Origin: Umezawaea endophytica | GTDB taxonomy: Bacteria; Actinomycetota; Actinomycetes; Mycobacteriales; Pseudonocardiaceae | Direction of reading: 5' to 3' | Length of the DNA: 49,014 bases | NCBI RefSeq assembly: GCF_025061645.1 | Contig: NZ_JANYMP010000029.1 | Coordinates: 70,298 to 119,311, forward strand | Shown: in pieces, positions 1 to 49,014 of the stretch | Numbering within the stretch: position 1 is the first letter of the stretch | Layout: the number at the start of each line of letters is the position of its first letter | Notes under the pieces: generated by a model | What the model was told of the DNA's origin: nothing | Seen by the model: the letters and a program-made list of their open reading frames with translations, nothing else | Databases searched by the model: none | Translations under genes and position numbers: made by a program

Positions 1-1
1 G

Positions 2-29
2 GGCCCCGACCGGTGAGGCCGGTCGGGCC
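2..29 (-). terminator. Hairpin terminator after the P450 gene
   Basis: An inverted repeat with 8-bp perfect arms CCGACCGG / CCGGTCGG around a 5-base loop, extended by GGCC pairing with one bulged base. It lies 18 bases beyond the P450 stop codon in the direction of transcription. No T-run follows, as is common for actinobacterial terminators. The position right after a likely operon end supports termination. Confidence 0.6.
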
Positions 30-47
30 GCTCCTCGCGCCTTCCGG

Positions 48-1223
48 TCACCAGGCGATCAGGAGCCGGTCCATCGTGGAGCTGAGCCGGGCCTGGGCGT
101 TGCCCGCGGCCGCCTCTTCCGCCGCGTCGGGCAGGCGCAGGGTCGGGAACCGGGCGAGCAGCGCCCGGACGGCGATGGCCAGCTCCATCCGCGCCAGCGG
201 GGCACCGAGGCAGTGCCAGACGCCGTGCGCGAAAGCCAGGTGCGGGTTGGTCTTCCTGCCGAAGTCGATCTCGTCGGGGTCGTCGAAGACGCGCTCGTCG
301 AAGTTCGCCAGCGCGAAGTCCGGCAGCACGAGGTCCCCGGCGCGGATCGTCACCCCCGCGATCTCGATGTCCTCCGCGGCGTAGTGCGGGTGCGCCCCAC
401 CGCCGTAGGTGGCGGTGCGCAGCAGTTCCTCCACGGCGGCCGGGACGAGGTCGGTGTCCTTGATCAGCGCGTCCCTCAGGTCCGCGTTGGCGGCCAGGCG
501 ACCGATGCCGTACCCCACGCTGTTCGCGACGCTGTCGCCGCCCGCGAACATGAGCATGGTGCCCAGCCTGGCGACCTCGTCGTCGGCCAGGCCCGCCGCG
601 ACCAACCCGGACAGCACGTCGTTGCCGCGTTCCAGCCGCTTGCCCGCCACCCTCTCCTGCAAGTACTGGCCGACCTTGGTGGCGTGCTTCTTGGCGTGGT
701 CCTGCTCGTCGAGCACGGCCATCTCGTAGAGCATCCCGTGCAGGGACCTCCACTCGGAGTCGGGGATGCCGACGAACGCGCACAGCACGCGCATCCCCAA
801 CGGCACCGAGAAGTGTTCCTGGAGCTCCATCGGTGGGGTGCCCGCCGCCAGCGAGTCGACCAGTTCGTCCACGATGGACACCACGACGGGTTCGATGGCC
901 CGCATCGCGGACTGGGAGAAGAACGGCGTGAGCACGGCCCGGAACCTGGAGTGGTCGATCGGCTCCGACCGCACCATGTCGAAGATGGGGCTCTGCACGT
1001 ACTGCGCCGCGTTGGTCGGGTCGGGGTGCGAGCGCACCAGCTTGCGGTTCACCAGCAGGGCCCGGATCTCGGCGTGCCGCACCACCAGCCACGCCTCGTC
1101 GCCCGCCGGGGTGCGGACCTTCCAGATCGGCTGCTTGGCCTGCAACTCGCGCAAGTAGTCGTTCTGCCCGAACAGGGGCGAGAACATCTCGGTCATCCTC
1201 GGCAGCTCATCGGCTGAGGTCAC
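48..1223 (-). CDS. Cytochrome P450 with unusual haem loop
   Basis: A 391-aa bacterial class I-type P450, a cytosolic mono-oxygenase that would need ferredoxin partners not seen here. The GTG start at 1223 follows GAGAGGA with 7 bases spacing. The ExxR motif is visible as EELLR. The I-helix reads AGGDSV, so the acidic residue is present but the usual oxygen-path threonine is serine. The haem loop reads FAHGVWHCLG: the cysteine and flanking glycines are kept, but position 2 is Ala instead of Gly and the haem-propionate His/Arg two residues before Cys is Trp, with a His directly next to Cys. It follows two LAL regulators on the same strand after a 79-bp gap and is probably their co-transcribed or controlled target. 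The substrate cannot be read from sequence; a secondary-metabolite tailoring role is inferred from context. Confidence 0.93.
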   Translation of the reverse strand: MTSADELPRMTEMFSPLFGQNDYLRELQAKQPIWKVRTPAGDEAWLVVRHAEIRALLVNRKLVRSHPDPTNAAQYVQSPIFDMVRSEPIDHSRFRAVLTPFFSQSAMRAIEPVVVSIVDELVDSLAAGTPPMELQEHFSVPLGMRVLCAFVGIPDSEWRSLHGMLYEMAVLDEQDHAKKHATKVGQYLQERVAGKRLERGNDVLSGLVAAGLADDEVARLGTMLMFAGGDSVANSVGYGIGRLAANADLRDALIKDTDLVPAAVEELLRTATYGGGAHPHYAAEDIEIAGVTIRAGDLVLPDFALANFDERVFDDPDEIDFGRKTNPHLAFAHGVWHCLGAPLARMELAIAVRALLARFPTLRLPDAAEEAAAGNAQARLSSTMDRLLIAW

Positions 1224-1302
1224 TGTTGTTTCCTCTCAAAGATGTTGCGGATGACCAGTCTCAAGGGGTGCCCGTCCGGAAAACCCTAGTGGTTTCACCG
1301 AC

Positions 1303-4191
1303 TCAGGGCCGCGACCACCAGCCATGACCGGGCGCCAGCGTTACCGGCGCCGGTTCGCGGTCAGCGCCGTCGGCGGTGCGCAGGGCGTCAGCCAGTGCCG
1401 CCCGGCCCGACACCTCCAGCTTGCGGTAGGCGCTCGTGAGGTGCTTCTCCACGGTGCGCAGCGCCACGGCCAGCTCGCCCGCGATCTCCCGGTTGCTCCG
1501 GCCGTCGACGACCAGCCGGGCGACCCGCAGCTCGGCTTGCGTCAACTCGGGCCCCCCGTTCCGGCGATCCGCCCCGGCCAGGTGCGCGGTCGCCCGCTGG
1601 GCGAGCCTGTCCGCGCCGCACCTGGTGGCCAGGTCGCGACCGTCGCGCAGGAGCTGGTCGGCGCGGGGAGCCCCGTCGGCCCGCAGCATGCCGCCCAACT
1701 GCGTCAGCGCCTTCGCCCTCAGCAGCGCGTTCTCCGAGCCCGCCAGGACGTCGACGGCGCGCTGGGTCAGCTCCACGCCCTCCGCTCCCCCGGTCAGCAT
1801 CCCCCGCCACCGCAGGGCGGCGCCCAGAGCGGCAGGCGCACCCCACCGCACCGCGAGCTCGTAGTCCTCGTCGGCCAACCGGCGCGCGGAGTCCAGGTCG
1901 CCGAACTTCAGGTACGCGGTCGCGGCCCACTTGCGCCAGGGGTGCAGCACGGGATTGGACCACCCGGCGTCCTCGAGTAGCTGCCCGCAGTCGAGCACGT
2001 AGCTGAGCCCCCCGCAGGGGTCGGTCCGGCTGAGGAGGAAACCGCGCAGCAGCAACAGGATCGCGTTGCTGCCCACGCGCGGGTAGGCGCCCGCCCGGCG
2101 CGAGGTGCGTTCGAGCACCGCCTCGCCCAGCTTCGCGTCCCCGGACTCGAGCACGACGGCGGCCAGGGTCACGCTCGCCGTCCCCATCCCTTCCGACCAG
2201 CCCTCGTCGGCCAGGTCCCACGCCTCGGTGGCCATCGCCTTGGCCGTGCGCAGGTCGCCGAGGCCCAGGTGCACGAGCGCCTGCTCACAGCGGATGCCCA
2301 CCTGCGCCGTCAACGAGTTGTGCAGGCGCGCCTCCCGCATCGCCGCGTCCAGCCAGGGCACCGCCCACCGCACGGCGTCGGCCGCCAGCAGCACGGGGGT
2401 CAGCATCGGCAGCAGGGTGTGCACGTGCGTGTAGTCCGGCGGTTCCGCGGCCAGGAGGCGGTTGCCCATGTCCGCGACGACGCGCGCGGGCAGCCGCAGC
2501 CGCGTGGTGGCGGAGTGCAACAGCGCGGTGGCGAGCTCGCGCTCACCGCCGGTGCCCAGGTCCAGTCGGGCGTCCGACAGCGCCAGCGCGTCCACCTCGA
2601 CGAGCAGGTCGGACACCGCCCACTCGTTGATCAGGCTCAGCCTGCCCTTCAGCCGCAGCGCCAGGTCCCTGGTCTGGCCGGTCAGCGCGTCCGGGTCACC
2701 GAGGTCGGCGGCTACCCGCTCGACGACGTTCCGTTCACGAGCGGAGACCCCGACGAGCAGGAACGGCGCGATCCGGGAGATCGCGACGGCGCGCTCGCGC
2801 GCGGTGGCGAGCAGCGGCAGGGCCTGCATGACGTGCCGGATGGCCGCGTTGGAGTCGAACTCGCGTTCGGCGGTCGCGAGGTCGACCAGCAGGGCCGCGC
2901 GCTCGGCACCGTCGGGTGGGCACACCTGCAACGCCCTGCGCAGGCAGTGGGCCGCCAGGACGGGCGCGCCGCGGCTCAGCGCGGCGGTCGCCGCCGACCT
3001 CAACGCGGCGATCGCCCGGTCGTCGCCCCAGGTCGTCGTCGCGAGCAGGTGCGTGGCCGTCTGCTCGACCGAGCGCCCGCTGTCGTGCAGCAGCAACGCC
3101 GCGTCGAGCTGGATGTGGTCGCGCTCGGCCGCGGACATGACCTGCTCGACGGCGTCCTGCACGACGGGATGGCAGAACCGGTGGGGCAGGCCCGGCGCGA
3201 GCAGGCCAAGGCTGCTCAGGACGGTCAGCGCGGCCTCGCAGGCGTCCTCGGTGATGCCGAGGAGCCCGCAGAGCAGCTCGCGGTCGGTCAGCTCGCCCAG
3301 CACGCTCATCGCCTTGGCCATGTCCCGTACCGCGGACGGGAGGGACATCAGGCAGGCGGTGAACCGAGCGCGCAGCCGTTCCGGGCGGGAGTTGCGCACC
3401 AGCGCCGCCCCCTCGGCGGTCGGTGGCACGCCGCGGGCCGCCAACGAGGCGAGCAGGCTCACGAGGAACAGCGGGTTGCCGCCGGAGGTCGTCTGGCACG
3501 CCGACACGAACTCGTCCTGCCCGGACGTGTAGAACTCCGCGTGCACCAGCACCCGCGTGCTCGCGATCCCCAAGGGGCCCAACGGCAGCACGCGCGTCGC
3601 TGAACCGGCGAGCCTGCGGACCGCCTCGTGGTTCACGGGCTCGACCCCCGCGCGCAGGGCGAGGACGACGGTGGCAGCGGTGCCCGCCAGGTGGTCGGAC
3701 AGCAGTTCGAGCCAGCGCAACGACGCGGAGTCCACCCACTGGAGGTCGTCCACGAGGATGAGCAGGGGCAGGTCGGCGCTGAGGTTGCGCACCAGCTCCA
3801 GCAGTCCCTGCAACGCCTCGGGCGTCGCGTACGCGGACTCCGGCACGTCGTGCTCGAACGCGCGGTAGGTGAACAGCGGGCGGCACGCCCCGGCGGTGCC
3901 CTGCAACCACCTCTCCCTGTCGGGCTCGGGCGAGGCGACCATGACCGGGTCGAGCAACTGGTGGACCACCCCCAGCGAGTGGTCCTGCTCCAGCCACGCG
4001 CCGTTGGCCCGCATCACCCGGATGCCCTCGTCCGCCGAGTCGCGTCCCACCAGGGTGGGCAGCCCGCGCAGGAACGTCGTGCGCCCGGCACCGACCGCGC
4101 CTGTCACCAGCAGCAACGAGCCGTTGCCCGCCCTGGCCTCGCGCACCGCGTCGGTGACCGCGGCCAGCCCGACCTCCCTCTCGAGGAACAC
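1303..4191 (-). CDS. LAL-type LuxR regulator with K-to-R P-loop
   Basis: A large ATP-binding LuxR-family (LAL) transcriptional regulator, 962 aa. The start is the GTG at 4191, two bases after the stop of the upstream LAL; the open frame continues upstream, but that part is a shadow of the neighbouring gene. The N-terminal P-loop is GAVGAGRTT (residues 31-39), with arginine replacing the catalytic lysine. Walker B is visible as LLILVDDLQWVD. A long alpha-helical TPR-like core follows. The C-terminus carries a LuxR helix-turn-helix (SNREIAGEL, then TVEKHLTSAYRKL) about 25 residues before the end. It is coupled to the LAL upstream (4194-7154) and precedes the P450 gene by 79 bp. In this family the ATPase and core domains sense a ligand and gate DNA binding by the HTH; the ligand is unknown. 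Confidence 0.93.
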   Translation of the reverse strand: MFLEREVGLAAVTDAVREARAGNGSLLLVTGAVGAGRTTFLRGLPTLVGRDSADEGIRVMRANGAWLEQDHSLGVVHQLLDPVMVASPEPDRERWLQGTAGACRPLFTYRAFEHDVPESAYATPEALQGLLELVRNLSADLPLLILVDDLQWVDSASLRWLELLSDHLAGTAATVVLALRAGVEPVNHEAVRRLAGSATRVLPLGPLGIASTRVLVHAEFYTSGQDEFVSACQTTSGGNPLFLVSLLASLAARGVPPTAEGAALVRNSRPERLRARFTACLMSLPSAVRDMAKAMSVLGELTDRELLCGLLGITEDACEAALTVLSSLGLLAPGLPHRFCHPVVQDAVEQVMSAAERDHIQLDAALLLHDSGRSVEQTATHLLATTTWGDDRAIAALRSAATAALSRGAPVLAAHCLRRALQVCPPDGAERAALLVDLATAEREFDSNAAIRHVMQALPLLATARERAVAISRIAPFLLVGVSARERNVVERVAADLGDPDALTGQTRDLALRLKGRLSLINEWAVSDLLVEVDALALSDARLDLGTGGERELATALLHSATTRLRLPARVVADMGNRLLAAEPPDYTHVHTLLPMLTPVLLAADAVRWAVPWLDAAMREARLHNSLTAQVGIRCEQALVHLGLGDLRTAKAMATEAWDLADEGWSEGMGTASVTLAAVVLESGDAKLGEAVLERTSRRAGAYPRVGSNAILLLLRGFLLSRTDPCGGLSYVLDCGQLLEDAGWSNPVLHPWRKWAATAYLKFGDLDSARRLADEDYELAVRWGAPAALGAALRWRGMLTGGAEGVELTQRAVDVLAGSENALLRAKALTQLGGMLRADGAPRADQLLRDGRDLATRCGADRLAQRATAHLAGADRRNGGPELTQAELRVARLVVDGRSNREIAGELAVALRTVEKHLTSAYRKLEVSGRAALADALRTADGADREPAPVTLAPGHGWWSRP

Positions 4192-4193
4192 GG

Positions 4194-7154
4194 TCAGTCC
4201 TCCTCGGCCAGGGTGGGGACGCCGACGTACGCGGCGCGGCGCGGTGGGCGGTCGTCGTCGTGGTCCGCGGACACGGGTCCCCGGTGTCGAGCCGGGCCGC
4301 TGGGGAGGATCTCGACCAGTGCGGACCGCCTGGAGACGCCGAGCTTGCGGTAGATGTTCGTCAGGTGCATCTCGACCGTCCGGACGGTGACGAAGAGGGC
4401 CTCGGCGATCTCCTTGTTGCTGCTGCCCCGCGCGGCGATGTCGGCGACCCGGCGTTCCGCCTCCGTCAGGTTGTCCACGGCGGACCGGCCGGACTGGCGG
4501 CGCCTCCCGCCCGCGGCGGCGTGGAGCCGGCCGGCCGTCCGCACGAGCGCGGAGGCGCCGCACAGGGTGGCCAGGTCCATCGCGACGCGCAGGTGCTTGC
4601 GGGCCGCCCCGGCGTCCCCCAGCCGCAGCAGGGCGGCGCCCAGCCTGCGCTCGGCGTGCGCCAGTTCCAGTTGCGCCGGGCTCGTGGACAACACGTGCAC
4701 GGCCTCGCCGAGCAGGTCCACCGCGCGGGTGCCCGCACTGGCGATCCCCTCCGACAGCAGCCCGATCCCGATCGCGCGCGGCGTCGGCCAGAGCCTGGCC
4801 AGGTCCTGTCCCTCCTCCGCGACGCGGTGCGCCTCCGCCGTCCGCCCCATGCTGGTCAGCACGTACGTGGCGTCGACCCACCACGACGCGACCACCGGGT
4901 TGGTGACGGCGCGCTCGGCGAGGCCGCGCCCGCAGGCGAGCAGGTGGCGCAGCGCGGCGTCCGGGTCACCTGCCACCCACCGGGCGTGTCCCCTCGCCAG
5001 CAGGTAGAGGGGCCATTCGCCCACGACGTCCTCGGGCCGGGACCGGTCGACCAGGTCCAGCAGGTGCTCGGCCTGCCCCGGTTCGTCCTGCGCCGCGTGG
5101 GTGAGGGCGCGCACGATCTCCGGCATGGAGGTCCGAGCCTGTCCTGGGCCGCGTTCGGCCAGGGCGCGGTCACCCTCCGCCGCGGCGGCGTGGAGGTCGC
5201 CGACCCAGTAGTGCAGGTGCGCGCGGCCCGACAGTGCCAGGACGTGCGTCGCCGACGCCTGCTCGCCTCCTCGGTCGGCAAGCCAGCGGTACGCGGTGTG
5301 CGAGGCGTCGACCTCGTCCGCCAAGCGCAGCGCGCGGGCGGCGTTGAGGATCGCCCAGTCGCCCGTGTCGGGCAGCACGCGGGTCGCGCGCGAGGCCCAG
5401 TCGACCACGCGGGCGACCGGAACGCACTCGTCGGCGGCCAGTGCGGACATGAGGCCGAGTGTCTGCCGCTCCCCTGGGCTGTGCCCGGACGGCGGGGTCA
5501 TCCCGCGGACCTTCGCGCGGGCGAGGCCGACGGTCGACCTCTCCTCCGCGCTGGTGGCCAGCAGCACCCCCTCGGCTGTCGCGAGCAGTTCCCGGTCCGC
5601 GGGCGACGGCCGGTCGCCGACCAGCAGGGTCAGCTCGTCGAGTGCGCCGCCGACCACGCGGGCGCCCTCCAGCGCCCGGCGCGCGATGAGTGAGGTGAGA
5701 CCGAACTTCGCGGCGATGACCGTCCTGGTCCGGGGGTCGGCCGTCTCGGAGATGGCGATGCCCAGTTGCTCCAGCGCGGCCACCGGGTCGGACTCGCCAA
5801 GCGACCGGGCGAGGTCGACCCGGATGTGGGGTCGCGCGGCCTCGTCCCGGCCGAGTTCGATCGCTCGGCGCAGGTAGTCGACCGCCACGGTGTGGGCGCC
5901 CCGCTGTTGGGCGCCCGCGGCCGCCTCGACCAGCACTCCCACCATCCAGGACTCCGGCAGGTCGGACAGCAGCATCAGGTGCCGCGCGATGTCCTCGGCA
6001 GGCCACCCGGCGTCGTTGAGCAGCCGGGCGACCTTGGAGCGCAGCCTCTCGACCTCCTCTCCCCTGATCCGCCCGATCACACTGGCGAACAGGGAGTCGT
6101 GCGCGAACACGAGTGAGTCCGGTCTGAGCACGTCGATGCGGCGCAGGGCGTCCAGTGCCTCGGTGACCTGCCGGGACGGCACTCCGGCCAGCTCCCCGAG
6201 GGAGTGCGGTCCGACGTCCGCGGTCGTGCCGTCCAGCAGCGCCACCGCCGTGGCGACGGCGCGCACGGACTCCGACTGCTCGACGAGCCGGTCCAGCGCC
6301 GACTCGGCGACGACCGCGCCGCCGACGCGGGCCACCGCGTCGGCGGCCGCGGCGTCCGTGCTGACGCCGGAGCGGGCCAGTTCCTCCAGCAGTCGACGCA
6401 ACAGGAGCGGGTTGCCCCTGGACACGTCCGCGCACGAACGGACGAACAGCGGGTCGAGCCGGTCGTCCAGGACGATGCCCGCCAGCTCGGCGACATCCGC
6501 GTGACCGAGTGGAGGGAGGTCGACGGTCTCGGCGCGCGGCTCGGCGACCATGGCCGCGAGGATGCCCTGGACGGGCCCCGGGGTGTCGGTGCGCTGGCCG
6601 AGCACCACCAGCAGCGGCAGGCGGTCCGCGCGGCGCAGCAGGAACTCCAGCCAGCGCAGGGAGGGCTCGTCGCACCACTGCGCGTCGTCGAGCACGATCG
6701 CCAGCGGCTGGTCGGTCATCACCTCGGCGGCGAGCCAGAACAGGCCGTACAGCACCTGGTAGTGCAGGAGTCTCGGCATGTCGGAACCGGCCGAGCGGCT
6801 GACGGTCAGCGCCTCCCGCGCCCACGTGGCGCCGACCTGCGCCCGGTGCCGCGCGGTCACGTCGTCCGCCGCGTCGGCGACCTCCGCCAGCGCGAACAGG
6901 GCCCGCACGGCGGCGTACCCCGTCTCGCGTTCGGTTTCGGCGCAGCTCGCGTGCAGGACGAGGAACTCGTCGTGGCGGAGCACGTCCCGCCGCACCGCGG
7001 CCAACAGGCTGGTCCTGCCCACACCCGCCGGCCCGCGCACCACGACGAGCCGCGAGTGGCCCGCGTGCGCGGCCTTCGCGCACTCCGACAGCCTGGACAA
7101 CTCGGTCGACCGGCCGAGCAGAGGCCAGTCACTCGCTACGGACTTGTCCGGCAT
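4194..7154 (-). CDS. LAL-type LuxR regulator with K-to-R P-loop
   Basis: A 986-aa LAL regulator and first gene of the LAL-LAL-P450 run. The ATG at 7154 follows an AAGGGTAAGGG stretch acting as ribosome site. The N-terminal LLGRSTEL region is typical of LALs. The P-loop is GPAGVGRTS (residues 41-49), again with Arg instead of Lys; Walker B is LAIVLDDAQWCD. A helical-repeat core spans roughly residues 350-900. The C-terminal HTH contains SNKEIAEALFV and TVEMHLTNIYRKLGV. Its stop lies 2 bases before the GTG of the next LAL, so the two are almost certainly translated together and may act as a pair. The 234-bp gap upstream to the PAS-LuxR gene presumably holds the promoter. Confidence 0.93.
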   Translation of the reverse strand: MPDKSVASDWPLLGRSTELSRLSECAKAAHAGHSRLVVVRGPAGVGRTSLLAAVRRDVLRHDEFLVLHASCAETERETGYAAVRALFALAEVADAADDVTARHRAQVGATWAREALTVSRSAGSDMPRLLHYQVLYGLFWLAAEVMTDQPLAIVLDDAQWCDEPSLRWLEFLLRRADRLPLLVVLGQRTDTPGPVQGILAAMVAEPRAETVDLPPLGHADVAELAGIVLDDRLDPLFVRSCADVSRGNPLLLRRLLEELARSGVSTDAAAADAVARVGGAVVAESALDRLVEQSESVRAVATAVALLDGTTADVGPHSLGELAGVPSRQVTEALDALRRIDVLRPDSLVFAHDSLFASVIGRIRGEEVERLRSKVARLLNDAGWPAEDIARHLMLLSDLPESWMVGVLVEAAAGAQQRGAHTVAVDYLRRAIELGRDEAARPHIRVDLARSLGESDPVAALEQLGIAISETADPRTRTVIAAKFGLTSLIARRALEGARVVGGALDELTLLVGDRPSPADRELLATAEGVLLATSAEERSTVGLARAKVRGMTPPSGHSPGERQTLGLMSALAADECVPVARVVDWASRATRVLPDTGDWAILNAARALRLADEVDASHTAYRWLADRGGEQASATHVLALSGRAHLHYWVGDLHAAAAEGDRALAERGPGQARTSMPEIVRALTHAAQDEPGQAEHLLDLVDRSRPEDVVGEWPLYLLARGHARWVAGDPDAALRHLLACGRGLAERAVTNPVVASWWVDATYVLTSMGRTAEAHRVAEEGQDLARLWPTPRAIGIGLLSEGIASAGTRAVDLLGEAVHVLSTSPAQLELAHAERRLGAALLRLGDAGAARKHLRVAMDLATLCGASALVRTAGRLHAAAGGRRRQSGRSAVDNLTEAERRVADIAARGSSNKEIAEALFVTVRTVEMHLTNIYRKLGVSRRSALVEILPSGPARHRGPVSADHDDDRPPRRAAYVGVPTLAEED

Positions 7155-7388
7155 CCCTTACCCTTCGGTCTTCGAGCGTGTCTCCTGACGACCCGTGGCA
7201 CCGCGCGACAAGGCTGCGGAAACCGTGTGCACAGCCCACGGGCCAAGTGGGAGTCAACCTTCGACAGCACAATCCGCTCACTGCATGAATACCAGAGAGC
7301 GGGCCTCGAAGGCACCGCGCCCGTAAACGACCTCTGCCACGAGTACCGCACGTGAGCGCACGGAAGTCGAGGTAGAGGAATTCCCAAT

Positions 7389-8111
7389 TCAGCTCGCCAC
7401 GTCATCACGCCACGAAGGCGCGACCCGAGGCGGCCACACACCGACGCTGAGAATGCCCAACTCGTATGCCTTGGACACCAGGGAGGCGCGGTTCGGCACG
7501 TCCAGTGCCCTCAACATCGCACCGACGTGGTATTCGACGCCTTGCCGACTCAGGTAGAGCTGAGTCGCCAATTGCATCGTCGAGATACCGGCTGCGACGC
7601 CTTCCAGGACGCGCCCGCCCATCCCGACGAAACGCAGTCCTTTCTTCCCCGGAACAGACAACTGGTCGACCGTGTGGTCGTAGGGGACGAAAACCGCGAA
7701 CATGCTGATGGACCATTCGGACCGCCCGCCTGCCGGAATCAAGCTCAGGTCACCCAGCACGGCGCCATCGCCCTTGCGCAGCAGGACGATGTTCTCGATC
7801 ACCTGCCCCCGGCCGCCGTCGACGAGCGTCGCCAGCCGTTGTCGCAGGTTGACCAGGAACGCGGGGTGCAGGAAGTCCGCGAGGGCCAGGCCGCGAACGT
7901 CGTCGGCGGACCGGTTGATCACCCGGAGGAAATCGTCATTCGCGTCGACGACGCGATCGTCGAGGTCGATGCAGAAAATACCGAGTCCCGACCAGTCGAA
8001 CAATGACCGGAAGAGGTGATCCGACGCACTCGAACCCAATCGATCCTCACCACACGCGGACCCGGCATCGGCCACGACGGCGTCGATGACACCAACATCC
8101 ATCTCGAACAA
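7389..8111 (-). CDS. PAS-LuxR transcriptional regulator
   Basis: A small two-domain regulator (240 aa from the chosen start) with an N-terminal PAS sensor (from LFRSLFDWSGLGIF, residues about 32-150) and a C-terminal LuxR-type HTH (STMQLATQLYLSRQGVEYHV). The architecture resembles the PAS-LuxR activators of antibiotic clusters (PimM type). I chose the TTG at 8111 because GGAGG stands four bases before it and because the paralogue at 24813-25478 begins similarly (M-F); an ATG four codons further in, or a GTG at 8135, are alternatives. It ends with the same SVxxWPPRV tail as the paralogue. It lies upstream of the LAL-LAL-P450 run on the same strand and may control it. Confidence 0.85.
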   Translation of the reverse strand: MFEMDVGVIDAVVADAGSACGEDRLGSSASDHLFRSLFDWSGLGIFCIDLDDRVVDANDDFLRVINRSADDVRGLALADFLHPAFLVNLRQRLATLVDGGRGQVIENIVLLRKGDGAVLGDLSLIPAGGRSEWSISMFAVFVPYDHTVDQLSVPGKKGLRFVGMGGRVLEGVAAGISTMQLATQLYLSRQGVEYHVGAMLRALDVPNRASLVSKAYELGILSVGVWPPRVAPSWRDDVAS

Positions 8112-9071
8112 GGATCCTCCATTGACCAGAGACACGGCTACGCATCGGGGAACTGCCGTGCAAAAGTTTCCAACGACGTAACATCGAGATCGAATCGGGC
8201 CGGGATCAGGCCCGAACGATTATTACGGGTTGATCCGTAACGATGCAATGATTCGAGACGGGGGCGCCGGCTAAGTATGCGGCAACAGGCGGTCGAGTGC
8301 GGTTCGCACTAGGCTGTTCAGTCGTACGAAAATGCGCCGTACGGCCGCACGAATGCCACTCAGGGTGACATTGCGTAGTGGATGACGGCGTGGACGCCCA
8401 GCTCCGGCTACGAAAGGTGACCGCGATCCGCGACGCCGTGAGGCCCCCTCCACACCCTCCGACATCACGACCACTACGGCGCGGACGGACCTGGTTCAGG
8501 CCGATGACCTGCACGAACACTGGATGTCGACCACGGATGTCGATAGTGATTCAAGGGGTCCCGCGCACTCGGGAGAGCGCGCACAAGAGGCCCACCACGC
8601 GAACCGGGGCGGCGCCCCTATCGCGGGTGGCGAGATCGTGCCACCCGAGCGGTATCGGCAGACCGACCTATCCACTTCTTTCGCGTGACTGCGGTCACAA
8701 ACTCCTGTTTGCGAAACGGAAAGACCGTTCACATTAACCCGGAGTCCCACTTTGACAGAGACCGGCGAACCGCTGCGAACTCGTCCACGACCGTGGACGC
8801 ACTATCAGAGGCGAGCCGGAACAGGCAAGGCCCACGCCGTCCACGCCACAAAATCACCCAGCACGTCTCGAATGGCGAGAATGCCGCACCACATCGGACA
8901 GGCCGCGTCGACAACCAGCCGGGAAACCGCCGGGTCAGACTGAGAAATCGCACCGAGCGATCTACGGGCACCATCGCCGAATGCGAATTAAGCTCAGGAA
9001 TTGGTCGTCGTCCGCCGGAGGGGCGCCGCGGCGGGCGTCCGCCACGACGACCGCGTCCCCGCTTCCCGACG
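8112..9071. other. Long non-coding interval with small inverted repeats
   Basis: About 960 bp without a convincing gene: the short open frames here lack family resemblance, good ribosome sites and coding-like third positions. It holds the upstream region of the PAS-LuxR gene and the downstream side of the 93-aa gene. Visible small palindromes are TTACGG-6-CCGTAA (8223-8240), GTTTGCGAAAC (8707-8717) and AACGG-5-CCGTT (8715-8729). They could be regulator sites, but nothing assigns them to a gene. Confidence 0.6.
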
Positions 9072-9353
9072 TCAGGCGATGTGCGGCCGGTAGCCGCCGA
9101 TGCCCTCGTCGTCGGCGTGGCTCCACAGATCGGGGTCGTACGGCGCGTCCGACACGTAGACGACCTCGTCGGCCGGGTAGCCCGATGCCGGGGCCAGACC
9201 CAGCAGGTCGGCGGCGTCGATCTCGAGGCGCTCCACGCCGTTCACGAGCCGCCGGATCGCCGCGTGATCTCCGTGGGCGGCACGCAGTGCCCCGAGGCAG
9301 CGACGCAGCTCACCCAACGCACGGTGCAGGTCGGAGTTGTTGGCACTCGTCAC
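9072..9353 (-). CDS. Orphan 93-aa homologue of a LuxR N-terminal domain
   Basis: A small predicted cytosolic protein. The GTG at 9353 is chosen because GGAGG lies 5 bases upstream and because the homology begins there; the frame continues upstream without coding signs. The segment LRRCLGALRAAHGDHA, then RLVNGVERLEIDAADL, matches the first about 50 residues of the divergent 623-aa protein (LRRCLVLLHAKHGNHA, RLANGLGRLEIDAADL), and PADEV follows in both. It ends in an acidic, aromatic tail (DLWSHADDEGIGGYRPH). No catalytic, metal or DNA-binding motif is visible. I do not recognise a named family. A role as partner or antagonist of the divergent regulator is inference from shared domain and position. 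Confidence 0.8.
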   Translation of the reverse strand: MTSANNSDLHRALGELRRCLGALRAAHGDHAAIRRLVNGVERLEIDAADLLGLAPASGYPADEVVYVSDAPYDPDLWSHADDEGIGGYRPHIA

Positions 9354-9983
9354 GGGAACCTCCAAGTTCGCCTTGCGGACTCGTCCTCGCAGCTTTTCGA
9401 CCGGGGTGCCCCAGAACACCCGCACCCCTGACCGTTCAGGCCAGCGACCGAACTGACAAGTACCTCCGGCATCTCCTGGTGATTCCGCAGTGCGGATCCC
9501 GCTTCCGCTGGTCGGGTCCGACACCGGGATCGCACCGGAATGCCTTTACAACGCGGCATCCGACGGAATCGGACGCCGCCGATCGCCGAGCGGCGACACC
9601 GCCACGGCCTGCACCACACCGCCCGCGGCGGAATCGATTGCCACCACTTCCGCCATCGGAGACGGCCGCCTCCCCGGACCTTGGTGATTTCCCTACACAT
9701 CCGCACGGGCGGCGGTCGGACGAAGAATCGTCGATAACATCGGCGGCATGCGCGGCCCACGCCTTCCGAGCTAGATGGGAAACACCCACCGACGACCGAG
9801 AACGCATCCGCGCCGTCCATTTCCGCACCGGTTCCCGCCGAACCAGGTCGCTTCTCGACCAATCCCGCACAGGTCCGGAACCCGGTGCCGCCACCGCTTT
9901 CCCCGCACGGCCGGGGTCGCCCCGCGGCGGCCCGGCCGCCCGGTGAGTGGGTGCCGGAACCACCAGGCCGAGGAGGTTGTCCG
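9354..9983. promoter_or_regulatory. 630-bp divergent control region
   Basis: The shared upstream region of the 93-aa gene (leftward) and the ATPase-less LuxR gene (rightward). It contains both ribosome sites: GGAGG 5 bases before the GTG at 9353, and AGGAGG at 9971-9976, 7 bases before the ATG at 9984. Long open frames run through it on both strands but are high-GC artefacts. I could not assign clear -35/-10 pairs or an operator. Confidence 0.45.
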
Positions 9984-11855
9984 ATGAACACGGCGAAGAA
10001 CACCGCACTGCACCACACCCTCGCAGAGCTCCGCCGCTGCCTTGTGCTGCTGCACGCGAAGCACGGCAACCACGCGGTGATCCAGCGCCTCGCGAACGGG
10101 CTCGGGCGGCTGGAGATCGACGCGGCGGACCTGCCAGGTGCTCGGCGCGGACCCGCCGACGAGGTGTTGCCGAACGCGACCCCGGCACCGTGGCTCCACG
10201 TGGTGCAGCAGGGCGCGGACGGCGAGGTGGCGAAGTGGGCGCTGCTCGACGACCAGGTCGAGGACGCGCTCGAGTACCTGGAACTCGCGATCCGCGACCG
10301 CACCGACGAGGTCCCCTTCGAGCTCACGATGATGCTGGTGCGCCTCAGGTTCCGACTCAGCCCGGCCTCCGTGCTCCAGCAGGTGCCCGCACTGGCGGAG
10401 GCCATGCGCGAGGGCAGGTTGCACGGCCGCGGCCTGCTCTGGTTCGTGCGCTTCCTCGTCCTGAACGGCCGGGTGGACGACGTCGCCGCGGGCTTGACGC
10501 GGCTCGTCGAGCGGATGGACGAACTGGACGAGCACAGCGTGGCCGAACTGATGAGCACCCGGATGTGGGCCGCTTACTCGCACCCCGACCTCGCTCGCGT
10601 GCTGCCCTCGGTGCCGATCGGCTCCGACCGGTCGCCGGTCGACGTGGACGCGCCGGTCCGCGCGGCCACCGCGTTGGCAGATTTGGTCGGCCGTGAACTC
10701 GACGACGCGGCGGAGGACGCGGAGCGCGTACTGAAGGAGGCCGATCCCGTCGAGCGGCCGGGCGAGGCCGTCCGCGAGGCGCTGCACACGCTGCTGCACC
10801 TGGAGAAGTTCCACCGGGTGAAGTCCTGGTGCGACACCTTCTTGACCGACGGTCCCGAGTCGTCCGGCCCACCGGACTGGCGGCGAGAGCTGGCGGCGAT
10901 CCGCGCCCAGGCCGCGCTGCGCACAGGTGACCTGCCCGCTGCCCGCGAGTACGCGCGATTCGCGCTGGAGAGAACCGCCTCCGGCACCAGCGGTGCCGAC
11001 ATCGGCATGGCGCTCGGCACGCTGGTGCAGGCGAGCACCGCGATGGGAAAGCTCACCGAGGCCACCGAGACCTTGGCTCTCGGTGTACCCCAAAACCTCT
11101 ACCGCGCCCAGCACGGGTTGCAGCACTACTTGTTCGCCAAGGCCTGTCACCACCTGGCCACGCGGCAGCTACCCGAGGCGCTGAACGACTTCCTCTCCTG
11201 CGGCGAACTGATGGTGGCGTGGAAGGTGGACTCGCCAGGGATCCTGCCGTGGCGCACCGGCGCCGCCGAGGTGTACCTGCTGCTGGGCAACCAGGCCAAG
11301 GCTCGGGAACTGGTCGACGAGCAGCTAGCGCTGCCGGTGGCCGGGCCGTCACTCTCGCACGGCACGGCCTTGCGGATCAAGGCCGCCACGGTACGACCGC
11401 GGCGACGCTCCCAGTTGCTGCACCAAGCGCTGGACGAACTCCAGGCCGCGGGCGGGCAGTTGGAGGTCGCCCGCGTGATGGCCGACCTGAGCCGCCTCCA
11501 CCACGAACTGGGGGAACGCGGCCGAGCGCGGGTGACCATCCGACGGGCCTGGTGGCTCGCCAAGGCCTGCCAGGCGGAGCCGCTGTGCGACGAACTGTTC
11601 CCCGACCGGAGCCGCGCGGCGAGCAGACCGGAGGCCAACGAGGTCGAGGTGGGCCCCGCCGCGCTGTCCGACGCCGAACGGCGAGTCGCGGAACTGGCCG
11701 CGCTCGGGCACACCAACCGGGAGATCGCCAACAAGCTCTACGTCACGACCAGCACCGTCGAGCAACACCTGACGAAGGCGTACCGGAAGCTGAAGGTCAC
11801 ACACCGCAGAAGCCTGCCCGCCGTGATGTCCAACGACGTCATCTCCACCGCCTGA
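9984..11855 (+). CDS. ATPase-less LAL-like LuxR regulator
   Basis: A 623-aa regulator. The ATG at 9984 is fixed by AGGAGG 7 bases upstream; the open frame extends further back without coding character. Residues about 1-60 form the domain shared with the divergent 93-aa protein. Residues about 60-540 are helical repeats that resemble the distal core of LALs (SCGELMVAWKVDSPGILPW compares with DCGQLLEDAGWSNPVLHPW in the LAL at 1303-4191). The C-terminus is a LuxR HTH (TNREIANKLYV, TVEQHLTKAYRKLKV). No Walker A or B motif exists anywhere, so the N-terminal NTPase of normal LALs (900-1000 aa) has been replaced by the short domain. It presumably acts as a DNA-binding regulator independent of ATP. 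Confidence 0.88.
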   Translation: MNTAKNTALHHTLAELRRCLVLLHAKHGNHAVIQRLANGLGRLEIDAADLPGARRGPADEVLPNATPAPWLHVVQQGADGEVAKWALLDDQVEDALEYLELAIRDRTDEVPFELTMMLVRLRFRLSPASVLQQVPALAEAMREGRLHGRGLLWFVRFLVLNGRVDDVAAGLTRLVERMDELDEHSVAELMSTRMWAAYSHPDLARVLPSVPIGSDRSPVDVDAPVRAATALADLVGRELDDAAEDAERVLKEADPVERPGEAVREALHTLLHLEKFHRVKSWCDTFLTDGPESSGPPDWRRELAAIRAQAALRTGDLPAAREYARFALERTASGTSGADIGMALGTLVQASTAMGKLTEATETLALGVPQNLYRAQHGLQHYLFAKACHHLATRQLPEALNDFLSCGELMVAWKVDSPGILPWRTGAAEVYLLLGNQAKARELVDEQLALPVAGPSLSHGTALRIKAATVRPRRRSQLLHQALDELQAAGGQLEVARVMADLSRLHHELGERGRARVTIRRAWWLAKACQAEPLCDELFPDRSRAASRPEANEVEVGPAALSDAERRVAELAALGHTNREIANKLYVTTSTVEQHLTKAYRKLKVTHRRSLPAVMSNDVISTA

Positions 11856-12038
11856 CGGCCCCGCGATGCTGGCGCGAGCAAGCGCTGGACAAGGCACCGG
11901 GAATGGCGCTGTCCCAGGCAGACTTCGTGCGGATAGTCCCAACTGGACACCCGATCACGACAACCTCCACCACGGGCATCAGCCTGTCCGGCTCCTTGTC
12001 GCATGTGGACGATTCGATGAGCGCCCGACGAACCGATC

Positions 12039-12246
12039 GTGCCCAGCCACGCCTACGAGCATGTCCTTACCGTTCTCGGCACAGCACCCGACGGCATGCG
12101 CGCCAAGGACATCTGCTTGGCCCTCGACATCGAACCCTGCCCAAACCCGTCGAAGGCACCCGCGCAGGCTCAAACGCCTGATCGGCCACGAACTCGTACC
12201 GGAACCTCAGCGCGGAATGTTCACCCTGATCCAGAGACGGACCTGA
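12039..12246 (+). pseudogene. Frameshifted remnant of a short HTH-like protein
   Basis: Three frames must be joined to read a single protein. The first part (from GTG 12039) reads TVLGTAPDGMRAKDICLALD; a second frame then gives LPKPVEGTR; a third gives RLKRLIGHELVPEPQRGMF and stops near 12246. This matches the pattern of short actinobacterial winged-helix-like proteins (RAKDVCxALD, PKxxEGTRxKLKRL, GLFTL) often seen beside transposases. Two frameshifts make it a decayed copy. The family assignment is from memory of the pattern, with no name attached. Confidence 0.6.
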
Positions 12247-12272
12247 TTTCCCGAACCTCCCTCTGAGGCCGA

Positions 12273-12959
12273 TCAATCGGCCCTGCGGGCCGCCTGCATC
12301 AGCGGGAGGATGTTGGTGAGCGTGTGGTGGCGGTTCTCCGGGCTGGTCGCCGCGACGAGGTCCACCCGCGGGTCCCACGGGTGCTCGAGCATGCCGGCCA
12401 CCGCACGGGCAGTGTCGGTGTTCTCCAGCCGGTCGACCAGGTGCAGTGCCATGTCGATGCCTGCGGTGATGCCCGCGCTGGTCACCACCGGGCCAGCGTC
12501 CACCCAGCGCCGGTCGCGGACGACCTCGACCTTCGGGTGCTGCCCGGCCAACTCGTCCAGGACGAGCCAGTGGGAGGTGGCGGCGCGGCCGTCGAGCAGA
12601 CCGGCCGCGGCGTAGACCATCGCGCCGTTGCAGACCGAGGTCATGATCGTGCCGTGCTCGGCGAGGGCCCGCATCCGGGCCAGATGGGTCTGGTCGGCGT
12701 ACAGCGTGTCGATGCCCGCGCCGCCGGGGTGCACGATGAGGTCGGGCCGAGGCTCGTCGTCGATCCCGCCGTCCGGGGTGACCGTCAACCCCAGCGCACA
12801 GCGTACGGGCGCCCCGTCGAGGCTGGCCGTACGCACGCTCACCGGACGGGTCGCCACCGTCTGCCAGATCCGGAGCGTCTCCCACGGGCCGGTGAAGTCC
12901 AACTCCTCGACACCGTCGAAAAGGAGCACGGTGATGCGGTAGGGCCGTGTGTCCGTCAT
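12273..12959 (-). CDS. DJ-1/PfpI family protein (isonitrile hydratase-like)
   Basis: A 228-aa cytosolic protein of the DJ-1/PfpI (class I glutamine amidotransferase-like) superfamily. The ATG at 12959 follows GAAGGA with 8 bases spacing. The nucleophile elbow is SVCNGA, followed by GLLDGRAATSHW, the usual nucleophilic Cys and nearby His region. The opening RITVLLFDGVEELDFTGPWE is characteristic of the isonitrile hydratase/ThiJ-like subgroup, but the substrate cannot be decided. It is divergent from the GlxA-type regulator at 13030 (70 bp between starts), which is probably its controller; the two share the DJ-1 fold. Confidence 0.88.
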   Translation of the reverse strand: MTDTRPYRITVLLFDGVEELDFTGPWETLRIWQTVATRPVSVRTASLDGAPVRCALGLTVTPDGGIDDEPRPDLIVHPGGAGIDTLYADQTHLARMRALAEHGTIMTSVCNGAMVYAAAGLLDGRAATSHWLVLDELAGQHPKVEVVRDRRWVDAGPVVTSAGITAGIDMALHLVDRLENTDTARAVAGMLEHPWDPRVDLVAATSPENRHHTLTNILPLMQAARRAD

Positions 12960-13029
12960 GCCCTCATCCTTCGTGCCCCGCCCCGCCCCGACGAGAAGCA
13001 GGAATGCCCCTGATCGATAGGATTCCGCC

Positions 13030-14166
13030 ATGACCGGTTCGTCCAGGCGGCGCCATCGCATCGCGGTGCTCGCCCTCGACGGTGTGCAGCCGATGGAAGT
13101 CGGCATGCCGTTCCAGACCTTCGGCCTCCACGACAGCCGCTACGACGTCATCTTGTGCGGGCAGTCCGCCGGGCCGGTCGAGACCCTCAACGGCTGGTCG
13201 CTCACCGCGCCGTACGGCCTCGACGAGGTGGTCACGGCGGACACGGTGATCGTGCCGGCCTACCGGGGCTCGGAGCGGGACACCCCACCGGATGCCACCC
13301 CGGACGTGCGCGACGCGCTCCGCGAGGCGCACTCCCGTGGCGCGCGGATCGCCACCATCTGCGCGGGCGCGTTCGCCCTGGCCTCCACCGGCCTGCTCGA
13401 CGGCAAGCGCGCGACCACCCACTGGCTGCTCACCGATGAGCTAGCCCGCCGGCATCCGCGCGTCGAGGTGGATCCCGGCGTGCTCTACGTCGACAACGGT
13501 TCCCTGATCACCTCGGCCGGGGTGGCCAGCGGCATCGACCTCTGCCTGCACCTTCTGCGCCGGGACTGCGGCGCGGCCACGGCCACGTCGATCGCCCGCG
13601 GAATTGTGGCCGCGCCACACCGCGAGGGCGGACAGGCACAGTACGTGACCCGCCCGCCCGCGCCACCGAACCGCACCGAGCTGAGCGCGACCCTGGAGTG
13701 GGCCCTGCGCCGCCTCGACACCCCGCTGACGGTCGCCGAGTTGGCCGCGCACGCTGTGGTCGCCGAGCGCACGTTCGCCCGGATGTTCACCGCGCAGCTC
13801 GGGGTCAGCCCGATCAAGTGGCTCACGGCCGCCCGGATCAGCCGCGCCCGCGAACTACTCGAGACGACCGACGCCGGCATAGACCACGTCGGCCAGGCAT
13901 GCGGTCTGGGAACCCCGGCGAATTTCCGCCACCACTTCCGGCTCGCGACAGGAACCACCCCGACCGACTACCGCCGCACCTTCTCATCCCGCACCCCCCA
14001 CCCGGTGTCCACGCCTCGCCGAAGAGGGTTGCTGGCGGAGTTGCAGGCGGAGTTGCAGGCGGACTTGCCCGGACCGCTTGGCCCTGGGCGGACATCAGCA
14101 CCACGATCGCCCGCCATCGGGTCGAACCCTGGCGGCGCGAACGGGCGTGTGCGCGGGGCCTGCTGA
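13030..14166 (+). CDS. GlxA-family AraC-type regulator
   Basis: A 378-aa transcriptional activator with an N-terminal DJ-1/PfpI-like sensor (TICAGAFALASTGLLDGK, then THW) and a C-terminal AraC HTH pair (residues about 220-320, ending at GTTPTDYRR). The ATG at 13030 has AGGA 7 bases upstream, and also a TAGGAT box 6 bases upstream, so it may be leaderless. After about residue 322 the protein has an atypical tail with a 12-bp DNA repeat and runs into a transposase remnant, so the C-terminus has probably been altered by an old insertion. It likely regulates the divergent PfpI gene. Confidence 0.9.
   Translation: MTGSSRRRHRIAVLALDGVQPMEVGMPFQTFGLHDSRYDVILCGQSAGPVETLNGWSLTAPYGLDEVVTADTVIVPAYRGSERDTPPDATPDVRDALREAHSRGARIATICAGAFALASTGLLDGKRATTHWLLTDELARRHPRVEVDPGVLYVDNGSLITSAGVASGIDLCLHLLRRDCGAATATSIARGIVAAPHREGGQAQYVTRPPAPPNRTELSATLEWALRRLDTPLTVAELAAHAVVAERTFARMFTAQLGVSPIKWLTAARISRARELLETTDAGIDHVGQACGLGTPANFRHHFRLATGTTPTDYRRTFSSRTPHPVSTPRRRGLLAELQAELQADLPGPLGPGRTSAPRSPAIGSNPGGANGRVRGAC
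14028..14063 (+). repeat. Three tandem 12-bp units in the GlxA tail
   Basis: The unit GTTGCWGGCGGA occurs three times head to tail (one with T, two with A), encoding LAELQAEL-type repeats at the end of the GlxA-like protein. A fourth, decayed unit may follow. It lies between the conserved AraC domain and the transposase remnant. Confidence 0.8.
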
Positions 14167-14320
14167 AGCCGATCGCGGGAAAGAACGGTTGGACACTGGC
14201 GGAAGTGGCCGGGGAATCCACGCCGGATGGATGGAATGCAGCGGCTGCTCAACGCCGTGTCGTGGGACGCCGACGGTGTCTGGAACGGTCTCCGCGCCTA
14301 TGGGGTGGAGCAGCTCGGCG
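14090..14320 (+). pseudogene. IS701-family transposase remnant, frameshifted
   Basis: Reading one frame gives the IS701-like N-terminal pattern RVEPWRRERACARGLL, then GKNGWTLAEVAGESTPDG. The next frame continues with MQRLLNAVSWDADGV and LRAYGVEQLG, which in IS701 transposases follows directly. The break coincides with a tandem GGAT duplication at 14225-14235 (GGATGGATGGA), a 4-bp insertion that explains the frameshift. Only residues equivalent to about 20-85 of a full transposase remain; no DDE region or terminal repeats are seen. It overlaps the 3' end of the GlxA-like gene in another frame. Confidence 0.7.
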
Positions 14321-14395
14321 TGCAAGAGTGGACGAGCAGAACGCCGGTGATCGAGCCGGTGACCGTGATCAACTGTCCGGCCTGATCGTTCGCCG

Positions 14396-15208
14396 TCAAG
14401 GGGTCTCGAGTGCGGGCTCGACCCAGGCCCCACTGACATCCACGCAAGCGGCGGCGGAAGTCCGCAGGGTCACCCGCCGCACACCCGCGAGTTTCGCCTC
14501 CAGTTCCTCGGCCGACTTCACCGGCAGAGTGATCGAGGCCACCGTGACGCCGTCGGCGATCACCGCGAACGTGACCGGCGCTCCGGTCGGCGTGTCGCGC
14601 ACGGCGACCTTCGTGGTGAGCCTCCCGGAGAAGCCGCCGAGGTCGTAGGTCTCCACCAGCACACCGGGAACGCCGTTCACGCAGGACAGGTGTGCGATCT
14701 TGGCCTCGAAGCCGGGTTTGTTCTCGACGGTGACGGTCTCATCGCTCAACACCCGCCCGTCCAACGGCGTGAGCCGGGCCAGCGGACCAGGGGACGCGAC
14801 CTCCGCGGAGGGTGCCGTGCTCGATGGAACACTGCTCGAGGTGGTCGTCGTGGTAGGTGAGGGCTGGGTCCACGGAGACGATGGCGCCGACCCGGTGGGC
14901 GACGACCCGAACGGGATGCCCACGGCGACGCCCAGTGCCGTCACCGCGACGATTCCGACGATCACCGCACCCCAGACCAATCCCGAGGTGGTATGAACGT
15001 GCACACCACCCTCGATCGCCCCGGCTTGGACAACAGGTGACTTGGCCGCGTTGGACGTGCCAGTCGATGGCCCGTCTAATCGGGTCACGGCCGCAGTGTG
15101 GTGATGGTGTACGACCACGTCCCTTCCCGCTTGGACGACCTTGCTGGAGTTCGAGGCGTCCGCCGACTGCTGAGCGACGAGCGGATCCGGCCTGGATTCA
15201 TGGTCCAC
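14396..15208 (-). CDS. Single-pass membrane protein with two VVQAG motifs
   Basis: A 270-aa hypothetical protein; the GTG at 15208 is the first plausible start and its ribosome site is weak. The cytoplasmic N-terminus (about 75 aa) holds two similar motifs, VVQAGRDVVVHHHH and VVQAGAIEGGVHVHT, of a type found in actinobacterial signalling or effector proteins. A hydrophobic segment (residues about 78-100, LVWGAVIVGIVAVTALGVAV) is the transmembrane helix. A Thr/Ser/Pro-rich linker (about 101-140) leads to a predicted extracellular domain of about 120 aa with two cysteines. No enzyme motif is visible and I do not recognise a named family. Confidence 0.75.
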   Translation of the reverse strand: MDHESRPDPLVAQQSADASNSSKVVQAGRDVVVHHHHTAAVTRLDGPSTGTSNAAKSPVVQAGAIEGGVHVHTTSGLVWGAVIVGIVAVTALGVAVGIPFGSSPTGSAPSSPWTQPSPTTTTTSSSVPSSTAPSAEVASPGPLARLTPLDGRVLSDETVTVENKPGFEAKIAHLSCVNGVPGVLVETYDLGGFSGRLTTKVAVRDTPTGAPVTFAVIADGVTVASITLPVKSAEELEAKLAGVRRVTLRTSAAACVDVSGAWVEPALETP

Positions 15209-15274
15209 GGGAAGATTCTGCCCCGCAGCGACTCACCGCTCCGGACCCCCGTCACGTTTCCCGACCCAACTGCG

Positions 15275-15302
15275 GCCCCGCCCGCAATAGTGCGGCCGGG
15301 GC
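15275..15302 (-). terminator. Second of two tandem hairpins after the catabolic operon
   Basis: Arms GCCCCGCCCGCA and TGCGGCCGGGGC around an ATAG tetraloop, with one mismatch in 12 pairs. It lies about 190 bases past the DUF4387 stop and just before the membrane-protein gene, so it may insulate the two units. Confidence 0.45.
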
Positions 15303-15374
15303 AAGCTCGACGAGCCCGCCGTGGAACTGGTTCCGCAACTGCGTCCAGGTTCGGTCCGCTGGACTCGGAACTTG

Positions 15375-15405
15375 CAGTAGGGCGGGGTGACCACCCGCCC
15401 TACTG
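15375..15405 (-). terminator. Perfect 12-bp hairpin after the catabolic operon
   Basis: CAGTAGGGCGGG and its exact complement CCCGCCCTACTG surround a 7-base loop, about 85 bases beyond the DUF4387 stop on the minus strand. The strong stem without a T-run fits an actinobacterial terminator for the four-gene operon. Confidence 0.6.
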
Positions 15406-15489
15406 TTCAGGCGACGAGCCGTCGATAGCTGACGTAGGCCAAGATCCACAGACCAATGGCGAGGGTCCTCTTTGGTCACCCAGCGCCCG

Positions 15490-15825
15490 CTACTCCCCCA
15501 GCACCCTCATACGCGCCAACGGGACGTGGTGCTGACCGGCGTGAATATCGCGGTCTCGAAGCGAACCCTGGCTGATCGGGCGCGGGAAGGACACCTTCAC
15601 GACGTTGAGCGAGGGGATCCGGAAGATCTGGATGGAGCGGGCGTCCACGCCGTAGAGCCCGCTCACCACCTGTTCGTTGATGAAGGACTCGTCCGCGACG
15701 ATCGCATAGCCTTCGGAGTCGCGCATGAACAGCTCCATGGTGACCCAGAACGGACCGGCGTTCTTGGAGCGCACCTCGATCGCCAGGTCGGCGAGCGTAC
15801 GTCCCTCCGCAAGGGTCTCAGACAT
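15490..15825 (-). CDS. DUF4387 family protein
   Basis: An 111-aa protein that matches the DUF4387 family by its opening (LADLAIEVRSKNAGPFWVT), the central SGLYGVD segment and the end of the fold (NVVKVSFPRP). The ATG at 15825 overlaps the end of the AtuA-like gene by 8 bases, so translation is coupled. DUF4387 proteins are commonly encoded beside AtuA-like (DUF1446) proteins, and here they are contiguous. Their biochemical function is not established; a two-subunit enzyme with the AtuA-like partner is an inference from constant pairing. Confidence 0.85.
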   Translation of the reverse strand: MSETLAEGRTLADLAIEVRSKNAGPFWVTMELFMRDSEGYAIVADESFINEQVVSGLYGVDARSIQIFRIPSLNVVKVSFPRPISQGSLRDRDIHAGQHHVPLARMRVLGE

Positions 15826-17227
15826 AACTGGCCTCTCCCATCTTGGTGCGGAACAGCTTGGTGGGGGTTGTGTCGACGGCGTGGTTCAGCACGAACTCGT
15901 ACGCGGGTCCGCGCTCGATCTCGGCCGGGGAGTAGGGGAAAGCCAGACTGGGCAGGTAGTCCATGTCATGGGCGGGCAGGTGGAGCATGAGTGGATTGGC
16001 GACTTTCGCGACGGCGGTGGCGGTCGCCTGGTCACCGGCGTTGACGAGCAGCATCACTCCGACTTCCCGCGGAGGTGCGGACTCGGGCTCGAGTTCGTCG
16101 AGCACCGCGTTGTGGCCGTAGAGACGGATGTCGAAGGCGTACTCGGACGGTTCGAGTTCCAGCGTCTGCCTGACTCGACCGATGATCGTCTCGCGCAAGA
16201 ACCCCGCCCAAGCGTCGATCTGACCGAGGATGATCGGGTCTCGGACCGCGCTGAAGGAAACGGTCTCGAAGCCCGAGATCCGAGCCCCCTCCAGCTTGAT
16301 CGTGTACTGGTCGGCCACGTGGAACCGCGAGCCCTCCACCCGCACGACGCGGTCGTCAACCGCGGTGTAGACGGCGTCTCGGACGTCAAGCGTGCCGTCA
16401 GGCTCGCGCATCTCGAACGGGTTGACCGTCTCGTAGAGCATGTGGGCCGCCACGGAGATCGGGGTGCACGCCGCGTCCGGGCTCAGGGGCTCGATCGAGA
16501 ACCCGGTCGCGTCGATCGTGGCGAGCACCCCACCCTCACGCGGATTGGTCGTGCACAGACCGCCACACTCGACGATCTTCGCGGCGTGCCAGGTCGGACC
16601 CGCGGGCATCCCCTTCATCAGCGGGTACGCCGCAGCAACCGCGGTGTCGGTAGCACGCCCGGCCAGCACGACCTGCGCTCCGCCCTGGAGGGCTTCCACG
16701 ATCGGCTCATGCCCCATGACCCCGACGATGTGGGTGCAGCTCTCGAGCGTCTCCGAGTCGAGTTCTCCCGCCGGTGCCAGAGCGCGAACACGGCCGGCGG
16801 CCACGTCGTCCTTCAGGTGGGCCGCGTCCTGCTCGCTGTAAATTCGCGCGACCTTGAGGTCGATGCCTTCCTCCCTCATCACATCCGCGACGATTCCGGC
16901 GACCCAATCCACCCCCTTGTCGGTACCGCTGGTGCCACAGGAACCCACGATGAGTGGAATGTTCGCTCGGGCGGACGCCCTGAGCAGGTGGCGAAGGTCG
17001 CGCTTGACCGCTTGCGCCGTGGACTTCGAGCTCGCCGAACCCAGGTAGTAGGGCCCGCTGTCGGTCGATCCACCATCCACGCTGATGACATCGGCACCGA
17101 GTTCGAGGCCACGCTCGATGGTGGCCTCCGGAAATCCGCTACCCAGCATCCCGGTGGCGGCAAGCACCCGGACCACGTCTCCTGGTCGGTTGTCCATCTT
17201 CTCTCCCTGTGTAGTCGACGTAGTCAT
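15818..17227 (-). CDS. AtuA-like (DUF1446) acyclic terpene utilisation family protein
   Basis: A 469-aa member of the AtuA/DUF1446 family, named after an acyclic terpene utilisation gene of Pseudomonas but of unproven chemistry. The typical N-terminal pattern is visible (GSGFPEATIERGLELGADVI, then DGGSTDSGPYYLG), as are later SCGTSGTDKG and VLAGRATDTAV segments. The ATG at 17227 overlaps the upstream dehydrogenase stop (ATGA); an ATG ten codons later (MDNRPGD) has GGGAG nearby and is an alternative. It sits between a hydroxyacid dehydrogenase and its DUF4387 partner. I infer a catabolic role on a hydroxy- or oxo-acid. Confidence 0.87.
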   Translation of the reverse strand: MTTSTTQGEKMDNRPGDVVRVLAATGMLGSGFPEATIERGLELGADVISVDGGSTDSGPYYLGSASSKSTAQAVKRDLRHLLRASARANIPLIVGSCGTSGTDKGVDWVAGIVADVMREEGIDLKVARIYSEQDAAHLKDDVAAGRVRALAPAGELDSETLESCTHIVGVMGHEPIVEALQGGAQVVLAGRATDTAVAAAYPLMKGMPAGPTWHAAKIVECGGLCTTNPREGGVLATIDATGFSIEPLSPDAACTPISVAAHMLYETVNPFEMREPDGTLDVRDAVYTAVDDRVVRVEGSRFHVADQYTIKLEGARISGFETVSFSAVRDPIILGQIDAWAGFLRETIIGRVRQTLELEPSEYAFDIRLYGHNAVLDELEPESAPPREVGVMLLVNAGDQATATAVAKVANPLMLHLPAHDMDYLPSLAFPYSPAEIERGPAYEFVLNHAVDTTPTKLFRTKMGEASYV

Positions 17228-18228
17228 CAGGAATACGTGGGTCCATCTACACCGGCATCCGCGGTGATCGCCGTCTGATGCCGAGCGTTCACGCAGTGCC
17301 GGGCCTGGCCGGCCAGAGCAGCGACGAGTTCCACCGCCCCTTCCATTCCGGCAGCGGCCCGAGCCTGCGCGGTCTGTCCCGCGAGGTGCGAGTAGACGAC
17401 GATTCCGTCCACACCGCGCAGCGGACTACCAGCGGGCAACGGCTCTTGAGCGGCAACGTCCAGGTGTGCGCCCGCGATTGTTCCGTCACGCACGGCGGTC
17501 GCGAGAGCGACTTCGTCGACCACACCGCCCCGCGCGGTATTCACCAGGAAAGCCGTCCGCCGCATCTGGTGCAGCTCCGCCATTCCAATGAGTCCACGGG
17601 TTCGCGCCGTCAGCGCGGTGTGCAGCGAGACGTAGTCCGAGCCCGCGAGCAATTCAGGTAGGTCCACGAACCGAACGTCATGGCCGACGCGCTGGTCACG
17701 TGGCACTCCGGTCACGCACAGCACGTTCATGCCGAAAACACGGGCGAACGGCACGACAGCCCGCGCCACGGTTCCGTATCCGACCAAGCCGAGGTTCGCG
17801 CCGCGCAACTCCTGTCCGTCAGCGCGCGGCCAAGTCCCTGCCGCAACACCGGTCGCGCTCTGCACCAGACCACGGGCAGCCGCCAGCAGCAATCCCATGG
17901 TGTACTCGGCCACGGCGTTCGCGTTGATGCCGGGCAGGTTGCTGACGGTGATGCCCAAACGCGCCGCCGCTGCCACGTCGATCGAGTCGTAACCGACTCC
18001 GGTGCGAACGATGACGCGCAAGTCCGGAGCCTGGGCCAGAACCTCGGCGGTCATCGGCTCGTTGCCGACCAGGGCCGCACTTATCCCCTTGAGGGCGACC
18101 ACGAGCTCGTCGGGGTCGCGTGGACCCACGAGCGGCCGGTACACGGGTTCCAGCCCGGCCCCGCGAAGGTATCGGTCGACCTCCCCACCAGGACGGAGGT
18201 AATCAGTCGTCACCAACACACGGGTCAT
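17227..18228 (-). CDS. D-2-hydroxyacid dehydrogenase (PGDH-like)
   Basis: A 333-aa NAD-dependent D-isomer 2-hydroxyacid dehydrogenase. The ATG at 18228 overlaps the transporter stop (ATGA); the longer open frame upstream is a shadow of the transporter gene. The nucleotide-binding loop is GLVGYGTVARAV, where the usual third glycine is Ala. The catalytic residues are present: Arg in NTARGGVVDEVAL, Glu in LDVAAQEPLP and His in YSHLAGQT. It interconverts a 2-hydroxy acid and a 2-oxo acid; the substrate is unknown. It is coupled to the AtuA-like gene downstream, again by ATGA overlap. Confidence 0.92.
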   Translation of the reverse strand: MTRVLVTTDYLRPGGEVDRYLRGAGLEPVYRPLVGPRDPDELVVALKGISAALVGNEPMTAEVLAQAPDLRVIVRTGVGYDSIDVAAAARLGITVSNLPGINANAVAEYTMGLLLAAARGLVQSATGVAAGTWPRADGQELRGANLGLVGYGTVARAVVPFARVFGMNVLCVTGVPRDQRVGHDVRFVDLPELLAGSDYVSLHTALTARTRGLIGMAELHQMRRTAFLVNTARGGVVDEVALATAVRDGTIAGAHLDVAAQEPLPAGSPLRGVDGIVVYSHLAGQTAQARAAAGMEGAVELVAALAGQARHCVNARHQTAITADAGVDGPTYS

Positions 18229-19514
18229 AGCGCACTTCCCGTGCCGTACCTGCGCTGAAGCACGCTTACCCGCCCCACGACGACTATCGCGAAACCGGCC
18301 ACGACCGCGATGTTCAACATCAAGAACGGCCAGCCCGTGACGTCGACCATGGCCCCGACCAGGGCCGGGCCGATGAACGCGCCGCCCGCCCAGCCCACCG
18401 TGTAGAGCCCGGTGTAGGTGCCGACCACACGGGTCGACGGCGCGAGGTTCCACAGGACCACGACCGCGTTGATCAGGAAACTGGACGCCCCCACCGCGGC
18501 AAGGGCCAACGCCGTGTACGCACCCGCCGGGGCCTGCCACAACGTACCCAGCACCATTGCGACCAAGAAGATGGCCATACCCGCGAGCATGACCTTGATG
18601 CGCCCGAAGCGTTCCGCCAGCAAAGCCACGGGGAAGGCGGCGAGGAGGAAGGCGACGCCGCTGGGGAGGGTCAACCCGCCTGCCGAACCTCGGGACATCT
18701 CGAGCGCTTCCTGCCCGTACGGGGTGATGAGCGCCCTCAACGCCGCCCAAGCACTGCCGAAGAGCAAAATGCCGACCATGAACAGGAGTCGACTGCGGTC
18801 ACGATCCCGCACGATGTCAGCAATGGTGTCACGAACCCGAACAGTCGCGATCTCGTCGCCCTTCTGCGCGCGATCCTCCTCCACCGCCGCCCGGTAAGCG
18901 GGAGAATCACTGTCGCGGATCTTGAAACCGACCACCGCGATCGAGATGAGCATGAGGACCGAGGGGATGGCGAAGGCCAGCGTCGGGTAGTCGTCCACGA
19001 GCAAGGCACTGATCAGCGCGGAGACGATGACCGTCATCCCAGCGGCGAACTTCACCGCCGCGTTGGCGCGACTACGCCTCTCAGGCGAGATGTAGTCGGG
19101 CAGGAGCGACTCCGCCACCGGCTTGAAGGAGTTGCACACCAGCGCGTAGGCAAGCATGACCCCCAGGAGCAACGGCAACGAGTCCGCACTGAAGGGGATC
19201 AGCACGAACAGAAGCGCCGCCACCGGCATCCCGACCACGAGGAACGGAATCCTTCGACCCCATGGCGTACGCGTATTATCCGAACGATTTCCCATCCATG
19301 GCTGGATGAATATCCCAAGAAGATTGTCCGACCCCATCAACAGGCCGACAACGGCAACACTGGCAATGTGCTCACGCAGCAGTGGCGGCACCTGGGCGTC
19401 GAAAAAATTCCAGGTCACCTCCTGCGCGAACACCACAAGCGCCACATAGAAGGTAATGCGCACGCCCCGCGGAGGATTCACTTTCCCCACTTGCGCATCA
19501 TCGACCGCGGTCAT
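18225..19514 (-). CDS. MFS transporter (GPH/SLC45-like)
   Basis: A 429-aa inner-membrane transporter with about 12 hydrophobic segments. The cytoplasmic loop NRSDNTRTPWGRRIPFL is the D-R-S-x-T-R-x-G-R-R-R-P-F-type signature of the glycoside/pentoside/hexuronide and sucrose-transporter-like MFS groups. I chose the ATG at 19514 because AGGAAAGG stands 7 bases upstream; an ATG ten codons earlier (19544) has only a weak site. It is the first gene of the four-gene catabolic operon and presumably imports its substrate. It is divergent from the LysR regulator. Confidence 0.9.
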   Translation of the reverse strand: MTAVDDAQVGKVNPPRGVRITFYVALVVFAQEVTWNFFDAQVPPLLREHIASVAVVGLLMGSDNLLGIFIQPWMGNRSDNTRTPWGRRIPFLVVGMPVAALLFVLIPFSADSLPLLLGVMLAYALVCNSFKPVAESLLPDYISPERRSRANAAVKFAAGMTVIVSALISALLVDDYPTLAFAIPSVLMLISIAVVGFKIRDSDSPAYRAAVEEDRAQKGDEIATVRVRDTIADIVRDRDRSRLLFMVGILLFGSAWAALRALITPYGQEALEMSRGSAGGLTLPSGVAFLLAAFPVALLAERFGRIKVMLAGMAIFLVAMVLGTLWQAPAGAYTALALAAVGASSFLINAVVVLWNLAPSTRVVGTYTGLYTVGWAGGAFIGPALVGAMVDVTGWPFLMLNIAVVAGFAIVVVGRVSVLQRRYGTGSAL

Positions 19515-19730
19515 CGGGTCGCCTTTCCTAGTCCACGGTTTCATGTACTGATTTCCATGCTTTCCAGGTCACAGCCAGAGGTGGCCGAAAGTTCTTACGC
19601 AAGCCCTGGACGTTGACGGAACCTCACGACGTCTCTTCGTCGAAGGACCCGTCCACACCGGCTCCTTGACCCACGTCTCCACTGTGGACGCTGCGCACCC
19701 CATCTACAAGACCGCAGCGGACAACGTAGC

Positions 19731-19747
19731 CTTTCTCCAGCAGAAAG
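19731..19747. promoter_or_regulatory. Inverted repeat before the LysR gene
   Basis: CTTTCT-CCAGC-AGAAAG, a 6-5-6 dyad about 30 bases before the LysR start and within the 264-bp region shared with the transporter operon. LysR regulators usually bind such dyads in divergent promoters. It lacks the strict T-N11-A form, so the assignment is tentative. Confidence 0.4.
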
Positions 19748-19778
19748 TCGTGGTCTCGGCGGGAGCAGGCAGGAGCAG

Positions 19779-20705
19779 ATGAACGACATCATCGACGATC
19801 TCCGGTTCTTCCAGGTGATCGCAGCCAGTGAGACACTCACATCGGCCTCACGCGAGCTGGGTTGTTCCCTGCCAGTAGTCAGCAAACGCCTCAGCGCCTT
19901 GGAGAAGAGGCTCGACGTTCGACTGGTGCAGCGAGGTGCCCGTCGGCTTGTCCTGACCTCTGAAGGCGAGCTGTACTCCGCCCGTCTCGGCTCGATCCTC
20001 GATCAGATCCGAGAACTCGAAGACCAGGTCAGCGACAGCTCCGAACAGTTGCGCGGATCCGTCGTAGTCCACGCCACACTGGGTTTGGGGCGAACACATG
20101 TCGCCCCGCTGCTGAGCGAGTTCGCCGGAGATCACCCGGAGCTGCACTTGCAGCTCAACACTTCCGACCTTCCACTACGACCGCACCGCCGCGAGTTCGA
20201 CCTGGCCGTGCACGTGGGGGCGCCGGGCGACTCGACCCTTCGCATGCGCCGCCTGGCCCAGAATCGGCGAATCCCGTGCGCCGCTCCCGCCTACCTCGCT
20301 CGGCGCGGTACGCCTGCGACCGTGGCGGACTTGGTGAACCACGACTGCATCGTGCTTCGCGAGAACGAGGGTGACTTCGATCTGTGGCGGTTCGGCGACG
20401 CCAGTGCGACGCACCAGTTGCGCGTCAGCGGTGGCCTGTCCACCAATGATGGTGATGTGGTCACGCTCTGGGCCCTCGAAGGACGTGGTGTGGTGATGCG
20501 CTCCGAGTGGCAGGTCCTCCCGTACCTGGAGAGCGGCGAGTTGGTTCGAGTCTTGCCCGAGGTGCCCACGCCAGCCGCGGACATCTACGCGTTGTTCACC
20601 GACGACAGGCACGTTCCTCGTCGGGTGAGCAAACTCGTCGAGCACCTCGCCGCTCGACTTCCCGAACGGCTCGGCAGAGCGCACCCCCGACTCGACCCGT
20701 TCTGA
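19779..20705 (+). CDS. LysR-family transcriptional regulator
   Basis: A 308-aa LysR-type regulator with an N-terminal winged HTH (residues about 1-62; TSASRELGCSLPVVSKRLSA) and a C-terminal periplasmic-binding-like effector domain (about 90-295). The ATG follows AGGAG closely (3 bases) or GGGAG at a longer distance. It is divergent from the MFS/dehydrogenase/AtuA/DUF4387 operon and convergent with the cyclase gene, so it is the likely substrate-responsive controller of one or both. Confidence 0.93.
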   Translation: MNDIIDDLRFFQVIAASETLTSASRELGCSLPVVSKRLSALEKRLDVRLVQRGARRLVLTSEGELYSARLGSILDQIRELEDQVSDSSEQLRGSVVVHATLGLGRTHVAPLLSEFAGDHPELHLQLNTSDLPLRPHRREFDLAVHVGAPGDSTLRMRRLAQNRRIPCAAPAYLARRGTPATVADLVNHDCIVLRENEGDFDLWRFGDASATHQLRVSGGLSTNDGDVVTLWALEGRGVVMRSEWQVLPYLESGELVRVLPEVPTPAADIYALFTDDRHVPRRVSKLVEHLAARLPERLGRAHPRLDPF

Positions 20706-20720
20706 CGGACGTCGAGATCA

Positions 20721-20734
20721 GGGGTGACCACCCC
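20721..20734. terminator. Short GC dyad between convergent genes
   Basis: GGGGT-GACC-ACCCC in the 85-bp gap between the convergent LysR and cyclase genes. The stem is short and has no T-run, so a terminator role is only positional. Confidence 0.3.
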
Positions 20735-20790
20735 GCGCCGCGACCGAGCACGGCGACATCATCCTCACGGCTGAAGCGATCGACGCGCGA

Positions 20791-21672
20791 TCAGAACACG
20801 GCGACAGGGTTGACCGGAACGCCTGTCAGCCCGTGAATGCGTGGCGGAGCGACGACGAGCATGAAGCTGTAGCGCTGCGACTCCGCGCACAGCGCCGCGA
20901 GATCGTCCAGCGCGGCCGCGTCGATCAACGGCATCGCCATCCGACCAAGCCCGACCCCGTGCAGGGGTGACGGTTCGTCCGGGTCGAGCGGCGGGTGCGC
21001 GTCACCGCGGTCCGCGGCGCAGAGCGCGACACCACGCTCGTGCATCCAGCGCACCGCATCCATGCTGATCCCCGGTGAGAGCCTGCCGTCCGACAGCGGC
21101 AAGCTCGTCCACCCGAGCCGGACCACCAGCGCGTCACCCGACCCCACCTTCACGCCCTCCCGTTCCTCAGCCCGTTCGAAGTCCCGCGACGTGACGGCGT
21201 AACCAGAGGGCACGGGCCCGTCGATCGCCAGGTCGAGCAAAACCCCCCGCGTGGTGATCCCGGCGGCGAACGCCGTCGTCGACGCGTGCGTGACACCTCC
21301 GGCGGTCACCACCTGAGCCCTCGGCACACCGGGGTAGACCTGGTCGTCGGTCGACCAGTGCGCCAGCGCGTCGATGTGCGTCGACCTGGCGTGGTGATTG
21401 GTGACCAGCACGTGGTCCGCCGCCACGCCGATTCCGGTGTAGGACATCAGGTGCTGCACCGGAGAGGCGTCCACCGTCAAAGGCGCGAACGGGCTGCTGA
21501 TCATCGGGCTGGGGATGATCGGCTGAGCCAAGGACACGGACCGACCGGTCCGCACCTCCGCGGCGGCTTTCGCGCGCACCGCGTCGGTGACCAGGTTGAG
21601 CGTGCCGAGTTCGTCGTCGATTCCCCACCGACCCCAGTTGTCAGGCAGGTCGGAGACAGTCGGAACAGACAT
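20791..21672 (-). CDS. Cyclase family protein (metal-dependent hydrolase)
   Basis: A 293-aa member of the cyclase family that includes bacterial kynurenine formamidase. The metal-binding signature is visible as STHIDALAHW (T-H-x-D-x-x-x-H). The ATG at 21672 is preferred: AGGAG lies 8 bases upstream, whereas the ATG two codons earlier has only 2 bases spacing. It follows the MmyB-like regulator on the same strand after 124 bp and is convergent with the LysR gene, so it may belong to the catabolic locus or be under the MmyB-like regulator. It probably hydrolyses a cyclic ester or amide; the substrate is unknown. Confidence 0.9.
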   Translation of the reverse strand: MSVPTVSDLPDNWGRWGIDDELGTLNLVTDAVRAKAAAEVRTGRSVSLAQPIIPSPMISSPFAPLTVDASPVQHLMSYTGIGVAADHVLVTNHHARSTHIDALAHWSTDDQVYPGVPRAQVVTAGGVTHASTTAFAAGITTRGVLLDLAIDGPVPSGYAVTSRDFERAEEREGVKVGSGDALVVRLGWTSLPLSDGRLSPGISMDAVRWMHERGVALCAADRGDAHPPLDPDEPSPLHGVGLGRMAMPLIDAAALDDLAALCAESQRYSFMLVVAPPRIHGLTGVPVNPVAVF

Positions 21673-21796
21673 TTTCATTGCTCCTCTTAAACAGGCCATG
21701 AAGTATTCGCGGAGTGATAAGTACACAATGGACACCAGCTTGCAGGGCTCGGGCGGACTTCTCCCTACCTTCTCGAGCGTGTGCCACTCCTGGTGC

Positions 21797-22678
21797 TCAT
21801 CGCGATCGGGCCCTTCCGTCCAGTGAGCGTGTCGCGTGCAGGGACGTGAGGATTTGCAGGCGGTCCGCGTCGGCGCTGTTCGGTTCGACGGTGAAGACGA
21901 GCATGACCGGTCCCGGATTGCCCGGTAGGGGGTAGGTGTCCCACGTCAGGTCGATGTCGCCGACCTGGGGCACTCGGAGGGTTTTGCTGCCGCTGACCGC
22001 TTCGCGGACGTTGTGGCGGGCCCACAGCCTGCGGAACTCGGCGCTGCGGATGCTCAACTCCCCAATGACCGCGGTGGCACGGGGGTGGGTGGGATCGGCG
22101 GCTACGGCGGTGCGCATCATACCCATGTACTCCAGGGCCTGTTCTTCCCAGCCGGGGCAGGTCAGCGGGTCCGTGAACGTCTTGTCGAACATCAGCAGGA
22201 GCATGTTGAGGCGGTCGGGTGGGTAGTCGTCCGGCGACCCGAGCAGCGCCTCGGCCATCTGGTTCCAGTCGAGCACGTCGAGGTGCCTGCCGAGCACGAG
22301 GGCCGGTGTGGCCATCAACCGCAGCAGTCGTCGGGTGCTGTCCGGTACTCGTTCCCGGTCGTGGTCGGTGTTGACGGGCGCAGGCTGTCTGGCTGCGCGG
22401 GCCAGGGCGAACAGGTGCCTGCACTCCTTGTCGTTGAGACCGAGCGCTTGGGCGAGCGCGTTCAGGATGTCATCGGACGGGCGTACCTCCCGGCCCTGCT
22501 CCATCCGCTGGTAGTAGTCAGTGCTCACCCCGGCCAGCAGAGCCAGTTCCTCGCGTCGCAGCCCGGTGACCTTGCGCCTTCCACCCGGATCGAGGCCGAC
22601 GTCTTGCGGACGTAGCTGACCTCGCCGGGCACGCAGGAAATCACCGAGCTCCCGCGCGTGCGGAGTGGACCTGTTCAT
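21797..22678 (-). CDS. MmyB-like XRE-family regulator
   Basis: A 293-aa regulator with an N-terminal XRE HTH (residues about 10-85; GLRREELALLAGVSTDYYQR) and a C-terminal MmyB-like ligand-binding domain (about 110-275), thought in this family to bind a fatty-acid-like ligand. The ATG at 22678 is set by homology with the near-identical paralogue at 35778-36653 (long shared stretches such as DYYQRMEQGRE and GELSIRSAEFRRLWARH). A palindromic site ending in a -10-like TATCTT lies just upstream (22710-22728). The cyclase gene follows on the same strand. Confidence 0.93.
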   Translation of the reverse strand: MNRSTPHARELGDFLRARRGQLRPQDVGLDPGGRRKVTGLRREELALLAGVSTDYYQRMEQGREVRPSDDILNALAQALGLNDKECRHLFALARAARQPAPVNTDHDRERVPDSTRRLLRLMATPALVLGRHLDVLDWNQMAEALLGSPDDYPPDRLNMLLLMFDKTFTDPLTCPGWEEQALEYMGMMRTAVAADPTHPRATAVIGELSIRSAEFRRLWARHNVREAVSGSKTLRVPQVGDIDLTWDTYPLPGNPGPVMLVFTVEPNSADADRLQILTSLHATRSLDGRARSR

Positions 22679-22709
22679 GGACGTCAGCTTGCCCGCTACC
22701 CGACCGCTG

Positions 22710-22728
22710 AAGATAGGTCTCCCAGACC
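22710..22728 (-). promoter_or_regulatory. MmyB-type palindrome with adjoining -10 box
   Basis: GGTCT-CCC-AGACC (22716-22728) with TATCTT directly next to it on the gene side (22715-22710). The same arrangement, GGTCTGCCAGACC then TACCTT, stands before the paralogous regulator at 35729-35747. It is probably the autoregulatory operator, lying in the spacer between -35 and -10. Confidence 0.6.
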
Positions 22729-22745
22729 CGGGCACCCCGTTGGCT

Positions 22746-23720
22746 CTAGAGCGTCACCCGCACCACCGTGAACGGCAGGTGAGGATTTTCGATCTGATAC
22801 TGGAAGTTGACGACCAGCAGATCGTCGCAACCGTCGAACGTCGCCGTTGACGGGACGTCCATACCCCGACCATTGATTCGACGCTTCACGCGCGCTCGCG
22901 AGTAGTCGTCGGTCAACTCGAGAACGCTGATCTCACCTTCGGGATGGAAGAGACTGGTGATGCTGTACAGCTCGCCGTCGCGCAGCAGCAGGCCATCAGC
23001 TCCGATGTCCGTCACCCCGCCGAGATCAACAGGAGTGACAGCACCGGTCGATGTGCTGATCCGGTAGAACGCTTGCGAGTTGGTGTCCGCCATCAGCACG
23101 TAGCGTCCATCCGGGGTCACGACGAGGCCGTTGCCGTTGATGCCGTCCTCGTATTCCACCGGCGTACCACTGAAATTCACGGCCACTCGCAACGGCTGGT
23201 TGACCGTGGTGTCGTCCAGTTGGGCCGCGCTGATCCGATAGAGGACGGGTTGCAGGGAATCAGTGACGTAGGCGTCTCCGTTGGGGGCGATAGCGACGTC
23301 GTTGACCAGTCCGGTCCGCGAGCCGGAGTCGAACACGTGCAGCAGCGCTGCGGCTCGCGTGCTGTACACGAAGACCTTGCCGGTGGCACCTCCCGCGACG
23401 ACCAGTCGGCCCTTGGTGATCTTCATACCGACCGCGGTGGTACGGCCGTCGCGTCCGCCGGGCAGGAAGACTTGCAGGCTCTGCTGGTCAACCCTGCCAC
23501 GCCAGATCGTTCCATCGCTTGTTCCGCCGACGTAGAAGTACGGCGTACCGGGCTCGCGGACGATGCCTTCGGGATAGGCCTTGTCCCCTGGAACGACGTA
23601 GCGGTCGACAACTCGGCCACCGTGCGCCTGGCTCACCGGTGTCGTCGAACCAAAGGCGGAGAGAGCAAGAGTCACGGCCAGGGCGGTGCTGAGCAGGTGA
23701 CGTGGACGGGGCTTGCGCAT
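22746..23720 (-). CDS. Secreted SMP-30/Vgb-like beta-propeller protein
   Basis: A 324-aa protein with a Sec signal peptide: charged start MRKPRPRH, hydrophobic stretch LLSTALAVTLALSAFG, and a likely cleavage near SQAHG. The rest consists of repeated blades of the SMP-30/gluconolactonase or streptogramin-lyase-like type (VVAGGATGKVFVYST, LVNDVAIAPNGDAYVTDS, LVVTPDGRYVLMADT). Such proteins are extracellular beta-propellers, often of unknown activity; lactonase activity is possible but not shown. It is divergent from the XRE regulator at 23901 (180 bp between starts), which probably controls it. Confidence 0.85.
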   Translation of the reverse strand: MRKPRPRHLLSTALAVTLALSAFGSTTPVSQAHGGRVVDRYVVPGDKAYPEGIVREPGTPYFYVGGTSDGTIWRGRVDQQSLQVFLPGGRDGRTTAVGMKITKGRLVVAGGATGKVFVYSTRAAALLHVFDSGSRTGLVNDVAIAPNGDAYVTDSLQPVLYRISAAQLDDTTVNQPLRVAVNFSGTPVEYEDGINGNGLVVTPDGRYVLMADTNSQAFYRISTSTGAVTPVDLGGVTDIGADGLLLRDGELYSITSLFHPEGEISVLELTDDYSRARVKRRINGRGMDVPSTATFDGCDDLLVVNFQYQIENPHLPFTVVRVTL

Positions 23721-23900
23721 GGCGAACCTCCAGGGAAGTGCTGAAACAACGTCAGTGGCACCGAATTCGCGGCCGAGGTCCGTCCGCGCTTCGTAAACAG
23801 GTATGCAAGCTCCTTTTAACCAGGACTGGCAGGGGGTGGCTTATCCGGGGAAGAACCTCTCCCCCCTCTTCCACCGCTGTGGCAGAGGTACCGTGGAGAC

Positions 23901-24803
23901 GTGAGCAACGCCTCTCAGCACAGATCGAGAAATCAGGCCGACGTGAGGGATTTCTTGATGAGCAGGCGCGCCAGGATCACGCCGGACCAGGCCGGACTGC
24001 TCACCTTCGGACCACGTCGGGTCCCAGGGTTGCGCCGGGAAGAGGTCGCACGCCTCGCAGGCATCAGCACCGACTGGTACACGCGCTTGGAGAAGGGCTA
24101 CATCGGTGAGGTGTCCGAGGATGTTCTCCGAGCTGTGGCCAGGGTTCTGCGACTGAACGACGAGGAGCGGATCTACCTGCTCGACCTGGCTCGCGCGGCC
24201 CGGCGAGCACGTCGCCCGAGCAGGACCACGCAGGAGTTCTCACCGAGCGTGCAGTGGCTGCTGGACAGCATGACGCTGTCGGCGGCGATGGTCAGCGACA
24301 GTCGCCAGGACGTCCTGGCGACGAACGCACTGGGACGCGCGCTCTACGCGCCGCTGTTCACCAGCGACACCACGCTCGAACGTGGGCGCGCGAACTTGGC
24401 GCGCTACCACTTCCTCGACCACAGTGCTCGTGACTTCTACGGCGACTGGAACGCGACTGCCGACGTTCTCACCGCTTCATTGCGCACTGAGGCCGGACGC
24501 GATCCTCATGATGTCGAGGCTCGTGACCTCGCCGACGAACTGATCGCCGCCAGTCCTGACTTCCGGACTCGGTGGAACTCGCATGATGTTCTCATTCACG
24601 CGCAGGGCGTCAAGACCTTCCACCATCCCGAGGTGGGCGAGCTGAGCCTGACTTACCGATCGGTGGATTTGCCCGTCGTCGCCGAAGAGATCATGTCCCT
24701 CTGCGTCTGCACCGCCGAACCTGGCTCTACCGCCGAGGACCAGGTGAAGCTGCTCACGAGCTGGGCGGCATCATCGCGAACACCACTCGACGCGAACGAC
24801 TGA
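23901..24803 (+). CDS. MmyB-like XRE-family regulator
   Basis: A 300-aa regulator with an XRE HTH (residues about 12-90; PGLRREEVARLAGISTDWYT) and an MmyB-like ligand-binding domain. It is more distant from the two near-identical MmyB paralogues of the window. The GTG start has TACCGT ending 6 bases upstream, so the transcript may be leaderless; GGAG also lies there but only 2 bases away. It is divergent from the secreted beta-propeller gene and converges on the PAS-LuxR gene with a 9-bp gap. Confidence 0.92.
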   Translation: MSNASQHRSRNQADVRDFLMSRRARITPDQAGLLTFGPRRVPGLRREEVARLAGISTDWYTRLEKGYIGEVSEDVLRAVARVLRLNDEERIYLLDLARAARRARRPSRTTQEFSPSVQWLLDSMTLSAAMVSDSRQDVLATNALGRALYAPLFTSDTTLERGRANLARYHFLDHSARDFYGDWNATADVLTASLRTEAGRDPHDVEARDLADELIAASPDFRTRWNSHDVLIHAQGVKTFHHPEVGELSLTYRSVDLPVVAEEIMSLCVCTAEPGSTAEDQVKLLTSWAASSRTPLDAND

Positions 24804-24812
24804 AGTCGTCAA

Positions 24813-25478
24813 CTACTTCAAGAACTCAGGCTCGACCCTCGGAGGCCAGGTAGCGACGCTCAACATGCCCATCGAGTACGCCTTGGACACCAGCGCGGTC
24901 CGGTTCGGGGCTTTGAGCTTCCTCTGCATCGCCGCAAGGTGGTACTCGACACCCTGTCGGCTCAGGAAGAGCCTCGACGCCAACTGCATCGTGGACTCCC
25001 CCGCGGCCATTCCCTCCAAGATCCTGGCGTGCACATCACTGAGCACTTTTCCTTGACCGTTCGCCGCGCGGTCCCGTTCACCCGCGGTCTGCTTCAAGAT
25101 CACCAGTAGCGCCGTGATGGACGAGCCGTCCCCGCGCACCGCGATCCCGGTCATGGTCGTGAGGACGGTGCTGCCGTCCGGCTGGATGGCCGCGACCAAC
25201 TCGGCGAACCGGCTGCGCTTGCCCTCGACCAGCTTCTCCATCTGCCGCTCCAAGCCGGATCGAGCACCGGGGTGGACCAACTCGGCGAAGTCACGGCTGT
25301 ACACGTCCTGGATCGACCTGCCGAAGAAGGTGAGCAGGTCGATGTTCGCTTCCAGAACTCTCCTCGTTGGATCCAGGCGCGCCATGCCCAGCCCTGACTG
25401 CTCGAACATCGAGCGGTAGAGGCTGTCATCAGCCAATCCACCGGAGTGCTCAACCGGATGATCGTCACACGTGAACAC
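24813..25478 (-). CDS. PAS-LuxR transcriptional regulator
   Basis: A 221-aa paralogue of the regulator at 7389-8111. The PAS domain covers residues about 20-135 (LYRSMFEQSGLGMARLD onward) and the LuxR HTH the C-terminus (STMQLASRLFLSRQGVEYHL). It ends in the same SVATWPPRV tail. The GTG at 25478 is well placed after AAGGAG (5 bases). It is alone on its strand, with 500 bp to the LAL locus. A pathway-specific activator role is inferred from the architecture. Confidence 0.92.
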   Translation of the reverse strand: MFTCDDHPVEHSGGLADDSLYRSMFEQSGLGMARLDPTRRVLEANIDLLTFFGRSIQDVYSRDFAELVHPGARSGLERQMEKLVEGKRSRFAELVAAIQPDGSTVLTTMTGIAVRGDGSSITALLVILKQTAGERDRAANGQGKVLSDVHARILEGMAAGESTMQLASRLFLSRQGVEYHLAAMQRKLKAPNRTALVSKAYSMGMLSVATWPPRVEPEFLK

Positions 25479-25883
25479 AAATACTCCTTACGACGAACAG
25501 GAGGCAGCACCCTGCCCACCACTCAAGGGATTCTTCGACGATCGTACGAATGGCAGTAATGCAGAGGCAAACTTCATCGCCCGGACGTAGCTAATTCTGT
25601 GGTTGACGCACCACATCGGTTCGGTGTCACCAACCCCCGAACCTTTAACCCAAAACTCGCGCACAAAACGGCCCTGAACTGCGACAGAACCAGATCCACA
25701 GTGGACTCGAACTCGCCTTTGCCAAGCCTTCGAAGCCCAGGCTCATCTCAATTGGACACCTACACCAGACAATGGCCGATAAGCAGAAAATTTGCGCCAT
25801 CAACTTCTTACGGCAACACGCGAGCGTTGCACGGCCGAGATGATTGCGATGGATTTCACAGATCATGAGAGATGTATGCGCGC
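25479..25883. other. Low-GC non-coding interval
   Basis: About 400 bp without a supported gene and noticeably less GC-rich than its surroundings (25560-25860 looks near 50%). It separates the PAS-LuxR promoter from the end of the LAL operon. A TCCACAGTGGA dyad lies near 25695. I see no RNA gene or clear promoter beyond that of the PAS-LuxR gene. Confidence 0.5.
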
Positions 25884-25905
25884 TGGGGCACATCAAACTG
25901 CCCCA
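25884..25905 (-). terminator. Hairpin after the second LAL operon
   Basis: TGGGGCA / TGCCCCA with an 8-base loop, about 75 bases beyond the LAL stop in the direction of transcription. A perfect 7-bp stem in a low-GC setting makes a terminator plausible. Confidence 0.55.
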
Positions 25906-25978
25906 ATGGACGCGTCAGCCGGGCAAGCAGGAGATCCACAAGTAGAGCGACCTTGAGCAGACCAGGCGGTGAAGCGGC

Positions 25979-28777
25979 CTATTCGAGGTCAGCCAGTGCC
26001 GCCGGGAGGCCGGCCCGACCCGCTACTCCGAGCTTGCGGTAGGAGCTCGTCAGGTGCTTCTCGACCGCACGCGAGGTGACCCCGAACTCCTCGGCGATCT
26101 CATGGTTGGTGAAGCCTTCAGCCGCCCGCGCGGAGACGCGCCGCTCGGTCTTGGTCAACGCGGCCGAGACCGGCTTGCCCAGGCCGAACCACACATCGAC
26201 ACCCGCCTGCACCGGATGGCCCTTGCGGGATGCGGTGCCGCGGCGATGGTCCAGCGCGGACGTGACCCTGGCGAGTTCCAACGCGTCACCCGAGGCCGCC
26301 AGGATCGCGGAGGCACGGATGAGCAGCTCGACACCCGCATCGCCCTCGGTGATCATTCCCCGGATCCGCAGGGCCCTGCCGACGGTGTCAGGAGCTCCCC
26401 ATTCGAGCGCACGCCCGTACTCCTCGTCGGCCAGTTCAAGAGCTTCGCCCTGCTTGCCGAGGGAGTAGTTCAAGCCCGCCGCCCAGCCTCGCCACGGGAT
26501 CGCCGCGGGGTTCCTCCAGCCCAACAGGTCCAAGCTTCGCCCACAGTCCATCAGGTGGTCGAGCGCTGCGACCTGGTCTCCCGAGCGGGCGGCAAGCCAG
26601 GCCCGGATCAGCCCGACCAGCCAGGACTCGGAAACGCTCGGCTCGACGCCCCCGCACCGGGCTAGAACCCACTCGGCGAGCACGACGTCGTCCACCTCGA
26701 TCGCGACGAGCGCAAGCACGAGCACCGACCTCGATGCCGGCTTGGCCCGGTCCGAGCCGACCGACTCCACAGCCATCGACGCCATGGTCTTGGCCTCGGC
26801 CAGGTCCCCTGTTCTCAGCAGCACCAGCGCGTACTCGGCACCGATGGCGGTCTGGGCGGCAGCCGAGCCGACCCGAACAGCCTCGTCCAGCGCGAGCTTG
26901 AGCCAATCCTGGGCCGATTCAGGCGAGCCTGCCGCGATCAGCGCACCGATCACCAGCGGCACCACCGCATGCGCGGTCCGGGACGATGCGGGCTCGAGGT
27001 CCAGCAACTTGCGCCCGAGCCGGAGCGCGTCCGCCGCGGGGTAGGAACCGGTCATGGTCGCCGCGTAGAGCAGAACTTCAGCGAGCTCGCGGTCGCCTTT
27101 GGTGTTCAACGGGACATCGGGTCCCAGTCCACGCAGCCGCTCGACGGCGTCCGCGAGTTGTCCGGCTTGGCGAAATCGGGTGAAGCGCAGCCGAGCTTCC
27201 AGGCAGAGCGCTATTTCCCGATCGAAAGCGGATACCCGCACCGACTCGGCCGCCTCCTGGGCCATCTCGTCTGCCACTCGGGCGTAGATCTCGACCACCA
27301 TCTGCGAGGCTGTTGCCAGCAGAGCAGGTGGAACCTGTGCGAGAGCGACGGCGCGGTCACGGGTGGACGGCAAGGACGGCACTCCCTGCGACAGGTGCCG
27401 CAGGGCCGCGGCAGGATCGAACTCCACCTCCACAGCCGCCAGTTCGACGAGCAGAGTCGCTCGGTCAGCGGTGCCGGGCGACGAGTCCATCAGCGCTCGA
27501 TGCAGGTACCGGGCCCCCATCTCCGGAGTTCCGCGGTGGAAAGCGGTCGCCGCCGACTCCCGCAGAACCTCGATCGCCCACGGTTCACACTCTCCAGCGG
27601 TGGCGAGCAGATGCACGACGACGTCTTCGGACGAGTGGCCACTGTCGTACAGCAGCCCGGCGGCTCGCCGGTGGAGGCGGTCGACCTCCCCCGCCGTCAT
27701 CATCTGTTCGACAGCTCCACGGATGACAGCATGGACGAAGCGCGGCGGTTCACCCCGAACGATCAGCCCGAGCCTGCCCAGTTGGCGGACAGCTTCGGCG
27801 CGACCCACAGGATCGAGATCCGCCAGTCGCCCCACCAGTGCGCTGTCGCCCTGGCGGTCCAGCACGACCATTGCCTTGGCGAAGGCCGTGATGGGGTGCG
27901 GCTGCACTCGGAGGTATCCCGCCACTCGGTCGCGCAAGTGCGGCGGCGACAGCGATGTCACCATCCCTGCCGAGGTGGCCAGCGGTCGGTACCCGCTCCG
28001 GCGCAGGAACGCGATCATCGATGTCAAGAACATCGGGTTGCCCATACCAACTTCGTGGCAGGCAACCACGAACTCTTCGTCACCCGCTTCCCCGAACTCG
28101 TCGCGCACCATTCGCTGGACGCTGTCGGCTGCCAGGGGCCCGAGCCACAGCCGGTGCGTGGCGACAGCGACCAATTCCCGTACCGCCAGGCGATCGGCAC
28201 GGGGATCACCCTCCCGGATCGCCATCACCACCGTGACCCGTGGATCCGCCATTCGCCTGGCGAGGTATCCCAACATCCGCAACGAGGGCATGTCGGCCCA
28301 CTGCACGTCGTCCACCAGCAGCAGTAGCGGTTGGTCCGCGCTCATGGCGCTGATCATCCGCACCAGGCCGTGCAGCACGGGATGTTCCGCGCTGCGGACT
28401 CGACGATCCTCGTCCGGCATCAGTTCCTCGTCACGGCCTCCTGACGAACGCATGAGGTCGGCGGTGAAGAGCAGTGATGTTTGGGATGCGGCATTTCCCA
28501 GCCACCGTTCGCGAACGTCCCCGTCTGCCGCGATGAACGATGCCTCCAACAACTGCCGTACGACGCCAAAGGCGAAGTCCTGCTCCAGAGGCGCACAACC
28601 GGCTTGCAGCACAAGCACTCCGCGCTCGTCAGCCAGTACTGGTAGGTGCTGGAGGAATTTCGACTTCCCAATCCCCGCCGGGCCCGACACCACCACGAGC
28701 TGGCCGCGGCCGTGTTCCGCGACCCGCATCGCGTCGACAACGGTGTCGACCTCAGGACCTCGGTCGTACAGCGTCAC
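25979..28777 (-). CDS. LAL-type LuxR regulator
   Basis: A 932-aa full-length LAL. The GTG at 28777 overlaps the stop of the preceding gene (GTGA), so it is translationally coupled; the frame continues upstream without meaning. The P-loop is canonical, GPAGIGKS (residues 32-39). Walker B is LLLLVDDVQWAD. A long helical core follows. The C-terminal HTH reads TNHEIAEEFGV, then VEKHLTSSYRKLGV. It is the last gene of a three-gene LAL operon. The targets and ligand are unknown. Confidence 0.94.
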   Translation of the reverse strand: MTLYDRGPEVDTVVDAMRVAEHGRGQLVVVSGPAGIGKSKFLQHLPVLADERGVLVLQAGCAPLEQDFAFGVVRQLLEASFIAADGDVRERWLGNAASQTSLLFTADLMRSSGGRDEELMPDEDRRVRSAEHPVLHGLVRMISAMSADQPLLLLVDDVQWADMPSLRMLGYLARRMADPRVTVVMAIREGDPRADRLAVRELVAVATHRLWLGPLAADSVQRMVRDEFGEAGDEEFVVACHEVGMGNPMFLTSMIAFLRRSGYRPLATSAGMVTSLSPPHLRDRVAGYLRVQPHPITAFAKAMVVLDRQGDSALVGRLADLDPVGRAEAVRQLGRLGLIVRGEPPRFVHAVIRGAVEQMMTAGEVDRLHRRAAGLLYDSGHSSEDVVVHLLATAGECEPWAIEVLRESAATAFHRGTPEMGARYLHRALMDSSPGTADRATLLVELAAVEVEFDPAAALRHLSQGVPSLPSTRDRAVALAQVPPALLATASQMVVEIYARVADEMAQEAAESVRVSAFDREIALCLEARLRFTRFRQAGQLADAVERLRGLGPDVPLNTKGDRELAEVLLYAATMTGSYPAADALRLGRKLLDLEPASSRTAHAVVPLVIGALIAAGSPESAQDWLKLALDEAVRVGSAAAQTAIGAEYALVLLRTGDLAEAKTMASMAVESVGSDRAKPASRSVLVLALVAIEVDDVVLAEWVLARCGGVEPSVSESWLVGLIRAWLAARSGDQVAALDHLMDCGRSLDLLGWRNPAAIPWRGWAAGLNYSLGKQGEALELADEEYGRALEWGAPDTVGRALRIRGMITEGDAGVELLIRASAILAASGDALELARVTSALDHRRGTASRKGHPVQAGVDVWFGLGKPVSAALTKTERRVSARAAEGFTNHEIAEEFGVTSRAVEKHLTSSYRKLGVAGRAGLPAALADLE

Positions 28778-29610
28778 CGTCGCGCACCTCCGACAGTGGT
28801 GCCGTACCACGTTCGCGACCACATGCCGTGTGCATTTCGGAGGTCTGTGGCTCCCGCGGGGCTCTCCGCGTCACCGCTCGACAACCGCACCAAACCGCGC
28901 GCGTACAGCAGAATCGCCGAGTCCGCGCAGCTCGAGCCGTCCGGCACTTCGCCCATCCAGTCCTGGCTGAGCCAGTGCAGTGCGAGCAACGTGCCGCGAG
29001 CGCCGGGGGACATGTCCTCGCGGCGCCGCACCTCACCGGTGAGTCGGCTGACGAGCGCCTGGTCCCCGCGGGACAACGCCAAGTCCGCAGCGCGCACACG
29101 CAGCACATCGGTCTCGCGGTCCGCCGGAGCCGCGATCACTCTGGCGAAGTGGCGGTCGCTGGCGAACGGCACCGTCGCCAACTCCACCTCGCCGAGGTCG
29201 AACAGGATCCGCGACGCGAGCGAGCCGGTAGCCGGTTCCTGGAGCGCACGTCCCAACAGGCGGGTCGCGATGGCGGTGTTGCCCTCTTCGGTGCACGTAC
29301 GGGCAGCATCGTGCAGAACTCTCGCAGCCCGGGTTTCACCGATCGGTCGAGTGCCGAGCAGGATGTTCGCGACGACGGTATCCGGAATCGCCCTGCGATG
29401 ACAAAGCTCAGCCACGCCACCCTGTGTCCGCTCCCGCGCGTCGGCGTCCATCGTCACGAGCAGGTGGTCCGAAGGCACCCAGTCGGCCAGCACGGGCCAC
29501 CGGTCGTCCGTCAGCAGCCTACCTCCACCCAGTGTTGCCAGAACTCCTCGGAAAACGTCCTGCTCACTGTCGCGATCGACCAACAAGCCAAGGCGCTCGG
29601 CTATTCGCAA
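28774..29610 (-). CDS. Core-only LAL fragment protein (no ATPase, no HTH)
   Basis: A 278-aa protein with a TTG start at 29610, preceded by GGAG at 6 bases; no ATG or GTG is available in this frame after the upstream stop. It lacks Walker motifs and HTH. Its middle (ETRAARVLHDAARTCTEEGN, then AIATRLLGRALQEP, then LVELGE-like FDLGEVELA) aligns by eye with the helical segment that follows the ATPase in the LALs of this window (for example HLLATTTWGDDRAIAAL, AAHCLRRALQVCPP). It is therefore a free-standing LAL core. It lies 54 bp after one LAL and overlaps the start of the next by GTGA. It could be a co-regulator of either LAL, or a decayed LAL; the coupling favours retained function. Confidence 0.75.
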   Translation of the reverse strand: MRIAERLGLLVDRDSEQDVFRGVLATLGGGRLLTDDRWPVLADWVPSDHLLVTMDADARERTQGGVAELCHRRAIPDTVVANILLGTRPIGETRAARVLHDAARTCTEEGNTAIATRLLGRALQEPATGSLASRILFDLGEVELATVPFASDRHFARVIAAPADRETDVLRVRAADLALSRGDQALVSRLTGEVRRREDMSPGARGTLLALHWLSQDWMGEVPDGSSCADSAILLYARGLVRLSSGDAESPAGATDLRNAHGMWSRTWYGTTVGGARR

Positions 29611-29664
29611 TGAAAACTCCAGAAAGCGATCGACAACGAAGCTCCCCCACCCACCCGCTCCGTG

Positions 29665-32469
29665 CTACGGCCCGTCGCGCCTATCGTGCGGCCGAGCCTC
29701 GACTACCCCACGACGTTCAGCGGGTTCCACCACGTCGATCAATTGGGAGCGCTCGCTCAACCCGAGCTTGCGATAGCTGTTGGTGAGGTGGAACTCGACG
29801 GTTCGCTGGGTCACGAAGAGGGAGTGTGCGATCTCGTCGTTGCTGATGCCGCGCGCGGCCAGGCTCACGACCTGCGTCTCGGCAGGGGTGAGGGCCTTCG
29901 CCCCGGACAGGCGGGTGCGCCGAGGCCTGCCTCCCGCGGCAATCAACTCCAGCCGGGCGCGCGCGGCGAGTACCACGGCTCCGCATTGCGTGGCCAGGTC
30001 AAGACCACGACGCAGCGTCTTGCGTGCCACCTCGTCATCATCTGCGGCGTGCTGTGCACAGCCGAGCTCGACAAGGGCCTTTGCCAGTTCCAGGCGAACC
30101 GGGGATCGCTCACCATGAGAAACCGCGCGGCGTAGGAGAACGAGGCCCTTCGCGCCGCCTTCGACCACTCCCAGAACACGAAGTGCCGACCCGACCGCGC
30201 CGTCCGAACCCCAGCGCTGGGCCGACTTCAGTGCTTCCTCGGCCAAGCGCTGTGCCTCAGCCCGTTCACCTAGCCGGTGGTGCAGCAGCGCCGCCCGTCC
30301 CCGCCACGGGAGGTACGCCTCGTTGTGGATGTTCCACGACGACAACAAGCGACCACAGCTCAACAGTTGTTCAAGGGCTGCCCGGTGGTCGCCCAGCCCT
30401 TCGTAGACCTGCGCCCGTGCTGCGAGAATCGGACCCCAGAGATACGAATTCGCGGAGGAAGCTGAGGAGAGGGCATCCAGCAGCCGGGACGCCTCATGCC
30501 ACCGGCCGAGTTCTCCAAGGCACCCGACGGCTGTTGCCACCGACAAGAGCGGATCACCAACCCGGTGGCCGTCGGAGCTCGCCTTCAGCACCGCCTGTGC
30601 GTCCACAAGAGCCCCTGGCACGTTGCCGCGCTGGAATCGCGCTCCGCGCAGCACCATGAGTGTCATCGGCTGGTTGTGCGCTCTGGCCTTGCAGATGCCG
30701 AGGTCGTAGGAAGCTGTGACAAGGTCGAACTGCTCAGCGAGTTGGAGCACGGCGAGCGCGCTCAGGAACATCGGGTGCAGCAGTTCGTCGCGCAGCAGCA
30801 GATCATCCCGCATGGCACGTGTGGCCAGTTCTACGGCGGAAGCCGCTTCCCATTCACCTCCCAGCGCTGCCAGGAACGCGTGCACCGCCACTAGCGCGCA
30901 CTGTCCCGGAGTGTCCGACCGGGACGGTTCATCCAGTGCGTCGATGCGCGGTTTCAGCCGCGTCATCCCATCGAGGTCACCCATCGCAACGCAGATCACG
31001 TGCCCGAGAAGTCGAGTGCGAAGCTCATCGTTCTCCGGTTCGCCTCCGGCAGTCACCTCATCCAGTTGCCTCAAAGAGTCTTCCAGCAACTCCACGAGCT
31101 CAGCAGTACCAGTTCCAGCGACCAGCGGAAACAGACCGACTGCTGTTCTCGCTCTCTGCAACGGCGTGGCCATCAGCCTCAACAGCCGCACCAGGTGCTC
31201 CCACGCCGACCACGGATCGAATGACCGCTCGACAAGGATCAGTGCGGTGAGCAGCGCGATGTGGAGGTCGTTGTCCCACCGTCCGGTGAGGGCGTGCCGC
31301 AGATAAGCCACGGCCAGATCGGGCGCGCCGCGTTCGACGGCGTTCGAGGAGGCTTCACGCAGGACTGCGACCATCTCCGGCTGCTCCGGCGGTCCTGCTG
31401 CGAGCAGATGGGAGGCAACCACCTCGACCGGCGCTCCTCTGTCACCGAGAGATCTGGCGGCCCGCTGATGCACCCGGACGCGCTGCGACGCGGCCATGTC
31501 CCGGACAACCGCTTCAGCCAGCTCCGAGTGGGCGAACTCCAGTGTGCCGGGTACCAGTACGCCCAACTGGTCGAGCGCCATCACGGACCGGCTGGCCACG
31601 GTAGTTCCGACAGAGCCCACATCCGCGGCGACGGACAACTCGGTGCCACTACCGAGCACCGCGAGCACCTGCGCCAACTGGATGACCTCACCGGATTGCG
31701 CGCGCAGAACATCGAGAACCCATTCGCAGCGCGCCTGAACGCCCATTTCAAGCGCAACGTCCACGTTCTTGGCCGAGGGCAGCACCGACCGGCTTGCCAG
31801 CGCTCGGAGCGTCTCGCGCAGGACCAGAGGATTTCCTCCGGATACCTCGTGGCATGTGGTGGTGAACTCCGCCTCCGGCTCGGCGTGCAGGTAGCGCGCG
31901 ACCACCCTGGTCACCGCCTCGCGACCCAACGGCTGCACCTGGACGACTTGGCAATTCGGTACGGACTGGAGTTCCGAGAGCAGAGTGGTCGTCTCGTGGT
32001 CCACGTCGTCGGCCACCGCCGCGAGCACGACCACCGGCATCCCTGCCACACGTCGTGCGAGGTGCAACAGCCACCTGGTGGACGACATGTCGACCAGGTG
32101 CAGATCATCGATGACGATGGCGACCGGGCTGACCATGGCCAAGGTCTCCATCGACCGGTGGAGGGCGTGCAGCACCTTGAACGGGACATCCGCTTCCGGC
32201 GACTCCGCGGATGTGCCAACAGCATCGGTCCGGTGCCGTGTGGACCAAATGGCCTCCATCATGGCGCGACGCCCTTGCGCATCGGTTGATGAGGCCCGAA
32301 AGATCCGACGTACGGCCCCGAACTCACTTCGAGGTGTCGAACTCCTACCGGAGGTGCGCAACACCCGGAACCCGGCTTCGCCCGCTGCCTTGGCCGCGAT
32401 TTCCAGCAGAGTGGTCTTACCCGACCCGGCCGGCCCTGAAATCAAGGTGATTCGACCACCGCCATTCAC
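29665..32469 (-). CDS. LAL-type LuxR regulator, short N-terminus
   Basis: A 934-aa LAL. The chosen GTG at 32469 puts the P-loop GPAGSGKTT at residues 12-20. The 20-25 residues that usually precede it (GRExEL helix) are absent, because an in-frame TGA lies 16 codons upstream. Walker B reads VAIVIDDLHLVD. The C-terminal HTH contains SNDEIAHSLFV and TVEFHLTNSYRKLGL. The ribosome site is weak (GGA about 13 bases upstream). It is the first gene of the three-gene LAL operon; an MmyB-type palindrome lies 115 bp upstream, between it and the divergent lipase gene. Confidence 0.9.
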   Translation of the reverse strand: MNGGGRITLISGPAGSGKTTLLEIAAKAAGEAGFRVLRTSGRSSTPRSEFGAVRRIFRASSTDAQGRRAMMEAIWSTRHRTDAVGTSAESPEADVPFKVLHALHRSMETLAMVSPVAIVIDDLHLVDMSSTRWLLHLARRVAGMPVVVLAAVADDVDHETTTLLSELQSVPNCQVVQVQPLGREAVTRVVARYLHAEPEAEFTTTCHEVSGGNPLVLRETLRALASRSVLPSAKNVDVALEMGVQARCEWVLDVLRAQSGEVIQLAQVLAVLGSGTELSVAADVGSVGTTVASRSVMALDQLGVLVPGTLEFAHSELAEAVVRDMAASQRVRVHQRAARSLGDRGAPVEVVASHLLAAGPPEQPEMVAVLREASSNAVERGAPDLAVAYLRHALTGRWDNDLHIALLTALILVERSFDPWSAWEHLVRLLRLMATPLQRARTAVGLFPLVAGTGTAELVELLEDSLRQLDEVTAGGEPENDELRTRLLGHVICVAMGDLDGMTRLKPRIDALDEPSRSDTPGQCALVAVHAFLAALGGEWEAASAVELATRAMRDDLLLRDELLHPMFLSALAVLQLAEQFDLVTASYDLGICKARAHNQPMTLMVLRGARFQRGNVPGALVDAQAVLKASSDGHRVGDPLLSVATAVGCLGELGRWHEASRLLDALSSASSANSYLWGPILAARAQVYEGLGDHRAALEQLLSCGRLLSSWNIHNEAYLPWRGRAALLHHRLGERAEAQRLAEEALKSAQRWGSDGAVGSALRVLGVVEGGAKGLVLLRRAVSHGERSPVRLELAKALVELGCAQHAADDDEVARKTLRRGLDLATQCGAVVLAARARLELIAAGGRPRRTRLSGAKALTPAETQVVSLAARGISNDEIAHSLFVTQRTVEFHLTNSYRKLGLSERSQLIDVVEPAERRGVVEARPHDRRDGP

Positions 32470-32583
32470 CTGGAGAGGTGATCCTGGGACGAGGCTCTTG
32501 AGCAGTGGGTCCGCTGCTCAGGTGCGCGAGGATGTTTGCCTGCCATGCCGACCAGTATGCGGATGCGCTCACCACCGCAGGTA

Positions 32584-32596
32584 GGTCTGGCAGTCC
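32584..32596. promoter_or_regulatory. MmyB-type palindrome between LAL and lipase genes
   Basis: GGTCTG-G-CAGTCC, one base off the perfect palindrome seen at 35729. On the left flank it is preceded by CAGGTA, equal to TACCTG on the minus strand, as in the other copies. It stands in the 254-bp divergent region, 115 bp from the LAL start and 128 bp from the lipase start, with no regulator gene adjacent. Confidence 0.5.
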
Positions 32597-32723
32597 TAGG
32601 GAAACCTGTGCGAGGGACAAACGCCTGGATGCCGTGATCCTTGCCGAACGGCCGGTCAGCGCAAAGCGCCATGACCAAATCCAAGACTGAAATTCGACCG
32701 GCCTCCCCGAGATTGGAGCATCT

Positions 32724-33998
32724 TTGTCCGTTGATCGATGGATCTCAACCCGAACGGCCATCCTGGCCGTCGTCATGGCGGTGACGAGCCCGATCCTCAC
32801 CGCCGCCGTCACTGTCCCCGGTACATCCGCGGCCGCACCTTCGCCAGCCGTCGTCCGCCCGGACAGCGATCCGTTCTACGCCGTGCCACCTCATCTGGAT
32901 TCGACGCCTGATGGCACCGTGTTGCGGTCGCGGCGCCTGCCGACTTCAGCACTGGCGACCCCGGCACCAGCCCAGGTCTGGCAACTGCTCTACAAAACTC
33001 GTGACAACGCCGGACGCCCGACGGCCACAGTCGCCACGTTGCTGGTACCCACGGCCAAGTGGGCAGGCGAAGGTTCCCGACCACTGCTGTCGTACCAGAC
33101 GCCCGAAGACGGCTTGGCCACCTTCTGCGCACCGTCCTACCTGCTCCGCGCGGGCTCCGTGCTCTCCGGCCCGAGCTCGGTGCAGTTCGACCGGGATCAG
33201 GTCAAGGCAGCGATCCACCGCGGCTGGGCGGTCGTGGTACCGGACTACGAAGGGCCCCGATCCGAATTCCTCGGGGCGGCCGCGGCCGCCCACGGCGTAC
33301 TCGACGGCATCCGCGCGGCCCGTTCCTTCACGCCGGCACGCGTGTCGCGCAAAGCCCCCGTAGGCCTATGGGGCTACTCCGGTGGCGGCTTCGCCACCGC
33401 GGCGGCGGCTCAACTCCAGGCCGACTACGCCCCGGAGCTGGCGATCAGCGGCATCGCCGAAGGTGGTGTCATCGCCGACATCAACGCGAGCGTGCAGGCT
33501 GTCGGCGGACAGGCGTTCTCCGGCTGGCTCCCCTTCGGCTTCGCCGCTCTGCGCCACGTCTACCCGCACGCGAACGTCAACCAATACCTCAACTCCGCCG
33601 CCCAGGCTCAGGCCGATGCTGTTCAGCACGGCTGCGCGGGCGAGGCCATCACCCGCGGACCCTTCTTCGCACCGTTGACGCAGTTCGAGGCGTGGTCGAA
33701 CTCCTTGACCTCAGGCTCGTTCCACGACTTCGCCCACAGCGTCAGCCCGATCAGCTTCGGCGGCACGCCGACCGCGCCGGTCTACCTGTACCACGGCACG
33801 GCCGACGAACTCATCCCGGTCGAAGGCGCCAGGAAGTTGGCTGCGCGATACCGCGCGTCCGGTGCGGATGTCACCCTGGTGCAAGACGAAGCGCAGGACC
33901 ACGGAGATGAACAGGCCCATGGAGTGGCCGGGGCGGTCGCTTTCCTCGACCGGCAGTTCTCCGAGCAAAACCACAGGTCGAGCGGGCTCCCACAATAG
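32724..33998 (+). CDS. Secreted lipase (LIP family)
   Basis: A 424-aa secretory lipase of the LIP (Candida antarctica lipase A-like) family. The TTG start has GGAG 5 bases upstream. The N-terminus is a Sec signal peptide (hydrophobic TAILAVVMAVTSPILTAAV, cleavage near TSAAA). The nucleophile elbow is GYSGGG; later YHGTADELIP holds the likely Asp, and DHGDEQAHG the likely His. It acts outside the cell on acylglycerols or other esters. An MmyB-type palindrome lies upstream, and the SDR, SnoaL-like and MmyB genes follow nearby, so it may belong to an MmyB-controlled lipid-related set. Confidence 0.9.
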   Translation: MSVDRWISTRTAILAVVMAVTSPILTAAVTVPGTSAAAPSPAVVRPDSDPFYAVPPHLDSTPDGTVLRSRRLPTSALATPAPAQVWQLLYKTRDNAGRPTATVATLLVPTAKWAGEGSRPLLSYQTPEDGLATFCAPSYLLRAGSVLSGPSSVQFDRDQVKAAIHRGWAVVVPDYEGPRSEFLGAAAAAHGVLDGIRAARSFTPARVSRKAPVGLWGYSGGGFATAAAAQLQADYAPELAISGIAEGGVIADINASVQAVGGQAFSGWLPFGFAALRHVYPHANVNQYLNSAAQAQADAVQHGCAGEAITRGPFFAPLTQFEAWSNSLTSGSFHDFAHSVSPISFGGTPTAPVYLYHGTADELIPVEGARKLAARYRASGADVTLVQDEAQDHGDEQAHGVAGAVAFLDRQFSEQNHRSSGLPQ

Positions 33999-34099
33999 TT
34001 GCGCGACCCCACTCCGACCAGGTGCCGTCAAGGTCCTCCACTTGCGGTGATCAGCCAAGGCCCGCGTACACCGTTCGTTGAGACCGGCAGCACTTTGAG

Positions 34100-34136
34100 C
34101 ACGGTCCCATTCCAGCATGGCCAGGATGGGACCGTG
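34100..34136. terminator. 11-bp dyad between convergent lipase and SDR genes
   Basis: CACGGTCCCAT and its exact complement ATGGGACCGTG with a 15-base loop, in the 210-bp gap between two convergent genes. A bidirectional terminator is the simplest reading; no T-run is present. Confidence 0.5.
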
Positions 34137-34208
34137 TTCGCCTGCCGGCGCGGAAGTCGGTGTCATCCGGACTCCCTGCCCTGGATTGACTTTCCTGTCG
34201 TTCCTGGC

Positions 34209-35114
34209 TCAGATGGAGCGAACGCCGGTCAGTTCTTCGGCTGCTGCCCAGAGCTTCTTGCCGACTTCCGGGTCGGCGGCGTCGCTGCTGAGCTTGGCCT
34301 CGGTGACCCGTCCTCGCGTCTCCCCCCACCCCGCAGGGCCGAAGAAGTCGCCGCCCCGCACCTCGGGGTCGGTCGCGGCACGCAACTGCGGCAGCACGCC
34401 TTGCTCCACCCGTTGCGTGACCAGCAGACCGGCCGTCGCGAGCACCTTGCCGACCCGGCCGCGGTGCTCCCAAGCCCTCGGCGTCAGATTGGTGCGGGTG
34501 AGACCTGGATGAGCCAGTGCACTCACGATCGACGACCCGGCAGCACGCAACCGGCGGTCCAACTCCACCCCGAAGACAGTGCTGGCGAGCTTGGATCGGC
34601 CGTAGGCGGTGGTACCCCGGTAATCGCGCACGAACTGGAGGTCGTCGAAGTCCAGGTGCGCGTTCTTGTGGGTGATCGAACTGAGGTTGACCACCCTGGC
34701 TCCACGAGCCGCACTCAGGTTGTCGAGGAGCAGGCCGGTCAACGCGAAGTGCCCCAACGCGTTGGTGCCAAGGTGCAACTCGAAACCATCGGCGGTCGTA
34801 CGACGAGGACCGAGCAGTTCAACGCCGGCGTTGTTGATCAGTAGGTCGACCACCGGGTGGTCGACCTCCAGCTTCGTCGCGAACTCGCGCACGGACTCGA
34901 GCGAGGCCAGGTCGAGTTCACGCACCTCGACGTTGCCCGCGATCCGGCGGGCGGCCTCCGCACCAGCGGCGGTGTTGCGCACGGCCAACACGACGTGGGC
35001 ACCGCGGCGGGCGAGTTCCGTGGCCGTGGCCAAGCCGAGTCCCGAGTTCGCTCCGGTCACGACGGCGACTCGGCCACGCTGGTCGGGGATGCGGTCCGCG
35101 GTCCATCCGGTCAT
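34209..35114 (-). CDS. Short-chain dehydrogenase/reductase
   Basis: A 301-aa classical-type SDR. The ATG at 35114 follows AGGAGA at 6-7 bases. The cofactor motif is TGANSGLG (near residue 20), the structural motif NNAG, the serine lies in NLSS and the catalytic pair in YGRSK. It is similar to the retinol-dehydrogenase/WW-domain oxidoreductase-like SDRs common in actinomycetes, which reduce or oxidise carbonyl or alcohol groups with NAD(P). An MmyB-type palindrome lies about 85 bp upstream. MmyB-like regulators are often encoded next to SDR genes, which fits the paralogue at 35778. Confidence 0.93.
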   Translation of the reverse strand: MTGWTADRIPDQRGRVAVVTGANSGLGLATATELARRGAHVVLAVRNTAAGAEAARRIAGNVEVRELDLASLESVREFATKLEVDHPVVDLLINNAGVELLGPRRTTADGFELHLGTNALGHFALTGLLLDNLSAARGARVVNLSSITHKNAHLDFDDLQFVRDYRGTTAYGRSKLASTVFGVELDRRLRAAGSSIVSALAHPGLTRTNLTPRAWEHRGRVGKVLATAGLLVTQRVEQGVLPQLRAATDPEVRGGDFFGPAGWGETRGRVTEAKLSSDAADPEVGKKLWAAAEELTGVRSI

Positions 35115-35197
35115 GTCTGTTCTCCTCGCGATGTCGTTGTGCTGCAACGAAGACGCTAGGAGAGATCTGCCACGGCCCGGTCGTTCGCGTTTTCCTG

Positions 35198-35210
35198 GGC
35201 CTGCCAGACC
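35198..35210. promoter_or_regulatory. MmyB-type palindrome upstream of the SDR gene
   Basis: GGCCTG-C-CAGACC, one mismatch to the perfect dyad, followed by TACCGTCGAG just as the copy at 35729 is followed by TACCTTCGAG. It is 84 bp from the SDR start. The conserved flanks beyond the dyad show that it is a true repeat of a control site rather than chance. Confidence 0.6.
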
Positions 35211-35253
35211 TACCGTCGAGTGGTGGGACCGCGGCATAGTGCGGAGCGGCTCA

Positions 35254-35646
35254 TCAGCTTTCGCCTAGCTGACTGCGGATCGCGTCCAGGTCGACCAGAG
35301 ACCAAATGCGAGCGATCCTGCCCTCCTGATAGCGGTAGAAGACATGCTCCGCGAACGAGATCTTCCCCTCCGCCGGAGGCAGTCCCCGAAAGGACTTCGG
35401 GGTGCACTCGAAGTCGATCCGGCATGCCACCTCGTCCCCCGCGATCACCAGAAGGCCGATCTCGTAGCGCAGATCCGGTATCTCGGCGGCGTCACGGCGC
35501 AGCAGGTCCTGGAACTCCGCCAGACCCAGCCGCCGATCGTTGTGGACGACAGGATCGTGCACGAATCGCCCGAGATCGTCGAACCGTCGTTCGTTCAGGC
35601 AGTCGAGATACGCCCGGTACTGCGCTTCGATGAAGTTCTCACCCAT
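35254..35646 (-). CDS. SnoaL-like / ester cyclase family protein
   Basis: A 130-aa single-domain protein of the SnoaL-like (NTF2 fold) type. It shows the characteristic pattern DDLGRFVHDPVVHNDRRL, the RRDAAEIPDLRYEI segment, and FAEHVFYRYQEGRIARIWSL at the end. The family includes polyketide cyclases and many uncharacterised small enzymes. A TAGGCT box ends 8 bases before the ATG, so the mRNA may be leaderless. It lies divergently from the MmyB-like regulator with a shared palindrome at 35729. Confidence 0.85.
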   Translation of the reverse strand: MGENFIEAQYRAYLDCLNERRFDDLGRFVHDPVVHNDRRLGLAEFQDLLRRDAAEIPDLRYEIGLLVIAGDEVACRIDFECTPKSFRGLPPAEGKISFAEHVFYRYQEGRIARIWSLVDLDAIRSQLGES

Positions 35647-35728
35647 GCTGCTCGAGCCTACGCCGACCGCTGATCACCAGCAGGCACCCGCACGTCGTGC
35701 AGGCAACTACCCCGTGCCGCTCTCCCTG

Positions 35729-35747
35729 GGTCTGCCAGACCTACCTT
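35729..35747 (+). promoter_or_regulatory. Perfect MmyB-type palindrome and -10 box
   Basis: GGTCTG-C-CAGACC (35729-35741) is a perfect 6-1-6 dyad, immediately followed by TACCTT (35742-35747), a plausible -10 for the regulator gene starting at 35778. The other side faces the SnoaL-like gene, 83 bp away. It is the best of four copies in the window. Confidence 0.65.
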
Positions 35748-35777
35748 CGAGCAGCGAGGTCACGAGAGACTGCCGAC

Positions 35778-36653
35778 ATGGCTTCTCATCCGCACGCCCA
35801 GGAGCTTGGGGACTTCCTGCGCGCCCGACGTGGACAACTGCGCCCACAGGACGTCGGACTGGAATCCGGTGGAAAGCGCAAGGTCAGCGGACTGCGACGC
35901 GAGGAGTTGGCACTACTGGCAGGCCTGAGCACAGACTATTACCAGCGAATGGAACAGGGCCGTGAAATACGGCCATCTGATGACGTCCTCGATGCCGTGG
36001 CCAACGCGCTCGGGCTCGACGACAAGGACCGCAGGCACCTGTTCAAGCTGGCTCGCGCCGCCCGGCGACCGGTGCACAGCACAGCGAATCACGACCGCGA
36101 AGTGGTTCCGGACAGTACGCGACGACTGCTTCGGGTGATGACCACACCAGCCATCGTGCTCGGTAGGTACCTCGATCTGCTCGACTGGAACCCGCTGGCC
36201 GAAATGATGCTCGGTTCCCCGGACAGATACCCCACCGACCGCCTGAACATGCTCCTGCTGATGTTCGACAGCACGTTCACGGATCAGCGGACCTGCCCGA
36301 ACTGGGAGAATCAAGCCCTGAACTACATGGGCATGATGCGCAGAGCCATTGCCTACGATCCCACCCATCCACGCGCCACAGCAGTCGTGGGAGAACTGAG
36401 CATCCGCAGCGCCGAGTTTCGACGCCTGTGGGCACGACATGACGTCCGGGAGACGGTCAGTGGCACCAACACCTTCCGCATTCCGGAGATCGGCAAGATC
36501 GCCATGTACTGGGACGCCTACCCTTTGCCAGGCTGCCCCGGCCCGTTCATGCTCATCTTCACCGCAGAGCCGGGCAGCGCGGACGCGATCCAGCTACAGC
36601 TTCTCGCATCACCGCACACGGCCCAGCAGTCCGCGATAAAGGTAGCGGAATGA
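35778..36653 (+). CDS. MmyB-like XRE-family regulator
   Basis: A 291-aa close paralogue of the regulator at 21797-22678: the HTH region (GDFLRARRGQLRPQDVGL, then GLRREELALLAG) and most of the C-terminal MmyB-like domain are nearly the same. The ATG at 35778 is placed by that comparison; the longer open frame upstream crosses the operator. It is divergent from the SnoaL-like gene, beyond which lies the SDR gene. It probably binds the GGTCTGCCAGACC sites found at 22716, 32584, 35198 and 35729. Confidence 0.93.
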   Translation: MASHPHAQELGDFLRARRGQLRPQDVGLESGGKRKVSGLRREELALLAGLSTDYYQRMEQGREIRPSDDVLDAVANALGLDDKDRRHLFKLARAARRPVHSTANHDREVVPDSTRRLLRVMTTPAIVLGRYLDLLDWNPLAEMMLGSPDRYPTDRLNMLLLMFDSTFTDQRTCPNWENQALNYMGMMRRAIAYDPTHPRATAVVGELSIRSAEFRRLWARHDVRETVSGTNTFRIPEIGKIAMYWDAYPLPGCPGPFMLIFTAEPGSADAIQLQLLASPHTAQQSAIKVAE

Positions 36654-36740
36654 CAGGAAGCCTGACGCCGTGCCCTGAGTCCATCTCGGACGCCGCCGGC
36701 TCCCGGTAGAATATCCGGCATAAGGGGAGGTCTCCATCAC

Positions 36741-37658
36741 ATGCGTCAAGACGTCACGATCTCGCGAGGGTCGATCGAGCTCTCCGCCGTCCTCCACTTG
36801 CCTGACGACATCGCCGGAACCGCGCCGTTGCCTGTGGTCGTGCTCTCGACACCGGGCAGCAGCGTCAAGGAGCAGATCGGCGCGAACTACGCTTCCCGTC
36901 TCGCAGTTCACGGCATCGCGGCGCTCGCATTCGACCCTGCCCATCAGGGCCAAAGCGGCGGTGAGCCACGAGACCTCGAGGATCCCTACCGGCGCGGCGA
37001 GGACATCTCCTACGCGATTGACACACTTGCCACGATTCCGGGCATCGACCCGCAGCGCATCGGGGTCCTGGGAATCTGCGCGGGCGGCGGTTACGCGGTG
37101 CACACCGCTCGTACAGAGCATCGAATCAAGGCCATCGCCACGGTCGTCCCGGTCGACATCGGCACGGCGTTTCGCAGCTTCCAGCCAGGCAGTCCTGCCG
37201 AGGCACTCGGTTCCCTCGCTGACGCGCGCACCGAGGAAGTGCTTTCCGGTGAACTGAACCGCGTGAACTGGCTTCCGGATACGTTGGAGGATGCCGCGGC
37301 AGGCGGAATCACCGATATCGACACGACCCAGGCGATCACCTTCTACCGCACCGAGCGCGGCGGAAACGAGCACTCGACCAACCGCCGCCTCGCACGTAGC
37401 GACTCGCTGATCCTGGGCTACGACGCGTACCACCTGGTCGACCAGCTCATGACCCAGCCCCTGCAAGTCATTCTCGCCGGACGCATCGGCAACACGGGAT
37501 CCTACGAAGCAGGCATGCGGCTCTGGAAGCTGTCACCCAATCCGATCGACCTCATGGTGATCGAGGGAGCCGGACATTATGAGATGTACGACGAGCCGGA
37601 GTATGTCGACGCCGCCATCGATCGGCTCGTCACCTTCTACACGGATAACCTGGCGTGA
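36741..37658 (+). CDS. Alpha/beta hydrolase (dienelactone hydrolase-like)
   Basis: A 305-aa alpha/beta hydrolase. The nucleophile elbow is GICAGGG, with cysteine in place of serine as in dienelactone hydrolases; GHYEMYDEPEYVD near the C-terminus supplies the His. The family includes the YcjY/DltE-like uncharacterised hydrolases. The ATG is preceded by GGGGAGG about 10 bases upstream, and a TAGAAT box lies at 36707-36712. It follows the MmyB-like gene by 87 bp in the same direction. The substrate is unknown; a small ester or lactone is likely. Confidence 0.88.
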   Translation: MRQDVTISRGSIELSAVLHLPDDIAGTAPLPVVVLSTPGSSVKEQIGANYASRLAVHGIAALAFDPAHQGQSGGEPRDLEDPYRRGEDISYAIDTLATIPGIDPQRIGVLGICAGGGYAVHTARTEHRIKAIATVVPVDIGTAFRSFQPGSPAEALGSLADARTEEVLSGELNRVNWLPDTLEDAAAGGITDIDTTQAITFYRTERGGNEHSTNRRLARSDSLILGYDAYHLVDQLMTQPLQVILAGRIGNTGSYEAGMRLWKLSPNPIDLMVIEGAGHYEMYDEPEYVDAAIDRLVTFYTDNLA

Positions 37659-37750
37659 CAGCGGAGCGGACCACCTCGACCACCGAGGAAATGCTGCGGC
37701 GGCTGACAAGCACCTGTCATGAGCGTCCCGCTGAACTGTGCGGTTCGGAG

Positions 37751-37774
37751 CACCAACGGCTAGCCTCGTTGGTG
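37751..37774 (+). promoter_or_regulatory. Palindrome over the -10 of a leaderless LysE gene
   Basis: CACCAACG and CGTTGGTG flank an 8-base centre that holds TAGCCT (37761-37766), a good -10 box. The GTG start follows 7 bases after the box, so the transcript probably begins at the start codon. A repressor bound to the dyad would block it. Confidence 0.55.
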
Positions 37775-38415
37775 TGCCTGTGAACCCGAGCCTGCTCGTC
37801 GGATTTCTGATCCTCTCGGCACTGTTGTCGGCAATACCGGGTCCGTCTGTCCTGTTGGCGACCAGTCGCGCCGTGATGCGCGGCCGACGACCAGCCATGT
37901 GGATCGTGCTCGGCAACGCCGTCGGCGGCCTGGTACTGCTCGCGCTGGTGCTGGTCGGCCTCGGTGCTGTCATCGCGGCATCGACGCAACTCTTCCTCGT
38001 CGTGAAGATCGCGGGAGCGGCCTACCTCCTGTGGCTGGGCGTGCAGTCGTTGCGCGGAGCACGCCGCACCGACCTCGAACCGCAGCCCGGACCGGCGACC
38101 GGATCGTCGTTCACCGGGATCGCCGCGGCACGCCAGGGATTCACCGTCGGCGTCGCCAACCCCAAGAGCATCGTCTCGTTGATGGCGATCCTTCCCCAGT
38201 TCGTCGACCACGCACTCGGCCACCCGGCCTTCCAGATGCTCGTCATCGGCATAGTCGGCGCCATCGCCCAAACCCTCATCGAGACCATCTGGGTGTTCGC
38301 CGCAGGATCACTCCGCACCTGGTTCCGACGCAGGCCCAGCCGCCTCCAGTACTTCAAGGCGGGCGGCGGTGTCGCCATGATCGGTCTGGCGGGCAAGCTC
38401 GCCATCGATCGATGA
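37774..38415 (+). CDS. LysE-family exporter
   Basis: A 213-aa inner-membrane protein of the LysE/RhtB amino-acid and metabolite exporter family, with about six hydrophobic helices (LLVGFLILSALLSAIPGPSV at the N-terminus is typical; GFTVGVANPKSIVS is the conserved central motif). I chose the GTG at 37774 because of the -10 box 7 bases upstream (leaderless); a GTG two codons later is possible, and the frame upstream crosses the palindrome. The transported compound cannot be told. It is convergent with the TetR gene (29 bp). Confidence 0.9.
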   Translation: MPVNPSLLVGFLILSALLSAIPGPSVLLATSRAVMRGRRPAMWIVLGNAVGGLVLLALVLVGLGAVIAASTQLFLVVKIAGAAYLLWLGVQSLRGARRTDLEPQPGPATGSSFTGIAAARQGFTVGVANPKSIVSLMAILPQFVDHALGHPAFQMLVIGIVGAIAQTLIETIWVFAAGSLRTWFRRRPSRLQYFKAGGGVAMIGLAGKLAIDR

Positions 38416-38444
38416 GCGTCCTCACAGGACAGTGCTGAGCGAGG

Positions 38445-39044
38445 TCAGCGCCTTCCCTCCACCGCAACAGGGGCCGCTGCCCCTGCGGTGAGAGTCGCCT
38501 GGACGGTCGCCCGGACGAAGTCGTCGACTGTCTGGTGCGGCGCCGGCTTCAACGCCCCGTCCACCAGCAACAGGGTAAGCCCCTGCGCCAGCGCCCAGAC
38601 GCCGGCGCAGAGCGCGTCCGCGCCGGAACCACCGGTCGTGGCGGCCACACCGCCGGCCACTACCGCCCTCACCGCATCTTCCGCGGCCCGGATCCGGGGA
38701 TCGTCACCGCACATGTGAGCGACGGTCAGCCGGTACAGCCCTGGACGAGCGAGGGCGTGCCGGACCGCCGCCGCCGTGATGGCGAAGATCTCGTCGCCAG
38801 GGTCAGCCGCGGCCGCCGCGGCGACCATGCTCTCCCTCACCTGTTCCAAGCCGTGAAGGGCAAGTGCCGCAAGCAGTGCGGCCTTGTCCGCGTAGTGGTT
38901 GTAGGGCGCGTTCGGCGACACACCGGCCTCGCGCGCCACGGCACGCAAAGATAGTTGTTCAGGCCCTGCTGTTTCCACCAGCTCCAACGCCGAGGCCAGC
39001 AGGCTCGCACGCAGATCGCCGTGGTGGTAGCCGACGCGACTCAT
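38445..39044 (-). CDS. TetR-family regulator
   Basis: A 199-aa TetR-type repressor with an N-terminal HTH (residues about 8-55; LSLRAVAREAGVSPNAPYNHY) and a C-terminal ligand-binding domain of the TetR_C_33-like kind. The ATG at 39044 is chosen by the family N-terminus (YHHGDLRASLL); the open frame upstream overlaps the divergent gene. It is divergent from the old yellow enzyme gene, with an elaborate operator between them (39046-39106), so it most likely represses that gene and itself. Confidence 0.92.
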   Translation of the reverse strand: MSRVGYHHGDLRASLLASALELVETAGPEQLSLRAVAREAGVSPNAPYNHYADKAALLAALALHGLEQVRESMVAAAAAADPGDEIFAITAAAVRHALARPGLYRLTVAHMCGDDPRIRAAEDAVRAVVAGGVAATTGGSGADALCAGVWALAQGLTLLLVDGALKPAPHQTVDDFVRATVQATLTAGAAAPVAVEGRR

Positions 39045-39045
39045 A

Positions 39046-39106
39046 TTGACAGCGTACACATCCCCCCATATGTTGACAGTGTCCACAATATGGACGACGT
39101 CAACAT
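39046..39106 (+). promoter_or_regulatory. Promoter and nested palindromic operator of the OYE gene
   Basis: TTGACA (39046-39051), 17 bases, TATGTT (39069-39074): a near-consensus promoter toward the OYE gene. From 39070 to 39106 runs a concentric palindrome centred on 39088: outer arms ATGTTGAC / GTCAACAT and inner arms GTCCA / TGGAC. A partial second copy of the left half (TTGACAGCGTACACA against TTGACAGTGTCCACA) overlaps the -35. The position over -10 to +25 fits repression by the adjacent TetR. Confidence 0.75.
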
Positions 39107-39120
39107 TGAGAGGTTTCCAC

Positions 39121-40431
39121 GTGGCAGAGCTCGACATACCACTGAAACTGGCGAACGGCACGCTGCTGCCCAACCGGATCGCGAAGGCGGCGATGGAGGA
39201 GTTCCTCGCCGTCCACGGCCAACTGCCCGGACCGGGTCTGGTCGAGCTGTACCGGCGGTGGGCCACCGGCGGCGCGGGTTTGCTGATCACCGGGCACGTC
39301 ATGGTGGACCACAGGTCCCTGGCCGACCCCTCAGACGTCGTCCTGGAGGCGACAACGCCGCTGAAACCGTTCCGGCAGTGGGCACGCGCCGCCCAGTCCG
39401 GTGGCGGCCAGGTCTGGCTCCAGATCAACCACCCCGGTCGCGTGATCGCCTCCGACATGCCCGGCCTCGTCCGGTCGGCATCAGACGTGCCGGTGAACCT
39501 CGGTCGCTACTCCCGCCTCTACCGGCAGCCCGAGCCGATGACCTCCGACGACATCGCGGAGACCGTCCAGCGATTTGCGACCTCCGCGCGCATGGCGGAG
39601 TCCGCGGGTTTCGACGGCGTGCAGATCCATGCCGCGCACGGGTACCTCATCAGCCAGTTCCTGTCGCCGCTGACGAACAGGCGCACCGACGAGTGGGGCG
39701 GTGAGCTGCGCAACCGCGCCCGCCTGCTGCTCGACGTCGTCGCCGCCATCCGGCGCGAAGTGAGCAACGAGTTCGCTGTCGCGGTGAAGCTGAACACCGC
39801 GGACTTCCAGCGCGGTGGCTTCGACTCCGAGGACGCCAAACGGGTCGTGTCGATGCTCTCGGAGTCCGCGGTCGACCTCGTCGAACTCTCCGGAGGGTCA
39901 CTGGAAAGCCTGGCCACCAGCGGAAGCACCGCAGACGGCAGCACCCTCGCGCGCGAGGCCTACTTCCTCGACGCCGCCGCCTCGATCCTCGACGGCGCGC
40001 CGCTGCCGATCATGATCACCGGAGGCATCCGTCGCAGGCCCGTCGCGGAGAACGCACTGGTGCGCGGCGCTTCCGTGGTCGGCATGGCGACCGCGCTCGC
40101 CGTCGACCCGGACCTGCCCCGACGCTGGTTTCAAGGAGAGGACGTTGCCGTGCGGATCACTCCACTTCGACTGCGGGACAAGGCAATCGCCGCGGCCGCG
40201 GCGCAGGCGGCCACCCGGTGCCGCCTGGTCGGGTTGAGCGGCGGGAGAACTGCGTCGAAGCCGCGGCCTCTCCTGGCACTGGCCTGGGAACGGCTGCGCC
40301 GCCGCACCGCACTCCGTCGCTACCGCGCCTGGTTCAACGGACAACAGGGCCCGAAGATGGCCGGCGGGTTCACCGGCAAGCCGGACGTGCCAACGATGCG
40401 GGGAGCCTCGGTTACGAAGAGGAACGTGTAA
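39121..40431 (+). CDS. Old yellow enzyme family NADH:flavin oxidoreductase
   Basis: A 436-aa FMN-dependent ene-reductase-like enzyme. The GTG at 39121 follows GAGAGG at 7 bases; an upstream ATG would lie inside the operator. The TIM-barrel signs are QINHPGRV and IHAAHGYLISQFLSPLTNRR, then RTDEWGG; GGIRRRPVAENAL near residue 300 is the phosphate-binding end. After residue about 345 comes a basic C-terminal extension of some 90 aa (RRRTALRRYRAW) without iron-sulphur cysteines, so it is not the large 2-enoate reductase type. It probably reduces an activated alkene or a toxic electrophile, induced through the divergent TetR. Confidence 0.92.
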   Translation: MAELDIPLKLANGTLLPNRIAKAAMEEFLAVHGQLPGPGLVELYRRWATGGAGLLITGHVMVDHRSLADPSDVVLEATTPLKPFRQWARAAQSGGGQVWLQINHPGRVIASDMPGLVRSASDVPVNLGRYSRLYRQPEPMTSDDIAETVQRFATSARMAESAGFDGVQIHAAHGYLISQFLSPLTNRRTDEWGGELRNRARLLLDVVAAIRREVSNEFAVAVKLNTADFQRGGFDSEDAKRVVSMLSESAVDLVELSGGSLESLATSGSTADGSTLAREAYFLDAAASILDGAPLPIMITGGIRRRPVAENALVRGASVVGMATALAVDPDLPRRWFQGEDVAVRITPLRLRDKAIAAAAAQAATRCRLVGLSGGRTASKPRPLLALAWERLRRRTALRRYRAWFNGQQGPKMAGGFTGKPDVPTMRGASVTKRNV

Positions 40432-40485
40432 TCGTTGCAGCGCCAGGGAAGTCGCCTCTCACGACAACCACTAATTGGCGGGTTT

Positions 40486-40510
40486 CCAGTATACGGTGTC
40501 ATTATGCTGG
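40486..40510 (+). promoter_or_regulatory. Imperfect palindrome before the FAD monooxygenase gene
   Basis: CCAGTATA and TATGCTGG (one mismatch) separated by 9 bases; the right arm contains a TATGCT -10-like box. It lies 38 bases before the chosen ATG. No adjacent regulator is obvious except the AraC gene downstream. Confidence 0.35.
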
Positions 40511-40547
40511 TGGTGCGCAGCGCATCGGCGAATGCACGATTGTGCCC

Positions 40548-41795
40548 ATGGGTATCGGAGAGCACACGTTCCAGCAAGAGGTCCGGCGGAGCCGGAGAAA
40601 CCGCGCTTTGGTCGTCGGCCTCGGGATCAGCGGGATCGCCACCGCCTTGCGTCTGCGCTCCATCGGCTGGGAGACCGTGATCGTGGAGAAGTCGCCCGGT
40701 CGTCGCACGGACGGCTACTTCATCGGGATCTTCGGCGCCGGTCAGGCAGCCGCACGACGGCTCGGCATCTTGGATGCCATTCCTGACCGGTCGCCGGCGA
40801 ACAGCGTCAACTACGTCGTCACCCGCTCCGGTGATCGCAGGTCCGGGCTGGGATTCACCGACTTTCCGGGCGAACCACGGGTCATGCTGCGCGGCGATGT
40901 CGAACAGGGCGCGTTCGCCGCGCTGCCGGACGATGTGGAGATCCGGTATACGACCACGCCGATTCGCATCGAGCAGGACGCAGACGGCGTCGACGCCACG
41001 CTGGAGCAGAGCGGTACGACCGTCACCGAGCGTTTCGACTTGGTGGTGGGCGCCGACGGCGTGCGATCCACGGTCAGACGCCTGGTGTTCGGCCCGCACG
41101 AGCAATACCTGCGCCGGCTCGGGTACATGATCGCGGCTTTCATGCTGCCGGGCCCGATCGGTGGCATCTCAGCGACCGAGGGTGCCATGCTGCTCGAACC
41201 GGGCCGCTCACTGTTGGTTCTGCCGTTCGTGGATCACGCGCCGACCGCTTTCTTCTCCTACCGCACCGATGACGTCGACTTGCAATTCACCGGCCGACCG
41301 GTCGACCGGCTTCGCGCCGCCTACGTCCCCAAGCCCTACGGCAGGCTGCTCGGTGAGGCTCTCGACGCGTTCGAAGCCACGGACGACTACCTCTTCGACA
41401 CGGTCGAACAGGTTCAGGCGAGCACGTGGTCGAAGGGAAGGGTGATGCTGACCGGCGACGCCGCCTGGTGCGCGACCGTCTATTCCGGAATGGGGACCTC
41501 CGCGGCCCTTGCCGGCGCCGATCTGCTCGGCACGATGCTCCAGCGCCACAGCGACAGGATCGGCCCAGCGCTGCTGGCGTGGGAGAACCACCTTCGTCCG
41601 CACATCGCCTCGTACCAACGCACCGGTATCAAACAGATCTCCCTCTTCACCCCGGCCAGTCGGCGGCAGATCGTGGGGAGGAGGCTCTTCGAGTTCGTCG
41701 ACAGGTTGCCAGTGGTCGGTACCGCGACACGTCAACGACTCAACAACAGCGAGGACAACCTCGAGAAGGACCGGGACATCGCGTTCGTCGACTGA
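40548..41795 (+). CDS. FAD-dependent monooxygenase
   Basis: A 415-aa class A flavoprotein monooxygenase of the PHBH/TetX-like type. The Rossmann motif is GLGISGIATALRL, followed by VIVEKSP. The DG motif appears as GADGVRSTVRRLVFG, and the GD motif as GRVMLTGDAAWC. The ATG at 40548 is used; a GTG two codons before it is possible and neither has a good ribosome site. The longer frame upstream overlaps the OYE gene. It would hydroxylate an aromatic or polyketide substrate, or inactivate a drug, using NAD(P)H and O2. The AraC-type regulator follows by 59 bp in the same direction. Confidence 0.9.
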   Translation: MGIGEHTFQQEVRRSRRNRALVVGLGISGIATALRLRSIGWETVIVEKSPGRRTDGYFIGIFGAGQAAARRLGILDAIPDRSPANSVNYVVTRSGDRRSGLGFTDFPGEPRVMLRGDVEQGAFAALPDDVEIRYTTTPIRIEQDADGVDATLEQSGTTVTERFDLVVGADGVRSTVRRLVFGPHEQYLRRLGYMIAAFMLPGPIGGISATEGAMLLEPGRSLLVLPFVDHAPTAFFSYRTDDVDLQFTGRPVDRLRAAYVPKPYGRLLGEALDAFEATDDYLFDTVEQVQASTWSKGRVMLTGDAAWCATVYSGMGTSAALAGADLLGTMLQRHSDRIGPALLAWENHLRPHIASYQRTGIKQISLFTPASRRQIVGRRLFEFVDRLPVVGTATRQRLNNSEDNLEKDRDIAFVD

Positions 41796-41854
41796 GCGGC
41801 AGCGGCCACCGGCGAAAGGCCGAAGCGTTCCCCGCCACCGGAAAGTGATGATCC

Positions 41855-42724
41855 ATGCCGAAAACCCGCCAACCCGCCCTGCCGCTCGGCGGCCTCGAAG
41901 TGATCACACTCCGGCGGGGAGCGTGGCTGCCCGACGGCTATCACCTCACCCCCCACCGTCACACTCATGGCCAACTGGTGTACGCGGCCGCCGGAGCCCT
42001 GGCCACCACGACGGAGCGCGGGACCTGGATCGCGCCGGCCAACCGGGTGACCTGGACGCCGCCCGGCTTCGATCACTCCCACCGCTTCTACGGCCGGGCT
42101 GACGTCCGGGTCGTCGCCGTCCCGGTGCGGATGTGCGGCGAACTCTGGGGGCATCCCGGTGTGTTCGCGGTAAGTCACCTGCTCCGCGAGGCCATCCTGA
42201 CACTGACCGGCAAGCCGGAGACCCGCTCCGGCGCCCACGAACGGCTGCTCTCGGTGATGATCGACGAACTCACCGAAACAGTCGAGCAGCCGCTGCACCT
42301 ACCCGAGCCCCACGACGACCGACTGCGCGCCGTCACCGACCTCCTGCACGCGGACCCTGGCCGGACGGCGACCCTGGCCGAACTCGGACGAGCTGTCGGA
42401 GCGAGCGAACGCACCCTCAGTCGGCTGTTCCACACCGAACTCGGCATGAGCTTTCACCGCTGGCGCACGATCCTGCGCATCCACCACGCCCTCCAGCACC
42501 TCACCAACGGCGTCTCGGTCACCGCTACCGCAATCGCGTGCGGATGGTCCAATTCCTCCAGCTTGATCGAGGCGTTCACCGACGTCATCGGCCAGACCCC
42601 GGGCCGCTATCAAGCCGATCACCGCAAACCTTGTCCGTCGTGTCACCGGGCCCGGCCTGAGGGCTGCTTCAACTCACCTGGCGATCGACGCTTCCCCAGT
42701 GCGTCGCCCGCAGCACGCGCTTGA
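41855..42724 (+). CDS. AraC-family regulator with cupin N-terminus
   Basis: A 289-aa regulator. The N-terminal cupin-like sensor is visible in HRHTHGQLVYAAAG and WTPPGFDHSH; the C-terminal pair of HTHs covers residues about 155-250 (LAELGRAVGASERTLSRLFH, then FHRWRTILRIHHAL) with the closing GQTPGRYQ. Its last 56 bases overlap the 3' end of the convergent acyl-CoA ligase gene. It may control the preceding monooxygenase or itself. Confidence 0.92.
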   Translation: MPKTRQPALPLGGLEVITLRRGAWLPDGYHLTPHRHTHGQLVYAAAGALATTTERGTWIAPANRVTWTPPGFDHSHRFYGRADVRVVAVPVRMCGELWGHPGVFAVSHLLREAILTLTGKPETRSGAHERLLSVMIDELTETVEQPLHLPEPHDDRLRAVTDLLHADPGRTATLAELGRAVGASERTLSRLFHTELGMSFHRWRTILRIHHALQHLTNGVSVTATAIACGWSNSSSLIEAFTDVIGQTPGRYQADHRKPCPSCHRARPEGCFNSPGDRRFPSASPAARA

Positions 42725-44213
42725 GCACCTTCCCGGCGCCCGAGATCGGCAGGGTGTCGACGAACTCGACACTGCGTGGCGCCTTGTAGCCGGCGATGAA
42801 CTTCTTTGCTTGCTCCCGCAGCTCGTCCGCGGTCACCGAGGCGCCGGATCGCAACACGACGACGGCGTGCACGCGTTCACCCCACTTGGCGTCGGGTACT
42901 CCGATCACCGCGCACTGGGCGACTGCCGGGTGCTGGCTCAGGGCGTTCTCGACCTCGACGGAGTAGACGTTCTCCCCGCCGCTGACGATCATGTCCTTTA
43001 TCCGGTCCACGATGTACAGGTAGCCCTCACCGTCGAGGTAACCTCCGTCTCCCGTGTGCATCCAGCCGTCTCGCAGCGCCTGGGAGGTCTCTTCCGCCTT
43101 GCCCCAATAACCGAGCATGACGTGGCCGCCCCTGACCGCGATCTCGCCGACGGTTCCGCGCTGTACCTCGACACCGCCCGGATCGACGATGCGGACCTCG
43201 GCGTGGGGTGCCGCGCGCCCGGCGGAATGCAACAGGCCGCGCTCGTGGTCGGCGGGGGTCAGCAGTGTGGCGATCGGGGCCAGTTCGGTCATGCCGTAAG
43301 CCTGGACGAATCGCGCACCGGGAAGAGCGGCCATCGCGCGTTCGAGGACGGCCTTGTGGATCGGAGAAGCGCCGTAGAGCAGGGACCGCAGACTGGTCAG
43401 GTCGTACTCGGCCACTCGGGGATGGTCGACGAGCAGTTGAATCATGGTCGGGACCAGCAGGACGTCGGTGACCTGCTGCGCCTGCACAGCGGTCATCGTG
43501 GTCACCGGGTCGAACGACGGCAAGATCACGTGGCTGCCACCGGCCATCAGGGTCGCGCCCCACGAGGTGAGACAGGCGATGTGGAACAGCGGCGCCACAT
43601 GCAGGGTACGGCCACCTTGCGCGACCAGGCTGCCGGACGCACGGCCACCGAGCCATGAGGTGCCGAGGTTGTCGTGTGACAGCATCACCCCTTTGGGCAC
43701 GCCGGTCGTGCCGCCGGTGTAGAACAGGCCGGCCAGTTCCGCCCCGCCTCGGCGGACGTCGGGGACGGGTTGCGCAGCGGCGATCAGGTCCTCATAGGAC
43801 AGTGCGTCAACGGGAGCGGGACCATCGCCGATGTGGATGACCGTGGTCAAACAGGGTGACAGTTCACGCAACACCGGAAGCGTCTCGGCGAACGCGTCGT
43901 CAACCAGCAGCACCCGCGAGTCGGAGTCGATCAACGAGTATGCGATCTCCGTCGGACTCCAGCGGGTGTTGGCAGGGTTGAGCACCGCCCCCGCCCACGG
44001 CACGGCCAGCAGGTATTCGATGTAGCGGTCGGAGTTCTGCGCGAGGATCGCCACTCGGTCGCTCTCCCCCACTCCTAGCTCGCGCAGCGCCCCGGCAAAC
44101 CGGGAGACGCGATCCGCGACCTCGGCGAAGGTGCGACGTCGATCTCCGCAGATCGTCATCACCTCGTCGGGTTGCTGCTGAACGGCGCGGTGCAGTCCTT
44201 GCGTCAGGTACAT
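42669..44213 (-). CDS. Acyl-CoA synthetase (AMP-forming)
   Basis: A 514-aa member of the ANL superfamily, most like medium/long-chain fatty-acid or aryl-acid CoA ligases. The ATG at 44213 has GGAG 6 bases upstream. The adenylation motif reads YTGGTTGVPKGVMLSH; later DGWMHTGDGG, then IVDRIKDMIVSGGENV and the C-terminal lysine loop in GAGKVLKR are intact. It activates a carboxylic acid with ATP and CoA in the cytosol. It overlaps the AraC gene tail to tail by 56 bp. The LLM-type pseudogene lies upstream on the same strand (145 bp). Confidence 0.93.
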   Translation of the reverse strand: MYLTQGLHRAVQQQPDEVMTICGDRRRTFAEVADRVSRFAGALRELGVGESDRVAILAQNSDRYIEYLLAVPWAGAVLNPANTRWSPTEIAYSLIDSDSRVLLVDDAFAETLPVLRELSPCLTTVIHIGDGPAPVDALSYEDLIAAAQPVPDVRRGGAELAGLFYTGGTTGVPKGVMLSHDNLGTSWLGGRASGSLVAQGGRTLHVAPLFHIACLTSWGATLMAGGSHVILPSFDPVTTMTAVQAQQVTDVLLVPTMIQLLVDHPRVAEYDLTSLRSLLYGASPIHKAVLERAMAALPGARFVQAYGMTELAPIATLLTPADHERGLLHSAGRAAPHAEVRIVDPGGVEVQRGTVGEIAVRGGHVMLGYWGKAEETSQALRDGWMHTGDGGYLDGEGYLYIVDRIKDMIVSGGENVYSVEVENALSQHPAVAQCAVIGVPDAKWGERVHAVVVLRSGASVTADELREQAKKFIAGYKAPRSVEFVDTLPISGAGKVLKRVLRATHWGSVDRQVS

Positions 44214-44358
44214 CGAGCTCTCCAACTGTGAGTGACGGCAAGCCTGTCGCAGATCGGCCGTCGAGTCTTCATCAGGCGAGGCCAATCAAGAGCGGGGGTA
44301 GCTCTCCGGCGTCGACAAGCGAACCGCACCTGGTCCACGAACGTCCGGAGTATTCACA

Positions 44359-45051
44359 TCAACTACCTACGCCTGAGACGTCGAGGGCGTCAGTCACGGC
44401 ACGAAGGCTCACGATCCCCTGCTCGAAATCCTGTCCCATCAGCGAAACGGACAGCGTGGTGACCCCCGCCGCGGCAAGCGCCTTCATCTTGTCCACCAGG
44501 CGCTCCTTCGGGCCTAGCAACGCCGTCGCGTCCAGGAACTCCAGCGGAATCGCCGCCATCGCGCCCGCGTAGTCCCGCGACAGGTACTTCTCCTGGATCT
44601 CCGCCGCCTCGGCCGGAAAACCCATCCGCACCATCAGGTCGTTGTAGAAGTTCTGCTTCCGCGAACCCATGCCGCCCACGTACAACGCCGTGTACGCCCG
44701 AACCGGATCCGCACACGCCTTCCAGTCCTCCCCCACGACCAGCGGCACCGTCGGCACCACGTCGAACCCGTCCATCGTCTTGCCGACCCGCTCCCGGCCC
44801 GCCCTCACGCTCGCCAGCGACTCCGCCGAGAACTCCGACGAGAAGAAGATCGCCAGCCACCCGTCCGCGATCTCACCCGTCAACTCCAGGTTCTTCGGCC
44901 CCACCGCCGCCAGGTAGATCGAGATCTTCTCCCGAACAGGATGCACCGTGAGCTGCAACGCCTTACCCGGACCAAGCGGCAACGGCAACGTGTAATGCGC
45001 ACCGTCATACCGCAGCTTCTCCCGCGTGAGTGCCTTCTTCAGAAGGTAGGA
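44359..45051 (-). pseudogene. N-terminally truncated LLM-class F420-dependent oxidoreductase
   Basis: About 230 residues match the C-terminal two thirds of an LLM-class (luciferase-like, probably F420-dependent) oxidoreductase: ALTREKLRYDGAHYTLPLP, LTVHPVREKISIYLAAVGP, KNLELTGEIADGWLAIFFSS. The first about 110-120 residues, with the cofactor-binding strand and early barrel, are absent. Homology starts abruptly near 45051; the open frame continues to 45291 with unrelated sequence. No suitable start lies at the break. A deletion or insertion has removed the 5' part, so the product is probably inactive. Confidence 0.8.
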
Positions 45052-45427
45052 CTGGGATTCCCAGGAAGGCGACCACGACCGTGGTTCGGCAAGGATCCCT
45101 GAATCCGATCTCCGCTGGTGACTCGCCGAACGAGGACCCTTTCGGCCGACTTGGCTGGCCGTTGCCGCCGACATCAAGGTATTTCCCCTGCACCAGCAGG
45201 GACCTGACCCGTCGTAACGCTGCGCCTGGAAGGGTGGGAGGGCGAAACTCGGCCCGCTCTGGCCTCGGCGTCTGGCCTCGCCCTTCATCAATTCGAACCG
45301 GACGGTGAGGTTGATTCAAGTCCGACATCCGCCGAAAGCTCCATTCGTCCCACCGACTGACGCGGCGGCGGACCGCAGATCAGATCACCACGATTCGTCG
45401 CCCGCGCGTGTGTCCCACACATGGCGG
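45052..45427. other. Unassigned sequence at the truncation scar
   Basis: About 375 bp between the LLM break point and the next recognisable fragments. Open frames exist on both strands but none resembles a family I know, and codon use is unconvincing. Together with the transposase-like scrap at 45517-45603 it looks like debris of a rearrangement. Confidence 0.4.
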
Positions 45428-45571
45428 ATGGTCGACGATCCGGAGACCACCGTGGACGAGGTTTTCGACATGATCGACGCGGCCTGGGAGGCCGGCCGCG
45501 ACTCCGCGGGCGCGCATCACGACGCAATCCCTGTGGGCAGGCGCACAACACGACCCGTCACAGCGAGGTAG
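45428..45571 (+). CDS. Possible small protein or gene fragment
   Basis: A 47-aa frame from the ATG at 45428 begins MVDDPETTVDEVFDMIDAAW with GC-rich third positions like a real gene, then turns into low-quality sequence. No ribosome site is clear. It could be the remnant of a larger gene in the rearranged zone. I do not recognise it. Confidence 0.25.
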   Translation: MVDDPETTVDEVFDMIDAAWEAGRDSAGAHHDAIPVGRRTTRPVTAR

Positions 45572-45603
45572 GCGTGGGCCAGCATCGCACAGGTGATGGG
45601 CCG
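45517..45603 (-). pseudogene. Possible transposase C-terminal scrap
   Basis: Read on the minus strand this gives RPITCAMLAHAYLAVTG followed by a stop, resembling the RHITLAMLAHAYLAV pattern near the end of IS701/IS4-like transposases. Only about 17 residues are informative, so the call is tentative. It lies beside the truncated LLM gene. Confidence 0.35.
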
Positions 45604-45667
45604 CGTTGAGCAACCGCCGCATCCATCCGGCGCGCAGGCTACATGATCATGAAGTGCGGCCGGAGTA

Positions 45668-46021
45668 CTAAAGATCCCGGACGTCCTCCGCCCTGTAGCG
45701 CACGGCCTCCAGGTAGTTGTTCTGCGAGACCGTCACCCCGAGTTCACTGAAAACGTCGAGCATCTCGACGCCATTGCCGCGTATCTCCTCCGCCGTGCTC
45801 CGGAGGGCCTCTGCGAGCAACTCGGCACTCTCCCAGCGGGCCACGTTGATGAACTGGAACGGCCCATCGGCATCGACGTAGCGGTGAAAGACCCCATCCA
45901 GCAGGCCGGGCTGGCGCTCGACCACAGGCCGAATGGTCTCCTGCCAGAACGCGAAGAACCGTTCGACGTTCTGCGCCGGCATCGAGAAGTGAACAATGGT
46001 CGTGATGGCACCCATGGTCAC
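45668..46021 (-). CDS. ABM-domain (antibiotic biosynthesis monooxygenase-like) protein
   Basis: A 117-aa small protein with the dimeric alpha/beta-barrel (ABM) pattern: TIVHFSMPAQNVERFFAFW at the start, GLLDGVFHRYVD in the middle and FQFINVARWES as the central strand. It contains no cofactor motif, as usual for this cofactor-free group. The GTG at 46021 overlaps the preceding stop (GTGA); an ATG two codons later is possible. It is coupled to the quinone-oxidoreductase-like gene, so the two probably act on the same compound. Confidence 0.85.
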   Translation of the reverse strand: MTMGAITTIVHFSMPAQNVERFFAFWQETIRPVVERQPGLLDGVFHRYVDADGPFQFINVARWESAELLAEALRSTAEEIRGNGVEMLDVFSELGVTVSQNNYLEAVRYRAEDVRDL

Positions 46022-46932
46022 CGTCCGTTCCGCACAACGATGACGGTGCGGCCTGCGACGTGGCCCGCCTGGCTGGCCGCCTGCGCGTCGGCGGCCTGTT
46101 CAAGCGTGAAGGAGTTCGCGACCGGAATGCGCAACTGGCCGGATTCGAAGAGGCGCGCCGCCTCGGCGAGCGCCGCTGTGCGATCGCCGCCCGTCCCGGT
46201 GTTGATCTGGGCACCATGCTCAGGAGCGGTGAAGTCGGCGATGGAGAGTACTTTTGTCGCGTCGCCGGTGAGTTCGACCAGATCAGGGATGATGCCCGAG
46301 CCCGCGATGTCGAACGCCGCGTCGACGCCGTCGACGGCCAGGGCCCGAGCACGATCGACGAGGCCATGGCCGTAGACCGTGGGAATGGCACCGAGATCCG
46401 CGAGATAGGACTGGTTGGCCGCGCTCGCGGTGCCGATGACACGCACACCCCTGGAGATGGCGATCTGCGACAGCGCCGTGCCGACGCCTCCTGACGCGCC
46501 GCTGACCAGAATCGTCTGGCCGGCCGTAACGTGCAACTGGTCGAGAATGCGATGCGCCGTGGCGACCGGGACGCCATAACCGGCGGCCTCGGTGAAGCCG
46601 AGCATCTCAGGCTTGCGCGCCCAGGCTGACAGGACGGCGTACTCGGCATAGGTGTTCGCCCCGGTGCCGAACACGGCGGTGCCGGTCTCGATGCCCTCGA
46701 CTCCGAGCCCGACTTCGTCGACGACACCTGCGGCGTCCACTCCGGTCCCCGACGGAAACGTGACTGGTGCGATCTCCTTCAGGTGTCCCGCGCGGACCTT
46801 CCAGTCGAAGCCGTTGACGCCCGCGGCGTGGACCGCGATTCGGATCTGGCCCGGTCCGGCATGCGGCTCGGGAACCTCGGCCAGCTCCAGGACCTCGGGG
46901 CCGCCGTACTCGGCGTAGCAGATGCTCTTCAT
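46018..46932 (-). CDS. Zinc-free MDR oxidoreductase (quinone reductase-like)
   Basis: A 304-aa medium-chain dehydrogenase/reductase of the quinone oxidoreductase type. The N-terminal GroES-like domain shows AAGVNGFDWKVRAGH, and the Rossmann motif reads VSGASGGVGTALSQIA. Zinc-ligand cysteines are missing. The ATG at 46932 is 6 bases from a TATGAT -10, giving a leaderless mRNA; the frame upstream overlaps the divergent TetR. It likely reduces quinones or enones with NADPH. The ABM-domain gene is coupled downstream, and the divergent TetR is the likely repressor. Confidence 0.92.
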   Translation of the reverse strand: MKSICYAEYGGPEVLELAEVPEPHAGPGQIRIAVHAAGVNGFDWKVRAGHLKEIAPVTFPSGTGVDAAGVVDEVGLGVEGIETGTAVFGTGANTYAEYAVLSAWARKPEMLGFTEAAGYGVPVATAHRILDQLHVTAGQTILVSGASGGVGTALSQIAISRGVRVIGTASAANQSYLADLGAIPTVYGHGLVDRARALAVDGVDAAFDIAGSGIIPDLVELTGDATKVLSIADFTAPEHGAQINTGTGGDRTAALAEAARLFESGQLRIPVANSFTLEQAADAQAASQAGHVAGRTVIVVRNGR

Positions 46933-46938
46933 GGAACT

Positions 46939-46976
46939 ATCATACACAATGTTTGATAGAGATCGTTGTGTATGAT
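46939..46976. promoter_or_regulatory. Symmetric operator carrying both divergent -10 boxes
   Basis: Arms ATCATACACAA (46939-46949) and TTGTGTATGAT (46966-46976) are exact complements. Each arm contains TATGAT reading outward, and each box ends 6 bases before a start codon (46932 leftward, 46983 rightward). An overlapping smaller dyad TATCA...TGATA (46938-46958) is also present. One bound repressor would cover both promoters. Confidence 0.75.
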
Positions 46977-46982
46977 TGACGC

Positions 46983-47555
46983 ATGGAGACGCGGAAAGCG
47001 CCGGAGGGCACGGTCGACCCACGCGTCCAGCGAACGAAGTCGCACGTCCTCGCGCTCACACGGATGCTGCTGGCCGACGGCGGCCCGACCGCGGTGACCT
47101 ATCAGGAACTGTCGAAGCAGGCCCGAGTGACCAGGCAGACGCTGTACCGACACTGGCCGACCCGCGAGGCGCTGTTCGTCGACCTGGCACTGGAACACGC
47201 GGAAGCGGGGATGCCAGACGGTTCCGGTTCCGCGGAGGACGTCGTCGCCGCGTTCCTGTTCGGACTACGCGACGGCATGAACGACCCGGCCAGCGCAGCA
47301 CCGCTCACGACCCTGATCGCCTACGCCGACTCCGACAAAGGCTGTGCCGCCGCACTGCGTGAGATCGCGACCAACCGCAGATCCGCCCTGAACGTGTTGC
47401 TCGCGCCATTGGGAGCGCATCTCACGGCCGAGGAGTACGCGACGCTCTGCGGACCGGTGCTGTTCCAGCGGTTCCTCACTCGAACTCCCGCGAGCGATGA
47501 TCTCCTACGACAGCTCGCTGCCGATTGGGCTTCGAGCACTCCCAGCCCGTCGTAG
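46983..47555 (+). CDS. TetR-family regulator
   Basis: A 190-aa TetR-type regulator. The HTH lies at residues about 18-62 (TYQELSKQARVTRQTLYRHW). The ATG at 46983 follows a TATGAT -10 by 6 bases, so it is probably leaderless. The divergent quinone-reductase-like gene shares a palindromic operator whose arms contain both -10 boxes, so this protein is expected to repress both genes until a ligand, perhaps a quinone or other electrophile, binds. Confidence 0.92.
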   Translation: METRKAPEGTVDPRVQRTKSHVLALTRMLLADGGPTAVTYQELSKQARVTRQTLYRHWPTREALFVDLALEHAEAGMPDGSGSAEDVVAAFLFGLRDGMNDPASAAPLTTLIAYADSDKGCAAALREIATNRRSALNVLLAPLGAHLTAEEYATLCGPVLFQRFLTRTPASDDLLRQLAADWASSTPSPS

Positions 47556-47715
47556 ACAGGTCCACGTCACTCTGCTGGCCGAACTTGGCGTTCGCACGAG
47601 CGCTCCGTACGTCGTGGCGGTGCAGATCCCGAAAAGCATCTGGGCACTAGCCTGAACACGGCCACGCACCCCGAAGATCTGACAAGAATCCAGCCGGGAG
47701 AAGGAGCCGAGACCC

Positions 47716-48357
47716 GTGGTACGACCTCAGGACGAAAGGATCACCGATGCGGTACTCGACTCAGCCCGCGAATTGCTGGGCGAAGTCGGCTACCGCAACC
47801 TGACCGTCGAAGCGCTCGCCACGCGCGCCCGGACGACCAAGCCCGCCATCCGCCGACGGTGGCCGTCGCTGAAACACGTCATCGTCGACGCCATGGCGAC
47901 CGACAACAGCACGATGGCCGAGCCCGACACCGGCTGCACGCACTGCGACCTCGTCATACTGGTCGAAGAGCTACGCCGGTCCATGGACGACGTCACGCTC
48001 GGAAAGATCCTCCCGGCCCTGGTGATGGACCTGGCCGACGACGCGGACCTCAAGCGCCGGTTCCTGACCACGGCCTGGCAACCGCGGCGAGAACGCACCA
48101 ACCGGATCCTCGAACGTGGCATCGCCCGCGGCGAGCTGCGCCCGGACCTCGATCTCGAACTGGCCCAGGACCTGCTCGCGGCAACGGTCGTGTACCGATT
48201 CCTGTTCGCCCACGCACCCCTGGGACCGGACGTCAGCGAGCAGATCGTCGAATACTCCCTGGGCGGCATCGCCGGCGACGCCGAGGTCCGGCATGACGGC
48301 ACGTGTCGCACGGCGCACGGTGACGTCAGGAAACACGCCACCCGGCCGCGTCCCTGA
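47716..48357 (+). CDS. TetR-family regulator
   Basis: A 213-aa TetR-type regulator with HTH at residues about 8-55 (LTVEALATRARTTKPAIRRRW) and a TetR_C_11-like C-terminal domain. The GTG start has GGAGAAGGAG about 9 bases upstream. It lies just before, and in the same direction as, an MDR oxidoreductase whose promoter carries a 24-bp perfect palindrome, the likely binding site. Confidence 0.9.
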   Translation: MVRPQDERITDAVLDSARELLGEVGYRNLTVEALATRARTTKPAIRRRWPSLKHVIVDAMATDNSTMAEPDTGCTHCDLVILVEELRRSMDDVTLGKILPALVMDLADDADLKRRFLTTAWQPRRERTNRILERGIARGELRPDLDLELAQDLLAATVVYRFLFAHAPLGPDVSEQIVEYSLGGIAGDAEVRHDGTCRTAHGDVRKHATRPRP

Positions 48358-48412
48358 TCCAGACCGTCATCCGAGGGCCAGGACTCGAGCCCCTGACGGA
48401 CACCGGTCGCGA

Positions 48413-48461
48413 TTGACGGGTGACACGCAAGTCGATAACGTTCCGATCCGGATCGGAACGT
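48413..48461 (+). promoter_or_regulatory. Promoter with 24-bp perfect palindrome
   Basis: TTGACG (48413-48418), 17 bases, TAACGT (48436-48441): a good promoter. Overlapping the -10 and the start region is a perfect 24-bp palindrome (48438-48461) with half-site ACGTTCCGATCC. It drives the partial oxidoreductase gene and is the expected operator of the TetR encoded upstream. Confidence 0.75.
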
Positions 48462-48477
48462 AACGGAAGGAGATGCC

Positions 48478-49014
48478 GTGCTGACTGCTGTCGTCACATC
48501 ACCCGAGGAGCTAGCCGTGGTCCAGGCCCCGGAACCGGTTCCAGGGCCTGGACAGGTACTCATCGACGTCGACGCCGTCGGGGTCGGCTACGTCGACCTC
48601 ATGTCCCGCAGAGGCGAGTACTTCAACTTCCCCGGTGCCGGCGCGACGCCCGGCATCGAAGTCGTCGGCCGTGTCGCGACTACCGGCCCAGGCACTCCTG
48701 AAACCCTCGTGGGACAACGTTTTCTCGCGTTGTTGACCACCTTCGGCGGCTACGCCGAAAAAGTCGTCGCCAACGCGGATCGGCTGCTCCTCGCACCGGA
48801 CGGCCTCAGCGGGGACGACGTGGCCGCACTGGGCCTGAACGCACTGGTTGCCGAGAGCGCGCTGCACCGGGCGGAGGTGACCGCCGGGGACCGCGTGCTG
48901 ATCCTCGGCGCGGGCGGCGGGATCGGCGTGCTCGCCACCCAGATCGCTCATGCCCGCCAAGCCGAGGTCACCGTCGTCACCTCCTCGGCCGATCGCGGCG
49001 ATCGACTGCGCGCG
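48478..49014 (+). CDS. MDR oxidoreductase (quinone reductase-like), 3' end outside window
   Basis: The first 179 residues of a medium-chain dehydrogenase/reductase; no stop is reached. The GTG at 48478 follows GGAAGGAG at 5 bases; an ATG at 48473 stops at once. The N-terminal GroES-like part shows AVGVGYVDLMSRRGEY and TPGIEVVGRV, and the cofactor motif is LGAGGGIGVLATQIA. It is zinc-free as far as visible. It is preceded by a strong promoter with a TetR-type operator. It probably reduces a quinone, enone or aldehyde. Confidence 0.9.
   Translation, partial: MLTAVVTSPEELAVVQAPEPVPGPGQVLIDVDAVGVGYVDLMSRRGEYFNFPGAGATPGIEVVGRVATTGPGTPETLVGQRFLALLTTFGGYAEKVVANADRLLLAPDGLSGDDVAALGLNALVAESALHRAEVTAGDRVLILGAGGGIGVLATQIAHARQAEVTVVTSSADRGDRLRA

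What the first reader, a model, noticed from the sequence alone, without database searches (positions are those of the whole stretch)
9072..11855. Divergent pair: orphan small domain and ATPase-less LuxR protein that carries the same domain
The 93-aa protein and the first about 50 residues of the 623-aa LuxR protein share a clear motif (LRRCL, A-x-HG-x-HA, RLEIDAADL). The large protein lacks the P-loop NTPase that defines LAL regulators and has this short domain instead. Two divergent genes sharing a private domain suggest a two-part regulatory device, for example the free domain titrating or capping the regulator. I know of no named family for the domain.
Basis: partly seen in the sequence, partly recalled or inferred. 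Interest (0 to 1): 0.75.

Follow-up and report, generated by a model that had tools for sequence, protein, structure and literature searches.

The report
Respiration-operon protein fused to antibiotic-type regulator
A small helical protein that normally sits in front of the succinate dehydrogenase genes of soil bacteria has been copied beside, and once fused into, a gene regulator, where it takes the place of the regulator's ATP-driven switch; this is a new arrangement of known parts.

Summary
The 93-aa protein (9072-9353, -) and residues 1-52 of the 623-aa LuxR protein (9984-11855, +) are homologous, and the LuxR protein has no ATPase domain. The domain is not private. It belongs to an unnamed family found in 283 of 390 genomes of the family and 73 of 296 of the class, usually encoded directly upstream of sdhCAB (78 of the 80 named loci kept). 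Rv0250c of the tuberculosis germ is a member. The protein is a helical hairpin plus a disordered tail with a conserved motif. Extra free copies lie beside LAL/LuxR genes in 14 of 24 cases (4 of 9 contexts). The window LuxR is sister to an intact LAL elsewhere in the genome (67% identity), with that LAL's first 388 residues replaced by a copy of the neighbouring free protein's hairpin, its tail decayed. Both genes are under purifying selection. Most likely the hairpin replaces NTPase-driven oligomerisation and is the docking site for the free partner; this mechanism is inferred, not shown. New variant of a known kind.

The parts
9072..9353 (-). free small protein, 93 aa, GTG start, stop included
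   Evidence: homologues; dN/dS 0.24 against U. tangerina
9201..9350 (-). helical hairpin of the free protein (residues 2-51)
   Evidence: AlphaFold2 helices 2-27 and 31-51, block pLDDT 92-98 over residues 11-50
9093..9155 (-). conserved C-terminal tail motif VSDAPYDPDLWSHADDEGIGG (residues 67-87), predicted disordered
   Evidence: 12 tail columns (D, P, Y, D, L, W, D, D, E, G, G, G) invariant in 60 sequences; low pLDDT
9354..9983 (.). intergenic region between the divergent genes, 84% mean column identity with U. tangerina
   Evidence: repeats were not tested against chance and are not interpreted
9984..11855 (+). LuxR-type regulator, 623 aa, no ATPase domain
9984..10139 (+). fused copy of the hairpin (residues 1-52)
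   Evidence: nested with the free protein of the same locus in the tree, support 100/98; helices 3-27 and 31-48
10140..10223 (+). junction: decayed linker/tail of the small protein (residues 53-80), predicted disordered
   Evidence: pLDDT under 50 at 53-88; highest dN/dS of the parts of this gene tested, 0.42
10224..11654 (+). TPR-like helical body (residues 81-557), homologous to LAL residues 389 onward
   Evidence: 67% identity to the own-genome LAL on contig C9 over residues 81-623
11661..11816 (+). GerE/LuxR helix-turn-helix (residues 560-611)
   Evidence: Pfam PF00196 E 2.4e-11
7389..8135 (-). neighbour: PAS-LuxR regulator
   Evidence: Pfam PAS_4, GerE
4194..7154 (-). neighbour: intact LAL (LAL2), same strand as the free gene; sister of the g16 (Amycolatopsis) LALs that form operon-like pairs with a small gene
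   Evidence: Pfam AAA_16, GerE; tree
1303..4191 (-). neighbour: intact LAL (LAL1)
   Evidence: Pfam AAA_16, GerE

Best explanation
The regulator is a LAL (MalT-type STAND regulator) whose nucleotide-binding switch was replaced by a copy of a small helical-hairpin protein encoded next to it. SHOWN: homology of the two hairpins; origin of the fused copy from the free gene of this locus; origin of the body from a paralogue of an intact LAL; loss of the ATPase; loss of the tail motif from the fused copy; purifying selection on both genes; usual linkage of the family to sdhCAB; linkage of extra free copies to LAL genes in several lineages. INFERRED: (1) the hairpin is a dimerisation/docking module that now provides the self-association which ATP binding gives an ordinary LAL, so the regulator no longer needs ATP; (2) the free protein pairs with it through the same hairpin surface and, through its intact tail, which the regulator lacks, changes the regulator's assembly or recruits something to it. 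The free protein would then set how much of the regulator is in the DNA-binding form. In lineages without the fusion the free protein would act on the intact LAL beside it, as MalY acts on MalT.
For: Pairwise homology. Body 67% identical to the own-genome LAL from residue 81; the tree places both as Umezawaea paralogues, 100/100. Fused hairpin nested with the free copies of the same locus, 100/98. The fused hairpin is the most constrained part of its gene among those tested, dN/dS 0.11. In 22 genomes of the family with extra copies (loci), 14 of 24 free copies away from sdh lie beside a LAL/LuxR gene: 8 pairs in genus g16, 1 in G297, 3 Umezawaea convergent pairs and 2 Umezawaea divergent pairs. 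The chance that 4 of 9 contexts adjoin a LuxR-type gene is 0.0001 with the GerE hits found and 0.0006 if every first-look candidate is counted; without the window itself (3 of 8) it is 0.0015 to 0.006. The model shows a hairpin, a disordered linker, then the helical body. MalT precedent: its nucleotide-binding module drives the oligomerisation needed for DNA binding, and MalY represses by blocking it (PMC10427625: abstract and two sections read).
Against: No interaction was tested or predicted; no complex prediction tool was available. 0 of 27 LAL loci outside Umezawaea that are nearest to the sister LAL have a small gene within about 1.5 kb (at least one locus is cut by a contig end), so LALs in general do not need it. 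10 of 24 extra copies are not beside a LAL. The fused hairpin has a long branch (1.82) and could have lost its old partner surface. The LAL-linked free copies are not one clade, and the copies in the window and in G297 may share one ancestral linkage; with 2 of 7 contexts the chance is 0.02 to 0.04. The contexts were counted by me, the gene number is an estimate, the GerE searches scored only 150 candidates a genome, and the binomial assumes independence.
Confidence: 0.4

Rival explanations
1. The fused hairpin is only a homodimerisation handle. The free protein does not bind the regulator; the neighbouring gene merely donated the DNA.
For: The fused copy arose from the adjacent gene, which needs no functional link. 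The hairpin is joined by a disordered linker. Its best, weak match is the two-helix hairpin of CpxA (sequence E 0.0016; Foldseek E 0.24), which is a dimerisation hairpin (recalled).
Against: Free copies are linked to intact LALs in other lineages where no fusion was seen. The free gene beside the fusion is kept under selection in two species.
Confidence: 0.27
2. The free protein is the partner of the intact LALs LAL2/LAL1 on its own strand, not of the fused regulator; the fused regulator is a separate by-product.
For: LAL2 (4194-7154) is sister to the g16 LALs that form operon-like pairs with a small gene. The free gene, the PAS-LuxR gene, LAL2 and LAL1 are on one strand, and the order is kept in U. 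tangerina.
Against: The g16 small proteins are in another clade than the window copy. A PAS-LuxR gene lies between. The C9 LAL, the closest relative of the fused body, also has a small gene beside it in 3 of 3 Umezawaea genomes.
Confidence: 0.2
3. The fused gene is a decaying LAL remnant with no function.
For: It lacks the domain that defines its family; the junction is poorly conserved (dN/dS 0.42).
Against: Open frame of 623-626 aa in two species, dN/dS 0.23 over the body and 0.17 over the last 70 residues.
Confidence: 0.06
4. The small proteins do a metabolic job tied to membrane or CoA enzymes (assembly or maturation of succinate dehydrogenase and the like), and the copies beside regulators report that enzyme's state to the LAL. 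This does not exclude the other explanations.
For: 78 of 80 named loci, and 16 of 18 class-level and 9 of 10 order-level loci that I chose, have sdhC directly downstream; so do the best copies of all 17 further multi-copy genomes. The tail stays where the second helix is lost (L202, L214). Other copies adjoin acyl-CoA carboxyltransferase-like genes (L143 by Pfam; L145 and L148 by likeness to it). In the tuberculosis germ CRP is reported to bind promoters upstream of Rv0250c and Rv0249c (passage of PMC9927398).
Against: No evidence that any copy touches the enzyme; the family profile finds no chain of the Sdh1 structures 7D6V/7D6X, and one paper treats sdh1 as Rv0247c-Rv0249c without naming Rv0250 in its main text (PMC4239112, term search).
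Confidence: 0.25

Closest known systems
LAL regulators / MalT (STAND transcription activators)
   Same: TPR-like body and C-terminal GerE domain; 67% identity of the body to an intact LAL of the same genome
   Different: The AAA_16 domain and everything up to LAL residue 388 are missing and replaced by the small-protein copy with its 52-residue hairpin
MalT with its inhibitors MalY and MalK (and Aes, recalled)
   Same: A protein from elsewhere in metabolism acts on a LAL by controlling its oligomerisation or location (abstract and two sections of PMC10427625)
   Different: MalY binds the nucleotide-binding domain, which the window regulator does not have; I did not compare MalY with the hairpin
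First gene of the mycobacterial sdh1 operon (MSMEG_0420 / Rv0250c)
   Same: Same family: its N-terminal peptide in a table of PMC2884946 (passage) matches locus L129 at 14 of 17 residues, and the operon position is the same (passage of PMC2799521)
   Different: Linked to succinate dehydrogenase, not to a regulator; called conserved, hypothetical or uncharacterized in passages of PMC8669151, PMC13043812, PMC8121289, PMC7324553 and PMC2905415
SCO6993 of Streptomyces coelicolor, a short LAL-type LuxR (606 aa)
   Same: Similar length and C-terminal LuxR domain; dimer in solution (passages of PMC9628970)
   Different: Reported there to keep a P-loop domain (residues 23-135, weak E-value); no hairpin domain is mentioned in the passages seen
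CpxA DHp hairpin
   Same: Antiparallel two-helix hairpin
   Different: Match not significant in structure (E 0.24) and weak in sequence (E 0.0016); treated as fold resemblance only

Membership tests
[quoted passage not shown]
   No AAA family up to E 1, no G-x4-GK[TS]; AAA_16 found in the sister LAL and in the three other linked LALs scanned. The pattern alone also misses LAL1 and LAL2, which match AAA_16
[quoted passage not shown]
   PF00196 at 560-611, E 2.4e-11
[quoted passage not shown]
   67% identity over residues 81-623; tree support 100/100
[quoted passage not shown]
   623 aa
sdh-operon small-protein family (unnamed; no Pfam or NCBIfam match below E 0.001) | hairpin with conserved R17, G28, R35, N38, E41, R42, I45, D46 | tested here: met
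   free protein; the window fused copy keeps all but E41, which is G
sdh-operon small-protein family (unnamed; no Pfam or NCBIfam match below E 0.001) | C-terminal tail motif | tested here: met
   free protein yes; fused copy no
sdh-operon small-protein family (unnamed; no Pfam or NCBIfam match below E 0.001) | sdhC directly downstream (usual, not universal) | tested here: not met
   the window copy has no sdh beside it; the sdh-linked copy of the same genome is on contig C2
MalT-MalY type control | partner binds the regulator and blocks oligomerisation | not testable with these tools
   no complex prediction available

The most novel reading that the evidence does not exclude
The sdh-operon small protein is a mobile control module. 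Across actinobacteria it couples the state of a respiratory or CoA enzyme to a LAL regulator of secondary metabolism through hairpin pairing and tail exchange, and in Umezawaea the pairing has become so tight that the hairpin replaced the ATP switch. A STAND regulator thereby became an ATP-free, partner-titrated regulator.
Probability: 0.2. Interest if true: 0.8.

Novelty: new variant of a known kind. Interest (0 to 1): 0.55.

Why it matters
If the partner reading is right, an unnamed protein conserved beside succinate dehydrogenase in much of the Actinomycetes also serves as partner of LAL regulators, a family that includes regulators of antibiotic production (recalled; examples in listing). 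The natural fusion points to a partner and to an interface, and it gives a small 85-residue fragment and a 93-residue protein with which to test it. It would also show a route by which a STAND regulator can lose its nucleotide switch and stay functional. Even if the partner reading is wrong, the sdh-linked family deserves a name and a test: it is in 283 of 390 genomes of the family.

Tried and rejected
Weak own-genome hits (E 0.17 and above): the one examined, L005, shows no family member; the others were not read. The apparent second copy in G011 is a wrong frame inside a transporter-like gene. Long open frames around sdh-linked matches (415-456 aa; L187-L190 read) are open GC-rich stretches that end with the small gene, with sdhC in a separate frame; L191 is a small gene followed by its stop and sdhC. 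They are not fusions to sdhC. Other fusions to regulators: the extra copies of all 22 multi-copy genomes were read, and apart from the two Umezawaea regulators none is fused. The match list was cut and only 12 candidates a genome were scored, so a weak lone fusion could be missed. One-copy genomes were not read one by one. Names: Pfam and NCBIfam give nothing below E 0.001 for 40 members. PDB: nothing beyond hairpin-like matches. The Foldseek search with the LuxR model returned generic TPR proteins with poor superposition (rmsd 13.7 and more among the 50 shown), so it was not used. Repeats in the intergenic region were not tested against chance; I propose no operator. A redox idea was dropped: the helix-1 cysteine is kept in both window proteins and Rv0250c is named among the most abundant TrxB targets in a passage of PMC10371808, but the C9-type and g16 copies lack the cysteine. 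PMC13118837 (one passage) speaks of other genes syntenic with sdh in Streptomyces, not of this one. Print: searches in the open library showed no function for the small protein and no such fusion. Of the 11 papers that name Rv0250c I saw passages of 9; PMC2246267 and PMC3207917 were seen only as listings. Most subscription papers are not held.
Full report
WHAT WAS CHECKED. The two genes are where the finding puts them. The 93-aa protein and the start of the LuxR protein are homologous: 49% identity over 87 residues, E 4e-20. The free protein starts at GTG 9353 behind a GGAGG; these ten bases are identical in U. tangerina. The genome behind the window has 11.0 Mb. It is of the same genus as G001, whose contig C7 (610,673 bases) has the length of the U. 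tangerina record found by name, so I call the genus Umezawaea.

COPIES IN THE SAME GENOME. Besides the window pair there are two more free copies. One, of 96 aa on contig C2, lies directly upstream of sdhCAB and divergent from edd (SdhC by match to 7D6V; SdhA, SdhB and edd named by eye). The other, of 95 aa on contig C9, lies 0.6 kb from and convergent with a complete 933-aa LAL. That LAL has AAA_16 at 2-170 and GerE at 870-921. The window LuxR protein is 67% identical to it over residues 81-623 against 389-933. So the regulator is a LAL body with its first 388 residues exchanged for about 80 residues of the small protein.

THE FAMILY. It was found in 67 of 100 relatives, 283 of 390 genomes of the family, 139 of 298 of the order and 73 of 296 of the class. 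The named search found 193 places and kept the best 80. sdhC follows directly on the same strand in 78 of these 80, in 29 of 29 loci fetched outside the own genome, in 9 of 10 order-level and in 16 of 18 class-level loci; the last two sets were chosen by me. The two named exceptions are the U. tangerina window-type locus and L043. L212 is a weak match without sdh. L195 and L213 are the same G571 site, where sdh lies about 5 kb away. No Pfam or NCBIfam model fits below E 0.001. Mycobacterial papers give four genes for the sdh1 operon (passage of PMC2799521) but three subunits for the enzyme (passage of PMC12713383); another counts only Rv0247c-Rv0249c (PMC4239112, passages). The N-terminal peptide of Rv0250c in a table of PMC2884946 matches locus L129 at 14 of 17 positions, so the first gene of that operon is a member.

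ANATOMY. AlphaFold2 on 60 sequences gives helices 2-27 and 31-51 with high confidence and a disordered tail (mean pLDDT 78.8, pTM 0.51). The tail carries a strongly conserved motif, about [PS]D[TA]PYDPxLWxxADDEGxGG. By a loose pattern 137 of 145 distinct sequences keep it; frames of 400 aa or more were left out of this count. The 8 without include the window fused copy; some of the other seven are divergent rather than without a tail. In two loci, L202 and L214, much of the hairpin is lost but the tail stays. In the LuxR fusion the hairpin stays and the tail is lost. So the two modules are separable. The model of the LuxR protein shows the hairpin, a linker of pLDDT below 50 at residues 53-88, then a helical body and the HTH (mean pLDDT 77.8, pTM 0.59, 21 sequences). 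I did not inspect hairpin-body contacts.

EXTRA FREE COPIES. Of 283 positive genomes, 23 showed two or more matches. One (G011) is an artefact. In the other 22 the best copy has sdhC beside it: 17 of 17, and G000, G001, G002, G009 and G023. These 22 genomes hold 24 further free copies, all read (the middle of the output was cut, so L148 was seen in part). Beside a LAL/LuxR gene: 8 loci of genus g16, L149-L156, small gene directly upstream and same strand; G297 (L146), LAL then small gene, same strand; 3 Umezawaea C9-type loci; 2 Umezawaea window-type loci. That is 14 of 24. Genus g16 I take to be Amycolatopsis, because its sdh-linked copies group with named Amycolatopsis. The script classed L151 as 'other' because its LAL match was partial; the LAL gene is next to the small gene and I count it. 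Not beside one: 3 loci of the Actinosynnema type (G023, G150, G160) after a conservon-like cluster and P450 (names recalled), 4 loci by CoA-enzyme-like genes (L125, L143, L145, L148), and L140, L144, L147. As contexts this is 4 of 9. GerE hits number 143, 92 and 150 in three genomes, with 150 candidates scored in each of 243, 195 and 265. With these hits and about 1,050 bases per gene (my estimate), chance gives 0.0001 for 4 of 9 and 0.0015 for 3 of 8 without the window. With every candidate counted it is 0.0006 and 0.006. If G297 and the window are one event as well, 2 of 7 gives 0.02 to 0.04. From the other side, 0 of 27 non-Umezawaea LAL loci near to the C9 LAL have a small gene within about 1.5 kb.

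DESCENT. The small-protein tree (97 rows, 98 columns; many forks unresolved) joins both fused copies with both window-type free copies at 100/98. These join the Actinosynnema-type copies and G297 at 98/95. The g16 and C9-type copies lie elsewhere. The LAL tree puts the fused bodies beside the C9 LALs at 100/100, the g16 LALs beside window LAL2, and the G297 LAL in a third place. So LAL linkage arose at least twice and perhaps three or four times; long branches make the finer placing unsure. The fusion was seen only in two of three Umezawaea genomes held.

SELECTION. dN/dS between the window and U. tangerina: free gene 0.24 (hairpin 0.16, linker and tail 0.38), fused hairpin 0.11, junction 0.42, body 0.23, last 70 codons 0.17; comparisons LAL2 0.39, LAL1 0.42, sdh-linked small gene 0.04 (Nei-Gojobori, one pair of species). 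Both genes are kept as proteins. The free tail in the window locus is less constrained than its hairpin.

MECHANISM. In MalT the nucleotide-binding module drives the oligomerisation needed for DNA binding, and MalY represses by covering that surface (PMC10427625, abstract and two sections). The window regulator lacks this module. A hairpin that can pair with itself and with the free protein is the simplest replacement. The free protein keeps the tail that the regulator has lost. I therefore favour a partner-set regulator that does not depend on ATP, at 0.4. The docking step is inference. The main rivals are a plain homodimer handle (0.27) and a partner for the intact LALs next door (0.2). A metabolic reporter role (0.25) does not exclude the others.

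VERDICT. It is a new variant of a known kind. Interest 0.55.

Noticed in passing
L149-L156, about 7992-8264 and the adjoining LAL: Eight genomes of genus g16 carry a small gene and a LAL as a tight same-strand pair, followed in most by an 85-93 aa PqqD-like frame (name recalled) and flanked by a thioesterase-like gene and a P450-like gene (names by eye).
   Followed up: partly
L143 7989-9708, L145 6625-8267, L148 6483-8210: Small-protein copies lie directly behind an acyl-CoA carboxyltransferase-like gene on the same strand (Pfam tested for L143 only).
   Followed up: partly
L043 3970-6273 and L126, L141, L142: Small-protein copies of the window clade follow a conservon-like cluster ending in a P450 (names recalled).
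   Followed up: partly
L202 4989-5216 and L214 4977-5210: Short sdh-linked members have lost much of the hairpin but keep the tail motif, which suggests that the tail is the part needed for the sdh-linked role.
   Followed up: partly
L136 4800-5054: In G031 only the tail part of the sdh-linked member matches, although sdhC follows; it may be truncated or frame-shifted.
   Followed up: no
window 48-8135: A P450, two LALs and a PAS-LuxR gene on one strand next to the pair; the same order is kept in U. tangerina (L123), while the other flank differs.
   Followed up: partly
window 15490-17197: DUF4387 protein beside an AtuA-family protein, then a D-2-hydroxyacid dehydrogenase.
   Followed up: no
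window 12273-14166: DJ-1/PfpI protein divergent from a DJ-1/AraC (GlxA-like, name recalled) regulator.
   Followed up: no
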